Source of the DNA: Limnothrix sp. FACHB-406
GTDB taxonomy: Bacteria; Cyanobacteriota; Cyanobacteriia; CACIAM-69d
Assembly: GCF_014698235.1 (NCBI RefSeq)
Contig: NZ_JACJSP010000021.1
Span: forward strand, 1-64,000
Reading direction: 5' to 3'
DNA: 64,000 nt
The stretch's first letter is position 1, and each line of letters begins with the position of its first letter. Positions 1 to 64,000 of this stretch are shown here, in pieces. The notes below the pieces were generated by a model, which had not been told where the DNA came from, made no database searches, and saw only the letters and a program-made list of their open reading frames with translations. The position numbers were made by a program, and so were the translations under genes.

Positions 1-275
1 CTGTGATGGGGGTAGCGAGGCGAGGCTTTCGTAGAGCATCTCTCGATGGTGGTGACAGCGACTTTCCACACCACTATTCTATTCGTGCAAGAGGTCTAAT
101 CTCTCGGGCCTCAGCTACTTGCCCACACCGGGAGCCGCAGACTACCAAACGGTGACCCTGACCGATCGGGGAGTTTCGGTGCAATATGCCGATCTGATGC
201 GCGAGCGACTGCCCCAATCCATTCAGCAAGTGACTGGTGCTTGGGAACGGGCGATCGCCAGTCTGCAAACTCCCT
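1..275 (+). pseudogene. 3' end of an unidentified gene, apparently frameshifted
   Basis: The left edge of the window holds what looks like the last part of a rightward gene. One frame reads from base 3 with a protein-like stretch (SLDGGDSDFPHHYSIRARG) and stops near 140. A second frame, open from 56, reads SGLSYLPTPGAADYQTV and ends in LQTP with a TAG at 273-275. Joining the two near bases 90-105 by a one-base shift gives a continuous plausible protein, so a frame lesion or sequence error is likely. I do not recognise the family. No start is visible because the gene begins outside the window. It converges with the kinase on the other strand. Confidence is low: the frame-joining is inference and the function is unknown. 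Confidence 0.3.
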
Positions 276-287
276 AGCCGATCGTGG

Positions 288-318
288 CGGTCTTGGGTGG
301 ATTGGCCCCTCAAGACCG
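288..318. terminator. Inverted repeat between convergent genes
   Basis: CGGTCTTG at 288-295 is the exact reverse complement of CAAGACCG at 311-318. The stem lies between the end of the rightward fragment (275) and the leftward kinase, and it overlaps the kinase stop codon at 310-312. Neither side has a clear T-run, so a bidirectional terminator role is only suggested by position. Confidence 0.35.
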
Positions 319-1877
319 ACGCAATCGCTGCTCAATTTGCTGCAAAATTTGGGGCTTGGCGCGATCCAACTCCTTCCGCAGATAGGCCTTGCCCACCTGC
401 GGATCCGCTGCGGGCATCTGTGAGCTTTGGTCAGCCCACTGACGCAGCATTTGGCAATTGGCCGCCGTTAGGTGAATCTTGGCCACATATTGGCAACTGT
501 GGGGATCCTCAAGGGCAAAAAACAGCAATCGATAACAGCTCTGCTTGGCCAACTGCCGAGCCAACTCCAAATTGCGGGGCTGTTTCAAATCCAAATAGGA
601 CGGTAGCCATTTGGCCCGCCGCGTGCCATCCCCGATCGACATATAGAGCACCGTCAGCCACAGCACCATCGGATGGGGAGACATCATGCCCATAAACCGG
701 CTGTAGCAACTGCTGCCCTCTTCGCTGGATTGGATGGCGCGAATCATTTGGCGCGGCAACATAATCCAAACCGTTGCCAACGGGTCACCACTGGTGGGCA
801 GCAGGTGAGGAAACACAATTTCCGCTACCGGTTTGCCCTTGGGCCAAGACTGCAACCGACAGAGCACATCAGGATCCGCATTGCTCGATCGACCCCGCGA
901 TTCAGACCCGCCCTCACCGCCGAGGGAAGCTCCGGGCAAGGTCGCCCGCTGGAGTGTGCTTTCAATGCGACGACTAATCAGCCGGCCGGGACTGTAGCGG
1001 TGTTCCATCGGCTCCAAGGCTTGCAAAATATCGCTCACGGACGCGGGGCGATCGTCCGGCTTTTTCGCCAAGCATTGCAGAATTAGTGACTCCAGTGGCT
1101 TGGGCACTTTCAGCCCCGGCCGCGCTTCCGCAAAGGTCATGGGCGGGCTGTCCCGGTGTACCTTATACCAACTGCCAAAGGAATGGGTTTCCGCCCGCAG
1201 GGGCATCTTCCCCGAGAGCATTTCAAACATCACCACGCCCAGGCTATAGATATCGGCCCGGCCGTCCAACTCCTTGCCTTCCATCTGCTCCGGTGACGAG
1301 TAGGCCAGGGTTCCCATGAAGTGGCTGGTTTGGGCCGCATCCCCCTGCATGAGCTTGGCGATCCCAAAATCCAAAATCTTGACCGACTCACCCATGTCCG
1401 GATCTTGCACCACCAGCAGGTTGCTGGGTTTGATGTCTCGGTGGACGATCGGGCAGAGGCGATCCTCAAGCAAAATGCCCTGGTGAGCCGCCTGAAGCCC
1501 CAGGCAAATTTGATGGGCCAGATTGAGAAAACGCGGCAGGGGCATGGTTTCCCGCTTGAAGATCGCCCCCAGGTCTCGACCTTCGAGATATTCCATCACA
1601 TAGAACGGAACCTCATCTTCGCTGACCCCGTAGTCCAACACCTGGACAATGTGCTTGCTTTTTTGCCCTAACAGAAAACAGGAGCGGGCTTCCCGTTTGA
1701 TTTGAAGCGATCGCGCATTTTCTGGTTCAGCAAGGTTTGAGACAAAAACTTCACGGCCACGGGCGCATCCAGCAGGATGTGCTTGGCTCGGTAAACGCGA
1801 CCCATAGCACCGCGCCCGATCAACTCATCGAGTCGATATCGGTCGGCTAGCACTCGGCCAAGATTCGGGTCGCTCAT
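310..1877 (-). pseudogene. Serine/threonine protein kinase, split by a frameshift
   Basis: Hanks-type Ser/Thr kinase of the cyanobacterial two-lobe type, probably a cytosolic signalling enzyme. The N-lobe begins at the ATG at 1875-1877 (MSDPNLGRVLADRYRL), with the glycine loop (GRGAMGRVYRA) and the VAVKFL lysine. It then runs out of frame near 1690 and stops at 1668. The next frame carries FYVMEYLEG, the catalytic loop HRDIKPSNLL, KILDFGIAKL and SSPEQ, then about 220 residues of non-kinase C-terminus of unknown role. Restoring one base around 1690-1697 gives RFQIKREARSCFLLG and a continuous kinase. The break falls between the VAIK strand and helix C, so without correction no active kinase is made. 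It is either a recent pseudogene or a one-base sequence error; no slippery homopolymer is present. Family assignment is firm, pseudogene status is not. Confidence 0.8.
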
Positions 1878-2941
1878 AGCGTCTGCGCTCTTCTGCTGGG
1901 CTGATCGCAAAAATTAGAAATCGTCAAATCAAACCAAGAATGCAACAAATCCGGTGAATCCTATCAGTATCCCCGATGCCCAGGTGGTGATGCCCAGGTG
2001 GCGATCGTCAATCCCGGGTATGCAGTCTTGGGTACTCAGGTACTCAGTCGGCGGGGCCAGACCGTGAGATCAAGCGTTGAAATTCTGCGGATTCAGTTGC
2101 ACCCAGACTAACTGGTCTATTTCCTCGTCATGATCCTTGCCAAAGGAACTCGATCGAACACCCGAGCGAGCAGATGCCCGAGTGAGCAGATGCTTAAGGG
2201 AACGGATGCAACAGATCTAACTGATTTAACTGCTCCAATAGCCATATCTGACCTGATCAGAGCCATCAGGAGCCGCTCCCGAAGACCTGTCTAGAAGGCT
2301 AGGGTAAGCAAACCAACCAAAATTAAAGCAAAAAGTTGATGAACAATGCGATTGGCGGCGGGAGACCTTAAGGGCGATCGCCCGCCAGGAGTAGGGAAAA
2401 AATGGAGCGGCGGGGTTGGTTGAGGAGAGCTGGCAGGGAGAGGAAGCGTTGGGCCCGATTCCCCAATCATTGTCGCCTACTCCCAACTGATGGAGCAAAG
2501 GGGTCGATCGCGCCCTTGCGCAGAATTGAGGACTTTGGTGGCTCAGTTTTGTGGCCCTGCTGCGAGTGGAGGGTGAGTCGATAGCGGAGCGGCCGCAACC
2601 GTGGAAGCTGTGGAAACCGTGCCGATCGCCTTGGGCCAAGTCAGAATTGGGGAAATCCAGTTTGCAGGTATCCGTGAAACGTACGGAATGTGCGGAATAT
2701 GCAGAATTTGTTGAATTGGCGCAATTTGCGGAACTTGCGAAATTTCTATCAATTCTGGGAATTGGTCGCATCCATCGTTAAGTTTGTGTTGAGCTTTGCC
2801 CCTAAAGTTTTGCCCCTAGAGTTTTCACCTAGAGTTTGCCCCTAGAGCTTTCATCGCGAGTCTGCACCTGAATTTGTGTCCGGTTGGGGGCCCGCCGTCT
2901 CCGCATTGGTTTTCCAGTTAAGTCTGATGGTCTTTGAACAA
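1878..2941. other. Gene-free stretch with short degenerate repeats
   Basis: About 1.06 kb without a convincing gene; open frames here are biased and resemble nothing known. It contains a tandem GATGCCCAGGTGG pair (about 1976-2003), a CCGAGCGAGCAGATGCC-like pair (about 2161-2190), a degenerate 9-base array on GCGGAATTT (about 2685-2745), and repeats of GCCCCTAGAGTTT (about 2798-2852) just ahead of manC. It presumably holds the promoters of the leftward kinase and of manC, but I could not pick out confident boxes. Confidence 0.6.
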
Positions 2942-4015
2942 ATGGTTGCTTCCTCAACTCCCCAGTTAATCCCGATCGTCTTGGCCGGTGGCAAGGGTGA
3001 GCGGTTTTGGCCCCTCAGTCGCCGTCAGTTTCCCAAGCAGTTTCTCTGTTTGGATGGCAGCGGCCGCAGTTTGTTGCAAGCCACGATCGATCGCCTGATT
3101 CCGTTGGCGGGGGCGGCGGAGCATGTTTGGGTTGTGACGGGTCAACACCTGGAAGCCACGGCCCGCGAACAGTTGCCAGAATTACCGGCGGCAAATTTTG
3201 CGATCGAACCGGAAGGGCGCGACACGGCCCCGGCCCTGGCTTGGGCAACCCTGGAGGCGGCCAAGCAATATGGTGACGAGGCGGTGTTGGGCTTCTTCCC
3301 GGCGGATCACTGGATTGGGGACGGGGAAGCGTTTGCCCAAACCCTGGCGGCGGCGGCGACCTTGGCCCGCACGGAGGGGGCGATCGTCACCTTGGGCATT
3401 ACGCCAACCCAGCCGGCCACGGGCTATGGCTACATCGAACAGGGCGAGGCCTTGGGGGACTTTGCGGGCCTGCCGGGCTATCGCGTCAGTCGGTTCACGG
3501 AAAAGCCCGATCGCGCCCGGGCCGAACAGTTCCTCGCCAGTGGTCGCTATAGCTGGAATAGCGGCATGTTTGTGTTTCAGGCCAAGACGGTGATTGCGGA
3601 ATTAGAACGGCACGCCCCGGAAATTATTGAACCGCTGCGGGCGGAAGGGGTGGCGGCCTATGGCAAGGTTCCCAAGCTGAGTGTGGACTATGCGCTGATG
3701 GAAAAGACCGATCGCGCCTGCATTGTTCCGGCGGCCTTTGCTTGGGATGACCTGGGCGATTGGAATGCGATCGAGCGGCTGTTAAAGGGCGATCGGGCCA
3801 ATGTAGATTTGGCTCAACATTTGGCTTTGGAGACAACCGGGGCGATCGTTTACAGCAGCGATCCCGAAGAGTTGGTGGTCACCATTGGCCTAGAGGATGT
3901 GGTGGTGGTGCGCGATGGGAATGTGACTCTGATTGTGGCGAAGGATCGCACCCAAGATATTAAGGCGGCGGTGAAGGCGGTGCAGGATCACCCTGAATGG
4001 CTCGATCGGCTCTAG
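2942..4015 (+). CDS. manC: Mannose-1-phosphate guanylyltransferase
   Basis: Makes GDP-mannose from mannose 1-phosphate and GTP in the cytosol, the donor for cell-surface polysaccharides and glycans. The protein (357 residues) opens with the nucleotidyltransferase signature GGKGERFWPLSRRQFPKQF, followed by the HWIGDGEAF region, FTEKPD and the NSGMFVF motif of sugar-phosphate guanylyltransferases. Its length fits the single-domain ManC form; there is no C-terminal phosphomannose isomerase cupin domain as in long bifunctional versions. The ATG at 2942 starts ten residues before the conserved PIVLAGG. An in-frame ATG at 2927 and a GTG at 2876 are further upstream, but the residues they would add do not look conserved. 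The gene is preceded by a repeat-rich spacer and followed after 76 bases by an EVE-domain gene on the same strand. No other GDP-mannose pathway gene is nearby. Confidence 0.93.
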   Translation: MVASSTPQLIPIVLAGGKGERFWPLSRRQFPKQFLCLDGSGRSLLQATIDRLIPLAGAAEHVWVVTGQHLEATAREQLPELPAANFAIEPEGRDTAPALAWATLEAAKQYGDEAVLGFFPADHWIGDGEAFAQTLAAAATLARTEGAIVTLGITPTQPATGYGYIEQGEALGDFAGLPGYRVSRFTEKPDRARAEQFLASGRYSWNSGMFVFQAKTVIAELERHAPEIIEPLRAEGVAAYGKVPKLSVDYALMEKTDRACIVPAAFAWDDLGDWNAIERLLKGDRANVDLAQHLALETTGAIVYSSDPEELVVTIGLEDVVVVRDGNVTLIVAKDRTQDIKAAVKAVQDHPEWLDRL

Positions 4016-4091
4016 GGCATGTTTAGGTTGATGTCGCTAGGGATTTTAAGTTGTGTTTTAATCACAGAGCTTTGCTTGTGCTCGTTTTCCT

Positions 4092-4583
4092 ATGGCTTTG
4101 CCCCCTGTGCCGGCCGCTTGCTGGCTGATTAAATCTGAACCCATAACTTACTCGATCGCCCACCTAGAGCGCGATCGACAGACCATTTGGGATGGCGTGC
4201 GGAACTATCAAGCGCGTAACTTTCTGCAAGCGATGCAGCCGGGAGATTGGGCGTTTTTTTATCACTCCAACACGGAGCCGCCGGGAATTGCGGGTCTGGC
4301 GCAGGTGGCCGTGGCCAAGGTGGTGGATCCAACCCAGTTTGACCCCAACAGCCCGTATTTTGACCCCAAGGCCAGTCCCGATCGCCCCCGTTGGTTCACG
4401 GTGGAAGTGGCCCATTTGCAAACCTTTGATCGGTTCTTACCTCTGGAATTGTTGCGATCGCAATTCACGGCCGATGAGTTGCTGATTTTGCGACGGGGAA
4501 ACCGCCTTTCCGTTACGCCGGTCGATCCCCCTGTGGCTGAGCGATTACTAATGTTGGCCAGCTCGCCTCAAACCGCGCCTTAA
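4092..4583 (+). CDS. EVE domain-containing protein
   Basis: Small (163 residues) single-domain protein of the EVE family (PUA-like fold, related to YTH domains and human THYN1). Such domains are thought to bind modified bases in DNA or RNA. Seen in the sequence: the opening strand WLIKSEP, WDGVRNYQARNFL, the GDWAFFYHSN loop and GIAGLAQV, all characteristic of the family. PRWFTVEV and LRRGNRLSVTPV follow near the C-terminus. Length is normal. Start is the ATG at 4092. It sits 76 bases after manC on the same strand and is followed by a hairpin at 4620-4643, so it could be the last gene of a two-gene unit. Its biological substrate is unknown; nothing nearby suggests a modification or restriction system. 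Confidence 0.88.
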   Translation: MALPPVPAACWLIKSEPITYSIAHLERDRQTIWDGVRNYQARNFLQAMQPGDWAFFYHSNTEPPGIAGLAQVAVAKVVDPTQFDPNSPYFDPKASPDRPRWFTVEVAHLQTFDRFLPLELLRSQFTADELLILRRGNRLSVTPVDPPVAERLLMLASSPQTAP

Positions 4584-4619
4584 ACCTAAATAGAAAGCTA
4601 AAAGAGAGCCAAACGGGGG

Positions 4620-4643
4620 CCCAATTTAATTTGTTAAATTGGG
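4620..4643 (+). terminator. Hairpin after the EVE gene
   Basis: CCCAATTTAA at 4620-4629 pairs perfectly with TTAAATTGGG at 4634-4643 around a four-base loop. It lies 37 bases after the EVE stop codon. A second copy of the right arm (TTAAATTGGGTCT) follows at about 4648-4660, so two alternative stems could form. The tail has T-rich patches but no clean T-run. Confidence 0.5.
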
Positions 4644-4829
4644 TCTGTTAAATTGGGTCTCTCAGCTCCATCAAACCCCATCAAACTCCACCGAACGCCA
4701 GCAGGCTGGGGGCTGGAGCGCCTGGCTCCGGCTTTGGGAAATTGCGCTTTAACCAAATTTTAAAGATAGGTTAAGCTGAGGCAACTGCCATTTTTGCTAC
4801 GGTCGAGAGCGCGTCCGCCCCCAATCCCC

Positions 4830-5063
4830 ATGATTAGCCAAGCCATTGCCCGCTACATCGAAGGTACCGACAGTTCCCACAAACCCTGGTTGCTGGTACA
4901 GCTTCGCCTTGCCAAATTGGAAGAGCAGCGCGATCGCCTTTCGCCAGCGGAATATTCCCAAGCCCTAGCGGACATTCACCAAGACTTGATGAATTTGGGT
5001 GAATGGTGGGTCGGTCGCGAACAGGAAATGTTTCGACCTCATGGGCCAGGCGGCAACGAGTAA
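4830..5063 (+). CDS. Small conserved hypothetical protein ahead of ppk
   Basis: A 77-residue protein without a recognised domain. From the ATG at 4830 it reads MISQAIARYIEG, then a charged, probably helical middle (LVQLRLAKLEEQRDRLS), an Asp/Leu-rich segment and LGEWWVGREQEMF near the end. It looks like a soluble helical protein with no signal peptide or membrane segment. A TTG 36 bases upstream is a weaker start. Its TAA (5061-5063) overlaps the ATG of polyphosphate kinase (5063-5065) as TAATG, which suggests translational coupling and perhaps a related role. It is probably a real gene, judged from the coupling and protein-like composition. The function is unknown. Confidence 0.7.
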   Translation: MISQAIARYIEGTDSSHKPWLLVQLRLAKLEEQRDRLSPAEYSQALADIHQDLMNLGEWWVGREQEMFRPHGPGGNE

Positions 5064-7291
5064 TGACTAGGGCGCAACGAGCTACCACGGAAAATCCCGA
5101 TCGACCGGAATCGCAATCGATCGACCTGCACGATCCGCAGTACTACTTCAACCGGGAACTGAGTTGGATTCAGTTCAACCGGCGAGTGCTGCACGAGTCT
5201 ATGGACGATCGCAACCCCCTGTTGGAGCGGTTGAAGTTCTCTGCGATTTTCAGCTCCAACTTGGATGAATTTTTCATGGTGCGCGTGGCGGCCCTCAAAA
5301 AGCAGGTAGAAGCGGGCGTGGCCAAGCGGCCCCCCGACGGGCGATCGCCCCAACAGCAACTGGTTGAAATTGCCGAGCACCTGCGCCCGATCGTGGCCGA
5401 GCAACATCAACACTACGCCAAGGTGTTGCGTCCCCTGCTGGCCGAACAGGGCATTTACCTGCTGGATTACGTTGACCTGAACCAAGAGCAGCGGGCCTAT
5501 CTCCATCAGCTCTTTGAGGCGGAAATTTTCCCGGTACTCACGCCCCTGGCAGTTGATCCGGGTCATCCCTTTCCTCATATTTCCAACCTCAGCCTGAATC
5601 TGGCGGTGGTGGTGCAGGATCCGGAAACCCAGGAAGATCACTTTGGGCGGGTGAAGGTTCCCGAAAGCTTGCCCCGGTTTTTGCCCCTGGCGGCCGATAG
5701 CCTAGATCCGGCCACCCTCAGTGCCGATTGGGTGGGGGTCAATCCCGGTAAGCCGGTTTGGGTTTGCGTGGCGATCGAGCAAGTGATTGCTCACAACCTG
5801 GAAAGCCTGTTTCCGGGCATGAATATCCTGGAATATCAGCCCTTTCGGGTCACCCGCAACGCGGACATCGCCGTGGCGGAAGATGAGGCCGATGATCTGC
5901 TGCTGGCGATCGAACAGGAATTGCGAAAGCGGCGCTTGGGTGGTTCCGTGGTGCGGCTAGAGGTGCTGGACACCATGCCCACGGAAATTAGCGATCGACT
6001 GCTCGAAGAGTTGGAAATTACCGCCGAGAGCGTCTATCCCGTCACCGGTCTGTTGGGGCTACGGGACTTCATGGCCTTTTTGGGCTTGCCCCTGCCTCAC
6101 TTGAAAGATCCGTCCTGGAACCCAGTGATTCCTAAGCGGGTGCAGCGCCTGCCGGAACCTTCGGAAAATGCGCAATCCCCAGAGGAAGAGGAAGTCAGCG
6201 ACTTTTTCACAGAAATTCGCCGCCAAGACTTGCTGCTACACCATCCCTATCACTCCTTTTCGGCCACAGTGCAGCGGTTCATCACGGAAGCAGCCCGCGA
6301 TCCGAATGTGCTGACGATCAAGATGACCCTGTATCGCACCTCTGGCGACTCCCCGATCGTCCATGCCCTGATTGATGCGGCGGAAAACGGCAAACAGGTG
6401 GTGGTGTTGGTGGAACTCAAGGCGCGGTTTGATGAAGAAAACAACATCAACTGGGCCCGCAAGCTGGAAAGCGCCGGGGTGCATGTGGTTTATGGCTTGG
6501 TGGGCCTAAAAACCCACACCAAAATTGTGCTGGTGGTGCGCAAGGAGCCGGAGGGCCTGCGCCGCTATGTCCACATTGGAACCGGAAACTATAACCCCAA
6601 AACCGCCAAGCTCTACACCGATGTGGGGCTGCTCAGTTGCCGGCCGGAGCTGGGAGCTGACTTGACCGATTTGTTCAATTACCTAACGGGTTATTCTCGC
6701 CAACGCGCCTATCGCAAGCTGTTGGTGGCCCCGGTGAACATGCGCGATCGGATGGTGGCCTTGATTCAACGGGAGCGCGACTGGGCCCGCCAAGGTCACC
6801 AGGGGCGGGTTGTGGCCAAAATGAATGCCCTGGTAGATCCGGTGGTGATTCGGGCGCTGTATGAGGCCTCCCAAGCGGGGGTGCAGGTGGATTTGATTGT
6901 GCGGGGAATTTGTTGTTTGCGGCCGGGTTTGCCGGGCCTGAGCGACCACATCCGCGTGGTCAGCATTGTGGGCCGCTTTTTGGAACATTCCCGCATTTTC
7001 TATTTCCACAATGGCGGCCAAGATGAGCTGTATATTGGCAGTGCCGATTGGATGCCCCGCAATTTGACACGGCGGGTAGAGGCCGTCACCCCGATCGAGG
7101 ATCCCGATTTGGTGCAAGAATTGCAAGCCATTTTGGGTGTGATGCTGGCTGACACACGCAACGCTTGGGAACTACGGGCGGATGGGATCTACATCCAACG
7201 GCAACCCCTTGGCAAATCGGATCCCCAAGCGTCTCAGGTGGTGTTGATGCAGTTGGCGGAACAGGAAGCAGTGATGAAGGATGACGATTAG
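5063..7291 (+). CDS. ppk: Polyphosphate kinase 1
   Basis: Reversibly transfers the gamma phosphate of ATP onto inorganic polyphosphate, the phosphate and energy store of cyanobacterial cells. The protein is 742 residues, normal for PPK1. Seen in order: the N-terminal YFNRELSWIQFNRRVLHE, the middle domain, LLLHHPYHSF, the catalytic LKTHTKIVLVVR carrying the histidine that is autophosphorylated in the family, then HIGTGNYNPKTAKLYTD, and FLEHSRIFYFHNG carrying the second catalytic histidine. DWMPRNLTRRVEAVTPI marks the C-terminal phospholipase D-like domain. The chosen ATG at 5063 overlaps the stop of the small upstream gene; an upstream GTG-type start (5003) would add unconserved residues. The next gene begins about 60 bases downstream. 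Confidence 0.97.
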   Translation: MTRAQRATTENPDRPESQSIDLHDPQYYFNRELSWIQFNRRVLHESMDDRNPLLERLKFSAIFSSNLDEFFMVRVAALKKQVEAGVAKRPPDGRSPQQQLVEIAEHLRPIVAEQHQHYAKVLRPLLAEQGIYLLDYVDLNQEQRAYLHQLFEAEIFPVLTPLAVDPGHPFPHISNLSLNLAVVVQDPETQEDHFGRVKVPESLPRFLPLAADSLDPATLSADWVGVNPGKPVWVCVAIEQVIAHNLESLFPGMNILEYQPFRVTRNADIAVAEDEADDLLLAIEQELRKRRLGGSVVRLEVLDTMPTEISDRLLEELEITAESVYPVTGLLGLRDFMAFLGLPLPHLKDPSWNPVIPKRVQRLPEPSENAQSPEEEEVSDFFTEIRRQDLLLHHPYHSFSATVQRFITEAARDPNVLTIKMTLYRTSGDSPIVHALIDAAENGKQVVVLVELKARFDEENNINWARKLESAGVHVVYGLVGLKTHTKIVLVVRKEPEGLRRYVHIGTGNYNPKTAKLYTDVGLLSCRPELGADLTDLFNYLTGYSRQRAYRKLLVAPVNMRDRMVALIQRERDWARQGHQGRVVAKMNALVDPVVIRALYEASQAGVQVDLIVRGICCLRPGLPGLSDHIRVVSIVGRFLEHSRIFYFHNGGQDELYIGSADWMPRNLTRRVEAVTPIEDPDLVQELQAILGVMLADTRNAWELRADGIYIQRQPLGKSDPQASQVVLMQLAEQEAVMKDDD

Positions 7292-7348
7292 GGGTTGCCA
7301 GGGGTGGATCGGTTGCTAGTGACTGATGAATGGCTAGTGGTGGATTGA

Positions 7349-8899
7349 TTGCTAGTGGTGGCAGAGTTGCCTGATGCCGAAAACCCGGTGGCTGAAAACC
7401 CGGAGCCGATCGCCCCTGAACTGATGCGGCAACGGCTCCGATCGGCCATTTGCGATCGGCCCCAGGACTCGGATTTATACGTGCAGTTCGCCCAAGTGCT
7501 GGCCCAACTGCAACGGTGGCCGGCGGCAGCCATGGCCCTGTGGCGGGCGGCGGAGTTGGCTCCTGCTAACTGGCGGTTGTGGCTGCAAGGGGCCCAAGTG
7601 GCGGAAGGGCTGGGCGATCGCCCGATGGCGATTCGCGCTTATTTGCGATCGCTCCAAGCCAATGGCAACAGGGCCACCTGCTGTTTTCGGGTGGCGCGGC
7701 TGCTGCGGGAATTGGGGCGCGATCGGGAAGCGGTCGACTGTGAGCGCTGGCAACTGCCCCCCGCGATCGTCCAGGAATTTGCGCGGTTGGACTATCCCTT
7801 GCATTTGTGTTCCGCCGCCGATTTACCCGCAGAGCAAACCCGCTGGCTGGAGCCGATCACCCCCTACCCACCCCTCAAAGCTGCCCGGATGTTGGGGCCT
7901 GTGCATCCGCACTTGGCTCCAGACACGGCCCCCCAACTGCCGCCCTGGCCTCGCCCCGGGGTGGTGGCCATTCCCCAGGGGCGGGCCCAAATCTCCCAGT
8001 TGGGGATCTGCATCACCACGGCCGACCATCAAGTCATTCAGGAACTGTCTTCGGGGATTGCGCCTTTGCAGGCGGTGAGCCAGCCACCGCCTGTTCGGAA
8101 ACTATCGGGCACGGCAGCCTTTTTGTCTGTGCGGTTTCGGCCCAACTATTGGCACTGGATGGTGGACTGTTTGCCCCGGTTGGCTTGGTTGGCGGAGGCG
8201 GGGTTTGAGCGATCGGCGATCGATTGGTGGGTGTTTGATCGCCTCGACTATCCCTTTCAATTCGCCACCCTGGAGCGCCTGGGCATCAACCCCGATCGCG
8301 TCGTTTCGAGCGATCGTCATCCCCACCTGCAAGCCGATCGGCTCTTGGCTTTGCCGCCCTTGGGCCGCTGTACTCCCATTTCCGACAACACTTTCACTCC
8401 CCAGACCCGCGACTTTTTGCGACGGGAATTTTTACCGCTGGCCACGGCGATCGATCCGGCCCACTGTCCCGATCGGCTCTACATCACAAGGCGCAACAAT
8501 GTGCAGCATCGCCGGTTTTTAAACGAAGCGGAAATTTTGCCCCTGTTGACCCAGCGGGGGTTTCAGGCGGTGGATCTTGATGGACTCAGTCTGGGTCACC
8601 AAGCCGCCCTGTTCCAGCGGGCCCGCGCCATTGTGGCTCCCCATGGCGCAGGTTTGACCAATTTGGCCTACGCCGAACCGGGCACGACGGTGATTGAGCT
8701 ATTTCCACCGCGTTATGTGGCGAATTTCTTTTGGTTGGTGGCCAACTGTAGCCATTTGAACTATTGGGCCCTGTTGGGGCGCGAAACGTTGCCACCTTTG
8801 CCGATCGGGGATTGGATGGCCCAGGCCCAAGCCTATCGAGATGACTTGGAAATCGATCCTCAGGCCTTGGCCACCATCCTCGATCGGGCAAGTCTATAG
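7349..8899 (+). CDS. TPR-containing GT61 family glycosyltransferase
   Basis: Probable glycosyltransferase of family 61 (formerly DUF563) with an N-terminal tetratricopeptide section. Residues about 35-130 form helical TPR-like repeats (LWRAAELAPANWRLWLQGAQ and the next unit). The catalytic half has the family hallmarks NYWHWMVDCLPRLAWL, RLYITRRNN and the C-terminal PHGAGLTNLAYAEPGTTVIE. The acceptor and sugar are unknown; related proteins act on surface polysaccharides or glycoproteins. No signal peptide is seen. The start is uncertain: TTG at 7349, GTG at 7355 and ATG at 7424 are all in frame and none has a good ribosome site, so the true protein may be 491-516 residues. It follows ppk by about 60 bases holding short GGCTAGTGGTGG-type repeats and converges with the RTX gene. 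Confidence 0.85.
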   Translation: MLVVAELPDAENPVAENPEPIAPELMRQRLRSAICDRPQDSDLYVQFAQVLAQLQRWPAAAMALWRAAELAPANWRLWLQGAQVAEGLGDRPMAIRAYLRSLQANGNRATCCFRVARLLRELGRDREAVDCERWQLPPAIVQEFARLDYPLHLCSAADLPAEQTRWLEPITPYPPLKAARMLGPVHPHLAPDTAPQLPPWPRPGVVAIPQGRAQISQLGICITTADHQVIQELSSGIAPLQAVSQPPPVRKLSGTAAFLSVRFRPNYWHWMVDCLPRLAWLAEAGFERSAIDWWVFDRLDYPFQFATLERLGINPDRVVSSDRHPHLQADRLLALPPLGRCTPISDNTFTPQTRDFLRREFLPLATAIDPAHCPDRLYITRRNNVQHRRFLNEAEILPLLTQRGFQAVDLDGLSLGHQAALFQRARAIVAPHGAGLTNLAYAEPGTTVIELFPPRYVANFFWLVANCSHLNYWALLGRETLPPLPIGDWMAQAQAYRDDLEIDPQALATILDRASL

Positions 8900-8952
8900 A
8901 AATCAGCCAACAGAAATCAGCCAACCACGGAACGCCCAATCACCAAGCAAAC

Positions 8953-11034
8953 CTAGACCAAAGCCGGAGTGAAGTCTCCTGCGGTCAGTTGGTTGGGTGC
9001 GAGGTTGGCGATCTTGGCGAGTATCGTTGTGCCATTGCTGAGGTTCAAAAAGCCATTGCTCACGGTCAGGCTGAGGGATTCAAAACTGAGTCCGGTAGGC
9101 AAAACGAGCCGATCGATTCCATCTTCAAAATCAAGAATCGTCTCAGTGCCTTCCCCAATCACAAAGCGATCGCTCCCCGCGCCGCCGATTAGGGTGTCTT
9201 CACCCCGATCGCCGCTGAGCAGATCATCACCATCGCTGCCAAACAACCAATCAGCTCCCCGACCGCCAAAGAGCAGATCGTTACCAGTTCCGCCGCAGAG
9301 GGTATCCGCCTGTTGGTTGCCAAAGAGCGTGTCGTTCCCGTCACCGCCCGCCAGCCAATCGGTTTCTGCGCCACCCCATAGCCAGTCAGAGTCACCTAGC
9401 CCCAAGAGTTGGTTGCTTTCGGCATTGCCCCACAGGATATCTGCGCGATCGGAACCGGTTTGGGTGCGATCGGGCATCAGCAAGGGCGGTTGACACCCAT
9501 AACCGCTGTCCCCGATCGGGAAAGAACTGAGGCTGGGGGGAACCTGTCCAGCAACTGGGAAATCATAGATTGCTGGTTCGCCGTTGGTGCGCAGAACAAC
9601 GCGCCCGTCATAGGTTCCTGATTGCTCCGTGAGCGCCAAAGTTACTGGGAGGGTGGTGCTGGGCAGAACAACGGGCGGCAGGGTTTCCAAAATGGAAAAG
9701 CCCTTGGGGAGTTGTAAATCCAAGAGCTTCAGGGGTTCTGAGCCAATGTTGGTGATGCTGATCACCTGTTGGGGCCGGGCTGCGCTGTCTGTGGTTGCTG
9801 AGGGTTGGGTGAGCTGTATGGGGGCGGTGGTGTCGTCGAGAATGATGGGTCCGCCCCGATCGAGAGTCACGATCAGTCGAGGCGGCAGGGGCGGCGGTGG
9901 GGCGATCGGGCTGCTGGGGGGAAGTTCTGGGCTGGGGGCGATCGGGGCCGGAGCCACAAAAACTGGAGCAACAGGAGCCGGAGCTAAACCACTGCCCGGA
10001 CTCAGGGGACTGGGGGAGCTGATGGCCCCGTCGTTATCTTCGATCTCGATCGTTTGTACCAGGCTGCCGCCGAGGGTCAAGCCACTGGTCGTTGCTTTCA
10101 GGGTAATGGTGGCGGTTTCGGTTCCTTCCACCATCGTGTCATCCATCACCGTGAAGGTGACAGAGCCGGTTGTGTTGCCGTTGGTGATGTTGATTTGGGG
10201 TTGGCTGAGCTGATAGTCTTCCGGGGTGATGTTCGTTCCGCTGACTTGGAATTCAACGGTTTGGTCACTGACAACGGCCTGGGAAGCGGTGGCCGTAACG
10301 GTGATGACGGTTCGATCGGTTTCGGTTCCTGTGTTGCGGCTGACCGAGAGATTGACGGTGGGGTTGGGTGTGCCGGTGAGGGAGAAGTCATCGATCGCCA
10401 AACCATGATCATCCCCCGTATCATTTCGCTCCACCCAACGAAGCCAGAGGGTGTCATTGTGGGCCCAACTCAAGCCGGACAGTGCGCCTCCAACGCCCGC
10501 AACCCGCCCTGCAACATTCCCGTCAACCATGCCAGCCGTTTCAGTGGCAACGGGCGAAGTCCAATTGAATCCACTGCCCGGCGCTGTCCAGGTTGGAACG
10601 GTTGTGAAACTGTTACCAAAGCCATATTCCAACACCATGGTTTGCGCAGTGGCGTTTCCCCCATTTCGCCACTGTTCACCCGCAAAGGAAATTGTGAGAT
10701 GATTAATCGTCGTGCCAGTGGTGTTTTTGGCCGCAAACGCGATCCATCCGGCAATGTTTCCGCTGGCAGGACTCCCGAAATATGTACCGCCTGAGCCAAT
10801 GCCGCCTAAGGCTCGATCGCTCTCTCCAGTGATGCCAAAGCTATAGAAGTTGCCTGTGTTGTCGTTGCCTCGGCTCGATCGATAGATTGTTAAAGCCTGG
10901 CCAGGAGAGGGCTGGCGCAACAAATACCAGCCGGGCAGCGTAGTGTTATTAGTCCAAGCTAGATCACTGTTAGAACCACTCGAATTGAGAGTGTTGAAGT
11001 TCTGACTATAGGAACCGCTAAATGAAATAGCCAT
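8953..11034 (-). CDS. Secreted Calx-beta / RTX calcium-binding protein
   Basis: Large (693 residues) extracellular-type protein. The N-terminal 220 residues form a beta-rich unit opening SFSGSYSQNFNTLNSSG and ending DDHGLAIDDFSLTGTP. Next comes a Calx-beta domain (about 225-335, with VEFQVSGTNITPEDYQ and VEGTETATITL), then a Pro/Ala-rich linker (about 340-390) and a beta domain (about 395-500, LLDLQLPKGFSI). Then hemolysin-type nonapeptide repeats bind calcium (about 510-635, e.g. GGDGNDTLFGNQQADTLCGG and GGAGSDRFVIGEG). There is no N-terminal signal peptide. C-terminal RTX repeats are typical of type I (ABC-TolC) export, but no transporter gene is in the window. It is probably a surface-layer or adhesion-type protein; no enzymatic domain was recognised. 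It converges with the GT61 gene; its promoter lies in the 400-base spacer to its right. Confidence 0.88.
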   Translation of the reverse strand: MAISFSGSYSQNFNTLNSSGSNSDLAWTNNTTLPGWYLLRQPSPGQALTIYRSSRGNDNTGNFYSFGITGESDRALGGIGSGGTYFGSPASGNIAGWIAFAAKNTTGTTINHLTISFAGEQWRNGGNATAQTMVLEYGFGNSFTTVPTWTAPGSGFNWTSPVATETAGMVDGNVAGRVAGVGGALSGLSWAHNDTLWLRWVERNDTGDDHGLAIDDFSLTGTPNPTVNLSVSRNTGTETDRTVITVTATASQAVVSDQTVEFQVSGTNITPEDYQLSQPQINITNGNTTGSVTFTVMDDTMVEGTETATITLKATTSGLTLGGSLVQTIEIEDNDGAISSPSPLSPGSGLAPAPVAPVFVAPAPIAPSPELPPSSPIAPPPPLPPRLIVTLDRGGPIILDDTTAPIQLTQPSATTDSAARPQQVISITNIGSEPLKLLDLQLPKGFSILETLPPVVLPSTTLPVTLALTEQSGTYDGRVVLRTNGEPAIYDFPVAGQVPPSLSSFPIGDSGYGCQPPLLMPDRTQTGSDRADILWGNAESNQLLGLGDSDWLWGGAETDWLAGGDGNDTLFGNQQADTLCGGTGNDLLFGGRGADWLFGSDGDDLLSGDRGEDTLIGGAGSDRFVIGEGTETILDFEDGIDRLVLPTGLSFESLSLTVSNGFLNLSNGTTILAKIANLAPNQLTAGDFTPALV

Positions 11035-11434
11035 TGATGCACCCTGGCTTCAAGTCTTTTTAATGACGGGTTGTTTAAGTTATGAAGTCGGTAGTAATTT
11101 TATCTTGAATAGGATGGTAATCAGTATCACAAAGAACGGACTCTAGGCGAGCTACGCTTATCAGTCCTATGAACAGTCATCACCATAGCGATCATCAACA
11201 GCGCCAAAAACGCAAAAACAAGGAGCGAAGGCCCCTTGTTCTCAGCAGTCTTGAAAAACTGGCTTAAAAGGTATGTTTAATTGGTCTGAGCCGATCGGCA
11301 ACCATCCAACCAGGCTTGAAATTGAGAAGCCTACACCCGATCGCCCAGCCTCAGCGAGCGATCGAATGTAGGAGCATTCACAACCTCAAATTCAACAGAA
11401 TCACCTGTCAGAAAAGACCCACAGAATCCGCGCT
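11035..11434. other. Spacer between RTX gene and apcE
   Basis: About 400 bases, no gene seen. Both flanking genes run leftward, so it holds the apcE 3' untranslated region and terminator (11202-11240) followed by the RTX gene promoter. The part next to the RTX start (11040-11130) is AT-rich. No specific promoter boxes were assigned. Confidence 0.6.
11202..11240 (-). terminator. Probable apcE terminator
   Basis: On the leftward strand AACAAGG (11240-11234) pairs with CCTTGTT (11223-11217) around a ten-base loop, and the transcript then reads TTTGCGTTTTT. The stem plus T-rich tail about 200 bases after the apcE stop fits an intrinsic terminator for this highly expressed gene. Confidence 0.65.
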
Positions 11435-14525
<3,091 letters not shown>

Positions 14526-15770
14526 ATGGAAGCACAGCGCACCGCCCAAACCCTCGCCGCCGTCCAAAAGCTCTACGATACCTATCCGTTTCCGCCAGAA
14601 CCCCTGTTGGATGAACCCCCGCCGGGCTATAACTGGCGCTGGAATTGGCAAGCGGCGCATCAGTTTTGCACGGGCAGAAAGGCGGAACGCACTGATATTC
14701 GAATTTTGGATGCGGGTTGCGGCACGGGTGTGGGCACTGAATATTTAATGCACTTGAACCCGGAAGCCAAGATCACGGCGATCGACCTGAGTTCAGAGGC
14801 GTTGGGCGTGGCTCGGGAACGGTGTCGGCGGACGGGCGATCGGGTTCGCGGAGGCGATCGCGTAGAATTCCGTCACCTCAGCCTTTACGATGCCCAGGAA
14901 ATTTCCGGCAAATTTGATTGGATCAACTGCGTTGGCGTGTTGCACCACCTGCCTGATCCGGTGCGAGGCATTCAATCTCTGGCCGCCAAGCTAGCTCCCG
15001 GTGGCCTCATGCACATTTTTGTTTATGGGGAACTGGGTCGTTGGGAAATCCAGTTGATGCAGCGAGCGATCCGCCTGCTCCGTGAAAGCCCCACGGGCCC
15101 GGCAGATTCCAATCCCTATCGTGATGGTGTTCAGATTGGACGATCGCTATTTGCGGCCTTGCCCGAAACCAATCGGTTGGTGCGGCGGGAACAGGAGCGC
15201 TGGTCGATGGAAAACCAGCGGGATGAGTGTTTTGCAGATATGTATGTCCATCCCCAGGAAGTGGACTACAACATCGACACCCTCTTTGAATTAATTGAGG
15301 CCTCGGGTCTGGAGTTCCTGGGCTTTTCCAACCCTGATTACTGGCAGCTCGATCGCCTCTTGGGCAGCAATCCGGAGCTGATGGCGCGAGCCGAGGGCTT
15401 GAGCGATCGACAGCGCTATCGCCTGGTGGAATCGCTGGATCCCGAAGGAGCTACCCACTACGAGTTTTGGTTAGGTTGCCCGCCGGTCAATCGCCTCACT
15501 TGGGAAGACTCCAGCGCCCTGGCCGCGGCCCTGCCGAGCCTGAATCCCTGTATGGATGGCTGGCCCAGCCGTTGTCTATTTAATCAGGACTATCGGATTG
15601 TCAGCTTGGACGATGCTACGTTCCAGTTTCTCAGTGCCGTGGCCGCCAACGAAACCGCTGACCAACCCCAGTCGATCGCCCAACTCCTGAGCCAGCAGCC
15701 GGGCTTCACCCTCGAAAACGTGCGATCGTTGCTTGATCAGCGCCTGTTGTTGCTGACTCCCCAACGCTAA
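14526..15770 (+). CDS. Class I SAM-dependent methyltransferase
   Basis: A 414-residue methyltransferase of unknown substrate. It opens MEAQRTAQTLAAVQKLYDTY with PFPPEPL just after. The SAM-binding motif I is ILDAGCGTGVGTEYL, followed by AKITAIDLSSEAL (motif II acid) and DWINCVGVLHHLPDP (motif IV/post-IV). The last 150 residues form an extra region (YEFWLGCPP, then LNPCMDGWPSRCLFNQDY) not found in minimal methyltransferases; its role is unclear. The ATG at 14526 precedes the conserved core; a longer start at 14448 would add 26 unconserved residues. It lies just upstream of the atp operon on the same strand (gap 163 bases) and diverges from apcE. Nothing in the sequence shows whether it acts on a protein, lipid or small molecule. 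Confidence 0.85.
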   Translation: MEAQRTAQTLAAVQKLYDTYPFPPEPLLDEPPPGYNWRWNWQAAHQFCTGRKAERTDIRILDAGCGTGVGTEYLMHLNPEAKITAIDLSSEALGVARERCRRTGDRVRGGDRVEFRHLSLYDAQEISGKFDWINCVGVLHHLPDPVRGIQSLAAKLAPGGLMHIFVYGELGRWEIQLMQRAIRLLRESPTGPADSNPYRDGVQIGRSLFAALPETNRLVRREQERWSMENQRDECFADMYVHPQEVDYNIDTLFELIEASGLEFLGFSNPDYWQLDRLLGSNPELMARAEGLSDRQRYRLVESLDPEGATHYEFWLGCPPVNRLTWEDSSALAAALPSLNPCMDGWPSRCLFNQDYRIVSLDDATFQFLSAVAANETADQPQSIAQLLSQQPGFTLENVRSLLDQRLLLLTPQR

Positions 15771-15933
15771 TTCAATCCCTAGCCAACCACCCGCTAAATC
15801 CGGGCGCAGTCAAAATAGCTCCCCCCAGCAACCTCGCCCATTTCCTGTGAAAAACGCGCAACACCTGCGTGGTACAATCGCACCTGGCTTAGGGCCGCCG
15901 GGCCAGCATTCAACAGCCAGGAGTTTGCAACCG

Positions 15934-16371
15934 ATGGACTCTCCAACGGTCGAACCAGTCACCGCCATGCCGGAAGTTTCTCCCGAAGCGATCGAGGGCA
16001 CTTCCGAAAACGGCGCAGCCATGGAGGAATACTACAAACTCCAACGGGAGCTATTAATCGGCTCCTTGGTTGTATCCCTGGTGATTTTTCTGTCTGTTTG
16101 GGCCACCTACAGTCTCAACACTGCCCTGAGCTATTTGCTGGGAGCGCTGGTGGGCATTGTATACCTGCGAATGCTGGCCAAAGATGTCGCTACCCTGGGT
16201 AATGGCAAACAGCAATTGAGTAAAACTCGGCTAGCACTTTTTGTAGCCATTTTTCTCATTGGTGCTCGAGTTCAGCAACTTGAACTGTTGCCAATCATCC
16301 TTGGTTTTCTGACCTATAAGGCTGCTCTAATTTTCCACACGTTGCGCGCGATCGCAAAGCCCAACCCTTAG
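15934..16371 (+). CDS. atpI: ATP synthase subunit I (assembly factor)
   Basis: First gene of the atp operon. The I protein is a small membrane protein that helps assemble the c-ring of F-type ATP synthase and is not part of the finished enzyme. The 145-residue product has an acidic hydrophilic N-terminus, then EEYYKLQRELLIGSLVVSL and four hydrophobic segments (about 35-53, 60-80, 98-112, 115-130), typical of the family. The ATG at 15934 is chosen because CAGGAG lies about ten bases upstream. An ATG at 16021 would also keep the conserved part, and an upstream one at 15847 lacks a ribosome site. In cyanobacteria this gene is often called atp1. The next gene starts 26 bases later. Confidence 0.9.
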   Translation: MDSPTVEPVTAMPEVSPEAIEGTSENGAAMEEYYKLQRELLIGSLVVSLVIFLSVWATYSLNTALSYLLGALVGIVYLRMLAKDVATLGNGKQQLSKTRLALFVAIFLIGARVQQLELLPIILGFLTYKAALIFHTLRAIAKPNP

Positions 16372-16397
16372 GCTAATTGCGAGAGCAATCTCGTCAA

Positions 16398-17171
16398 ATG
16401 CCTATGCAAAACAGCGTTGCTATGTTCGATCTTTTTTCAAACATTCCGTTCTCTCCGCTAGCAGAACTGGAAGTTGGTCAACACTTCTATTGGCACATTG
16501 GCAACTTCAAGGTACATGGGCAAGTTTTCCTTGCCTCTTGGATTGTCCTAGGGCTACTGATCGTTACTTGCATCTTGGCAACTCGTAACATTCAGCGAGT
16601 ACCGTCGGGATTGCAAAACTTCATGGAATATGCCTTGGAGTTTATCCGCGACCTTACCAAAACCCAAGTGGGCGAAAAAGAATATCGAGCATGGGTTCCC
16701 TTTGTTGGCACCTTGTTCCTATTCATTTTTGTGTCGAATTGGGGTGGTGCACTCATTCCTTGGAAACTCGTTGAGTTACCGTCTGGTGAATTGGCTGCTC
16801 CTACCAACGACATCAACACAACGGTTGCCCTGGCACTGACCACATCGGTCGCCTATTTCTATGCAGGATTGAGCCGAAAAGGGTTGGGTTACTTCGCCGA
16901 TTACGCGCAGCCGACCCCGATCATGGTTCCCTTCAAAATCATTGAAGACTTTACCAAGCCGCTGTCGTTAAGCTTCCGTTTGTTTGGTAATATCCTAGCG
17001 GATGAACTTGTGGTGGCTGTACTGGTCTTCCTGGTTCCCTTGTTCGTGCCCATTCCGCTGATGGTTTTGGGGCTGTTCACGAGTGCAATTCAAGCCCTGA
17101 TTTTTGCAACTCTGGCGGCATCCTACATTGGTGAAGCAATGGAAGATCACCACGGCGAGCATCACGACTAA
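16398..17171 (+). CDS. atpB: ATP synthase F0 subunit a
   Basis: Membrane stator of the proton channel in F0. The 257-residue product has five or six hydrophobic helices. The penultimate region reads [17 protein letters not shown], carrying the essential arginine next to the c-ring, and [22 protein letters not shown] closes the protein. [20 protein letters not shown] near the start is typical of cyanobacterial and chloroplast subunit a. The ATG at 16398 was chosen; ATGs at 16404 and 16422 and a TTG at 16377 are also in frame, so the first eight residues are uncertain. In chloroplast-style nomenclature the gene is atpI. It is followed by a hairpin and then the c-subunit gene. Confidence 0.96.
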
Positions 17172-17193
17172 CGACCCCATTTTTAGGGGTTGT
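17171..17193 (+). terminator. Intercistronic hairpin between atpB and atpE
   Basis: ACGACCCC (17171-17178) pairs with GGGGTTGT (17186-17193), with one G-U pair and a seven-base AT loop. It sits at the atpB stop. It lacks a T-run, so it is more likely an mRNA-stabilising or processing element that sets a high c-subunit level than a full terminator. Confidence 0.5.
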
Positions 17194-17208
17194 GAAACGG
17201 AGTCGTGA

Positions 17209-17529
<321 letters not shown>

Positions 17530-17656
17530 ATTTGGTTTTCGGCTTTTGCGAACGAGTTTTACCTGAGGCGGCGAAAGGTGCTTGCTTGATGCGAAAGCCT
17601 TTTGCTGCCCCAACTCGCGAAAAGGGGCTGTCAACCATCTGCTGGGAGTAAGCGAA

Positions 17657-18136
17657 ATGCTATACGCACTCGTACCAACGCTGTTGGCAGCGGAGGCAGA
17701 AGGGGGTCTGTTTGACCTTGATGCCACCCTGCCCCTGATGGCAGCGCAGTTTCTAATTTTGGCTTTGATTTTGAATGCGGTTTTGTACAAGCCCCTGGGA
17801 CAAGCCATTGACCAACGGGCAGACTACATCCGTGGCAAGCAACTGGATGCACAAGAGCGCCTGGAGAAGGTGAAGTCGTTGACGGCGGAATATGAAAAGG
17901 CTTTGGCGGAGGCCCGCCGTAAGTCTCAGTCCATCGTAGCGGATGCCCAAGCGGAGGCGCAAAAACTGGCGGCTCAGACGGTGGCAGACGCGCAACGACA
18001 GGCCCAATCGGAGCGGGAAGCGGCTCAACAGGAGATTGACAGTCAACGGCAGACGGCTTTGGCTGCCCTGGACGGTCAAGTGGCGGTGCTGAGCCGTCAG
18101 ATTGTGCGGAAGTTGTTGGGTTTTGAGTTGGGATGA
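17657..18136 (+). CDS. atpF2: ATP synthase F0 subunit b' (b-prime)
   Basis: One of the two different stator-stalk subunits of photosynthetic F-ATPases; it pairs with subunit b to hold F1 still. The 159-residue product has one N-terminal membrane helix (about 25-47, [21 protein letters not shown]), followed by a long Ala/Glu/Gln/Lys-rich coiled coil to the end ([20 protein letters not shown] onwards). The duplicated b/b' arrangement is typical of cyanobacteria and chloroplasts. The start is the ATG at 17657 ([10 protein letters not shown]), with GGGAG about ten bases upstream. In some cyanobacterial annotations this gene is called atpG. Subunit b begins seven bases after its stop. Confidence 0.95.
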
Positions 18137-18143
18137 GGTTGTG

Positions 18144-18686
18144 ATGACGAACATGTTTTTGGGTTCGATCGCCCCTCATCTGTTGGCCCATGGATCGTTC
18201 GGGATTAACACCGACATCCTGGAAACCAATGTGATCAACCTGGCGATCGTGTTGGGGGTTCTGGTCTACTTTGGTCGTGGCTTCTTGGGTAACCTGCTGG
18301 GAACCCGGAGAGCGGCGATCGAAGAGGCAATCACCGAAGCAGAAAAGGCGCAAGCGGAAGCTGTGAAGGCCTTGGAAGAGCAACAGCGCAAACTGGCTCA
18401 AGCCCAGGCGGAAGCAGAGCGAATCACTGCTGAAGCAAAGGTTGCAGCTGAGCGGACGAAGGAAGCCATTTTGGCGAAGTCCACCCAGGATGTGCAACGG
18501 ATGCGCGAGGCCGCTTCCAGTGACTTGGCGGCTGAGCAAGAGCGTGTGATTACGCAATTGCGGCAGCGGGCTGTGGCCGCAGCGCTGGAGCAGGTCAACG
18601 ACCAACTGCGCTCGCGCTTGAATTCGGATCAACAGCGGGATTTGGTTGATCGGAGCTTGGCCCTGATTCAAGGGGGAGGGAACTAA
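18144..18686 (+). CDS. atpF: ATP synthase F0 subunit b
   Basis: Second stator-stalk subunit, partner of b' in the peripheral stalk. The 180-residue product has an N-terminal hydrophobic helix (about 28-48, NVINLAIVLGVLVYFGRGFL), then GNLLGTRRAAIEEAITEAE and a long charged coiled coil with many Ala, Glu and Gln, ending DRSLALIQGGGN. Start is the ATG at 18144; a GTG immediately before it (18141) is possible. Only seven bases separate it from b' and two bases from the delta gene, so the three are translated from one message. Confidence 0.96.
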   Translation: MTNMFLGSIAPHLLAHGSFGINTDILETNVINLAIVLGVLVYFGRGFLGNLLGTRRAAIEEAITEAEKAQAEAVKALEEQQRKLAQAQAEAERITAEAKVAAERTKEAILAKSTQDVQRMREAASSDLAAEQERVITQLRQRAVAAALEQVNDQLRSRLNSDQQRDLVDRSLALIQGGGN

Positions 18687-18688
18687 CG

Positions 18689-19243
18689 ATGCAAAGCAGT
18701 TCAACGATCGCCAGCATCGCCGAGCCTTACGCGCAAGCTTTGATGACCTTGGCTCAAAAGGAAAGCTTGGTGGAGCGTTTTGGCGAGGATGTGACCTACC
18801 TACGAGGTTTGCTAGCAGCCTCGGATGAGCTGGGCGCTCTCTTGGCTAACCCGTTTGTCAAGGCGGACGATAAGAAGTCTGTACTCGATCGCCTGGCGGG
18901 TGAAACTCTGCACCCGTTGACGGCGAACTTTTTGAAACTCTTGGTCGATCGCAAGCGGATTGCGCTGCTGGATTCGATCGCCCAGAAATATCAAGACCTG
19001 CTGCGCCAGTTTACGAATACGGCCTTGGCGGAAGTGACTTCTGCGGTGGAACTGACGGAAGAGCAACGCCAAAGCGCCATTGAGCGGGTGAAACAGCTCA
19101 CCGGGGCCGCCAGCGTGGAACTGGTGACGAAGGTCGATACCGATTTGATCGGCGGCGTGATTATCAAAGTCGGCTCGCAAGTGGTCGATGCCAGCCTGCG
19201 TGGTCAATTGCGACGCATGGCGCTGACTTTGGGCGCGATCTAG
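18689..19243 (+). CDS. atpH: ATP synthase F1 subunit delta
   Basis: Links the top of the F1 head to the b/b' stalk. The 184-residue product opens with IASIAEPYAQALMTLAQKES, typical of the N-terminal helical domain that binds alpha. It continues with NPFVKADDKKSVLDRL and NFLKLLVDRKRIALL, and ends with DTDLIGGVIIKVGSQVVDAS, the conserved C-terminal beta region of the delta/OSCP family. It begins two bases after atpF. In cyanobacterial naming it is also called atpD. The alpha gene follows after 88 bases with its own good ribosome site. Confidence 0.97.
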   Translation: MQSSSTIASIAEPYAQALMTLAQKESLVERFGEDVTYLRGLLAASDELGALLANPFVKADDKKSVLDRLAGETLHPLTANFLKLLVDRKRIALLDSIAQKYQDLLRQFTNTALAEVTSAVELTEEQRQSAIERVKQLTGAASVELVTKVDTDLIGGVIIKVGSQVVDASLRGQLRRMALTLGAI

Positions 19244-19331
19244 CTCTGTTTGTGAGCAAATCCCGAGGGCCGCAACCAAGATAAGCACCCCAAACGCTGG
19301 AAACAACGTTGAAAACTAGGAGTCGCAGACC

Positions 19332-20849
19332 GTGATTGCAATCAGACCGGACGAAATCAGCAGCATTATTCAGCAGCAGATTGAGCAGTACGACAAGGAT
19401 GTCAAGGTGGCCGACGTGGGCACCGTGCTGCAAGTGGGTGACGGGATCGCTCGTATCTATGGCCTGCAAAATGCCATGGCTGGTGAGCTGCTGGAGTTCG
19501 AGGACGGTACTGTGGGTATCGCACTGAACCTCGAAGAGAACGATGTGGGTGCTGTATTGATGGGTGACGGCCTCAACATCCAAGAAGGCAGTACCGTTCG
19601 TGCCACCGGTAAGATCGCGGCGATTCCGGTGGGTGATGCGGTTGTGGGCCGGGTTGTGGATGCGCTGGCTCGCCCGATCGATGGCAAGGGTGACATTGCC
19701 TCCTCGGAAACCCGTCTGATCGAATCGATGGCCCCTGGGATTATCGCCCGGAAGTCCGTGTGCGAACCGATGCAAACGGGGATTACGGCAATTGACTCGA
19801 TGATTCCGGTCGGGCGTGGCCAACGGGAGCTGATCATCGGTGACCGCCAAACGGGTAAGACCTCGATCGCGATCGACACGATCATCAACCAAAAGTCCGA
19901 AGATGTGATCTGCATCTACGTGGCGATCGGGCAAAAGGCCTCCTCCGTGGCCCAGGTGATCGACGTGCTGAAGGAATCGGGCGCGCTGGACTACACCATC
20001 GTGGTGGCCGCCAACGCCAACGACCCCGCCACCTTGCAATACCTGGCTCCCTACACCGGCGCTGCCATTGCCGAGTACTTCATGTACAAGGGCAAGGCCA
20101 CCCTGGTGGTTTACGATGACTTGTCCAAGCAAGCCCAGGCCTATCGCCAAATGTCCTTGCTGCTGCGTCGTCCGCCCGGTCGGGAAGCTTACCCCGGCGA
20201 CGTGTTCTATCTCCACAGCCGCTTGCTGGAGCGCGCCGCCAAACTGAGCGATGAGTTGGGTGGTGGGAGCATGACGGCTCTGCCGATCATCGAAACCCAA
20301 GCCGGTGACGTGTCGGCCTACATCCCGACCAACGTGATTTCGATTACCGACGGTCAGATCTTCTTGTCCGCTGACCTGTTCAACTCGGGTCTGCGCCCGG
20401 CCGTGAACGCTGGTATCTCCGTATCCCGCGTGGGTTCGGCTGCCCAAACCAAGGCCATGAAGAAGGTAGCCGGTAAGGTGAAGCTGGAACTGGCTCAATA
20501 CGACGACTTGGCTGCTTTTGCACAGTTCGCCTCCGATCTGGATAAGGCGACCCAAGATCAGTTGGCCCGTGGTCAGCGTCTGCGGGAACTGCTGAAGCAG
20601 CCCCAATACGCGCCTCTCGGTGTGGATGAGCAAGTGGCGGTCATTTACGCCGGGATTAACGGCCATTTGGATGAAATTCCGGTCAACCTGATCACCAAGT
20701 TTGTGGCGGGTCTGCGGGATTACCTGAAGAATAACAAGGCTGGCTATGGTGAAGCCGTGCGCAGCACCAAGCAACTGACGGAAGAGGCGGAAACCCTGCT
20801 GAAGGAAGCGTTGACTGAGTACAAGCAAACCTTCTTGGTTGCTCAGTAA
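19332..20849 (+). CDS. atpA: ATP synthase F1 subunit alpha
   Basis: Non-catalytic nucleotide-binding subunit of the F1 head. The 505-residue product starts from GTG at 19332 ([20 protein letters not shown]), supported by AGGAG at 19318-19322 and by the conserved start RPDEIS of cyanobacterial alpha subunits. The P-loop GDRQTGKT spans residues 170-177. [20 protein letters not shown] and [20 protein letters not shown] follow, and PALNAGIS-type signature [13 protein letters not shown] lies near residue 360. The length is normal. Subunits beta and epsilon are absent from the window, as usual in cyanobacteria, where they form a separate operon. Confidence 0.99.
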
Positions 20850-20938
20850 TCATCGCGAATCAAGTGATCGCCTAGGGTCTTCTACCCCGGGCGATCGCGC
20901 CCCCTAGCGACTCAGGCGACTCAAAGGACTCCACAGCT

Positions 20939-21889
20939 ATGGCAAACCTCAAGGCAATTCGCGACCGAATTCAGTCCGTTAAAAACACTAAAAAAATTAC
21001 TGAAGCCATGCGCTTGGTTGCCGCCGCAAAGGTGCGCCGGGCCCAAGAGCAGGTAAACAACACCCGCCCCTTCGCCGATCGCTTAGCCCAAGTGCTCTAC
21101 GGCTTGCAATCGCGCCTCAAATTTGAAGACGTAGATCTGCCACTCCTGCGGCAACGAAGCATTAAAACCGTAGGTATTTTGGTGGTTTCAGGCGATCGGG
21201 GCCTCTGTGGTGGCTACAACGGTAATGTGATCCGTCGGGCCGAGCAACGCAGCAAAGAGCTGCTTGCTGAAGGGGTCAACGTCAAAATGATCGTGGTGGG
21301 TCGCAAGGCAAACCAATACTTCAGCCGCCGGGGCTACGATGTCGCGGCTGTTTATGACGGTCTAGAGCAAATCCCTAGCGCGTCGGAAGCATCGCAAATT
21401 GCAGACGAGCTGCTGTCGCTGTTCCTCTCGGAAACGGTCGATCGCGTTGAACTGGTCTACACCAAATTTGTATCGCTGATTAGCTCCCGTCCCGTAGTTC
21501 AAACCCTGCTGCCGTTGGATCCGCAAGGTTTGGAAGCTTCGGATGATGAGATCTTCCGGCTGACGACCCGTGGCGGACAATTCCAAGTGGAGCGTGAGCG
21601 GGTCGATTTGCCCACCGCACCCTTGCCGCGCGACACCATCTTTGAGCAGGATCCGGTACAGATCCTGAATGCGCTCTTGCCGTTGTACCTGAACAACCAA
21701 CTGCTGCGGGCCCTGCAAGAGTCCGCCGCCAGCGAGTTGGCTGCTCGGATGACTGCCATGAGCAACGCCACCGAGAATGCCAAGACCCTGATTGGCACTT
21801 TGACCTTGACTTACAACAAGGCACGGCAGGCCGCTATTACCCAAGAAATCCTGGAAGTTTGCGGTGGTGCTGAGGCGCTGCGCTCCTAG
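20939..21889 (+). CDS. atpG: ATP synthase F1 subunit gamma
   Basis: Central rotor shaft of F1. The 316-residue product opens [20 protein letters not shown] followed by [16 protein letters not shown] and ends [20 protein letters not shown], the two helices of the rotor coiled coil. [20 protein letters not shown] lies at about 85-105. The stretch around 195-230 ([19 protein letters not shown]) is the extra loop of photosynthetic gamma subunits; I see no chloroplast-type pair of redox cysteines in it, as expected for a cyanobacterium. Start is the ATG at 20939. The gap after atpA is 89 bases and holds a GC-rich imperfect stem around 20868-20896. The gene is also called atpC in cyanobacteria. Confidence 0.98.
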
Positions 21890-21918
21890 GGATTGGCTAG
21901 GGATTTGAGAGAAGAACC

Positions 21919-22242
21919 ATGAGCACGACCTATCAGGTTGAAATTCAGCACGAAGGGCAAACCCACGTCCTGCAAGTGGCGGATGATACGCCCATTTTGA
22001 CGGCGGCGGCAGCGGCAGGGCTGACGCTTCCCAGCTCTTGCAATGCGGGGGTTTGCACGACCTGTGCTGCCCGCGTAGTGGAAGGGACGATCGAGCCAGG
22101 TGACAGCATGGGCTTGAGTCCGGATTTGCGCACAAAGGGGTTTGCGCTCCTTTGTACCGCCAAGCCCCGTTCTAACCTCAAAATCCAAACCGGTTGTGAG
22201 GATGAGGTTTACGAACTGCAATTTGGTCAATTCCAAAAATAA
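21919..22242 (+). CDS. 2Fe-2S plant-type ferredoxin
   Basis: Small (107 residues) soluble electron carrier with a [2Fe-2S] cluster. Cluster ligands are Cys41, Cys46, Cys49 (SCNAGVCTTCA) and Cys79 (GFALLCTAKP), the CX4CX2CX29C spacing of plant-type ferredoxins. It is slightly longer than photosynthetic ferredoxin I and has a less acidic surface around the cluster, so it may be a specialised ferredoxin and not the main photosystem I acceptor; this is inference. It begins 29 bases after atpG with GAGAGAAGAACC just upstream, so it is probably co-transcribed with the atp operon, and a strong terminator follows at 22309-22364. Confidence 0.93.
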   Translation: MSTTYQVEIQHEGQTHVLQVADDTPILTAAAAAGLTLPSSCNAGVCTTCAARVVEGTIEPGDSMGLSPDLRTKGFALLCTAKPRSNLKIQTGCEDEVYELQFGQFQK

Positions 22243-22308
22243 ATTTGGACTTGGGAAAACTTGGCTGTTGGGCGATCACTGGATCGCTCGATCCAAACCG
22301 AAATCTGC

Positions 22309-22364
22309 AAAACATCAGGCGCAAAGTCTTGACCCTAGATTTTGATTCGCCTGGTGTTTTGTCT
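22309..22364 (+). terminator. Terminator of the atp-ferredoxin operon
   Basis: AAAACATCAGGCG (22309-22321) pairs with CGCCTGGTGTTTT (22348-22360) in a 13-base stem with one G-U pair. It is followed by GTCTTTTCGG. It lies 67 bases after the ferredoxin stop and ahead of the apcA leader, so it separates the two transcription units. Confidence 0.8.
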
Positions 22365-22692
22365 TTTCGGCAGTTGAGCGATCGGGACAGAAATCACAGA
22401 CTCGGAACGGCCCTCAAAGATTAGCTGTCTGAGGAAGGATGTTAAAAACTGTTAATCCAAGCGAGGGTCAACGGGCTTCATGCCTGAGAATAAGTGTTGA
22501 TTTGCCGGGGAGGACACCGAGTGCGGTCTCAGGACTGTCGCTGGTGGATTTCGAGCTAAGGGTTAAACGACCTGGCTTAGAAAATTTCTCGTTGCTCCCG
22601 CTGCCTGAGCAATCGCAGCGATGCTAGTCGTTTCCTCGGTGGAAGCCCCAATCTCCAGTCAAAACTTTTTTCCTTTCGGAGGAGTTTATTCA
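22365..22692 (+). promoter_or_regulatory. apcA promoter and leader
   Basis: A 328-base gene-free stretch between the operon terminator and apcA. It should contain the strong, light-regulated promoter for apcABC and a long leader. Only the ribosome site is clear: CGGAGGAG at 22677-22684, eight bases before the apcA ATG, an unusually full match to the 16S tail as expected for a highly expressed gene. An open frame running into apcA from 22621 is leader, not an N-terminal extension. Confidence 0.6.
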
Positions 22693-23178
22693 ATGAGTAT
22701 CGTCACGAAGTCAATCGTGAATGCCGACGCTGAGGCCCGCTATCTCAGCCCCGGCGAACTGGATCGCATCAAGGCTTTCGTGTCCACCGGCGCTCAACGC
22801 CTGCGCATTGCCCAAATCCTGACCGATGCCCGTGAGCGCATCGTTAAGCAAGCCGGCGAACAACTGTTCCAAAAGCGCCCCGATGTGGTTTCGCCCGGCG
22901 GTAACGCTTACGGTGAAGAAATGACCGCAACCTGCCTGCGCGACCTGGACTACTACCTGCGTCTGGTGACCTACGGCATCGTGGCTGGCGACGTGACCCC
23001 GATCGAAGAAATCGGTTTGGTGGGTGTGCGCGAAATGTACCGCTCGCTGGGTACCCCGATCGACGGCGTGGCTGAAGGTGTGCGTGGCATGAAGGCTGCT
23101 GCTGCTGGTCTGCTGAGCGGCGAAGATGCAGCTGAAGCTTCGGCTTACTTCGATTACGTGATTGGCGGCTTGAGCTAA
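22693..23178 (+). CDS. apcA: Allophycocyanin alpha subunit
   Basis: Pigment protein of the phycobilisome core; with ApcB it forms the trimers that stack into core cylinders and pass energy to ApcE. The 161-residue length is exactly that of the family. It opens [20 protein letters not shown]. The phycocyanobilin is attached at Cys81 ([18 protein letters not shown]), and the protein ends DYVIGGLS. Start is the ATG at 22693, fixed by the strong ribosome site GGAGGAG just upstream and by the conserved N-terminus. It is the first gene of apcA-apcB-apcC. Its codons favour C-ending pyrimidine codons, as expected for a very highly expressed gene. Confidence 0.99.
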
Positions 23179-23264
23179 GACCTGGGTTCTCCCTCGCTAG
23201 CTTGACTTGCTTCGGCTTTAATGAAAGCCATTTCCTTGCAAAACCGACTTATTCAAAAACGATC

Positions 23265-23750
23265 ATGCAAGACGCAATTACCTCCGTCATCAACTCCTCC
23301 GACGTTCAGGGCAAGTACCTCGACTCGAGCGCTCTGGATAAGCTGAAGAATTACTTCGCTACCGGCGAACTGCGCGTGCGCGCTGCTAACGCGATCGGCG
23401 CTAATGCTGCCACGATCGTCAAGGAAGCTGTTGCTAAGTCGCTGCTGTACTCCGATGTGACCCGTCCCGGCGGCAACATGTACACCACCCGTCGCTATGC
23501 TGCTTGCATCCGCGACCTGGACTACTACCTCCGCTATGCCACCTACGCTATGTTGGCTGGCGATCCTTCGATCCTCGATGAGCGCGTGCTCAACGGCCTG
23601 AAGGAAACCTACAACTCCTTGGGCGTGCCCATCGGCACCACCGTGCAAGCAATCCAAGCCATGAAGGAAGTGACCGCCGGTTTGGTGGGCTCTGACGCTG
23701 GCAAGGAAATGGGCGTGTACTTCGACTACATCTCCTCGGGCTTGAGCTAA
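23265..23750 (+). CDS. apcB: Allophycocyanin beta subunit
   Basis: Partner of ApcA in the core trimer. The 161-residue product opens [20 protein letters not shown]. It carries Asn71 in GGNMYTTRR, the residue that is N-methylated in phycobiliprotein beta subunits, and the phycocyanobilin Cys81 in [17 protein letters not shown]. It ends FDYISSGLS. Start is the ATG at 23265; upstream in-frame codons to 23202 are spacer. The gap to apcA is 86 bases. Followed by 239 bases including a hairpin (23916-23946) before apcC, which may reduce linker expression relative to the pigment subunits. Confidence 0.99.
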
Positions 23751-23915
23751 ACAACAAATGGCTTGGCTGAATTTCGACTCACCGGGTTGATGGTTGTGGT
23801 TTCCCCTGTTGGGTTGAAATGAGTGAAGCCACGGGGTCTGGGATAGTTGCTGAACGCTCAAAGTTGCATAGGCTCCGCGATCGCGTTGTCTGGTTAGCTT
23901 TGGGGGCAGCACGGC

Positions 23916-23946
23916 TCAGACCTCGTTGTTTAAGGACTTGGTCTGA
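23916..23946 (+). promoter_or_regulatory. Hairpin between apcB and apcC
   Basis: TCAGACC (23916-23922) pairs with GGTCTGA (23940-23946) around a 17-base loop, followed by ATTTTGG. It lies 44 bases before the apcC start. It may act as a partial terminator or RNA-stability element that keeps the core linker at lower level than ApcA and ApcB. This role is inferred from position only. Confidence 0.5.
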
Positions 23947-23989
23947 ATTTTGGTCAGATTTGTCGTTGAAGTCACAAAGGTTTCTCGCC

Positions 23990-24193
23990 ATGCGGATGTT
24001 TAAAATTACGGCTTGCGTGCCGAGCCAAACGCGAATTCGGACGCAGCGCGAGCTGCAAAACACCTTCTTCACGAAGCTGGTTTCCTACGACAACTGGTTC
24101 AAGGAACAGCAACGCATCCAAAAGATGGGTGGCAAAATCGTGAAGGTCGAGCTGGCTACGGGCCGCCCGGGCACGAATACGGGTTTGCTGTAG
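23990..24193 (+). CDS. apcC: Phycobilisome small core linker (Lc 7.8)
   Basis: Small core linker that caps and stabilises the allophycocyanin trimers inside core cylinders. The 67-residue product reads MRMFKITACVPSQTRIRTQR at the start, has LQNTFFTKLVSYDNWFKEQQ in the middle, and ends ELATGRPGTNTGLL, matching ApcC along its length. Start is the ATG at 23990; a second in-frame ATG at 23996 is less likely because MRMFKI is conserved. It is the last gene of apcA-apcB-apcC and is followed by two hairpins (24207-24224 and 24318-24372). Confidence 0.98.
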   Translation: MRMFKITACVPSQTRIRTQRELQNTFFTKLVSYDNWFKEQQRIQKMGGKIVKVELATGRPGTNTGLL

Positions 24194-24206
24194 ATTGGCA
24201 AACTGT

Positions 24207-24231
24207 GAACCGCCTGATCGGTTCCTTCTGT
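24207..24231 (+). terminator. Probable apcABC terminator
   Basis: GAACCG (24207-24212) and CGGTTC (24219-24224) form a six-base stem with a six-base loop, followed by CTTCTGTCCTTT. It lies 14 bases after the apcC stop. The stem is short but the pyrimidine-rich tail fits a terminator; a longer hairpin further on (24318-24372) may back it up. Confidence 0.5.
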
Positions 24232-24317
24232 CCTTTCGGGGTCAGGTGGATCGATCGAGTCGGTGACCCAACCCTCAGTCATTTTTGGAATTGGCACACC
24301 AATTCCGAACTCAGCCG

Positions 24318-24372
24318 ATCGCGAGTGACAAGTGAGCCTGCCTACGGGTAGCTGAAACTTGTGGCTCGCGAT
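24318..24372. repeat. Long imperfect hairpin between apcC and ftsW
   Basis: ATCGCGAGTGACAAGT (24318-24333) pairs with ACTTGTGGCTCGCGAT (24357-24372), 14 of 16 positions complementary, around a 23-base centre that itself contains a short CTAC/GTAG stem. It does not end in a T-run. It is one of the largest hairpins in the window and is not explained by a gene. It could be a backup terminator or part of a repeat family. Confidence 0.6.
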
Positions 24373-24484
24373 ATTGTTTTGAATAGGTATTTTGCATCAG
24401 CATTGTTTGAAGTCAGCAGCACTTGGCCTCCGCTGGTGGGGTTGCTTCCTGGTTGTCTTTGCCCCTTGAGGTTGCCTGCAATCC

Positions 24485-25684
24485 ATGGCCCAACGTCGCC
24501 CCCTTGTTTGGAGTGATTGGCTCACACAGTTCCGAACCTCCGTGGGGTGGTCGGCCGTGGGCTGGGCCGACGAAGCCCGTTGGTTGCGTTGGCTCACCTT
24601 CTTTTGGCTGTTTGTGGGGTTTCTGATTTTGCTATCTGCTTCCTACGCCAGTGCGGAAGCCACAGAAGGAGACGGTTGGTACTACTGCAAACGGCAATTA
24701 CTGTGGATCGCGGCGGGCTTGGTGGGATTCCAAACGGCCGTTTCCCTGCCCCTGCGTTACGTGCTGGCGATCGCCCACTGGGGGTTGCTAGTCACCCTAA
24801 TGCTGATGTGGGCGCTGCTGGTTCCTGGTCTTGGGCGATCGGCCAACGGAGCCGTTCGCTGGATTGAAATTGGGGTCTTGCCAATTCAACCCTCGGAACT
24901 CCTAAAGCCCTTTTTAGTGCTGCAAAGTGCCCGCATTTTGGGTCAGTGGGAACGGTTGACCGATCGCCATCGTTGGTTTTGGCTGGGAACCATCGGTGCA
25001 GTGTTGTTGGGGATCTTGTTGCAACCCAATCTCAGCACCGCAGCGGTTTGTGGGATGACCGTTTGGCTCCTGGCGCTGACGGCGGGCTTGCCCTATGCCT
25101 ATCTGCTCAGCGCGGCGGGAGGTGGGCTGGTTTTAGGACTAATTAGCATCAGCCTGCGCACTTACCAGCAGCGACGAATTGCCTCCTTTCTCAATCCTTG
25201 GGACGACCCCCTAGGCATTGGCTATCAATTGGTGCAAAGTCTCCTGGCGATCGGGTCGGGGGGCTGGTGGGGGACGGGGTTTGGCCTCTCGCAACAAAAA
25301 TTAGCCAGCCTGCCTATCCAGTTCACTGACTTTATCTTTTCAGTGTTTGCGGAGGAGTTTGGCTTTGTCGGTTCCCTGCTGTTGTTAACCCTGTTAGTTG
25401 TTTATGGTGCATTGGGCCTGCGAGTGGCTGCCAATGCGAGCGATCGCTCCCTGCGACTGGTGGCCGTCGGTGCTGTGTTGCTGCTGGTGGGCCAAGCCCT
25501 GGTGAACATTGGCGTGGCAACTGGCGTGCTGCCAACTACAGGACTGCCGTTTCCCCTCATGAGCTATGGCGGTAGCTCGATTATTGCCAGTCTGTTTCTA
25601 GCGGGGTTGCTGATTCGGGTGGCCCGCGAAAGCAGTGCGGCCACGGTTGTTCCCCTCGATCGCCGCCGGCCCCGTCGGCCTTAA
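24485..25684 (+). CDS. ftsW: FtsW/RodA-family (SEDS) peptidoglycan glycosyltransferase
   Basis: Polytopic membrane protein (399 residues) of the SEDS family, which polymerises lipid II glycan strands during septal cell-wall synthesis. About ten hydrophobic segments are seen. Diagnostic motifs are GRSANGAVRWIEIG followed by LPIQPSELLKPFLVL, LLQPNLSTAAV, the loop IQFTDFIFSVFAEEFGFVG and the C-terminal GLPFPLMSYGGSSIIASL. These fit FtsW/RodA; FtsW is favoured by the context-free match to cyanobacterial FtsW but RodA cannot be excluded. The ATG at 24485 adds a hydrophilic N-terminus of about 35 residues before the first helix. It stands alone between apcC and a sensor kinase. Confidence 0.9.
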   Translation: MAQRRPLVWSDWLTQFRTSVGWSAVGWADEARWLRWLTFFWLFVGFLILLSASYASAEATEGDGWYYCKRQLLWIAAGLVGFQTAVSLPLRYVLAIAHWGLLVTLMLMWALLVPGLGRSANGAVRWIEIGVLPIQPSELLKPFLVLQSARILGQWERLTDRHRWFWLGTIGAVLLGILLQPNLSTAAVCGMTVWLLALTAGLPYAYLLSAAGGGLVLGLISISLRTYQQRRIASFLNPWDDPLGIGYQLVQSLLAIGSGGWWGTGFGLSQQKLASLPIQFTDFIFSVFAEEFGFVGSLLLLTLLVVYGALGLRVAANASDRSLRLVAVGAVLLLVGQALVNIGVATGVLPTTGLPFPLMSYGGSSIIASLFLAGLLIRVARESSAATVVPLDRRRPRRP

Positions 25685-26096
25685 AGACGCACCGCAATTT
25701 GCACTATCCCCGTAAAGGAAGACGGGCGATCGTATCAAAAAATACTCGTGTTCTACCGATAGTTAACAGCCATGACCATGCTGCATGATTGTTGAATGGC
25801 GTACAGACTGAAGCCACCAAAAGTTCAGAGTTAATCTGACTTTAGGCGATCGCTGACTTGATAGTCATTGACCGCCTAAAGTACCTAACAGCTAATAAGC
25901 TCAAATTCCAAACAATTGACTATCCCGATCGTCCCCGTTAATCAAAAACCAATCAAAAATCAATCAAAAATAACACAGCACTCATCAGCCATGAACCCAA
26001 CAACTTGCATGAAATAAACCGTCTTGAATAACAGTTGCTAGATCCTTGCTTGACGCTTGATCACTAATTTCCTCCTTCCTCTCTGGATTGCTGTCG
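25685..26096. other. Gene-free spacer before the hybrid kinase
   Basis: About 410 AT-rich bases, no gene found. Two related segments, ACTTTAGGCGATCGCTGACTT (near 25840) and GACCGCCTAAAGTACC (near 25870), form a partial inverted repeat sharing the CTTTAGGCG/CGCCTAAAG core. A run of AATCAAAAA-type repeats follows at about 25938-25975. Promoter of the hybrid kinase is presumably here. Confidence 0.5.
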
Positions 26097-29000
26097 ATGT
26101 TATCTTCTTCTGGGCATCCCGCCAAGGCCGATATCTTAATTGTGGATGACTTGCCAGACAATCTCCGTCTGCTGTCTTCCATGCTGGAGACCCATGGCTA
26201 TCGCGTTAGAAAGGCAATTAGTGGTCGATTGGCATTAAGTGCTGCTCGATTGGCTGCACCAAATTTAATCCTTCTGGATGCTTGTATGCCAGATTTGGAT
26301 GGATATGAGGTTTGTCGTTATTTAAAAGATGATCCTCAAACTCGTCATATTCCTGTTATTTTTATTAGCGCTTTAGATCGCCCAACCGATAAGGTTCATG
26401 CCTTTGAAGCCGGTGGAGTTGACTATATTACTAAACCTTTTCAGGTTCAAGAAATTCTGTCGCGAATTGAGAGCCAACTGCGGTTGTATGCCCTTCAGGA
26501 AGAATTGCGATCGGCTAATCGTCGCCTGACTGAGCAGAATGAACTGCTACACAAACAAATTGTTCAGCGCCAGAAAGTTGAAATTGAAATTCGGCTGTTG
26601 CTGGCGGCTTCCCAGGCGATCGGGCGAGCCTCGGATTTTGATGCATCCCTCGAAGCCATTTTGCGGCTGACTTGCCAAACCATTAAGTGGGACTGTGCAG
26701 AAGCCTGGGTGCCAAATGCCCACGGGACGGCGCTGGAGTGCAGCCCCAGTTGGTATGCCAGTGACCCATCTTTTCAAGCCTTTCGCCAAGCCAGTTTGCA
26801 GCTTCAGTATCGATCGGGAGAAGGAATGCCTGGCCGAGTTTGGGCCCAGCGCCAGGCGGAATGGCTGGAGGACTTGAGCCATCCGGGAATTTTTGCCCGT
26901 TCAGAGCTGGCCGCTAGTGTCGGTTTGCGATCGGCCTTTGCGGTTCCCATTTTGGACGGCTCCCAGGTTTTGGCGGTCTTGATGTTCCTGCGGCGACAGG
27001 CTTCGACCCTCGATAACAAAATTTTGCATCTGTTGGAGGCGGTGGGGACTCAGGCCGGAGCCTTGATGCAACGAAAACAGGCAGAACAGGCCCTGCGGGA
27101 CTTGGCCCGGCGCGAAACCGCGATCGCCCGAATCATCACCCGAATGCGGCAATCCCTGGATCTGGATGAAATTTTTCTGGATACAACCGATGAGCTACGG
27201 CGGGCCCTGCTCTGCCATCGAGTGGTGATCTATCGGTTTAATCCGGACTGGAGCGGTCAATTTTTGGTGGAGTCTGTGGCCGATGGTGTGCAGCCCTTGG
27301 TCAGTCCGAGCGGAGTCACCAAGGATGTGGATCACTTGAATCCCGCCCTGTGCCACAAAACTTGGCAACTGACCCAAGGGGGCCCCTTCAACTTGGGAGC
27401 CAGTTATGTCAGTGCCAGCGATGTGGAGCAGGCGGATTTGGCGGACACCTGTTTGGAATTGCTCGATCGATTGGCGGCCAAAGCCTTTATTTGTGTACCC
27501 ATTCATTGCGGTCGAGAACTGTGGGGAGTCCTGGGAGCCTATCAAAATGAACGCCCCCGCACTTGGAGTGAATCAGACATCAAAATTCTGGTGCAAATTG
27601 GGGCACAACTGGGGATTGCTGTTCAACAAACCCAATTGGTGCAACGTCTTCAACACCAGTCCACAGAATTGCAACTGGCAAAAGAATTAGCCGATTCTGC
27701 TAACCGAGCCAAAAGCCAATTTCTGGCCAACATGAGTCATGAAATTCGGACTCCTTTGAATGCGGCTTTGGGTACGACAGATCTGCTGCTACAAACACCC
27801 TTAAACCTGGAACAGCAAGACTTAGCCCGAATCTTAAAAACCAGCGGCGAGCACCTGCTGTCGTTAATTAATGACATTTTGGATTGGGCAAAAATTGAAG
27901 CTCGGGAAGTACAGCTAGAGTCCATTCCCTTTGATCTAAATCAATGTATTGAAACCGTCGATCACCTCCTGCGGCCCCAAGCCCAAGCGAAAGGATTAAC
28001 GCTTTTGACATTGCTAGATAGTAATGTGCCTTGGACGGTGGTGGGCGACCCCACAAGACTGCATCAAATTTGCATTAATTTGGTGGGTAATGCCATTAAA
28101 TTCACGGATCAAGGACAGGTGGTTTTTCAAATGTCTTTGGAATCCCAATCAAACAAGATGGTGATAATTCACTGTGAGGTGCGAGATTCGGGGGTGGGGG
28201 TGTTGCCGGAGCATCGTCACAAGCTGTTTCAGTCTTTTTCGCAGGTGGACGCTTCCACAACCCGCCGCTATGGGGGCACTGGGTTGGGGCTGGCCATTTG
28301 TCGGCAGTTGGTGGAACTGATGGGGGGAGAAATTGGCTATGAGGCCAATGTGGGCGGGGGCAGTACGTTTTGGTTTTCAGTGCCCTTGCAGCGCCAGGCG
28401 TTGACGGATGAGGCGGAGCAATGGTCTTTTTTGCGCCAAGAACGGTTGCTGTTGGTGGATACGGATCCCCGCCAGCAATTGTTGATTGGTTCTCAGGTGC
28501 GGGCTTGGGGTGGGCGTTTGGATCGTGTGTCGGCGGATGAGGTGTTTGGGGTGATCGAGATGGCCAGCCACAGCGAAAACCCTTACACGATCGCCCTTGT
28601 GAATTTGGAAGATTTGGATTTGACTTGGGAACCGTTGCAGCGACAAATTCAGCAGCGACCGGCCTTGGCCACTTTGCACTGGATTTTGTTGCTGAAGCCG
28701 GAAGCGCGATCGCTGGGCCATCAACTGGTGGGTCAGGGGGTGATTAAGCATTACCTGACGATGCCGATTTTGGTTTCGCAACTGCTGGATGCGTTAACGG
28801 CGGCGGTGCGTCACGAGTCACCAACTTTGCCTGCGGTGCTGGAGTCGCCCACGGTGGCTGAGCGTGATGGGCGATCGGCGGCGAGATCGCTCCATCCCCT
28901 GGTGCGGCCGGTACATTGCAAGATTTTGGTGGTGGAAGACACGCCCCTGAATCAACAAATTGTCTTGCGGCAGCTCAAGAGTTTGGGTTGGGAGAATGTG

Positions 29001-29753
29001 ACCTGTGCTGACAATGGCCAACAGGCGATCGATCGACTGCTGCGGGAGCCGTTTGACTTGGTGTTGATGGATTGCTTGATGCCGGTGATGGATGGCTATC
29101 AGGCTGTGCAACGGTTACGGGCGGAAGCGGGCCCCAATCGGGATGTGACGGTAATTGCCATGACGGCCAATGCTTTGGCTGGGGCCCGGGAGGAATGTTT
29201 GGCGGTGGGCATGAATGACTACATCAGCAAGCCCATTAGCTTGGCGGGCTTGGCGGCGGTGCTCGATCGCTGGGTGATTCCCATGAGTCGCAACTTGCAT
29301 ACGGAAGGCGACTTGCCCCCGACGGAACCGACTCCCAAGCCAATGCTGAGCGCTGGAAATTCCGCTGCTGAGTCAGCACCGCCGATCGATCGGGAACGGT
29401 TGATGGAGATTTCCATGGGCGATCCGGAAGTGGCCCGTGAAATTCTCAGTATTTTTGTGGAGGGCATTCCGGAATATTTGGAAGCCCTCGATCGGGCGAT
29501 CGAAAGCCAAAACATCAAGGAAGTCTATCGGCGGGCCCACCAAATTAAAGGTGCGGCGGCCAATGCTGGCGTTTTGGAAATGCCAGATTTGGCTTGCCAA
29601 CTTGAAACCAATGCCCTGGCCGATCGGCTCGATCGGGCTGAAATTTTGTCAGCTCAACTACGGGATGTGATGAATCGCGTTTGTGCCTATACTCAGCAGC
29701 TTGATCAACTTGATCAAATCGATCAAATTCAGGCCACCCCATCCCGACGTTGA
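26097..29753 (+). CDS. Hybrid histidine kinase with cyanobacteriochrome-like GAF domain
   Basis: Very large soluble phosphorelay protein (1218 residues, no membrane helix). Order: receiver 1 (about 8-130, phospho-acceptor Asp61 in [10 protein letters not shown]), short coiled coil, GAF 1 (about 170-320), GAF 2 (about 345-520), HisKA with phospho-His548 in [18 protein letters not shown], HATPase with GNAIKFTD and [12 protein letters not shown]. Next are a degenerate receiver-like region (about 770-900), a good receiver ([13 protein letters not shown], Asp992 in [13 protein letters not shown]), and a C-terminal HPt domain (His1148 in [14 protein letters not shown]). GAF 2 reads [19 protein letters not shown] and has Cys452 in [20 protein letters not shown], where cyanobacteriochromes attach bilin through a Cys-His pair; here the second residue is Leu. 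It may therefore sense light, unproven. The ATG at 26097 is preferred to the TTG at 26088. No partner regulator is adjacent. Confidence 0.92.
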
Positions 29754-29837
29754 ACCGTTGATTAATCCTGTAAACCTCGACGTTGGCAACTGAAAACGAA
29801 CGAAACGTTAATTCAGCCCCCCGTGGCGACGGCCGAA

Positions 29838-30569
29838 CTAGTACCGAATGTGCAAAGTAACCGTGGCTTGGATCGTCTGCTCACCGGCCACCACGGGGGT
29901 GCTGGCTGCGGAGTCGGCCACGCCTCGCAGCATGGGGCTGGGGATCGACATCATCGCTCCCTCTACCTGAATGCCCATCACTTCCTGCCGAGTTAGCCCC
30001 AAGGTTGCCAAAACCGCATCGGCCTGGGCTTGGGCATCACGGGTTGCTGCTGCCAAGGCCCGATTGCGCGCCGCGTTGTTGGTGGCATCATCGATCGTGA
30101 ACTGCACCCCATCCACACGGGTGGCTCCCGCTTTCACCGCCGCATCCATGAGCGCTCCGGATTCGGTGGCGGCAATTTCAAAGCTGACCGTGTTGGTGGC
30201 CACAAAGCCCACGGGTTTGCTGTTGTTGTCGTAGTAGGGGCTGAGATAAACGCCCGTGGTTTGCAGCTTTTGGACATTGCGACCCCGCAGCAGCGCCACC
30301 ACCGCGCTCGATCGCTTGGCCATTTCCGCTTGGGCCGCTTCGGCGGTGGCGGCCCGGGCTTCCACCCCCAGGCTCACGCGGGCAGTGCTGGCGCTGACCA
30401 GTTCACTGCCTCGGCCCGTAACGGACAGGATTCGATTGAGCCGCTCTTGGGCTTGGGCGGGCAGAGCAGCGGCGATCGCCACAATCATGCCCAGCCCGAT
30501 CGCCCCCAAGCGCAAACCAACGGCTGTTTCAAGGCGGGGAGATCTGCGGGAATTCAGCAAGCGCATCAT
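29838..30569 (-). CDS. Exported SIMPL (DUF541) domain protein
   Basis: A 243-residue periplasmic-type protein of the SIMPL family, whose members are linked to oxidative and envelope stress but have no agreed biochemical activity. A signal peptide is visible: basic MMRLLNSRRSPR, then a hydrophobic stretch (GLRLGAIGLGMIVAIAAALP) and AQAQ as likely cleavage site near residue 40. The mature part begins ILSVTGRGSELVSASTARVS, with VGVEAR-like repeats, LQTTGVYLSPYY, VEAxxxTSVSFEI-like ATNTVSFEI and a C-terminal EQTIQATVTLHIRY, all as in the family. It converges with the hybrid kinase (gap 84 bases). The pentapeptide-repeat gene lies 18 bases upstream on the same strand, so the two probably form one transcription unit. 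Confidence 0.88.
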   Translation of the reverse strand: MMRLLNSRRSPRLETAVGLRLGAIGLGMIVAIAAALPAQAQERLNRILSVTGRGSELVSASTARVSLGVEARAATAEAAQAEMAKRSSAVVALLRGRNVQKLQTTGVYLSPYYDNNSKPVGFVATNTVSFEIAATESGALMDAAVKAGATRVDGVQFTIDDATNNAARNRALAAATRDAQAQADAVLATLGLTRQEVMGIQVEGAMMSIPSPMLRGVADSAASTPVVAGEQTIQATVTLHIRY

Positions 30570-30587
30570 GGCAAGGGTTAGCCATCC

Positions 30588-31085
30588 CTAGGGATGGGGT
30601 TCAATGGGTTCGTCGCCGCCAACCCCGATCGCCGTGTCCTGAATCGTCGCGCCTGTGAGGGTTAAGTCCAGCATCGACGCGCCGGTCACGTCCACGTCAT
30701 TGAGGGTGGCGGCTGTGAGGTTTACCCGATCGAGCCTCGCTTGGGTCAGGATGGCATTGGTTAAGAATGTGCCGGTTAAATTAGCGTCCGTTAGGTCAGC
30801 ACCGGTCAGATCGGCCCCTTCCAAGTTAGCGTTGGTTAAATCAGCCCCCCGCAAATTGGCATGGCGCAAGTCAGCCCCAATCAGGTGTGCTCCTTGCAGG
30901 TTTTGCCCCGCCAAGTTGGTCGCCGCTAAATTACAACCACCACAGAGGCCCGTTGCCAAAAGTTCTTTGAGGTCAGTGGGAGCCGTGGTTGCAGCGGGCT
31001 CCGCCGCCGCCCGCGAACCTACCGCACCGAGGAGCGCCGCTGCCAAGACGACACCACTAAGCCAACGCAGATGCCGATCGGTCAT
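30588..31085 (-). CDS. Exported pentapeptide-repeat protein
   Basis: A 165-residue secreted or lumenal protein. The N-terminus MTDRHLRWLSGVVLAAALLG, with AVGSRAAAEPA just after, is a typical signal peptide with likely cleavage at SRAAA. After a conserved short segment with LLATGLCGGCNLAATNLAG (a Cys-X-X-Cys pair), about fifteen A(D/N)LXX pentapeptides follow (GADLRHANLRGADLTNANLE onwards), predicting a right-handed beta-helix. Such proteins are frequent in the cyanobacterial thylakoid lumen; their roles are mostly unknown. The ATG at 31085 fits the signal peptide; a longer start at 31139 would add 18 non-signal residues. It is followed by the SIMPL gene. Confidence 0.88.
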   Translation of the reverse strand: MTDRHLRWLSGVVLAAALLGAVGSRAAAEPAATTAPTDLKELLATGLCGGCNLAATNLAGQNLQGAHLIGADLRHANLRGADLTNANLEGADLTGADLTDANLTGTFLTNAILTQARLDRVNLTAATLNDVDVTGASMLDLTLTGATIQDTAIGVGGDEPIEPHP

Positions 31086-31268
31086 CACTCCTCCTGCTTG
31101 CCCCGTGGAAGGGTTCTGGCAATGGTGAGCCGGGGGCAAGAACCTTTACTCTGAGCCTAGCGCGATCGCCCTGATCCCTCCGTGATCGGAGACGAATCTT
31201 AGGATTTAGCCATCGATAGCAATCTGCGAATTTGGCAAACTGAATTTGGCAAACTTCAAGACGCTCGT

Positions 31269-32687
31269 TTAGGTTTCCGTCGCGGTAGGCGTTGGGGATG
31301 AGGCGATCGGGACAGTGGCTTGCAATTGCGCGATCGCCTCCAGCATTTCCCGCTCAAAGGCCACCTGGGCCCGATTGGTGCGACCACCCACATAGAGCGA
31401 TCGACCCTCTTGCAACAGCCAAATTTGTGAGTGAGAAAAATAGCTCATCACCACGCCCACCATCAGCAATCCAAAGCCCAAATAGACGATCGGGATGCTG
31501 GGATCCGCCTTGATCTGTAGCCCCGTGCTGCCAATCAAATCATCCACGGCCAAGGTGAGGGTGCGATCGCCCAGGGTAATTGGGGTCGATCGGCCCACCC
31601 GCGTGGTGGCGATCGGGCGGCCCGTCGCGTCATAGATCAGCACTGCCCCTTGCAAATCTCGCGCCAGCAGCGAAACCCCCTCGCTCAAGTCCGGTTTGGT
31701 GGGAACCCAAGTGCCCCAAATCCGGCCCGCGCCCGGCAGATTCAGCTTGCCCATGGGTAGCTGAATTGATGGACTGTTGTTGATGCGCACCTTCACCGCT
31801 GCGATGCCCCAGTCGGTTTGGTACATGGTCACCCCTCGGTAGCGCAGGGGTTGATTCACAAAAATAGTTTGTCGATCGCGCTCTTGACCCGCTTGATCCA
31901 ACACCGACAAATCTGAATAGAACTGGTCGATGTTGCCGTCCGGTAAATATTCAATCCAGAAGCGGTTGACCTTCACAGACCAATCTCGGGGCACATTCCC
32001 CGCCGCCAAAGGGCCGCCGTCAATAATATTGGTGACCTGAAACGTTTGGCCGCTGGGAATCATTTCTTGGGCAATGAAACCAGTGAGCGCACCAATAATG
32101 CCGCCCAACAACACAATCAACATCCCCGCATGGACAATAATCGGCCCAATGCGGCCCACAATCCCCTTGCGTGCATACAAGCTGCTGCCTTCCGCAAAAA
32201 CTCGGTAACCTTTGGCTTGCAAGAGAGGAGTGGCCGGGGCGATCGCGCTGCTGGCTTCCCCCAAGTCCAACCGGGCACTGAGGGCCAATTTCTCAAACTG
32301 TCTGGGGGTCCGGTAATAACTCCAATGTTGGGCAGCTTTTAGGGCTGGCCATTGGCGCAGGGCGGTGCAGGCGGCCAAGCTCGTGCCAAACAACACCAGC
32401 AGCCCCAAGTACCACCAGGTGCGATAGACGGTGTTCAGCCCCAAGGCCAGCAGCACTTTCCAGCTCAGGAAGCCAAACAGGGCCGGATCCTCTGGATAGT
32501 TTGCTTGATAGAACTCCAAGCCCTGGCCCTGCTCAATGACCGTGCCAGTGATGCTGGCCACCGCAATCACCAATAACAGGACGATCGCTAACCGCAGGTC
32601 AGCAATGATGCGCACCCCTGCGCGCCACCAGCTCCGCCCGATCGCCCCATTCAGGGGAGTTTGCTGCAATCCGTCATTTGCATCCAT
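31269..32687 (-). CDS. ccs1: Cytochrome c biogenesis protein Ccs1 (ResB family)
   Basis: Part of the System II (Ccs) machinery that attaches heme to c-type cytochromes on the lumenal side of the thylakoid; works with CcsA, which is not in the window. The 472-residue membrane protein has early hydrophobic helices ([20 protein letters not shown] and [15 protein letters not shown]), the ResB segment [20 protein letters not shown] followed by [13 protein letters not shown], a long lumenal domain (about 210-385, [19 protein letters not shown]) and a last helix ([20 protein letters not shown]) with SHSQIWL. Length and layout fit Ccs1 (also called CcsB). It lies 160 bases after ccdA on the same strand, a functional pair. 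Confidence 0.95.
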
Positions 32688-32847
32688 GGTTTTTGCCCTG
32701 ACCTCAGTACTTTGGTCTTCCCTTAATTCGCCCTAGTGTGCCGATCCTGATGATTAGCGCATGATTAGCGCTGTGTTTTTGACCCTAATTCCCTAGCGTC
32801 TCATGGGGCTGGCAATCCGTTGACTGGCAATCCGTTGGCTATTCACC

Positions 32848-33609
32848 CTAGCCGATCGGTAACCGACTGAGCAGCGAAAATACGCCGAATCCCACCAATA
32901 ACGCGCCACTGGTGGGCACAATCCAGCCCGATCGACTCCGCAGCGCCAACAAACTCTTCAAAGAGGCGGCAAACGTGCCCACTAACACCAACGGCGACAC
33001 ATAGCCGATCGCATAGGCCAACAACAGACCCCCACCCGCGATCGGGTCGCGAGTGGCCGAAACCCATGCTAACAGTGCCGCTAAAACAGGCGTGCTGCAA
33101 GGGGAAGCCGCCAGCCCAAACGTTAGCCCCACCAAATAGGATCGCAGCGATCGGGGAACCCCCGTCGGCACAGGAATCAATTGTCCCAGGGATGGAAACT
33201 GAAAGGGCAACACCTCCAGCAGATTCAGCCCCATCACGATCGCCACCCCGCTCACCAGCAACGGCAAGCCCCAACCCACCTGGCCATAAACCCGACCAAA
33301 CCAGGCCGCCGCCACCCCCATCACCGCCAAGGTGGTGGCTAAGCCCAGGGCAAACCAGAGGGATTGCACCGCCGCCGCCCAGCGCGATCGCCCATCGGCA
33401 GGTTCCGACTCGCCTGAGGTGTCATACCCCCCGAGATAGCCCACCGCGATCGGCAACATCGACAACATACAGGGGGTCAGGCTGGTGAGCAGACCCGCCC
33501 CAAACGTTACCAGCGCACTCCCCAAACTGGGATGAGCCAACTGTGCTTCCACCAACGCTGTCGCCCACTGTGCCAGGTGATATAAACCCGTTTGTACTGA
33601 TTCCCACAC
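32848..33609 (-). CDS. ccdA: Thiol-disulfide transport protein CcdA
   Basis: Polytopic membrane protein (253 residues) that carries reducing power across the thylakoid membrane to reduce apocytochrome c before heme attachment. Six hydrophobic segments are seen. The two redox cysteines lie in LLTSLTPCMLSMLPIAVGYL and GLAASPCSTPVLAALLAWVS, each in the family's TPC/SPC helix context, and the last helices read GGLLLAYAIGYVSPLVLVG and GALLVGFGVFSLLSRL. Start is the ATG at 33609. It precedes ccs1 with a 160-base gap containing short duplicated segments (TGATTAGCGC and TGGCAATCCGTTG), so the two may or may not be co-transcribed. Confidence 0.95.
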   Translation of the reverse strand: MWESVQTGLYHLAQWATALVEAQLAHPSLGSALVTFGAGLLTSLTPCMLSMLPIAVGYLGGYDTSGESEPADGRSRWAAAVQSLWFALGLATTLAVMGVAAAWFGRVYGQVGWGLPLLVSGVAIVMGLNLLEVLPFQFPSLGQLIPVPTGVPRSLRSYLVGLTFGLAASPCSTPVLAALLAWVSATRDPIAGGGLLLAYAIGYVSPLVLVGTFAASLKSLLALRSRSGWIVPTSGALLVGFGVFSLLSRLPIG

Positions 33610-33772
33610 CTGCGATCGCCCTACTTGTTCAGGAACTGGCTGGTTTGCCCTGGCCCAATGGCATGGCCCAATGGCATAGCCCTATGGCCTACAGGATTAA
33701 TTTTAGGGGGTGGATGGAAATTGCCGATCGCCCCAGTTGCCCACCGCTCGGGTTAATCAACGGCGCTGCTCA

Positions 33773-34216
33773 CTAGTCCAGCAACCAATCTATCAATCCC
33801 ACCGGTTCCCAAATCAACACCACCCAACTCAGCAGATACAGCCCGATCGGCAACAACCGGTAGCCCACCGCCCCTCTGGACTCTGTTTTGGCCCAGTAGC
33901 GCCAATGGGCAAAAATCGCCACTGCCGTCAGCACAAACCAAGGAATCAGGCTCAGAACGGTAAACCCCAGGGCCAAGCTTGCCGCCTGCAACCAAGCTTG
34001 ATAAGCCGCGTCGTTGTGACCGAACAGGTAAGGGTCATTGATCCAAGGCTGTGGCACTTTTCCTAAAATTCGGGTGGCTTGGAGGCAAGCCCCCGCTCCG
34101 GTGATCAGTAAGCTGATTGGGGCGATCGCCAAAATCCAGTGAGCCACCGTCATGCCCCGCCGTGCGATCGGGTGCATCATCACGGGCCGCAAATTCAGCC
34201 GAGGAAAGGATCGCAT
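33773..34216 (-). CDS. Small membrane protein of unknown function
   Basis: A 147-residue protein I cannot assign to a known function. Three hydrophobic segments are visible (about 22-42 AHWILAIAPISLLITGAGAC, 80-103 ASLALGFTVLSLIPWFVLTA, and 123-145 LPIGLYLLSWVVLIWEPVGL). Between the first two is a polar, probably lumenal or cytoplasmic loop with ILGKVPQPWINDPYLFGHND. The N-terminus is basic (MRSFPRLNLRP), and nearby methionines (positions 13, 14 and 22) are alternative starts. It is upstream of ccdA on the same strand, with a 163-base gap holding CCAATGGCAT-type repeats. A role with cytochrome biogenesis is possible only by position. Confidence 0.7.
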   Translation of the reverse strand: MRSFPRLNLRPVMMHPIARRGMTVAHWILAIAPISLLITGAGACLQATRILGKVPQPWINDPYLFGHNDAAYQAWLQAASLALGFTVLSLIPWFVLTAVAIFAHWRYWAKTESRGAVGYRLLPIGLYLLSWVVLIWEPVGLIDWLLD

Positions 34217-34420
34217 CCACTAAGACCCAAAAAACAAGTAATCAACTAATCAACAGCAACCAATGGCAATGAACCCAAAAACCAAATAGCACCCAATCGC
34301 AAAAATCAGTAATCAATCAATAACAATTAACCAATAACAATCAAAAAAACCAGGCAATACCAACCAATAAACAGCAATCAACCAACAACAATCAACCAAC
34401 AACAATCAACCAACAAAATA
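34217..34420. repeat. A/C-rich low-complexity tandem repeats
   Basis: About 200 bases almost free of G, built from degenerate units such as CAACCAACAACAAT. The clearest part (34373-34415) has three near-identical tandem copies of AACAATCAACCAAC. No gene is visible. It lies between the promoter side of the small membrane protein gene and the ycf35 terminator. Confidence 0.7.
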
Positions 34421-34445
34421 GGCTGGCCGGGTAACCCGACCAGCC
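34421..34445 (-). terminator. Terminator of ycf35
   Basis: An 11-base stem with a three-base loop: on the leftward strand GGCTGGTCGGG (34445-34435) pairs with CCCGGCCAGCC (34431-34421), one pair being G-U. The transcript then reads TATTTTGTTGG. It lies 34 bases after the ycf35 stop and is the strongest intrinsic terminator in the window. Confidence 0.88.
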
Positions 34446-34478
34446 AGCAAGCTTAGGAACGCGCAGACAAAGCGGTTG

Positions 34479-34829
34479 CTACTGAACCACCAATTTCACA
34501 TTGGCATTTTGCAGCCCAGGACGCTTCACCTCCGCCAGCGTCTTATTCACCGCATATTTTTGGTTGATCGAATTGATCAGCTCCGTTTGGTTGTGCTTCT
34601 TCGCCACACCCCACAGATCCGCAATCAGATCGTAGGAGCCGTCAGCATTGCGCGACCAGCCCAGGTCATATTCCCCTTCCAGGATCGCAACCAGATCAGC
34701 GCGAACCCGCTGGCCGTTATAGCCACGCACATCGGCGCTGGTTTTGGTCTGAATGCCCAGGTCGCACAGGGATTGGCGCAGGATTTCCACATCAGTAATC
34801 TTGGTGCGCAGGGTGCTGAAGTGAGACAT
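34479..34829 (-). CDS. ycf35: Ycf35-like DUF1257 protein
   Basis: A 116-residue soluble protein of the Ycf35/DUF1257 family found in cyanobacteria and some plastid genomes. Seen: the typical start MSHFSTLRTKITDVEILRQS, GYNGQRVRADLVA, DLGWSRNADGSYDLIADLWG, and the C-terminal segment beginning INSINQKYAVNKTLAEVKRP. No catalytic motif is visible and the molecular role is not settled. The gene follows ycf46 on the same strand with a 187-base spacer containing two hairpins, and a strong terminator follows. The ycf46-ycf35 order suggests related function. The ribosome site AGGAGGAAA lies about seven bases upstream of the ATG at 34829. Confidence 0.92.
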   Translation of the reverse strand: MSHFSTLRTKITDVEILRQSLCDLGIQTKTSADVRGYNGQRVRADLVAILEGEYDLGWSRNADGSYDLIADLWGVAKKHNQTELINSINQKYAVNKTLAEVKRPGLQNANVKLVVQ

Positions 34830-34984
34830 GAGGGTTTCCTCCTGTGGATGGAAATTGCGTGAACGACAACAACTAGGGGTTCAATGGCAAGCACGAAGTT
34901 GGGAGGCTTCGATGCTTGGTTTCAATGCGCTAGCCAACCGGGATTCCAGATGCTGAACGGGTTGGAACTGGGGGGCTAGCCCTC

Positions 34985-35004
34985 CTCCCGTTGGGAGACG
35001 GGAG
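34985..35004. promoter_or_regulatory. Hairpin between ycf46 and ycf35
   Basis: CTCCCGT (34985-34991) and ACGGGAG (34998-35004) form a perfect seven-base stem, 12 bases after the ycf46 stop. A second weaker stem (CCAACC ... GGTTGG, about 34936-34967) follows in the same spacer. Neither has a T-run, so they look like message-processing or stability elements or a partial terminator. Confidence 0.5.
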
Positions 35005-35016
35005 AAAGCTTGGGGG

Positions 35017-36528
35017 TCACCACTCCTGGCGGATGTAGTCCGCGACAGCAGCGGCGGCAGGACGGGCACGCTGGCGGGCCCAGTCGCGCAATGCCGTTAC
35101 CTGCTCGGTCATGGTTCTCGACAGCGGCAGGGTTGCCTTGATCGCTGCGATGATGTCGAGTTGGGTAAACTCGCGATCTTGGGCAAAGGCTTCGTACATG
35201 GCCGCGAAGATGGCCTGTTCGATTTCTGCGCCGGAGAAACCATCGGAAACTTTGGCAAGTTGATCCAAATCAAAGCGGGAGATTTCAGAACGCCGCTTTT
35301 CGAGGTGGATTTGGAAGATTTCGCTCCGTTCGTCCTGGGTGGGCAAATCGACGAAGAAGATTTCGTCAAACCGGCCTTTGCGCAGGAACTCGCCGGGGAG
35401 CCGATCGACCCGGTTGGCCGTCGCCATCACAAACACCGGGGAAGTTTTTTCCTGCATCCAGGTCAGAAAGGAGCCAAAGATGCGGCTGGAAGTTCCTCCA
35501 TCGGAGTCGGCGGAACCGGCGGAACCGGCGAAGGCCTTGTCCAGTTCATCAATGAACAGGATGACGGGGGAAATCGACTCGGCGGTTTTGAGCACCATCC
35601 GCAGGTTCTTTTCCGATCGCCCCACGGTGGAGCCGTCGTAGATGCGCCCCATATCCAAGCGCAGCAGGGGCAAACCCCACAGCCGGGAGGTGGTTTTGGC
35701 AATTAGAGACTTACCGCAACCGGGCACACCCAAAATCAGCATTCCCTTCGGTTGGGGTAAGCCGTATTCGCGGGCCCGCTCGGTGAAGGCATTGGAGCGC
35801 TGGGTCAGCCACCGTTTCAGCTCTTCGAGACCACCGACCGATTCGATCGTCTCGTCTTCGTCCATGTATTCCAAAATGCCGTTGCGACGAATCAACTGCT
35901 GCTTTTCGGACAGGACGATTTCGACTTCCGATTCGGTGAGCTTGCCGGTGCTCACATGGGCTTTGCGGTAGACCTTTTCGGCTTCGTCACGGGTGAGACC
36001 GAGGGCTGCTTTGAGCAGTTTCTCACGGGCGATCGGGCTGAGAGGGCGCGATCGGGTCTCTTCGAGTTGTTCACCCAACACCTGATCGAGTTCGTTCAGG
36101 GTGGGCAGGGGGAAATCCAACACCACGACTTCTTTTTCAAGCTCGATCGGGATTTCTTGAACCGGCGACATCAACACGATCGTTTTTTGCATCCCCTTAA
36201 ACTGGGCGATCGCGTCTCGCAGCCAGCGCTTCACCCCTGGTGAGTCGATGTAGGGATGGAAGTCTTTGAGGATATAGATTCCGGGGTCGCGTTGGCGCAC
36301 AATCCACTCGATCGCGGCTTCCGGCGAAACGGTGTTGTGTTGCGTCACCGTGCGGGGTTGGCCATATTCCACCACCCCATGGGTCACCGTCCAAACAAAC
36401 AGACGGCGGGGTTGCGTTTTGGATTGGGCAAGGCGGGCGATCGCCTGTTCAGCGCGTTCCTCTTCATAGGTTAGGAGGTAAACCAGCGGATATTGCGCTC
36501 TGACCAGGACGCTTAGTTGCTCTTGCAT
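35017..36528 (-). CDS. ycf46: Ycf46 AAA+ ATPase
   Basis: AAA+ family ATPase (503 residues) conserved in cyanobacteria and red-lineage plastids; cyanobacterial Ycf46 has been linked to carbon uptake and photosynthetic regulation, the mechanism being unclear. The N-terminal half (1 to about 220) is the family-specific domain, opening MQEQLSVLVRAQYPLVYLLT with YEEERAEQAI just after. The AAA module follows with Walker A (ILGVPGCGKSLIAKT), Walker B (VILFIDELDKAF), sensor 1 (FVMATANRVDRLPGEFLRKG), arginine-finger region (GRFDEIFFVDLPTQDER) and sensor 2 (GFSGAEIEQAIFAAMYEAFA). Start is the ATG at 36528. Upstream lies the RHH protein gene and downstream ycf35, all leftward. Confidence 0.94.
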   Translation of the reverse strand: MQEQLSVLVRAQYPLVYLLTYEEERAEQAIARLAQSKTQPRRLFVWTVTHGVVEYGQPRTVTQHNTVSPEAAIEWIVRQRDPGIYILKDFHPYIDSPGVKRWLRDAIAQFKGMQKTIVLMSPVQEIPIELEKEVVVLDFPLPTLNELDQVLGEQLEETRSRPLSPIAREKLLKAALGLTRDEAEKVYRKAHVSTGKLTESEVEIVLSEKQQLIRRNGILEYMDEDETIESVGGLEELKRWLTQRSNAFTERAREYGLPQPKGMLILGVPGCGKSLIAKTTSRLWGLPLLRLDMGRIYDGSTVGRSEKNLRMVLKTAESISPVILFIDELDKAFAGSAGSADSDGGTSSRIFGSFLTWMQEKTSPVFVMATANRVDRLPGEFLRKGRFDEIFFVDLPTQDERSEIFQIHLEKRRSEISRFDLDQLAKVSDGFSGAEIEQAIFAAMYEAFAQDREFTQLDIIAAIKATLPLSRTMTEQVTALRDWARQRARPAAAAVADYIRQEW

Positions 36529-36706
36529 AACCCTCGACCCATTCCGCTTGAGTTGGACATGCGATGGACTAGCTCAGAGATTGGAAATTGCTCTCCATCT
36601 AGCCCAACGTGATTAGCCAAAGTGATTAGTAAGTATCTAGCGAGTCCTGAGCGAAATCCTTAAGGGGCTAACCCGCAACCGGAACTGAAGCCATTTGGCA
36701 GTTGCT

Positions 36707-37105
36707 TCAGCAAGGTACAAGGCTTTCGCTGTTGGAATCGTCCGTGTCGCTACTGGGAGCTTCCTCCTCAGCGGACTCTGGAGCACCAGCCCGAACCGTC
36801 AGGGCCCGTTCGATCGACAGCGTATCTTCGGCAAGAATGCCAGGCTGGCTTCCAAGACCAACCAATTCACCGTCACGCAGGACTGTGGAGGTTTGACAGA
36901 CAGGGCAGCTGTAGACCCGGTGGGTACGCCCGTAGGGTTCGCTGTGCTCGTCAATTACCTCAGGGTGTTCGAGGTAAAAAGCCACGGCCCTTTCGACAAT
37001 TGCGGACATGGGTTCCGACTCAACTGCCGCCCGGATTTTGAGTTGACGATGCAACTGTTGGGGGAAGTAGAGCGTGACTTTTTGCTTGTCCTGTTTGTCT
37101 TGCAT
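36707..37105 (-). CDS. Ribbon-helix-helix-like protein with CXXC motif
   Basis: A 132-residue protein, probably a DNA-binding regulator. The N-terminal 45 residues (KVTLYFPQQLHRQLKIRAAV, then ESEPMSAIVERAVAFYL) have the beta-helix-helix pattern of CopG/Arc-type ribbon-helix-helix proteins. A VYSCPVCQTSTVLRDGELV segment follows with one Cys-X-X-Cys pair. The last third is acidic and Ser-rich (ESAEEEAPSSDTDDSNSES) and probably disordered. Family assignment comes from the pattern alone. Start is the ATG at 37105. It lies upstream of ycf46 (gap 178 bases) and diverges from the flavin reductase gene. Its targets are unknown. Confidence 0.75.
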   Translation of the reverse strand: MQDKQDKQKVTLYFPQQLHRQLKIRAAVESEPMSAIVERAVAFYLEHPEVIDEHSEPYGRTHRVYSCPVCQTSTVLRDGELVGLGSQPGILAEDTLSIERALTVRAGAPESAEEEAPSSDTDDSNSESLVPC

Positions 37106-37424
37106 ATAACTACAAATGAATTACCCGGGTATGAATGTTAAGGTATCGGGGCAACGCTAGTCTGTCAAGACAGAAAGCCGTCTTGCTGTCTTTTTCGTAA
37201 TCTTTCTTTACAAACAATCCAAGCCTTCATGGCTCAATTCACGGCGCTAAAACGGGTTAATCGGTGATTGGGCGGAACTTTGAGGGCGATCGGCTGCGAT
37301 ACACTCAGCAAGGGATTTGCAAACGGCGACGCGATCGATCATTGACATCCGCAATTGGCATTCGTGATTGACATTCGTGGCCGTTAGTTGCCCCGCCTAT
37401 TCACCCGATCGAGGAGTTCGCACC
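37106..37424. promoter_or_regulatory. Divergent promoter spacer
   Basis: A 319-base gap between two divergent genes, presumably carrying promoters for both. The left part is AT-rich (TTTTTCGTAATCTTTCTTTAC at 37191-37211). CGTGATTGACATTCGTGG-like repeats (about 37340-37380) precede the flavin reductase. GAGGAG at 37411-37416 is the ribosome site that fixes its start. Confidence 0.5.
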
Positions 37425-37913
37425 ATGCTCGATGAACAAGCCAAAAAGACCATGCTCCGGAAAATTCCCCACGGCATCTATGTTTGTGGCGTGCGGGATG
37501 AGGCGGGCGAAGATGTGAACGCCTTTACGGCCAGTTGGGTCATGCAAGGCTCGTTTAAGCCGCCTTTGCTGGTGAACTGTGTGAATCGGGAATCTGGTTC
37601 CCACGCCATGATTGAAGCGAGCGGCGTGTTTGCGTTGACGGTGTTGGAAGCGGGCCAAAAGGATTTGGCGGCTCAATTTTTTAAGCCCCGTCGCCGGGTG
37701 GGCAACAAGTTTGAAGACATCGAGTTCTATTTGGGCGAAGCGACGGGCTGCCCAATTTTGCCCGACTCCCTGGGCTATGTGGAGTGCAAGGTGGTTGGCT
37801 CGATCGCCCATGGTGATCACACGGTTTTTGTGGGCGAAGTGATTGGCGCAGGCATCCATCGGGAAGGGGAAGCCCTCACCCTAGAAAGCACCGGCTGGAA
37901 CTACGGCGGCTAG
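37425..37913 (+). CDS. Flavin reductase-like FMN-binding protein
   Basis: A 162-residue protein of the flavin reductase / split-barrel FMN-binding family. Seen: PHGIYVCGVRDEAGEDVNAF, the FMN-loop TASWVMQGSFKPPLLVNCVN, GVFALTVLEAGQKDLAAQFF and the last strands VECKVVGSIAHGDHTVFVGE, as in the family. It is likely a small NAD(P)H:flavin reductase domain or redox partner; the stand-alone form is also found as the C-terminal module of cyanobacterial flavodiiron proteins, from which it differs in lacking the metallo-lactamase part. Start is the ATG at 37425, with GAGGAG eight bases upstream; an earlier in-frame codon at 37368 lacks a site. It precedes recJ (gap about 90 bases). Confidence 0.88.
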   Translation: MLDEQAKKTMLRKIPHGIYVCGVRDEAGEDVNAFTASWVMQGSFKPPLLVNCVNRESGSHAMIEASGVFALTVLEAGQKDLAAQFFKPRRRVGNKFEDIEFYLGEATGCPILPDSLGYVECKVVGSIAHGDHTVFVGEVIGAGIHREGEALTLESTGWNYGG

Positions 37914-38003
37914 GTGTGGCTTGGTTAACTTCCTGGCTGAAATTGGCTGGCTTCGTCAGCTTGTTTCAGTTGGCCCGTTGTAGTTAACCCATGGATTTTG
38001 CCC

Positions 38004-40373
38004 ATGGATATTGAAGCGGCTTGGCAATTCCCGATCGAACCTCCCCCGGTGGACTGGGTGGCGGCGGTGCAATCAATGCTCGATCGCCTGGATGCGGTGC
38101 AGGTGGGCAACCCGAAGGCGGCGGATCTCAAAGAAAGTCGTTCACCGCAAGGCGATCGGGCCCGGTGGCTGGCCCAAGTGTTGTGGGAACGAGGTTGGCG
38201 TGATCCGCGCACCTTGGCCGGGTGGCTCTCGGCAGAGCACTATCAACCCACGGGGCCGGAGGGGTTTGGCTCCGAAATGGCCCAGGCGATCGCGCGGTTG
38301 GTGTTGGCCCATGAACGGGGCGATCGGGTGGCCATTTGGGGAGATTTTGATGCGGATGGCGTGACGGCCACGGCGGTGCTGTGGGACGGGTTGGGGCAGT
38401 TTTTTCCCCAGGGCGATCGGCTCACTTATTTTGTGCCCGATCGCCTCAAAGAATCCCACGGGTTATCCCGATCGGGGTTGGCGGCCCTGGCGGCGGCCGG
38501 TTGGCAACTGATCGTGACCTGCGACACGGGCAGCACCAACCTGGCGGAGTTGGCGATCGCGCGGGATTTGGGCTTGGAAGTGATTGTGACCGATCACCAC
38601 AGCTTGCCCGACCAACGGCCGGACTTGGTGGCGTTGGTGAACCCGCGCGCACTCCCGATCGATTCGCCCTTGGCCAGTCTTTCGGGTGTGGCCGTGGCCT
38701 ACAAATTGGTGGAAGCCCTTTACCAAGCCTTGCCCACGGTTCCCCAACAGCCCCTCTCGGCCTTGCTGGATCTGGTGGCGATCGGGCTAATTGCGGATTT
38801 GGTGGAACTGCGGGGCGATGCTCGGTACTTGGCCCAAGTGGGATTGCAGCATCTCCAAAAAACCGATCGCCCCGGATTGCAACTGTTGCTGGAGCGATGC
38901 AAGAAAACGGGCGATCGCCCCTCTGATATTGCCTTTGGCCTGGGGCCGCGCATCAATGCGGCCAGCCGCATCTATGGCGATGCTCACTTTTGCATTGAAC
39001 TGCTGACCAGTCGTGATCGCGATCGGTGTCGCCAATTAGCTGACCAAGTGGAAGCGGCCAACAGTCGCCGCAAAGCCCTGCAAAACGATGTGCTGTGGCG
39101 GGCCCGATCGCGCCTGGCCGCCGCCGATTGGTCTACCACCGCCGTGATTGTGTTGGCGGAAGCGGGTTGGCCCTTGGGCGTTTTGGGGCTAGTGGCGGGT
39201 CAACTGGTGCAGGAATTTAACCGCCCCGTGGTGTTGCTGACCCTGGAAGGCGACATGGCGAAGGGATCCGCTCGATCGCTCCCGGGTCTGGATTTTTATG
39301 AAGTCCTGAAGCAACAAACCCATTTGCTCGATCGATTTGGGGGCCATCCCCTGGCAGCGGGGTTGGCTTTGCCGGTGGCCAATCTGGATTTGTTTACCCA
39401 AGCCCTGGAACGGGAAGTGCGTCAACGCTGCCCAGCCCGATCGCCCCAGCCCATCACGGCCGATTTGACCGTCACCGTGGCAGACCTGTTGCTCGATCGG
39501 GGACGGGCCCTGTTTCAAGCCCTGAAGTGGCTGGAACCTTGCGGCATGGGAAACCCGGCTCCGCGTTTGCTGATTCGGCAAGTTCGGTTCCAAAACCTGC
39601 AAGTCCGCCGCCTGCACCTGGGATCCCAAAAATTGCGGTATCTCTACACCCGCTTTGAAATTCAAGATGATTCGGCTACCGAACCTTTCCCGGGCATTTG
39701 GTGGGACTGTTTGCCGGAAGCCATTCCCAAGGGTTTCTGTGACTTGGTGGCGGAGTTGGATTTCAATGCCCGCGATAAGTGCTATCAATTGCGGCCCTTG
39801 GCAGTGCGCCCAGCCGATCGCCCCTTGGTGCGCGATCTCGCTGGTACGATTCCCGTTTGGGATTATCGGCAAGGGTTACCTGCCGCCGAATTGCCATCGC
39901 CCACCGCAATGTTGTGGGTTGATCAATGCCCCACCCGTTGGGAAGACTGGCAGCAAATCGCCCGCCAAGCCCTAGACGATCAACGCCCGATCGCCCTGAC
40001 CTATCAGCCAATTTTGGAACCCAGCCCCGATCGCACCTGGCAAACCCTTTTGGGGATGGCGAAATATCTCAGCCGCACCGGCCAAACCGTCGATCGAGCA
40101 GTCTTATCAGCGCGATTAGCCCTCAGCCCCCAAGCAATTGAACTCGGCCTCAATGCCCTGGCGGCGATCGGCCTGAACCCAAGGGAGCAGGATTGCCACC
40201 TGAGGTTTCAACCCCAAGCCTTGGATGCGATGGAAACTGAAGCGACCACCCGATCGCGGGCGATCGCCCAATTTTGGGCGATCGTCCAAGAAGAGCGCTT
40301 TCACCATCAATATTTCGCCACCATGCCCCCAGCAGCACTTCAGGATCTGGATCCGCGCCTCCAACCCCATTGA
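38004..40373 (+). CDS. recJ: Single-stranded-DNA-specific exonuclease RecJ
   Basis: 5'-3' single-strand exonuclease for recombinational and mismatch repair. The 789-residue protein has an N-terminal segment, then the DHH phosphoesterase domain: AIWGDFDADGVTATAVLWDG (motif I with metal-binding aspartates), LIVTCDTGSTN (motif II), VIVTDHHSLPDQRPDLVALV (motif III, DHH) and LSGVAVAYKLVEAL. The DHHA1 domain has GPRINAASRIYGDAHFCIEL, with FGGHPLAAGLALPV further on and an oligonucleotide-binding fold after. The C-terminal 200 residues (TLLGMAKYLSRTGQTVDRAV) are an extension of cyanobacterial type. Start is the ATG at 38004; the TTG at 37998 is also possible. It converges with the WD40 gene. Confidence 0.94.
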   Translation: MDIEAAWQFPIEPPPVDWVAAVQSMLDRLDAVQVGNPKAADLKESRSPQGDRARWLAQVLWERGWRDPRTLAGWLSAEHYQPTGPEGFGSEMAQAIARLVLAHERGDRVAIWGDFDADGVTATAVLWDGLGQFFPQGDRLTYFVPDRLKESHGLSRSGLAALAAAGWQLIVTCDTGSTNLAELAIARDLGLEVIVTDHHSLPDQRPDLVALVNPRALPIDSPLASLSGVAVAYKLVEALYQALPTVPQQPLSALLDLVAIGLIADLVELRGDARYLAQVGLQHLQKTDRPGLQLLLERCKKTGDRPSDIAFGLGPRINAASRIYGDAHFCIELLTSRDRDRCRQLADQVEAANSRRKALQNDVLWRARSRLAAADWSTTAVIVLAEAGWPLGVLGLVAGQLVQEFNRPVVLLTLEGDMAKGSARSLPGLDFYEVLKQQTHLLDRFGGHPLAAGLALPVANLDLFTQALEREVRQRCPARSPQPITADLTVTVADLLLDRGRALFQALKWLEPCGMGNPAPRLLIRQVRFQNLQVRRLHLGSQKLRYLYTRFEIQDDSATEPFPGIWWDCLPEAIPKGFCDLVAELDFNARDKCYQLRPLAVRPADRPLVRDLAGTIPVWDYRQGLPAAELPSPTAMLWVDQCPTRWEDWQQIARQALDDQRPIALTYQPILEPSPDRTWQTLLGMAKYLSRTGQTVDRAVLSARLALSPQAIELGLNALAAIGLNPREQDCHLRFQPQALDAMETEATTRSRAIAQFWAIVQEERFHHQYFATMPPAALQDLDPRLQPH

Positions 40374-40441
40374 TCACCCTTGATCGCATGATCGCAACAA
40401 TCGCGAAGGGAGAAAAGTGGGAGTTCAGCCAGTTGCAAACC

Positions 40442-41965
40442 CTACTCTCCAATAAGCATGACAGCTCCCGTTTCCAAGCCACAGAAGATCCGTTTGCCAT
40501 CGGTGACCACTGCCCGGCCAGGCGCTGGCAAACTCAGGGTTTTTAGCGGGCGATCGGTCGATAGGTTCCAAAACTGAAGCGTGCAATCATCTCCTGTGCT
40601 GAGGAACCAAGTGCTATGGGGAGCAAACGCGATCGCTCGCACTGACCCTTGATGGCTCTGTAACAATTGGGTAGTGGGTTTGGGGGAGGCCAGGGATAGT
40701 TGAATCGTTGCTCCTTGGGCTAGGGCGATCGCCCGTCGATCGGGACTCCAAGCCAGAGCATTCACCGGCTGTGAGAGTGACCATCGCCGCTGAATTTTGG
40801 ACTGTTGTAAATCCAGCAACTGTAGCCCGCAGGACTGCCCGCCCAATAATGCTGACCGACCGCAGGCACTAATCACAGCGTTCAAGTCAGATCCTTGCGG
40901 TGCGCGTACTTCCGAAGAGCACTGTTGCTCGGTGGCTGACCACCGCAAAGTTGATCGCCCCGCTTTCAAGTCCCAATGGCAAATCGTTCCTTGGGTATCA
41001 ACACTCCACAATCCAAACCCGTCAGGTGCAAACCTCAAAGCGTTAATCCCAGCCCCGAAGTTTAACCACCGTTCATCCAGTGTTGCCCCCACCCGTTGCC
41101 GCCGACCATCCCAAATCCAAATCACACCATTGGCAGAACCGATCGCCCACAGATACCCATCCCGACTCGCCGCCAGCGCCGTTAGTTCTCCCTCAAATTG
41201 CCGTGATTGTGATCCATTTGCCGCAGCATCAAGGCCCTGTAGTTGCAGCCATCGATCATGGCCGATCGTTCCTAGCCGTAATCCCGAAGCTTCCAAGACC
41301 ATGGCGATGACCGGGCCCTGATGGTTCAAGATTGGCCCGCGCACGGCGCTGAAGCGATCCACCATGGATTCGGGGGTGTTGGTGGCCGGTGGCGCAGGAG
41401 GGCGCGCACTAGACTTTTGGCGTGCCTTTCGATTCCGTTGCAGTTCCTGAATTTTTTGCCAATCTTGTCGAGCCAGATAATCAGACCCCTTGCGCCTAGC
41501 CACTTCATAGCGCAACTCATAGGCTGCTAAATAGTCCGGTTCTAGGAGAATTGCGTCGTTCAGATAGTTTTGGGCCGCCGTGTAGCTCCCTCGTGCCATG
41601 CAGTCGATCGCATAGCCATAAAAAATTTGAGCAGGCGATCGGGCAGGCCCAGGCCGGGATGAGACCCGAACACGATTAGCCCTAGCTGTTGTGCCTTGGG
41701 TTGTGGCGGGTGACGGCGGTTGTGAAGGCTGGTTGGTTACGGGTTGAGTGCCGATTTGGGTCAGGTGTTCCTTGATTTGCCGATAAGCCGCATTAATTTG
41801 CTTGAGTTTTGCTTCTGCGATCTTGCATAGCTCCGGATCCTCAGTAAATCGATCGGGATGCCAAACTTTGGCTAATTGGCGATAGGCTAACTTGACTGCT
41901 TCGATTGATGCATCAGCCTGAACTTCTAGTAATTGATAGCACTGAGTCAGAGTCAGTTGAGACAC
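40442..41965 (-). CDS. J-domain / WD40-repeat fusion protein
   Basis: A 507-residue protein combining a DnaJ-type N-terminus with a beta-propeller. Residues 1-65 (CYQLLEVQADASIEAVKLAY, AKVWHPDRF with the HPD triplet, LKQINAAYRQI) form a J domain that could recruit an Hsp70. A linker of about 40 disordered residues follows (QPSQPPSPATTQGTTA), then a helical segment that may be a TPR-like unit (ARGSYTAAQNYLNDAILLEP). The last 300 residues contain WD-like repeats (DGYLWAIGSANGVIWIWDG, GVRAIAFAPHS-like SVRAIAFAPHSTWFLSTGDD and CTLQFWNLSTDRPLKTLSL). Client and partner are unknown. Start is the ATG at 41965. It converges with recJ. Confidence 0.85.
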   Translation of the reverse strand: MSQLTLTQCYQLLEVQADASIEAVKLAYRQLAKVWHPDRFTEDPELCKIAEAKLKQINAAYRQIKEHLTQIGTQPVTNQPSQPPSPATTQGTTARANRVRVSSRPGPARSPAQIFYGYAIDCMARGSYTAAQNYLNDAILLEPDYLAAYELRYEVARRKGSDYLARQDWQKIQELQRNRKARQKSSARPPAPPATNTPESMVDRFSAVRGPILNHQGPVIAMVLEASGLRLGTIGHDRWLQLQGLDAAANGSQSRQFEGELTALAASRDGYLWAIGSANGVIWIWDGRRQRVGATLDERWLNFGAGINALRFAPDGFGLWSVDTQGTICHWDLKAGRSTLRWSATEQQCSSEVRAPQGSDLNAVISACGRSALLGGQSCGLQLLDLQQSKIQRRWSLSQPVNALAWSPDRRAIALAQGATIQLSLASPKPTTQLLQSHQGSVRAIAFAPHSTWFLSTGDDCTLQFWNLSTDRPLKTLSLPAPGRAVVTDGKRIFCGLETGAVMLIGE

Positions 41966-42475
41966 GCAGCGACCACCTCATCTGGTGTTGATGATCGTAA
42001 GGCGATTATCAATCAACTTCAAGTATTCAAGGAGCTTTCATCAACTGATCTGAATGCCTGATCTGATCAGCTAATAGAAGTTCAGTAAAAATACGGTACT
42101 AATCAATCAAATTCGATTGATTTTTGATCAAATCAGTCATTAAGATTATTCATAAATTGTTATCCAGCTATGGTTGAACTGATTTTTAATCTGGCATGAA
42201 TGAATTGCCACTCAATTATGGTTGATCTGATTTTTAATCTGGATCGTGCTTCTTCTCGAACTACCCTCTAAAGTCGTTGCCTTTGAACTTAATTTGAAAA
42301 ACTCTCTGGCTTATAAAAGCTTGAATAATTCACCAGAGAATATGTAGTTAAAAGGCAACAACTTTTGGGATTTGGGTACTGGCGCTAATGACTTGAGTTC
42401 ATCAAGCGTTGGCGAAATTGAAAACGGGCACTTGCAAAATTTGCAACGAACTTGGGTTGAAACGGTAAGCGTGGG
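41966..42475. other. AT-rich gene-free spacer with a direct repeat
   Basis: About 510 bases with no gene. It holds a 26-base direct repeat: TATGGTTGAACTGATTTTTA at the head of 42169-42194, repeated with one change at 42217-42242. Several TTGAT/ATCAA inverted motifs occur around 42100-42140. Both flanking genes run leftward, so the promoter of the J-domain/WD40 gene lies in the right half of this AT-rich stretch and the 3' end of the kinase message in the left half is short. Confidence 0.6.
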
Positions 42476-43735
42476 TTAGCCATCCGCAAAGCCGGAAGCA
42501 GCGTGATGATTGGTAGAACCTAGTGCAATCATCGGTAGCCAAACGGTGAATAGGCTGCCTTGCTGTAATTCGCTATCGAGTTCAATTTTGCCGTGATGCA
42601 ATTGAACGCACTGGGCAATGATGGCTAAACCCAATCCAGTGCCGGGAATGTCAGCAACGTTGGATCCTCTGGTAAATTGTTGAAAAATCCGTTCCTGATC
42701 GGTGCTACAAATGCCGATGCCGTGGTCGCGAACCTGTAGGAGTAGGAAGTTACTTTGTTGCGATAGAAAAACCTCGATTGTGCCGCCATTTGGTGAATAT
42801 TTGACGGCATTGTCCAAGAGGTTGTTGGTAATCAGCCGAAATAGGCGAGCATCGGCCCAAATTTGAGAATGATCTAGGCGATCGTGGATCGTGATGTGAC
42901 ACAGGGCGGGTGCAATTTGTTGGCAACGATCGACCACTTCCCTCAGCAAGGCAGAGACATCTAACCAGGCAGGTTCAAACCGCAATCGACCGGAATCAGC
43001 CTCAATTAAGACCGTGAGATCGTTAAATTCCGAAAGGGTTTTTTCCGCTAAACAACCGATCCGCTTCAGGTAGGCTCGCTGTTGTTCGGCGGGCCAATGA
43101 TCCCAAAACCGATCCATGAGTTGGGCATAGGATTGGATGGCTCCGATCGCGCTGCGGGAGTCATGGAGGGCGATCGCAGCCAGTTGGTTGCGATCGATCA
43201 ATTGCTGTTCCAACGACACCTGACAGCGCCGGGCTTCGCGATCGGCCAAGCATCGGCTGCTCACCGCATCGAGCATGGCCCGCCCTTGCTCGGGAGTCCA
43301 AGGCAACCCCACCACGCCCCAGATGCCGCCATGGGTGAGGGCTGAAACCAATGGCGCGATTGAGGAGGGCAGGGGACGCATCACCACCACCAAAGAGGGC
43401 AGCCCCGATTGGCGATATAGCCAATCCACTAGTGCCAGCATTGGCTTCACCGTTTCCGGCATCACCAACAGCACCAACAGTTCCACCTTAGCCAGCTCAC
43501 GCAGGGGTGGATCCGTTTGGGATCGCAATTGGGCTAAAGAGTCGATCGTCCAGTGATCAAACAACACATGGCCAGACTCCTGAATCAGAGATTCCCAAAT
43601 CAGGCGTTCTGAAGTCTCATTGCCTCCAACCAGCGCCACAATCAGAGACTGTGACTCGGAAGGAACCGATTCGTGGTTGGAGCCGGAAGCTGTGGGTGGG
43701 CGATTGGGCACACTGGCCGAATTGGAAAAATTCAT
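42476..43735 (-). CDS. Sensor histidine kinase with divergent H-box
   Basis: A soluble histidine kinase of 419 residues. The first 160 residues resemble a degenerate receiver-like domain (LIVALVGGNETSERLIWESL, then VELLVLLVMPETVKPMLALV) without a clear phospho-acceptor Asp. The dimerisation helix carries LAAIALHDSRSAIGAIQSYA, where the usual His-Glu-x-Arg-x-Pro is His-Asp-Ser-Arg without the Pro. The ATPase domain is complete: LITNNLLDNAVKYSPNGG (N box), VRDHGIGICSTDQERIFQQF (G1/F) and [20 protein letters not shown] (G2). Start is the ATG at 43735; a GTG at 43741 is possible. No cognate regulator is adjacent. Autophosphorylation is likely but the altered box should be checked. Confidence 0.88.
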   Translation of the reverse strand: MNFSNSASVPNRPPTASGSNHESVPSESQSLIVALVGGNETSERLIWESLIQESGHVLFDHWTIDSLAQLRSQTDPPLRELAKVELLVLLVMPETVKPMLALVDWLYRQSGLPSLVVVMRPLPSSIAPLVSALTHGGIWGVVGLPWTPEQGRAMLDAVSSRCLADREARRCQVSLEQQLIDRNQLAAIALHDSRSAIGAIQSYAQLMDRFWDHWPAEQQRAYLKRIGCLAEKTLSEFNDLTVLIEADSGRLRFEPAWLDVSALLREVVDRCQQIAPALCHITIHDRLDHSQIWADARLFRLITNNLLDNAVKYSPNGGTIEVFLSQQSNFLLLQVRDHGIGICSTDQERIFQQFTRGSNVADIPGTGLGLAIIAQCVQLHHGKIELDSELQQGSLFTVWLPMIALGSTNHHAASGFADG

Positions 43736-43741
43736 GAACAC

Positions 43742-44268
43742 ATGCTTAAACCTCGTCGGCGGCGATCGATGGCTGGCGATGCAACCCCATCCCCCTAAAC
43801 ATCGAAACTTCGCTTCCGTAAATGCCAGATTTTAATTATCAACTTGCTGGTGGGATTCAGACCAGTTGAAGCGCTGCAAAACAGTCGTGAAAATCCCGAT
43901 CGCAGCGCTGGCAGAAACTACCGCACCATTAGACAAAATGACCAATCCGGCTCTGTTTACTTTGCACGAAGTTGGTTTGGATAGGTCGCAATTTTTCCGT
44001 TTTGATCGCCGGCCGGTGATGTCGATCAAAACTGAAAAGTTGATGCTTGTTGCCCCTAAATTTCAATCGTACCGCCCTTAGCTCCCGTGTCACCAGTGGA
44101 TTGAGCGACAGAAAGGCTAAAAATGTTCCTGAATGCCAAGATCCACCGCTGAGGCTGAATTTCAGGCTGAAATTCTGGAGTGGGTTGCTGGAATTGATGG
44201 AAATTGACTGGGTATGGACTGGATCGGGACTGGATCTGAATCTGGCACAACGGGCCCAAGACTAAAGC
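43742..44268. other. Gene-free spacer between kinase and maf
   Basis: About 530 bases. Two open frames exist (rightward 43866-44081 and leftward 43832-44029), but they overlap, have no ribosome site and resemble nothing, so I do not call them. The left part must hold the kinase promoter, and the right end holds the maf 3' tail and terminator (44269-44289). Confidence 0.5.
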
Positions 44269-44289
44269 CGGCCCCCATTTCAGGGGCCG
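44269..44289 (-). terminator. Terminator of maf
   Basis: CGGCCCC (44269-44275) and GGGGCCG (44283-44289) form a seven-base stem with a seven-base loop. On the leftward strand the tail reads GCTTTAGTCTTGG. It lies 30 bases after the maf stop. Confidence 0.7.
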
Positions 44290-44318
44290 ACGCAGCCGCC
44301 AGCGATTCCAGTTTGTCT

Positions 44319-44978
44319 TTAAAGGGCTGGGGTTTGCCAAAGTTGCGTTACGTCGTATCCCAACTCCCCTAACATGCGACGCAAGAGGGGCAAGCTGAGG
44401 CCAATCACATTCATGTGGCAGCCTTCGATTTTCTCCACAAACAGGCCGCCGCGACCTTCGAGGGCAAAACACCCGGCGCATTGCATGGGTTCGCCCGTGG
44501 CGATGTAGGCCGCAATTTCGGCATCGGTGGGGGTTGCGAAATGAACACGGGTGGTGGCGGACTGGATCAACTCCCGATCGCTCGCCAAATCAATCAGCAC
44601 ATGGCCCGTGTACAGATCACCAATTTTCCCCCGCATCTGTTGCCAGCGCTCCATGGCCTCGGCGGGTGAGTCGGGTTTGCCATAGACTTCCCCATTCACC
44701 AACAGCACGGAATCGCAACCCAAAACCACGATCGAGCTACCCAGTTCATGGGATCCCAATAGGGACTGCCGCAGGGCCGGTTCCTGCCGCAGCCGATTGA
44801 CAATCACCCGTGCCTTGCCCTGGGCCAGCACTTGCACCAGTTGTCCTGGATCAAAGACGGTGACGGAATCTTCATCGAAATCGCTGGGACAGACGATCGG
44901 GGGAATGCCTGCCATCTGGAGGAGTTTGCGGCGAGCAGGAGAGGCGGAAGCTAACACCAGTTGCAAGGGGTTAGGCAT
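44319..44978 (-). CDS. maf: Maf family nucleoside triphosphate pyrophosphatase
   Basis: House-cleaning pyrophosphatase that hydrolyses non-canonical nucleoside triphosphates; historically linked to septum inhibition. The 219-residue protein opens [20 protein letters not shown] (substrate-binding SxSPRR-like motif, here SPARR) and has [19 protein letters not shown] (acidic residue of the active site), the [20 protein letters not shown] segment and [18 protein letters not shown] near the C-terminus, typical of Maf. Length is about 20 residues more than the bacterial average. Start is the ATG at 44978. It stands alone, about 330 bases from CyanoP on the same strand, with its own terminator. Confidence 0.95.
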
Positions 44979-45310
44979 AGTCTTGGTCAGTTAGTAATCG
45001 ACAGGTTAGGAGATGGGGTTGACGGGGGTGAATCGGGGGTGAATCCACGGATAAGGAAGCGGCGGAAGTTCGGGTGAAAGGGTGGCGGTTGGCCTTGGTC
45101 AGGATTGCCCAGACCCTACCAAGGAAACAGGGCAACAGCCTTGCCATTGCCCTGTCTGAATGATTGACGCGGTAGCGATCGATCGCTATCCAGCGCTATC
45201 CAGTTGACTGCCATTGAGGTTCGATCGCCACTTCGCCACCGATATCGATCACCTGAGTGCGGCCGATCGCCCGTTGGTTGTCGCTGTCGCCCCGGCTGAG
45301 GCCAAGTTGC
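44979..45310. other. Spacer between maf and cyanoP
   Basis: About 330 bases without a gene. It holds the CyanoP terminator (45127-45155) and, to its left, the maf promoter region (about 44985-45110), which contains TGACGGGGGTGAATCGGGGG-like short repeats. HIP1-like GCGATCGATCGC overlaps occur around 45175-45190. Confidence 0.5.
45127..45155 (-). terminator. Terminator of cyanoP
   Basis: ACAGGGCAA (45127-45135) and TTGCCCTGT (45147-45155) are a perfect nine-base inverted repeat with an 11-base loop; on the leftward strand the tail is TTCCTTGG. It lies about 155 bases after the cyanoP stop. Confidence 0.65.
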
Positions 45311-45877
45311 CTAGTCTACGGAGAACGATCGAACAACCGTTTCAAACATGTCTTTCACCTTGTCCCAACGCCCTTCGGAGGCGGAAATGTTCAAGGTGTA
45401 GAGCTGGCCACGGCTAACGGCAACGCTGGCCAGGTTGTGGCGCTCTTGGTTAGGCAGCTTCACGGCATATTCCAGCAAGTAATAGGTTTTGCCGTTGGCT
45501 TCTCGGGCCTCGGCGTTCACCAGTTCGGCGGTGCGTCCGGAGCCGGGCGGGGCGATCGCACTCTTAGAAAGGCGATAACCCACTTCGCTGGGAGTTCCCA
45601 AATCGGGCAGGGCTTTGCCGCTGGGAACGGGGTTGATCACAACGCTGACGTTTTCGGTTTCTTGAATCAGGTCATGGAAGACCACATCGGGCCCGCCGGC
45701 CACTTTGACGGCCACCCACCCGATCGGGTACAGGAATCGATAGCCTTTGGTGGCATCAATGTAGGCCTTCAAGCCGCTGGCCGGAGCGGCGCAGGCTTGC
45801 AGCGCCACCACAACCGTCAGCAACAACGCGATCGCGAGGCGTTTCCAAGTGGAGCGGTTCAGGGACGAAAATTGCAT
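45311..45877 (-). CDS. CyanoP, PsbP-domain lumenal lipoprotein
   Basis: Cyanobacterial homologue of the plant oxygen-evolving PsbP; CyanoP is a lumenal lipoprotein that helps early photosystem II assembly. The 188-residue product has a hydrophobic export signal (LAIALLLTVVVALQACAAPA) ending in a lipobox-like LQAC, whose Cys would be lipidated. The mature part reads LKAYIDATKGYRFLYPIGWV, DVVFHDLIQETENVSVVINP, YYLLEYAVKLPNQERHNLAS and ends VKDMFETVVRSFSVD, matching the PsbP fold. The ATG at 45877 is preferred; an earlier in-frame ATG at 45952 would put 25 residues before the signal. It is followed by a terminator. Confidence 0.9.
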   Translation of the reverse strand: MQFSSLNRSTWKRLAIALLLTVVVALQACAAPASGLKAYIDATKGYRFLYPIGWVAVKVAGGPDVVFHDLIQETENVSVVINPVPSGKALPDLGTPSEVGYRLSKSAIAPPGSGRTAELVNAEAREANGKTYYLLEYAVKLPNQERHNLASVAVSRGQLYTLNISASEGRWDKVKDMFETVVRSFSVD

Positions 45878-46079
45878 GGGTTTCGAGTTCGATCGGGCGT
45901 TGCAAAACGGAGCATGAAGGACTGCTGCGTCCTCAATCACGAGGGATGACACGCAGGATTAGATTACACGCGGGATTAGTTGTTAATGATTGACAGCATC
46001 GTTATGATCGCGACAATCACAACGACCCGCATCACTGACCCGCATCACTAATAATTTCAGATGCCGCCTAGCGGGTTGG

Positions 46080-46250
46080 CTAGCGAGCAATCCAACGCGA
46101 TTTCATCTTAAACCGCCCCGGCCCCGGCCGATCCAGACCCAGCTCGGGAACCGGCGAATCCGGATCACGCCGCCCATTCTTCCAGATTTCTTTTGATCCC
46201 CATTCGGAGACCCGCTCGATCGCCAATATGGCTCGCAAGGGCGTGATCAC
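46080..46250 (-). CDS. Possible small protein gene or remnant upstream of cphA
   Basis: A 56-codon leftward reading frame that looks protein-like. It has AILAIERVSEWGSKEIW early, RRDPDSPVPELGLDRPGPGR in the middle, and FKMKSRWIAR at the end before TAG (46082-46080). GTG at 46250 would be the start. In the same frame an ATG further upstream (46310) is cut by a TAG at 46281-46283, so the frame may be a truncated older gene. A rightward ORF (about 46229-46363) over the same bases is also open but shorter and less convincing. I do not recognise the family; coding status is a judgement on composition only. Confidence 0.35.
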   Translation of the reverse strand: MITPLRAILAIERVSEWGSKEIWKNGRRDPDSPVPELGLDRPGPGRFKMKSRWIAR

Positions 46251-46536
46251 AGGGCGGCCCCAAGGCTTTGCCGATCGGGTCTATCTCCCACTAGACAACA
46301 CCTTGGCCATTTTGGGCGATCAATCCCCGTCCATTCCCCTTGGCCTCTGTTGCTGTTTGTGAACCAAGCGGCTAACCTGACAGCTAAGAATTCTGAAAAA
46401 ATTGTTCCTCAGGAACAGTTCAGTATCATCGTCAGCACTGAGACTAAGCTAATCCTTCGGTGTCGCTGACTCGTTAGATGACGGTTGGGTCACGCATCTC
46501 CCCGTTCTTTTTGAACCTTCCTCAACACTGCCTCCG
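46251..46536. promoter_or_regulatory. Region upstream of cphA
   Basis: About 290 bases leading to cphA. AT-rich bases around 46383-46410 (AATTCTGAAAAAATTGTTCC) lie about 130 bases before the cphA start and could hold its promoter. No specific regulator site is evident. The ribosome site before the ATG at 46537 is weak. Confidence 0.4.
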
Positions 46537-49260
46537 ATGAAGATCCTGAAAGTCCAGACGCTCCGCGGCCCCAATTATTGGAGCATTCGCCGCCATAAGC
46601 TTGTCGTTTTGCGTTTGGATTTGGCGGACTTGGCTGATCGCCCCTCCAACGAGATTCCGGGGTTCTACGAAGGACTGGTGGAAGCCCTGCCCAGCTTAAT
46701 GGAGCATCACTGCTCGCGGGGCAAGCGGGGTGGTTTTCTGGAGCGGGTGCGCGAAGGCACGATGATGGGGCACATCGTGGAGCATGTGGCCCTGGAACTT
46801 CAGGAATTGACGCAGATGCCCGTGGGGTTTGGGCGCACGCGCGAAACCTCAGAGCCAGGGGTTTATTTGGTGGCGATCGAGTATGAAAACGAGCGGGCTG
46901 GGCGGTATGCGGCCCGAGCGGCCGTGCGTCTGTGCCGCAGCATTGTGGACTCGGGCAGCTATCCCCGGGCCGAGCTGGAGCAAGACTTGCAGGATCTGGA
47001 GGAAATTCGGGCAGAGGAAGCCCTTGGCCCCAGCACGGAATCCCTGGTGCGCGAGGCAGAGCGCCGGGGAATTCCTTGGCGGCAGTTGGCGGCACGCTCC
47101 CTGATTCAGTTGGGGTATGGGGTTCGCCAAAAGCGGGTGCAAGCGACCCTGAGCGATCGCACGGGAATTTTGGCGGTGGAGTTGGCCTGCGACAAGGACG
47201 GCACCAAGCGGGTTTTGGCCGATGCGGGCGTGCCGGTTCCTCGGGGGACAACGGTTCGATACCTAGACGAGCTACAGGATGCGATCGAGGAGGTCGGTGG
47301 CTACCCGATCGCGATCAAGCCCTTGGACGGCAACCATGGCCGAGGGATCACCCTGGACATTGAATCTTGGGAAGCGGCAGAAGAAGCCTACGAAATGGCC
47401 ATGGCCGATTCCAAGTCCCAGACGATTTTGGTGGAGCGGTTTTATAAGGGGAATGACCACCGGGTGTTGGTGGTCAATGGTCAGGTGGTGGCCGTGGCGG
47501 AGCGCGTACCGGCTCGGGTGATTGGAGATGGGCGATCGACCATTCAGGCGTTGATTGACGAAACCAATCGCGATCCGCGTCGGGGCAGTGGCCACGATAA
47601 TGTGCTCACCAAAATCACGATTGATCGCCCCTTGGAGCAAATGCTGGAGCGGCAAAGCCTGACCCTCGATACTGTGCTCGATCGGGGCGAAATTTGCTAT
47701 TTGCGAGGCACGGCGAACCTGAGTACCGGCGGCATTGCCATCGATCGCACCGATGAAATTCACCCGGAAAACATCTGGTTAGCCCAACGAGTGGTCAAGA
47801 TCATTGGCCTGGACATTGCCGGGATCGATATTGTTACGCCCGATATTTCCCGCCCCCTGCGCGAAAACGGGGGTGTGGTGATTGAAGTGAACGCTGCGCC
47901 GGGCTTCCGGATGCATGTGCAGCCCAGTGAAGGCATTCCCCGCAACGTGGCGGAACCGGTGCTGGATATGCTGTTTCCGCCCGGGTCGCCGGCCCATGTG
48001 CCGATCGTGTCGGTGACCGGTACCAACGGCAAAACCACCACCACTCGCCTGATTGCCCATATCTATCGCCAAACGGGACAAGTGGTGGGCTACACGACCA
48101 CCGATGGCACTTACATCGGTGAATACATGGTGGAACCCGGGGACAACACCGGCCCCCAAAGTGCCAACCTGATCCTGCAAGATCCAACCGTGGAAGTGGC
48201 CATTCTGGAAACGGCTCGGGGAGGTATTTTGCGATCGGGCTTGGCGTTCGATCGCTGCGATGTGGGCGTGGTGTTGAATGTGGCCGCTGACCACCTGGGT
48301 CTGGGGGACATCGACACGATCGAGCAAATGGCCCGCGTGAAAGCGGTGGTGGCGGAAGCCGCGGCCCCCGATGGCTATGCGGTGCTCAATGCGGATGATC
48401 CCCTGGTGGCGGCCATGGCGGAGCATGTGTTGGCCCAAGTCACCTATTTCTCCATGAACCCGGAGAACCCGATCGTGCGGGAACATGCCCGACAGGGAGG
48501 CTTGGCCGCTGTTTATGAAAACGGCTACCTGTCGATTCTCAAAGGTGATTGGACCCTGCGGATCGATCGAGCCGAAAACATTCCCCTCACCCTGGGCGGA
48601 AAGGCCGCTTTCCAAATTGCCAATGCCCTGGCCGCCAGTTTGGCCGCCTTTGCCCAAGGGGTGCGCATTGAAGCAATTCGTCAGGCCCTGATGACCTTCA
48701 CGTCCAGTGCCAAGCAGACCCCGGGGCGAATGAATCTGTTTGATTTGGGTCGCTACCACGCCCTAGTGGACTACGCTCACAATCCCGCTGGCTATGAAGC
48801 GGTGGGCGTGTTTGTCCAAAACTGGCCCGGCACCAAGGTGGGTGTGGTCGGTGGCCCGGGCGATCGCCGTGATGAGGACTTCCAATTGCTGGGCAAGCTG
48901 GCGGCCCAAATGTTCGATGAAATTCTGATCAAGGAAGATGACGACAATCGCGGTCGGGCCCGGGGCAGCGCCGCTCGCCAAATCGAAGCGGGCATCACTG
49001 CCGCTCGCCAAGAAGGGATCGCGCGGGTTCGCCGGTTTGAAACCATCCTGGATGAAACCACGGCAGTGAATACAGCCCTCGATCGGGCGGTGGATGGCGG
49101 GTTAGTGGTGGTTTTCCCGGAAAGTGTCAGCCGTGCCATTGACCTGATTGAGGCCCGCGGCCCTCGGGAGACCACGAAAACAACGCCCACCCCCAAAACC
49201 CCGATCGCCGATCCCGCTAGTAACCGCACCAGCCAGCACAGTGAGGTGAAATCGGTCTAG
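46537..49260 (+). CDS. cphA: Cyanophycin synthetase
   Basis: Makes cyanophycin, the nitrogen store of cyanobacteria, by adding Asp and Arg to a poly-Asp backbone using ATP. The 907-residue protein opens MKILKVQTLRGPNYWSIRRH. Its ATP-grasp region spans about 220-480 (VPVPRGTTVRYLDELQDAIE, then GYPIAIKPLDGNHGRGITLD). The Mur-ligase-like module begins with VPIVSVTGTNGKTTTTRLIA; its P-loop T494-G-T-N-G-K-T-T501 is intact. YTTTDGTYIGEYMVEPGDNT, TARGGILRSGLAFDRCDVGV and DYAHNPAGYEAVGVFVQNWP match the Mur core, and the C-terminal 40 residues are Thr/Pro-rich. Length is normal (about 870-900). No cyanophycinase (cphB) is adjacent. Confidence 0.98.
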   Translation: MKILKVQTLRGPNYWSIRRHKLVVLRLDLADLADRPSNEIPGFYEGLVEALPSLMEHHCSRGKRGGFLERVREGTMMGHIVEHVALELQELTQMPVGFGRTRETSEPGVYLVAIEYENERAGRYAARAAVRLCRSIVDSGSYPRAELEQDLQDLEEIRAEEALGPSTESLVREAERRGIPWRQLAARSLIQLGYGVRQKRVQATLSDRTGILAVELACDKDGTKRVLADAGVPVPRGTTVRYLDELQDAIEEVGGYPIAIKPLDGNHGRGITLDIESWEAAEEAYEMAMADSKSQTILVERFYKGNDHRVLVVNGQVVAVAERVPARVIGDGRSTIQALIDETNRDPRRGSGHDNVLTKITIDRPLEQMLERQSLTLDTVLDRGEICYLRGTANLSTGGIAIDRTDEIHPENIWLAQRVVKIIGLDIAGIDIVTPDISRPLRENGGVVIEVNAAPGFRMHVQPSEGIPRNVAEPVLDMLFPPGSPAHVPIVSVTGTNGKTTTTRLIAHIYRQTGQVVGYTTTDGTYIGEYMVEPGDNTGPQSANLILQDPTVEVAILETARGGILRSGLAFDRCDVGVVLNVAADHLGLGDIDTIEQMARVKAVVAEAAAPDGYAVLNADDPLVAAMAEHVLAQVTYFSMNPENPIVREHARQGGLAAVYENGYLSILKGDWTLRIDRAENIPLTLGGKAAFQIANALAASLAAFAQGVRIEAIRQALMTFTSSAKQTPGRMNLFDLGRYHALVDYAHNPAGYEAVGVFVQNWPGTKVGVVGGPGDRRDEDFQLLGKLAAQMFDEILIKEDDDNRGRARGSAARQIEAGITAARQEGIARVRRFETILDETTAVNTALDRAVDGGLVVVFPESVSRAIDLIEARGPRETTKTTPTPKTPIADPASNRTSQHSEVKSV

Positions 49261-49306
49261 GCTAATAGCGGTCTAACTAAATCCTACCTTTCCGCGAGCT
49301 GAGCCA

Positions 49307-50626
49307 ATGATGTCGCCAAGCTTGTTTGCCCCGGCCCTGCCGCCGATCGAAACCGTCCGTACTGGGCCGTTAATTCGGCGGTTAGACTGTGGTGCACTCG
49401 CGATTGTGGAGCAGATGCCCGTTGAGGCGGTCAATCTCAGTTTGTGGGTCAATGCTGGTTCAGCGATCGAACCTGAACCCATTAATGGCATGGCCCACTT
49501 TTTGGAGCACATGGTGTTTAAAGGGAGCGATCGGCTCGCCCTCGGGGAATTTGAGCAGCGGATTGAAGCTTGCGGAGCGGTCACCAACGCCGCCACCAGC
49601 CAAGACTACACCCAGTTTTATTTGACCGCCGCTCCCCAGGATTTTGCGGCCCTGGCTCCTTTGCAATTTGACGTGGCATTGCGGCCCCAGTTGCCGGCCG
49701 CGGAATTTGACCGGGAGCGCCATGTGGTGCTCGAAGAAATTCGCCGCAGCCAAGACAATCCCCGCCGTCGCACCTTCCAAGCGGTGATGAACCTGGCCTT
49801 TGAGACCTTGCCCTATAACCGGCCGGTGTTGGGCCCCACGGAAGTGATTGCCCACTTGGATGTGCAACAGATGCGGGACTTCCATGATCGCCACTATCGC
49901 CCGCAGTCGGTGACGGCCGTGGCGGTGGGTAATTTGCCGCCGGAGCAGTTATTCGAGATTTTGGAAACCGGCTTCAACGAGGCCTGGCGCGATCGGGACT
50001 GGTCGGGTTTGCCGGTGGCCACGCCATCGTTGATCCCAGAGTTGCCGTTCGATCGCATTGAACGCCGGGAAATCATTGACCCATCATTGCAACAGGCCCG
50101 CCTGATCATGCTCTGGCGCGCTCCGGGGCTACAGGACTTGCGGGAAACCTATCCGCTGGATGTGTTGGCGGCGGTGTTGGGCCATGGCCGCACCTCGCGC
50201 CTGGTGCGGGACTTGCGGGAAGAGCGGCGATTGGTGTCCAAGGTTTCGGCCACCAATTTGACCTACCGTGCTCAAGGAACGTTTTATTTGGCCGCCCATT
50301 GTGAGCCGGAGCATTTGCCAGAGCTGGAAGCCCGCTTGCAGGATCACATGGCGCGTATTGGTTCGGAACCGGTGAGCATGGCGGAGGTCGATCGGGTGCG
50401 GGCGCGGGTGGCTAATGGGTTTGTGTTTGGCAATGAAACCCCCGCGAATCGATCGAACCTCTATGGCTACTACCAAACCTTGGTGGGCAATGTGGACGCG
50501 GCCCTGCGATATCCCGATGCTGTCCGTTGCCTGACCCCAGAAGATTTGCAGCGGGCCGCCCAGCAATATTTGAATCCCCAGGCCTATGGGTTGGTGATTC
50601 TGCGCCCCGCTGCTGCTCAGGGTTAG
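49307..50626 (+). CDS. M16 family zinc metallopeptidase
   Basis: Peptidase of the insulinase/processing-peptidase family (439 residues). The inverted zinc motif HFLEH is at residues 64-68 (NGMAHFLEHMVFKGSDRLAL), with the third ligand Glu expected in the downstream EFDRERHVVLEEIRRSQDNP segment. The second half (RLIMLWRAPGLQDLRETYPL, VLAAVLGHGRTSRLVRDLRE) is the inactive-lobe fold. No signal peptide is visible, so it is probably cytosolic. Start is the ATG at 49307 (a second ATG follows directly). It is 46 bases after cphA on the same strand; cyanobacteria often carry two linked M16 genes, but only one is seen here. Substrate unknown. Confidence 0.92.
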   Translation: MMSPSLFAPALPPIETVRTGPLIRRLDCGALAIVEQMPVEAVNLSLWVNAGSAIEPEPINGMAHFLEHMVFKGSDRLALGEFEQRIEACGAVTNAATSQDYTQFYLTAAPQDFAALAPLQFDVALRPQLPAAEFDRERHVVLEEIRRSQDNPRRRTFQAVMNLAFETLPYNRPVLGPTEVIAHLDVQQMRDFHDRHYRPQSVTAVAVGNLPPEQLFEILETGFNEAWRDRDWSGLPVATPSLIPELPFDRIERREIIDPSLQQARLIMLWRAPGLQDLRETYPLDVLAAVLGHGRTSRLVRDLREERRLVSKVSATNLTYRAQGTFYLAAHCEPEHLPELEARLQDHMARIGSEPVSMAEVDRVRARVANGFVFGNETPANRSNLYGYYQTLVGNVDAALRYPDAVRCLTPEDLQRAAQQYLNPQAYGLVILRPAAAQG

Positions 50627-50710
50627 GGCTAAGGATTAACAAGGATTGGGCGATCGCTGCGGATGGCCCCCTCAATCGCATTGGATTCCGGGGCTGCCTC
50701 AATGGCTGAG

Positions 50711-51493
50711 TTACCCGATCGCCTCCTGACCAAAATTCAGGGGGAGATCTTGAATTCGGCCCGGGCCCACCGCCTGGATGGCCTCCTTGAGATCCACGTT
50801 GCCGGTGTAGAGGGCGCGACCGACAATCGCCCCCGTGACTCCCACCGGCTCCAGGGCCAGCAGCCCCAATAAATCGGTGACGGAACTGATGCCCCCGGAG
50901 GCAATCACGGGAATGGAAATCCCTTCCGCCAGCTCGCGCAGGGCTTCCTTGTTGGGGCCTGCCAAAGTGCCATCCCGGTGAATATCCGTGTAAACAATGG
51001 CCGCCGCGCCCCAGTCCTGAACGCGCTGGGCCAATTCCACCGCTCGCACTTCGGAGGTTTCCAGCCAACCCCGGGTTGCAACCCAGCCATTGCGGGCATC
51101 AATGCCAATTACGATCCGCCCGGGAAATTCCGCGCACCAGGCGGCCACTTCGTCCGGCTGCTCCACGGCCACGGTTCCCACAATCGCTCTGGTGATCCCC
51201 AGTTCAAACAGGCGGGCCGCGCGATCGCGGGTTCGGATGCCGCCTCCCACTTGAATTTGAATCGGGCGATCGCCCAGTTGTTGGGTAATAGCCGCGATCG
51301 CCTGGAGATTCACGGGTTCTCCCGTTTTGGCCCCATCCAAGTCAACCAGGTGCAACCAACTGGCCCCCGCCGTCATCCACCGCTGGGCAACCATCACCGG
51401 ATCATCACCAAAGGTTTCCGCGCGATCGTAGTCACCTTGAAAGAGCCGGACACAACGTCCACCCAACAGATCGATCGCCGGAAAAATATCCAT
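50711..51493 (-). CDS. hisA: HisA, ProFAR isomerase
   Basis: Histidine biosynthesis enzyme that isomerises ProFAR to PRFAR. The 260-residue protein opens [20 protein letters not shown] (catalytic Asp in AIDLLGG), followed by [96 protein letters not shown] (second catalytic Asp), [17 protein letters not shown] and [14 protein letters not shown], the eight-barrel motifs of HisA. Start is the ATG at 51493. It converges with the M16 peptidase gene (gap 84 bases). No other his gene is near, as is usual in cyanobacteria, where his genes are scattered. Confidence 0.97.
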
Positions 51494-51936
51494 GGCTAAT
51501 CCTCATCCTTCAGAAAATACAAAATCGAAAATCCCAACCAATCTACCTGAAGGCTGTAATTCGCAACATAGGGCATTAGCCAGGTTTTGGATGGCCCCCT
51601 GCATCGAAATGGGTTAATCAACAGTTTCAGGTCGTCTTCAGGTCGTCGAGATCGCCCCCAATTACGCTTAATCGCGCTCGATCACACCCAATGGCAATTC
51701 CGAATGGTAATTCCGAAAAGCCAGCGAAAACAAACGATCGACCGTGAATGCCCCCGTTGGGTTTCTCGGTCGATCGTCCGTCACCCTTGAGTTTTAGGAC
51801 AATGCTGAGGAATTTTGTTCTTGCAGGAGCAATGGCCAGAAGCCACCTTCCGAACGAACTCGCTCCCTCCACCATCCATCAGTGAATCTCAGCCCCAGTC
51901 AGCTAGCTCCGCAGGCGCATCCTTGAATCATGGATA
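51494..51936. other. Spacer between hisA and prs
   Basis: About 440 bases. It contains the prs terminator (51734-51777) on the leftward strand and the hisA promoter region on the left. A leftward open frame at 51627-51875 crosses the terminator stem, lacks a ribosome site and has no family, so I do not call it a gene. Confidence 0.55.
51734..51777 (-). terminator. Terminator of prs
   Basis: ACGATCGACCG (51734-51744) and CGGTCGATCGT (51767-51777) are a perfect 11-base inverted repeat; on the leftward strand it is followed by TTGTTTTCGC. It lies about 160 bases after the prs stop. The stem contains the HIP1 core GATCG, so it may be partly driven by HIP1 abundance, but the T-rich tail supports termination. 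Confidence 0.7.
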
Positions 51937-52959
51937 TTAGTCATTGATAAACATGCTGCTAACTGACGTGTCTTCGTGGATGCGCCAAATGGTTTCGCCC
52001 AGCACATTCGCCACCGACAAAACCGTGAGCTGGTCAAAATGGTGGTGATCCATCATCGGAATCGTGTTGGTGACAATCACCTCTTCAAATAACCCACTGG
52101 ACAAGCGCTCGATCGCCGGAGGAGACAACACCGCATGGGTGGCACAGGCATAAACCTGGCGTGCCCCTTCCCGACGCAGCATCCGGGCCCCTTCCGTGAG
52201 CGTGCCGCCTGTGTCGATGATGTCATCCACCAAAACGGCCGTTTTGCCCTTCACGTCACCAATGACGTTCAGCACTTCCGCCACATTGTGCATTTGGCGG
52301 CGCTTGTCAATGATCGCCAGGGGCGCATCGTTCAGGCGCTTAGCAAAGGCCCGGGCCCGCGCCACCCCGCCCACATCGGGCGACACCACGACAATATCCG
52401 ACAGGTTCTTGCTTTCGAGGTAGTCGATCAGGACTGGCGCACCAAAAACATGATCGAGCGGAATATCGAAATAGCCTTGGATTTGCGCTGAATGCAAGTC
52501 CATGGCCAACACCCGATCGGCTCCGGATTTCACAACCAGATTCGCCACCAGTTTGGCCGTAATCGATTCCCGGCCGGCCGTCTTGCGATCGGCCCTGGCA
52601 TAGCCGTAGTAGGGAATCACAGCGGTGACTTGGCGCGCCGAAGCCCGGCGGCAAGCATCCACCATGATCAACAATTCCATTAGATGATCATTCACAGGGC
52701 GACAAACCGGTTGGATCAGATAAACATCACAACCCCGGATTGACTCCTGAATTTGAACATAAAGCTCACCGTCGGCGAACCGTTTGCGAACCATTGGTCC
52801 CAACGGTAACCCCAGGTATGCAGCAACTTCTTCGGCCAAGGCGACATTTGCCGATCCTGAGAAGATGCGAAGTCGGCTCTTTTCCGTCACTTCGCGATGC
52901 GAAGTCGGCAGCGGAGAAGTCGCAGAGCAAATCACGGCAGACCCTCGAAGCGCGTTCAT
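51937..52959 (-). CDS. prs: Ribose-phosphate pyrophosphokinase (PRPP synthase)
   Basis: Makes PRPP from ribose 5-phosphate and ATP for nucleotide, His and Trp synthesis. The 340-residue protein has an N-terminal extension (MNALRGSAVICSATSP) before the conserved RLRIFSGSANVALAEEVAAY. DGELYVQIQESIRGCDVYLI, VTAVIPYYGYARADRKTAGR, the metal-binding DLHSAQIQGYFDIPLDHVFG and the PRPP loop VLVDDIIDTGGTLTEGARML are intact. Start is the ATG at 52959; a TTG at 52983 is possible but unneeded. Only 92 bases separate this start from the end of tnpB, so the promoter must be within or close to the mobile element's right end. Confidence 0.97.
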   Translation of the reverse strand: MNALRGSAVICSATSPLPTSHREVTEKSRLRIFSGSANVALAEEVAAYLGLPLGPMVRKRFADGELYVQIQESIRGCDVYLIQPVCRPVNDHLMELLIMVDACRRASARQVTAVIPYYGYARADRKTAGRESITAKLVANLVVKSGADRVLAMDLHSAQIQGYFDIPLDHVFGAPVLIDYLESKNLSDIVVVSPDVGGVARARAFAKRLNDAPLAIIDKRRQMHNVAEVLNVIGDVKGKTAVLVDDIIDTGGTLTEGARMLRREGARQVYACATHAVLSPPAIERLSSGLFEEVIVTNTIPMMDHHHFDQLTVLSVANVLGETIWRIHEDTSVSSMFIND

Positions 52960-53051
52960 GGCAATCTTAGCATTTCCTTCCAATTTTCTTTGGATTTGCG
53001 TCCGTCACTAATTCACTAACAATTGCTGCAATTGACTAGCAAATGCAGTAA

Positions 53052-54206
53052 TCAGGAAACTTCCTGCTTCATTGCGGCGAAGTCGGCTTCTTCCGCTCCA
53101 CAGACTGACACGACCGGACTGGCCGCCTTTTTCAAATTGATTGCGGCATTTAAGTCGCGATCAATTTGCAATCCACAGTGGTCACAATTAAACACCCGCT
53201 CTGACAGCGATAGGGTCTCTTTTTTCTTGCCGCAACGGGAACAAGTCTTGCTAGATGGAAACCAGCGATCCACGATCACCAGTTCAGAGCCATACAACTT
53301 TGTCTTGTAATCCAGTTGCCGCCGAAACTCGTAGAACCCCATATCCTGAATCGCCTTGGCTAGCTTGTGATTCGCCATCATTCCGGACACATTCAGATCC
53401 TCAATGACCACCACGCCGTGGTTCTTGGCGAGGTAGGTCGTGAGTTTGTGGATGGTGTCTTTACGGATATTGGCGATTTGCTGATGCAACCGGGCGATCC
53501 TCAATTGAGCCTTTTTCCAATTGGCAGACCCGCGTTGCTTGTGACGATTTAGCCATTGCAACCGAGAGAGCCGGGACTCCAGTTGTCTGTAGGCTTTAGC
53601 GCCTTCAAACACTTCTCCAGTGCTGAGCGTTGCTAGGGACTTGACACCCAAATCAACACCAACAATTTCAACCGCTTTAGGTGTGATGACGGGTTCGATC
53701 TCAATCCGAAACGAGATGAACCAATCATTCGCTCGGCGGCTGATTGTGACTGATTTAGGTTGAACATTTTGAGGTAATGCTTCATAGGTCTTCAGGATGC
53801 CAATCTTAGGAACCTGAATTTTATTCAGTCCCTTGATATGAATAGCTCCATCCAGTTCAAAGGAGTCATGGCGACCCTTTTTCTTGAATTTAGGAGCGCC
53901 TGAAGTCTTTTTGAAGCATCGATCCCAAGCCACCCGTAAATGACGTAAAGCATTTTGGGGTGCGCTTTTGGAGACTTCGTAGTACCAAGGGTGTTCAGAC
54001 TTCACCAAGGCTACCAACCACTTATGCAAATCAATGGCCGATGGGAATTTAATTTTTTCGTCAGTATTTGATCGGTTGTGATCAAGGATGTCTCTAGTCA
54101 GTCCCAATCCCCAATTCCAAGCATGACGTGCAACACCGGCATGGCGAGCTAATGCGGTGCGTTGTTGGTTGTTGAGCTTGAGTTGAGTTTTGAATCCGAG
54201 TAGCAT
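53052..54206 (-). CDS. tnpB: TnpB, RNA-guided nuclease of an IS200/IS605-type element
   Basis: OrfB/TnpB of IS200/IS605 elements, the RNA-guided endonuclease family that is ancestral to Cas12. The 384-residue protein looks complete. The RuvC residues are Asp185 (EIVGVDLGVKSLATLSTGE), Glu269 (GVVVIEDLNVSGMM) and Asp351 (CGLQIDRDLNAAINLKKAA). A zinc-finger of four Cys (322, 325, 341, 344) lies between. No tnpA (Y1 transposase) is nearby, so the element is a lone-tnpB type that would need a helper to move. The start is the ATG at 54206. A hairpin (53053-53066) overlaps the stop codon at the 3' end, where IS605 elements encode the guide (omega) RNA. Codon use is less GC-rich than in neighbouring genes, as in mobile DNA. 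Confidence 0.93.
   Translation of the reverse strand: MLLGFKTQLKLNNQQRTALARHAGVARHAWNWGLGLTRDILDHNRSNTDEKIKFPSAIDLHKWLVALVKSEHPWYYEVSKSAPQNALRHLRVAWDRCFKKTSGAPKFKKKGRHDSFELDGAIHIKGLNKIQVPKIGILKTYEALPQNVQPKSVTISRRANDWFISFRIEIEPVITPKAVEIVGVDLGVKSLATLSTGEVFEGAKAYRQLESRLSRLQWLNRHKQRGSANWKKAQLRIARLHQQIANIRKDTIHKLTTYLAKNHGVVVIEDLNVSGMMANHKLAKAIQDMGFYEFRRQLDYKTKLYGSELVIVDRWFPSSKTCSRCGKKKETLSLSERVFNCDHCGLQIDRDLNAAINLKKAASPVVSVCGAEEADFAAMKQEVS
53053..53066 (-). ncRNA. Candidate 3' hairpin of the TnpB omega RNA
   Basis: CAGGAAACTTCCTG is a near-perfect palindrome (CAGGA/TCCTG stem) overlapping the tnpB stop codon, at the place where IS200/IS605 right ends carry the guide-RNA scaffold. The RNA would run leftward through the end of tnpB. 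The boundary and guide cannot be fixed by eye. Confidence 0.35.
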
Positions 54207-54993
54207 CTGTTCATTGTATGACAGCCTCTAGAATGGATTCACATTTTTCAGAGAATTTGAGCAGATGACAGAAAATCAATCACTGTTGATTAACCTTTGC
54301 ACGATCGGGCGGCAATTGTGACAGAAAACGGGGGCAGTTTAACGAGTTCAATGGGGCGATCGACCATCCCCTAGCCCGATCGGCTAGGATGAGTCCCGAG
54401 GGTTGCCCAAACGGGCAATTTAACACCCAGCCCAACCCCAAACAGGGGCAAAACCCTGACTGGTGGTGCGGGCCACCGCGAGTTCTGGCCAGTTCCCGAG
54501 TCGATCGCAACGGGACAAGCCCAGGCTGCATCTGGCGGCAGATGCGGCTCAACTTGCTACCCCCAAGGAAGCGGCTAGGGACTCAGCGGAATCGCTAGCC
54601 AATGGAGATCCAACCCAATGGATCTTCAACCAACAACCGCCGCCCAGTTTCTTGGGCGGTTGTGCCGGGCGATTGATTGATCGCAGACCTGGGATAATCA
54701 GGGGAAATGGGGGTTGGGTGACAACAATGCCGCTAATCGCCCCAAGCCTGATCGGTTCATTCAGCCCTATAAATTGGTTTTAGCGCCGGTTGCGTCTGAA
54801 CAATCAAAATCACCCGACTCCTTTAATGGTTCGATCAAACAATTGATCAGTCCAATGGGGCGATGCAAGTCACGGAGTAAATTGGTTTTTTCTGAATTTC
54901 GCCTGAGTTTCGCCTGAGTTTTTGCTCGATCATCGCCTGACTATTGCCTGACTGAATTGCCATTTCAACTGTTCTTCGATCGCCCCGAGTCCC
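54207..54993. other. Gene-free stretch with several hairpins
   Basis: About 790 bases. The left 60 bases include the tnpB upstream region and the left end of the IS. Hairpins seen: CTAGCCCGATCGGCTAG (54371-54387), TTGCCC/GGGCAA with tail TTTAA (54403-54418), and ACAACCGC paired with GCGGTTGT (about 54633-54663). The right part (54785-54990) is AT-rich with repeats such as TTTCGCCTGAGTT (54896-54920) and probably holds the promoter of the downstream kinase. No gene is convincing. Confidence 0.5.
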
Positions 54994-56925
54994 ATGCAAC
55001 CGTCCCTGCCCCCCGGAACTGTTCTCCAAAATCGCTATCGCCTTGTGGAAGTGTTGGGACAGGGTGGCTTTGGGCGCACCTACCTGGCGGAGGATTTGGG
55101 GCGATTTGGCGAGCGCTGTGCCCTCAAGGAATTCACGCCGCCCGTGGGCGATGCCTACGCCCTCGAAAAATCCAATGAACTGTTCCGGCGCGAGGCAGCG
55201 GTTCTTTACCAAATCAATCACCCACAAATTCCCAAGTTTCAGGCCACCTTTGAGGCGGAGGGTCGCCTATTTTTGGTGCAGGACTACGTGCAGGGCAATA
55301 CCTATCGATCGCTTCTAGATAGCCGCCTGCACCATGGCCAGCTCTTTGCGGAAGGGGAAGTGTTCTACCTCTTGCAACAGTTGCTCCCCGTGTTGAGCTA
55401 CCTGCACAATTTGGGGATCATTCACCGGGATATCTCGCCGGAAAACATTATTCTGCGGGAGCACGATCGACTGCCCGTGTTGATTGACTTTGGGGCCATC
55501 AAAGAAATGGCCACCCGCTTTCAACAACCGGGAGCCACGGCCGTGCAGGCCACCACCGTTGGTAAGAGCGGCTATGCCCCCAGCGAACAAATTCAAACCG
55601 GCCGCGCTTACCCCAGCAGCGATCTCTATGCCTTGGCCGCCACGGTGTTGGTGTTGCTGACGGGGCGAGAACCCCAGGATTTGCTAGACGATCGCACCCT
55701 TACCTGGCATTGGGATCAGTATGTGCCCCTCACGCCGGCCTTGGGAGATCTGCTACGACGGATGTTGGCCTATCAACCGACGGAGCGCTATCCCTCTGCC
55801 TCCTTGGTGCTTCAGGCGTTGCAGGAGGTGACGTTGGATGCGACGGCCCGCCCCGTGGCCCAGCCGCCCTCCACTTCAACCCCAACTCCGGCAGCGCCGG
55901 CCCCAGCCGTTAATCCCACGGGAACTGTCCCTTCAACCATGGCGACGGTGGTGGTGGGTCGGGCTGCGCCGCCTCCGATCGCCCCCCGATCGCCCGCACC
56001 GGCCCCGGCTCCCGGCCCCGATTGGAGCGTGGAACCCCGAGGATCCTTGATGGATAACCCTTGGGCGGTGACGGTGTTAGGCGTGTTGTTGGTGGTGGGG
56101 ACGGGAGTGGGTTCCTGGTCGCTGGTGAATCAATTCCTGAGCCGATCGCCCAACAACAGCAACCCCACACCAACCGCGACGGTTTCCGAAAGTCCGCCGC
56201 TGCCTAGCCCTTCCCCCACGCCATCCCCCACCCCGTCCCCTAGCCCGATCGCCTCGCCTGTGGTCTCCACCCAGCGGTTGAACCTTCAGCCCGCCGGGGA
56301 TTTTGAAGATTCCCGCACCCTGGGTGAAAACGAAACCCTGATCTATCGTTTCCAGGCCGGCGCTGAGCAACCCCTCAGCATTTCCGTGGCAGGCAATAAC
56401 GTGATTGCTAGTCTCCTGGCTCCCGATGGTGACCCGGCGGATCGATCGAGCCGGGATCTGCGCCAATGGGATGGCGTGATTGCCGTGGCTGGTGAATATG
56501 CCCTGCAAGTGCGCGTGGCCCCCGGTGCGCCCAGGGGAGACTACCGCCTGCGCTTACGGCTAGCGGCGGCTCCCGCTTCCCCCAGTCCGGAGCCAAGCCC
56601 CACGCCAACGCCCACCCCGACTCCGGAGCCAACTCCCAGCCCCAGCCCAGAACCAACCCGCCAACCCACCTCGCGCAACTTCCGAGGTGTGACTCAGCCC
56701 CAGGTTCCCCAAACCTTTGGTTTTGAAGCCCAGGCGGGTCAGCAAATTTCAATTAGTATTCCTTCCGGTTTGCGAGCCACGGTGTTTGGCCCCAATGGCC
56801 CGATTCCGGACATGGAAGGACTGGAAGGATCCGTCAGTTTGGAAGCGCCCGTGGGCGGCAACTACGGCATTGAAGTGTCTTCGGATTTGGAAATGCCCTT
56901 TGAGATTGCCGTGCGGGTTCGGTAG
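54994..56925 (+). CDS. Membrane-anchored Ser/Thr kinase with PPC-like C-terminus
   Basis: Hanks-type kinase (643 residues) for signalling across the membrane. Residues 1-280 are the kinase domain: glycine loop LGQGGFGRTYLAE, catalytic Lys45 (CALKEF), H144-R145-D146 in IIHRDISPENIIL and D165-F-G. The usual Lys after HRD is Ser148, a feature of this cyanobacterial subgroup, so activity is plausible but unproven. A Pro-rich linker (about 285-350), a membrane helix (about 357-375, AVTVLGVLLVVGTGVGSWSL) and a Pro/Ser/Thr-rich stretch follow. The end has two beta domains of PPC type (about 425-525 and 565-643, LNLQPAGDFEDSRTLGENET), probably outside the cytoplasm. It starts at the ATG at 54994. Confidence 0.9.
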   Translation: MQPSLPPGTVLQNRYRLVEVLGQGGFGRTYLAEDLGRFGERCALKEFTPPVGDAYALEKSNELFRREAAVLYQINHPQIPKFQATFEAEGRLFLVQDYVQGNTYRSLLDSRLHHGQLFAEGEVFYLLQQLLPVLSYLHNLGIIHRDISPENIILREHDRLPVLIDFGAIKEMATRFQQPGATAVQATTVGKSGYAPSEQIQTGRAYPSSDLYALAATVLVLLTGREPQDLLDDRTLTWHWDQYVPLTPALGDLLRRMLAYQPTERYPSASLVLQALQEVTLDATARPVAQPPSTSTPTPAAPAPAVNPTGTVPSTMATVVVGRAAPPPIAPRSPAPAPAPGPDWSVEPRGSLMDNPWAVTVLGVLLVVGTGVGSWSLVNQFLSRSPNNSNPTPTATVSESPPLPSPSPTPSPTPSPSPIASPVVSTQRLNLQPAGDFEDSRTLGENETLIYRFQAGAEQPLSISVAGNNVIASLLAPDGDPADRSSRDLRQWDGVIAVAGEYALQVRVAPGAPRGDYRLRLRLAAAPASPSPEPSPTPTPTPTPEPTPSPSPEPTRQPTSRNFRGVTQPQVPQTFGFEAQAGQQISISIPSGLRATVFGPNGPIPDMEGLEGSVSLEAPVGGNYGIEVSSDLEMPFEIAVRVR

Positions 56926-57023
56926 CAACCGTGATCAAACCCTTGGAGCGAGAAGCGGCAAGGCGATCAGCCTGAGTAGTGCTGAAGCCGATGGAAGCAC
57001 GCTAAACCAACAGGAGAATGGGA

Positions 57024-57731
57024 ATGAGTGAAAGACGACCGCAGCAACTGGCGATCGCGGGGAGCGATACGGAAGTGGGCAAAACGGTCTTTGTGCTGGC
57101 ACTGGCGGCCTATTGGCAGCAGCATTGTCAAAAACAAGGGGCCTTGGGCCTGCTGAAACCGGTGCAGTCCGGGGAGGGCGATCGGGAAATTTATGGGGAA
57201 TTATTTGCGGATTTGCATCAAAGCCCCGAATCCTTTAATCCCATTCGGCTACAGGCTCCCTTGGCTCCCCCGATCGCGGCGGAACGGGAAGGCAAAACGA
57301 TCGACCTGGCCTTGGCCTGGCAAGCTCTGCAAACCCTCCAGAGCGATCGCTCCTTCATTTTGATTGAAGGGGCCGGAGGCTTGGGGTCGCCGGTCACTTG
57401 GGAGTTGACCTTTGCGGATGTGGTGGCCGCTTGGCGGTTGCCGTTGGTGTTGGTGGTGTCGGTCAAGTTGGGGGCGATCGCCCAAACGGTGGCGAATGTG
57501 GCCCTGGCTCGTCAATTCCAAATTCCGCTGCGGGGCATTGTGCTGAATGAAGTGACGGCCGTGAGCGCGGCCGATCGAGAAGCTTTAGCCCCCATCGGTC
57601 TGATTGAAAGCCTGACCCATGTGCCGGTGCTGGGCTATTTGCCCCATGTGGACAATTGGCGCGATCGCGCGGCTCTGGCCGCAGCGGCGGCACACCTGAA
57701 CCTGGAGCCATTGGGTATCAGCCCCTATTGA
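57024..57731 (+). CDS. bioD: Dethiobiotin synthetase
   Basis: Closes the ureido ring of dethiobiotin from DAPA, CO2 and ATP, the penultimate step of biotin synthesis. The 235-residue protein has the P-loop-like AIAGSDTEVGKTVFVLALAA, LLKPVQSGEGDREIYG with the substrate Lys, LIEGAGGLGSPVTWELTFAD (acidic metal site) and VVSVKLGAIAQTVANVALAR, as in BioD. The ATG at 57024 is chosen because AGGAG (57012-57016) is seven bases upstream; the ATG at 57018 would be too close. It lies about 100 bases after the kinase gene and converges with the sensor kinase gene. Other bio genes are not in the window. Confidence 0.93.
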   Translation: MSERRPQQLAIAGSDTEVGKTVFVLALAAYWQQHCQKQGALGLLKPVQSGEGDREIYGELFADLHQSPESFNPIRLQAPLAPPIAAEREGKTIDLALAWQALQTLQSDRSFILIEGAGGLGSPVTWELTFADVVAAWRLPLVLVVSVKLGAIAQTVANVALARQFQIPLRGIVLNEVTAVSAADREALAPIGLIESLTHVPVLGYLPHVDNWRDRAALAAAAAHLNLEPLGISPY

Positions 57732-57744
57732 AGTGGCTGATCAA

Positions 57745-59712
57745 TCAGGCAGAAGTGGCGGCGCTGGCGATGTCTCTGGTGATCGGCAGTTTAATTTCAA
57801 AGGTTGTGCCGTGGTGGGGAATCGATCGACAGTCGATCGAGCCGTAGTGACGCTCCACAATAATTTGATAGGCGATCGCCATGCCTAATCCTGTGCCTTT
57901 GCCAACGGGCTTAGTGGTATAGAACGGGTCAAATAATTTGGCGCGGGTCACCTCATTCATACCAATACCGTTGTCAGTAATTTCAATTTTGATCCAAGAC
58001 AAATTGAGGGTTTGGGTCGTGATCGTCAGGGTGGGTAATTCTTGGGCCGGGGGAGCTGTTTGCCAGCGTTCTTCGATCGCATCAATGGCATTGACCAACA
58101 GATTAATTAAAACCTGATCAATTTGCCCGATCGTGCAGTCAATGGCAGGTAAAGAGCCATTTTGACGAATGATATTGAGATCGGGTTTTAGCTCCTGAAT
58201 CCGATGGCTCAAGATCATCAAAACCCGATCGATGGACTCGTGGAGGCTGGCCGGTTCCTTGGCTTCGGTGGTGACGTGGGAATAGATTCTGAGGGATTTC
58301 ACAATTTCCCGAATTCGATTGGTTCCCACGCGCATGGAGGTAAGCAGCTTGGGAAAATCATCGGCAATGTAATCTAAATCAAGGGTCTCGGGATGGGCGA
58401 TCGGGACGAAATGAGGGGTTTTGGAATATTGCTGGTTGTGGCGATCGATCCTCTCTTGATAAGCAATTACGGCTTCTAAAAGTTCCGTGGCATATTCCGA
58501 AGCGTGATGCAAATTGCCATGGACAAAGCTCACGGGATTATTAATTTCGTGGGCGATTCCGGCCACCAATTGCCCTAAGCTGGATAGTTTTTCGCTTTGG
58601 ATGAGGTGTGCTTGGGCTTCTTGCAGTTCTTGAAGGGCCGTTTCTAAATCTTCAGTGCGATCTTGCAGGGCCAAGCGAGATTCCTGAAGCTGTTGGTTGC
58701 TGTAAATCACTTGGTTAAGGAGCGATTCTTGCACCACCACTCGCCGAATATTGTTGAAAAGATAGGCGGCAATGCTGGCGGTGAGGCTTAAGCCCACGAG
58801 AAAGGCCGCGATGCTGTTAGGAAACAGGAAGGGCGAAAAAATTTGATGGGGCAAAACGAGCAGGGACATTTCCCGATCGCCCACGTTAATGGATTGGGTG
58901 CAAATATCCCAAGGGCCTTTCCAAGGACAACGCAAGGCCTGCTGGGCCCCAACAGTCCAAGGGGCTGTGCTAGCGATCGGGAGGATGCGATCGAAGCTAC
59001 TGGGATTGGCTAACTGGGATTGCAAATAATCCACCGGGCGATCGAACAGGAAAATATCCAAATCCAACACGCCCGTTTGTCCACGGGTGAGGTGGAGCGA
59101 TCGGGTAATTTCCGTTTGGGTCACAAACCAACCCTGGTCGGTTCCCTGCACCGTCAGCAGCCGAGGATCCGGATTGGACACAATCATCGTCAAGGGCCGC
59201 TGAAAGGACTGGGCCCGCTTCAGCCAACTGTTGAGGGCTGGGGGGATGGTTGCTCGCTGACCGGGTTGCCGACCGCCAAGGGACTGAATGCCTTGTCCCA
59301 GTTGAAATTGAACATAGGGCCCCGTTTGGGGATCGGCCTGAATCCAAGCCGTATCGGCCGTGTTGGCCACATCGGACAGAAGGTTTTGGCTGATGGATTG
59401 AAATTCGGCGGCCGAGGCGGGGCGACGGCGATCGAACATCAAAGCCCCGGCGCGGGTGGTGCGGGTAATTTGTTCTAAATCATCACGGAGATTGTTGCCC
59501 AATTGTTGGGTTTGCTGTTGCAGTTGGGCGCGGGCTTGGGCCAAGTCCCGATCGGCCGCCCAGTTGGCCGCCCAGGCCGACAGACCCACTCCCACCAACA
59601 AGGCAATGGCAACGGGCCCGTAACGACGATAGGGAACAGGTGTTAGCGATGGGGCAGGGGGTGGGGGTGGCGCAGATCCCGGCCGATCGGTTCGACGAGC
59701 AGCGACAGGCAT
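57745..59712 (-). CDS. CHASE-domain sensor histidine kinase
   Basis: Membrane histidine kinase (655 residues). A first hydrophobic helix (about 35-55, YGPVAIALLVGVGLSAWAAN) is followed by a CHASE-type extracytoplasmic sensor (about 60-295; ITRTTRAGALMFDRRRPASA and SLHLTRGQTGVLDLDIFLFD). A second helix (about 300-325, SIAAFLVGLSLTASIAAYLF), a coiled coil, the HisKA box SSLGQLVAGIAHEINNPVSF with the phospho-His, and the ATPase domain (VLINLLVNAIDAIEERW, DNGIGMNEVTRAKLFDPFYT, GKGTGLGMAIAYQIIVERHY) follow. Start is the ATG at 59712 (MPVAARRTDRPGSAPPPPPA); a much longer start at 60003 would add 97 residues of non-typical composition. The ligand is unknown. It converges with bioD (gap 13 bases). 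Confidence 0.9.
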   Translation of the reverse strand: MPVAARRTDRPGSAPPPPPAPSLTPVPYRRYGPVAIALLVGVGLSAWAANWAADRDLAQARAQLQQQTQQLGNNLRDDLEQITRTTRAGALMFDRRRPASAAEFQSISQNLLSDVANTADTAWIQADPQTGPYVQFQLGQGIQSLGGRQPGQRATIPPALNSWLKRAQSFQRPLTMIVSNPDPRLLTVQGTDQGWFVTQTEITRSLHLTRGQTGVLDLDIFLFDRPVDYLQSQLANPSSFDRILPIASTAPWTVGAQQALRCPWKGPWDICTQSINVGDREMSLLVLPHQIFSPFLFPNSIAAFLVGLSLTASIAAYLFNNIRRVVVQESLLNQVIYSNQQLQESRLALQDRTEDLETALQELQEAQAHLIQSEKLSSLGQLVAGIAHEINNPVSFVHGNLHHASEYATELLEAVIAYQERIDRHNQQYSKTPHFVPIAHPETLDLDYIADDFPKLLTSMRVGTNRIREIVKSLRIYSHVTTEAKEPASLHESIDRVLMILSHRIQELKPDLNIIRQNGSLPAIDCTIGQIDQVLINLLVNAIDAIEERWQTAPPAQELPTLTITTQTLNLSWIKIEITDNGIGMNEVTRAKLFDPFYTTKPVGKGTGLGMAIAYQIIVERHYGSIDCRSIPHHGTTFEIKLPITRDIASAATSA

Positions 59713-60419
59713 GATTAAGCAAGAGGGTGTCAAGGGAGTGGTTTTGAGGTGGGTGTTTTGAAACGGGAGATGAGCTGGGGTGACGGTCAACCATTCGGTG
59801 GCTTGTGTGGGCCGATGGCTCCAGCGATCAATTGGCTCCGAGGTGGAAGGGGCGGGGGCTTGACGGAGGTGAAACAGCCTCCAGAAACGCTCTGGCCAGC
59901 GCGTGGCACTTGACGGTAACTTCTTCACGATCAAAAACTTGCTGATTGGATCCATCCCGATAGGGAACGATCGCGGGTGGGGGTTAGTGGGGCCAACGGT
60001 CAAAAATTGGTGATGGGGCCATGGTTTGGGGGCAACGAATCAAGTCACCGCCCTGAGAGCCAGTGAGTGACCCGCTGGCGGCTGTAGCGATTGACACCCT
60101 GACCTTCATCCTAATTGAGAATAAGTTTTAATAAATAATTGACTTGATTACAATTTTCAAATTTCAGATGCTGAATTCATAAGCACAGCGTAATTCTGTG
60201 CGGAGTTTTAATCGCGTTTAATGGCAAGAAGCGCGATCCGCTGCCCGATCGCTTGCCAGGGCTGGCTCCTGTGGCTCAAGATGGGCCTAGTTTCGGTTCA
60301 ATAACTGGCTTTATGGCTGGTTCGATGGCTGGTTCGATGGCTGGTGTGGATCAGCCTGATTTTGGTTGATCAGCTTTTTTAGATATTGCTCTCGTTATCA
60401 GCATTTGTGCCCTGCCCCT
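59713..60419. other. Spacer between the CHASE kinase and the DUF2227 gene
   Basis: About 700 bases without a called gene, although the left 290 are open in frame with the kinase and could be a long N-terminus. An AT-rich part (60117-60190) may hold the divergent promoters. Near 60308-60350 a short tandem array of ATGGCTGGTTCG (three imperfect copies) precedes the DUF2227 gene. Confidence 0.5.
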
Positions 60420-61109
60420 ATGGCTGCCGGATTGGTTCACGATCGAATCACGATCAACACGGCCGGGATTTGGTTCTTGGTGGGATTGGGGGTGACGACG
60501 GATTTCGGGTTGGCGGCTGCGAGCGCGATCGGCTGTGTGGTGGGGGGCTATTGGCTCAGCCCAGACCTGGATATTCGATCGCACCCATTCCAACGTTGGG
60601 GCCCGCTGCGTATCATTTGGATTCCTTACCAAAAACTGATTCGCCACCGCTCCACCTGGTCTCACGGGCCGCTGATTGGCACGACCTTACGGGTGCTGTA
60701 TTTGGTGATCGCCCTGGGGCTGGGATGGTTGCTGCTGTTGGGATTGGCGGCGATCGGGTTTTCCCTGTTGGGTGGGGCCGATCGCTATGCCAGCTTTGAG
60801 GCGGTCACCTTGGCCCAAACCCGGGCGATCGGTCAATGGCTGTGGGTTGATCAATTCCCGTTTTTGGTGGCGGGTTTTGTGGGGCTGGAGGTGGGGGCCC
60901 TGTCTCATATTGCAACGGATCATCTCAGCTCTTGGCAAAAGCGACGCGCCCGCCGGGCCAAGCGATCGACCAGCCAAGCCCGAGGTCGATCGCCCGGTAC
61001 TCGCACCCCATCTCGCAAACCAGCTTGCACCCGTCGATCGCGCAGCGGCCCAACTCGCAACCCCCAATCTAAGCGGACTAAACGGACAACAAATCGGCCA
61101 ACCTCATAG
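60420..61109 (+). CDS. DUF2227 putative metal-binding membrane protein
   Basis: A 229-residue membrane protein of the DUF2227 family of cyanobacteria, described as putative metal-binding. Seen: MAAGLVHDRITINTAGIWFL with an HD pair, GGYWLSPDLDIRSHPFQRWG with acidic and His residues, IRHRSTWSHGPLIGTTLRVL with conserved His, and four hydrophobic segments (about 10-30, 32-48, 95-125, 155-175), the last followed by LSHIATDHLSS. The tail (about 185-229) is extremely basic and Arg/Ser/Thr-rich (RARRAKRSTSQARGRSPGTR). The ATG at 60420 fits the conserved HDRIT start; an ATG-less longer start at 60366 adds 18 residues. Its last six bases overlap the end of cinA in convergent orientation. Confidence 0.8.
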   Translation: MAAGLVHDRITINTAGIWFLVGLGVTTDFGLAAASAIGCVVGGYWLSPDLDIRSHPFQRWGPLRIIWIPYQKLIRHRSTWSHGPLIGTTLRVLYLVIALGLGWLLLLGLAAIGFSLLGGADRYASFEAVTLAQTRAIGQWLWVDQFPFLVAGFVGLEVGALSHIATDHLSSWQKRRARRAKRSTSQARGRSPGTRTPSRKPACTRRSRSGPTRNPQSKRTKRTTNRPTS

Positions 61110-62351
61110 CCAGCGACGACGCAGAAAATCCAAAGCAGTGCAGGCGCTCACGTGGCGGATCCATTCCCGATCGCGCTGGATCCCGAGGCGCATTTCATGG
61201 GTGGTGACCCCATCGGGCCCGGCAATGCCCGCATAGACCAGGCCCACGGGCTTTGCCTCGCTGCCGCCGCCGGGCCCGGCCACCCCGGTGATGCTGATGG
61301 CCCAAGTGCTGCCGAGGCGATCTCGTGCCCCGATCGCCATTTCCTTGGCTGTTTCGTGGCTGACGGCTCCGAAGCGATCCAACGTTTCCGCCGAAACCCC
61401 CAACAGGGCTGTTTTGATTCGGTTGTCGTAGGCAATGATGCCGCCGAGGAAGTAGGCGGAGCTGCCGGCCACCGCCGTCAGCAACTGCCCCAAACCGCCA
61501 CCGGTGCAGGACTCCGCCACCGCCAGGGTTTCGCCTCGGTCTTGGAGCGATCGACCCACCACGATCGGCAACGTATCCTGATCCAAGCCATAGCAATCGG
61601 GCCCCACCCGATCGCGAATTTGCGCCACCATCGGCTCAATTTTGGCCAGGGCTTCGGCCGCCGTTGCTCCACAGGCCGACACCCGCAACTTCACCGATCC
61701 TCGGTTGGCATAGGGAGCCACCGTTGGATCCGAACTGGCTAAATAGTCCGCCACCCGTTCCGCCAAGGCCGATTCGGAAATGCCCCAAAACTTCAGGGTT
61801 TGGGAGACGATCGTTTGGCGCGACCACCCATGATCTCGCAGATAAGGCACGGCCACTTCTGTCCACATGGTGCGCATTTCGCTGGGCACACCGGGAAAGG
61901 TCATCAACAACAACTCCGGAACCGGTTGCCAAATCATGCCCGGAGCCGTGCCCACTCGGTTGGTCAAAATGGCCGCGCCAGCCGGCAGCAGAGCCTGCTT
62001 GCGATTGCTGGGAACCATGGTGCGGCCGCGCTGGGCAAATTTTTGTTCAATGTCGGCAATGACGGCCGGATGTTCCACCAGGGGCACATCGAAGAACTGG
62101 GCGATCGTTTCGGTGGTTAGGTCATCGGGCGTGGGGCCCAGGCCACCCGTAAACAGCAAAATGCGCGATCGTTGGCAAGCGGTGGCGATCGCCCGTTGCA
62201 GGCGCTGGGGATTGTCGCCAACCACCGTTTGGTAATAGTGGGGAATGCCCAATGCCGCCAGTTGTTGGGCCAAAAACTGAGCATTACCATTAAGAATGTC
62301 GCCAAGCAACAGCTCAGTGCCGACACAAATAATTTCAGCGCTGGGGGTCAT
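61104..62351 (-). CDS. cinA: CinA family protein (NMN deamidase / MoCF-like)
   Basis: A 415-residue two-domain protein. The N-terminal half has the molybdopterin-binding fold of CinA/MoaB (EIICVGTELLLGDILNGNAQ, then LLFTGGLGPTPDDLTTETIA and FPGVPSEMRTMW). The C-terminal half (about 255-415: LAVAESCTGGGLGQLLTAVA, AYFLGGIIAYDNRIKTALLG, SITGVAGPGGGSEAKPVGLV) is the PncC-type nicotinamide-mononucleotide deamidase. It probably recycles pyridine nucleotides and may also have the ADP-ribose-like pyrophosphatase activity of the N-terminal domain. In bacteria with competence genes CinA is linked to recA, but no recA is here. Start is the ATG at 62351. Confidence 0.95.
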   Translation of the reverse strand: MTPSAEIICVGTELLLGDILNGNAQFLAQQLAALGIPHYYQTVVGDNPQRLQRAIATACQRSRILLFTGGLGPTPDDLTTETIAQFFDVPLVEHPAVIADIEQKFAQRGRTMVPSNRKQALLPAGAAILTNRVGTAPGMIWQPVPELLLMTFPGVPSEMRTMWTEVAVPYLRDHGWSRQTIVSQTLKFWGISESALAERVADYLASSDPTVAPYANRGSVKLRVSACGATAAEALAKIEPMVAQIRDRVGPDCYGLDQDTLPIVVGRSLQDRGETLAVAESCTGGGLGQLLTAVAGSSAYFLGGIIAYDNRIKTALLGVSAETLDRFGAVSHETAKEMAIGARDRLGSTWAISITGVAGPGGGSEAKPVGLVYAGIAGPDGVTTHEMRLGIQRDREWIRHVSACTALDFLRRRWL

Positions 62352-62986
62352 TGTGCCAAGCTCCGCACAGGATCAAACCAGGATCGAACGAGGATCACCG
62401 AACCATTCAACCATCAAGGCGACACTGAGTCAGTCCCAACTGATCAGACCTAATTGATTAGGCCCATCCGTCAATCATCATCTCGAACTTTGCCCTTAAC
62501 AGATCGTGGGACAAGGGGCAAAACAAGGGATGGAACAAGTGCTGGGCCAAGGGGTAGGACAAGGGGTTTAAACCCCTTGCCTGATCATGATTGGAGCAAG
62601 ACGGTCAAATGCTCTGGCCCTTGGCTTTGCTCTCAAACTTTCGCCTTAATTGATTGCGAACGAATCGCGTGAATGATTAATTCTCAGTCTAAGCTTGATT
62701 AGCCCTCGATCAACAGGGGCAAATCGGTTCCATTGTAGCGCTGAAATTTTCAGGTTCCAAGCCATTTAAAGCCGATGTTCTCTCGGTTTTTTCGCGATTT
62801 CATCTTAAATGAGAAATTGAAATGAGAAATTGAGAACCACTCGATCAATCTTGGCCAATTTGACCCAAAAATGGAGTGGCGATCGACTGGGTTTGCTTGG
62901 GACTTGCGATCATCAATTATTGCGATCATTCATTGCGATCATTGGGATTTTCTCTAAATAATTACCCCTGCCTTAGGAGGAGAGCT
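62352..62986. other. Spacer between cinA and thioredoxin
   Basis: About 635 bases. It contains a 20-base perfect palindrome (62561-62580), preceded by a run of GGGACAAGGGGCAAAACAAG-type G/A repeats (62509-62562). The rest is AT-rich (62640-62980). It must contain the promoters of cinA (left end) and of thioredoxin (right end). No gene is convincing. Confidence 0.5.
62561..62580. terminator. 20-base perfect palindrome
   Basis: CAAGGGGTTTAAACCCCTTG is self-complementary with no unpaired loop; a real hairpin would leave a small TTTAAA loop. It is GC-rich at its ends and lies 62 bases after the G/A repeats. It may be an orphan terminator or a protein-binding site; no T-run follows on either strand. 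Confidence 0.45.
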
Positions 62987-63304
62987 ATGGCGACATCGAA
63001 AGAATTCACGAGTTTTGATGCCATGATTCAGGAAGCTGAAAAACCCGTTCTTGTGGACTTTTATGCCACTTGGTGCGGCCCTTGCCAACTGTTGTCGCCA
63101 GTGTTGGAGGAGGTGAGCGTGCGGCTGCATGATCACCTGCAAGTGGTGAAGATTGATGCCGATCGCTACCCGGATTTGGCAACTCAACACCAGGTGACAG
63201 CCTTGCCGACGCTGATTTTGTTCAAGGATGGCCAGGCGATTGATCGAATCGAAGGGTTTATGAAGGCGGATCAGCTCATTGCCCACTTAGAGCGCAAACT
63301 TTAG
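62987..63304 (+). CDS. trx: Thioredoxin
   Basis: Small dithiol-disulfide oxidoreductase (105 residues) that reduces target proteins with electrons from ferredoxin- or NADPH-thioredoxin reductase. The active site is Cys30-Gly-Pro-Cys33 (VDFYATWCGPCQLLSPVLEE). DADRYPDLATQHQVTALPTL holds the cis-Pro and LILFKDGQAIDRIEGFMKAD the last strands. Start is the ATG at 62987, fixed by AGGAGGAGA (62975-62983) upstream; a longer frame from 62876 would give an unrelated N-terminus. It is a typical single-domain type; which of the cyanobacterial thioredoxin groups it belongs to (m, x, y) cannot be set safely from sequence alone. Confidence 0.93.
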   Translation: MATSKEFTSFDAMIQEAEKPVLVDFYATWCGPCQLLSPVLEEVSVRLHDHLQVVKIDADRYPDLATQHQVTALPTLILFKDGQAIDRIEGFMKADQLIAHLERKL

Positions 63305-63399
63305 GGCGAAAACTTTAGGGCGCAAACTGAGCTAGAGGGGCCCATAACCAAAAGGGCAATCATCAGGGCCAATAACGATTTCGGGATGGGCTGCAATCA

Positions 63400-64000
63400 A
63401 TGGATCTCGTGTTGTGCCACATGACGGTGGATTTTGATGCCCTGGGGGCGGCCGTGGGCTGGGCCTGCCTGCACCCGGGGGCCAAAATTGTGCTGGCGGG
63501 TGGCGTGCATCCGGGAGTGCAGGCGTTTTTGGCGCTCCATCGTGATGAGTATCCTTTGATTGAGCGGCGATCGGTGGATCCGAAGCGGATTCGATCGCTC
63601 GTGGTGGTGGATACCCAACAGCGCGATCGACTGGGGAAGTTGGCGGAATGGCTGGACTTGCCCCAGCTAAACTCGATCGCCCTCTATGACCATCATTTGG
63701 GTGCGGTGGGAGATATTCCCGCCACCCAACAACAAATCGAAGCGGTGGGGGCCACCACCACCCTGATGGTGGAGCAATTGCAACGGGCTGGCGACTTGCA
63801 GCGGCCCCTCACACCGGCTGAGGCAACGGTGATGGCCTTGGGGATCCATGTGGATTCCGGATCTTTGACCTATGAAACCGCAACGGCGCGGGATGCGGCG
63901 GCCCTGGCTTGGTTAATGGCCCAAGGAGCCAGCGTCAGCGCCATTGCCACCTATTTGGATCCGAGTTTGTCGCCCCTGTTGCAACGGCTGTTGGCCGAAG
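63400..64000 (+). CDS. DHH-family protein, probably CBS/DHH tRNA nucleotidyltransferase (partial)
   Basis: The gene begins at the ATG at 63400 and runs off the right end of the window (200 codons visible). It carries the DHH phosphoesterase motifs: [16 protein letters not shown] (motif I with aspartates), [20 protein letters not shown] (motif II) and [16 protein letters not shown] (motif III). [16 protein letters not shown] follows and [20 protein letters not shown] is motif IV. In cyanobacteria this start usually belongs to a long protein with DHH, DHHA1, two CBS domains and a poly(A)/tRNA nucleotidyltransferase module, but only the DHH part is seen here. A stand-alone nano-RNase type protein is the main alternative. 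It is 95 bases downstream of thioredoxin. Confidence 0.8.

What the first reader, a model, noticed from the sequence alone, without database searches (positions are those of the whole stretch)
52960..54206. Lone intact tnpB with 3' end next to prs
An apparently complete TnpB (all RuvC residues and four zinc cysteines) has no tnpA partner. Its 3' end, where the guide RNA scaffold is expected, is 93 bases from the start of the essential prs gene. Either the prs promoter is in the IS end, or the IS landed in the promoter without killing it. The guide sequence would fall between the IS right end and prs.
Basis: partly seen in the sequence, partly recalled or inferred. Interest (0 to 1): 0.55.

Follow-up and report, generated by a model that had tools for sequence, protein, structure and literature searches.

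The report
Transposase-less IS607-type TnpB element before prs
This is an ordinary small jumping gene that carries an intact RNA-guided DNA cutter but no transposase of its own, sitting just upstream of an essential gene whose own promoter looks undamaged; older broken copies of it persist almost only in front of other genes.

Summary
The intact tnpB (53052-54206, minus) belongs to a 1,294-bp element, 53002-54295, without tnpA. It is not IS200/IS605: both ends carry GG, insertions follow GG(G) without target duplication, relatives carry an IS607 serine transposase directly upstream, and the genome holds eight IS607 tnpA genes, seven of them beside left ends resembling this one. It is best read as a tnpB-only IS607-family element moved in trans.

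The sister species (contigs match Limnothrix sp. CACIAM 69d) has the prs site empty, reading GGGG|ACGCAAATCCAAAG: a GGG-type TAM followed by the inferred guide. prs keeps a conserved extended -10 (52964-52972) between the element and a conserved GTG start (52935), so the promoter is probably neither inside the IS nor destroyed. About 150 bp present in the sister are missing here.

Unexpected: eight decayed right ends (guide-RNA scaffolds), all shared with the sister species, lie within 108 nt upstream of a co-directional gene or tRNA (8 of 8), against 4 of 29 unshared right ends. They may persist as host-gene leaders (ccmM, an ammonium transporter gene). Whether that is function or slow decay is open.

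The parts
53002..54295 (-). Whole tnpB-only IS607-type element (1,294 bp), GG at both junctions
   Evidence: A full copy at a different site in a sister genome matches exactly query 1006-2299 of window 55300..52300; two clean empty sites for other copies (and 80/81)
54199..54295 (-). Left end, ...AAAGG|TTAATCAACAGTGATTGATTT...; the first ~42 nt resemble the left end of the resident IS607 tnpA elements
53052..54206 (-). tnpB, 384 aa, RuvC D185/E269/D351 and four zinc-ligand cysteines intact
   Evidence: dN/dS 0.12 against the sister copy
53002..53127 (-). Right end / presumed omega-RNA (reRNA) scaffold, overlapping the tnpB 3' end, ending ...TTAGTGACGG
   Evidence: 23 model matches in two genomes; hairpins predicted, covariation inconclusive
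52982..53001 (-). Inferred guide, ACGCAAATCCAAAGAAAATT
   Evidence: First 20 nt after the right-end GG; the 20-mer GG+ACGCAAATCCAAAGAAAA occurs in 8 of 276 fetched loci, all of them this place except the empty sister site L055
52964..52972 (-). Putative prs extended -10, TGCTAAGAT
   Evidence: TGNTANNAT at this place in 10 of 11 orthologous loci inspected (read by eye); a consensus sigma-70 scan with a -35 requirement found none
52933..52935 (-). Probable true prs start codon GTG (MICSATS...), instead of ATG 52959
   Evidence: GTGAT(T/C) at this place in 11 of 11 orthologous loci inspected (read by eye)
51937..52959 (-). prs, ribose-phosphate pyrophosphokinase, downstream and co-directional

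Best explanation
A non-autonomous, tnpB-only member of the IS607 family in a Limnothrix-type cyanobacterium. It is moved in trans by a serine transposase (IS607 TnpA) that joins GG dinucleotides. [quoted passage not shown] TnpB with this RNA should cut a chromosome lacking the insertion, next to a GGG-type TAM, and so favour keeping the element. It inserted upstream of the prs core promoter, which it left intact. Shown by sequence: boundaries, GG/GGG target, empty site in the sister species, intact TnpB under purifying selection. Inferred: transposition in trans, omega-RNA processing, cleavage, the prs promoter.
For: Intact TnpB. GG at -2/-1 in 28 of 29 distinct left-end flanks of other copies, G at -3 in 26 of 29; the element's own right end reads ACGG, with C at -3, which would spare it. 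ISXfa1, an IS607 TnpB, has a GGG TAM and IS607 joins GG dinucleotides (PMC10711439; PMC6188088). Empty sites without duplication: prs in G001, C95 copy against G000, C36 copy against G000. Relatives L116 and L119, 70-71% identical TnpB, have a 195-aa protein directly upstream; the L116 one is MerR + resolvase. G000 has 8 above-cut-off IS607 tnpA genes; 7 lie beside left ends matched by this element's left-end model at E 2e-4 to 0.013. tnpB dN/dS 0.12. Many recent copies in G002.
Against: Trans-mobilisation is not demonstrated: G001 has several full or near-full copies but no IS607 tnpA hit, so its helper must be lost or missed. NCBIfam's IS607_TnpB model scores 277 bits, below its cut-off of 350, and the IS200_TnpB model scores slightly higher, 295, also below its cut-off. 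The window's left flank (AAAGG) has A at -3, not the common G. No RNA or cleavage data. RNA structure support is weak.
Confidence: 0.85

Rival explanations
1. IS200/IS605 (IS1341-type) tnpB-only element, moved by a Y1 transposase.
For: IS200_TnpB model 294.6 bits against IS607_TnpB 277.2; G000 has one weak Y1 hit, 24.2 bits with cut-off 23.
Against: GG at both junctions and GGG target, IS607 tnpA directly upstream of close relatives, left ends shared with resident IS607 elements.
Confidence: 0.06
2. The element is now a working part of prs control: prs is read from the tnpB promoter through the right end, or from a promoter inside the element.
For: Co-directional, right end 42 nt from the ATG; no terminator-like site between tnpB and prs, the only one found lying inside tnpB; old right ends persist in front of genes.
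Against: A conserved extended -10 lies downstream of the element; no promoter match inside the element; the sister without the element has the same 42 nt.
Confidence: 0.15
3. Domesticated TnpB (nuclease-dead, TldR-like regulator, or fixed host gene).
For: Sits alone, coding sequence under purifying selection.
Against: All three catalytic residues present; not shared with the sister species at this site; the only exact target found outside this locus, among fetched loci, is the empty allele.
Confidence: 0.04

Closest known systems
ISXfa1 (IS607) TnpB with reRNA
   Same: GG core, GGG TAM, guide from the right flank, RuvC TnpB (PMC10711439: passages and section 25 read)
   Different: No tnpA in this element; scaffold not compared; activity untested here
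IS607-family elements of Cyanothece sp. BG0011 and Microcystis aeruginosa LEGE 91341 (L116, L119)
   Same: TnpB 70-71% identical, right ends ending ACGG
   Different: They carry a 195-aa serine TnpA directly upstream of tnpB
Resident 1.74-kb IS607 element of the same genome (208-aa tnpA, 531-aa TnpB)
   Same: First ~42 nt of the left end, GG-bounded, right end ending ATCGG
   Different: TnpB only about 24% identical; carries tnpA
ISDra2 TnpB (IS200/IS605)
   Same: Protein architecture, catalytic triad
   Different: Y1 transposase family, TTGAT TAM
TldR repressors
   Same: TnpB relative with a guide RNA, no tnpA (from a paper abstract and recall)
   Different: TldRs are nuclease-dead (recalled); this one keeps its triad

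Membership tests
IS607 family | Insertion at a GG dinucleotide, no target duplication | tested here: met
   28 of 29 left flanks GG; two empty sites of other copies
IS607 family | Serine-recombinase TnpA encoded in the element | tested here: not met
   Absent here; present in relatives L116 and L119 and in trans in G000. Filed as a non-autonomous derivative only
IS607 family | Ends acted on by IS607 TnpA | not testable with these tools
   Left-end similarity to resident IS607 elements only
RNA-guided TnpB nuclease | RuvC D-E-D triad and zinc finger | tested here: met
RNA-guided TnpB nuclease | omega-RNA from the tnpB 3' end plus flank | not testable with these tools
   Conserved right end found; covariation inconclusive
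RNA-guided TnpB nuclease | TAM next to the guide match in the empty site | tested here: met
   GGGG|ACGCAAATCCAAAG in G001
IS200/IS605 | Y1 TnpA and insertion beside a short fixed motif of that family | tested here: not met
   No Y1 gene on the contig; GG-bounded element
TldR | Loss of RuvC catalytic residues | tested here: not met

The most novel reading that the evidence does not exclude
Right ends (omega-RNA scaffolds) of this element are kept as 5' leaders of host genes (ccmM, an ammonium transporter gene, others, and now possibly prs), where resident TnpB binds or trims the leader RNA and so links host mRNAs to a transposon nuclease.
Probability: 0.05. Interest if true: 0.75.

Novelty: new member of a known kind. 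Interest (0 to 1): 0.3.

Why it matters
It gives a natural, sequenced pair (occupied and empty) with an inferred guide and TAM for a cyanobacterial IS607-type TnpB without transposase, ready for a cleavage test. The side result, that old right ends survive almost only just upstream of co-directional genes, offers a testable case of how TnpB guide scaffolds may be absorbed into host 5' leaders.

Tried and rejected
Rfam gathering scan of the window: no match, so the scaffold is not recognised as a described Rfam family. tRNA scan of the window: none. RNA covariation of the right end: only 2 pairs with a change on both sides, 39 of 500 shuffles as high, so not counted as evidence; single-strand fold z = -1.66, and it favours a different 3' hairpin from the alignment fold. 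Outward hybrid promoter in the right end: looked for by eye, no consistent -10 found; consensus scan negative. Relics as trans guides for TnpB: considered and set aside, because each guide is its own downstream flank and no second target is known (not searched genome-wide). Selection on relic sequence: G000-G001 differences inside relics are similar to those of the neighbourhood, mixed by locus; only the ccmM one is unchanged over its right end. A right-end-only retention model was weakened by a shared left-end relic that also faces a gene. Literature: the listings showed no paper on this element or on relic right ends as leaders; only open-licence PMC papers are held, so this is weak evidence of absence.

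Full report
What is there. The finding describes a minus-strand tnpB at 53052-54206, one open frame of 384 aa. It matches the NCBIfam model for RNA-guided TnpB at 314.6 bits and Pfam OrfB_IS605, Cas12f1-like_TNB and HTH_OrfB_IS605. Aligned to ISDra2 TnpB, the catalytic residues are D185, E269 and D351 (ISDra2 numbers recalled; the script printed 186 for the first through an off-by-one, and the alignment gives 185). No transposase of either kind lies on the contig. prs follows co-directionally; the tnpB stop is 92 nt before the ATG at 52959.

Where the element ends. A search of 59 genomes, the window's own included, with 3 kb of this place found a sister genome, G001, with a separate copy matching exactly query 1006-2299, that is window 54295-53002. 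The element is 1,294 bp with tnpB as its only gene. Left junctions read ...GG|TTAATCAACAG, right junctions ...GTGACGG|host.

Target and TAM. In 29 distinct left flanks of other copies in G001 and G002 (two of them left-end-only relics; the window's own flank and three resident IS607 copies left out), positions -2/-1 are GG in 28, and -3 is G in 26 and A in 3. Two G001 copies have empty sites in G000 and show no duplication: for the C95 copy G000 reads TAGGTCTGG where G001 has TAGGG|element|TTGG, same length with two substitutions; for the C36 copy G000 reads GAGGGGATGC where G001 has GAGGGG|element|ATGC. IS607 insertion at (G)GG is documented (PMC6188088, passages), and ISXfa1 TnpB of the IS607 family shows GGG depletion in a TAM assay (PMC10711439, passages and section 25). 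The right end itself ends ACGG, so C at -3 would protect the occupied site if the TAM excludes C there (inference).

Family. Of 23 relatives whose flanks I printed, L116 and L119 have a 195-aa frame ending 1 nt from tnpB; the L116 one is MerR plus resolvase, the IS607 TnpA architecture. L113 and L114 show N-terminal parts of the same protein, and others nothing recognisable there. G000 carries eight IS607 tnpA genes above cut-off and one weaker hit; the three copies examined are 1.74-kb elements bounded by GG. A left-end model of the window's element, sequence only, also picks up the left ends beside seven of these eight genes (E 1.9e-4 to 0.013). The likely reading is movement in trans. Against it, G001 shows copies but no IS607 tnpA.

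The prs site. G001 lacks the element at prs: query 1-1009 and 2298-3001 match at 96% and 99%, with about 150 bp between them that G000 lacks. G001 reads GGGG|ACGCAAATCCAAAG where G000 has the right end, so the sister site shows a TAM-plus-guide target. G002 shares the few bases just left of this point with G001, so the 150 bp are probably ancestral and lost in G000, either with, before or after the insertion; GG or GGTT at both borders would suit a short-repeat or transposase-made deletion. The 42 nt between right end and ATG are identical in G000 and G001.

The prs promoter. In 11 orthologous loci (read by eye), TGNTANNAT occurs just upstream of the reading frame in 10, and GTGAT(T/C) 24 nt inside the longer frame in 11. 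I read this as an extended -10 at 52964-52972, a start site near 52958 and a GTG start at 52935. A consensus scan that demands a -35 found nothing, and no mapping exists, so this is an inference. If right, the element sits about 44 bp upstream of the transcription start and the guide covers roughly the -43 to -24 region of prs.

Selection and age. Against the G001 copy, tnpB has dS 0.345, dN 0.041, ratio 0.12; prs between the same genomes has dS 0.06. So the two tnpB copies are separate lineages, and TnpB has been kept functional without a tnpA in the element.

Decayed right ends. A right-end model finds 9 places in G000 and 14 in G001. Apart from the window copy, all 8 of G000 are at orthologous sites in G001. 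Orthologous gene starts were found in G002 for L002, L003, L004, L006 and L008, and none shows the relic (5 of 5; L006 read by eye in the output; L005 and L007 could not be judged and L247 was not tested). With a simple codon-bias gene caller, 7 of the 8 right ends lie within 108 nt upstream of a co-directional gene start; the eighth lies 84 nt before a tRNA-Arg. Among unshared right ends of G001 and G002 this holds for 4 of 29 (Fisher p = 2e-4 for 7 of 8, 1e-5 for 8 of 8). The 29 include a 225-bp internally deleted copy and a 51-nt stub; I left out two degenerate G002 ends (112 and 130 nt, co-directional) and the window copy, which would be a further near one. No tRNA lies just downstream of the right end in any of the 29. 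In the window, 88 of 475 intergenic GGG sites would qualify by position and strand. One shared left-end relic (G000 C23, G001 C35; matching sequence, orthology not tested separately) also faces outward toward a gene; its start is called 64 nt away in G001, while in G000 the caller gives a frame beginning at the relic itself.

What the relics mean. The simplest account is that deletion removes the gene-distal part of an insertion and spares what adjoins a gene start. For two loci (11 nt before ccmM, 17 nt before a gene whose product resembles PilT by eye, no Pfam match) the right end must lie in the leader or promoter of the gene, unless that mRNA has almost no leader. The ccmM identity rests on hexapeptide and RuBisCO-small repeats. 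The ccmM relic shows no difference between G000 and G001 across its right end, while 200 bp upstream of it differ at 22 positions plus gaps; the other relics do not stand out. So co-option is possible but not shown.

Verdict. A well-resolved, ordinary non-autonomous IS607-type TnpB element with a clean empty target, and a modest new observation about where its right ends survive.

Noticed in passing
L005:1501-1640 (G000 C9): A decayed right end ends 11 nt before the start codon of ccmM (carboxysome protein), its GG forming part of a GGAGG ribosome-binding-like sequence; unchanged between two species across the right end.
   Followed up: partly
L002, L003, L004, L006, L007, L008, L247: Seven further decayed right ends in the window's genome, each close upstream of a co-directional gene or tRNA (ammonium transporter, glycosyltransferase, tRNA-Arg and others), all shared with the sister species.
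   Followed up: yes
G000: L017, L018, L019 and others: 1.74-kb IS607 elements with a 208-aa tnpA and a 531-aa TnpB, GG-bounded; several further tnpA copies at contig ends.
   Followed up: partly
L156 (G001 C36): A 225-bp internally deleted copy with both ends, a MITE-like derivative; G000 has the empty site.
   Followed up: yes
G002 (many contig ends): At least 20 left and 20 right ends of near-identical copies, many at contig edges: a recent burst that breaks the assembly.
   Followed up: partly
L107 upstream of tnpB: In an Anabaena relative a divergent 75-aa ribbon-helix-helix-like protein (recognised by eye) lies 29 nt from tnpB.
   Followed up: no
window 52933-52959: prs start is probably GTG 52935, not the upstream ATG or TTG that frame-calling gives.
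   Followed up: partly
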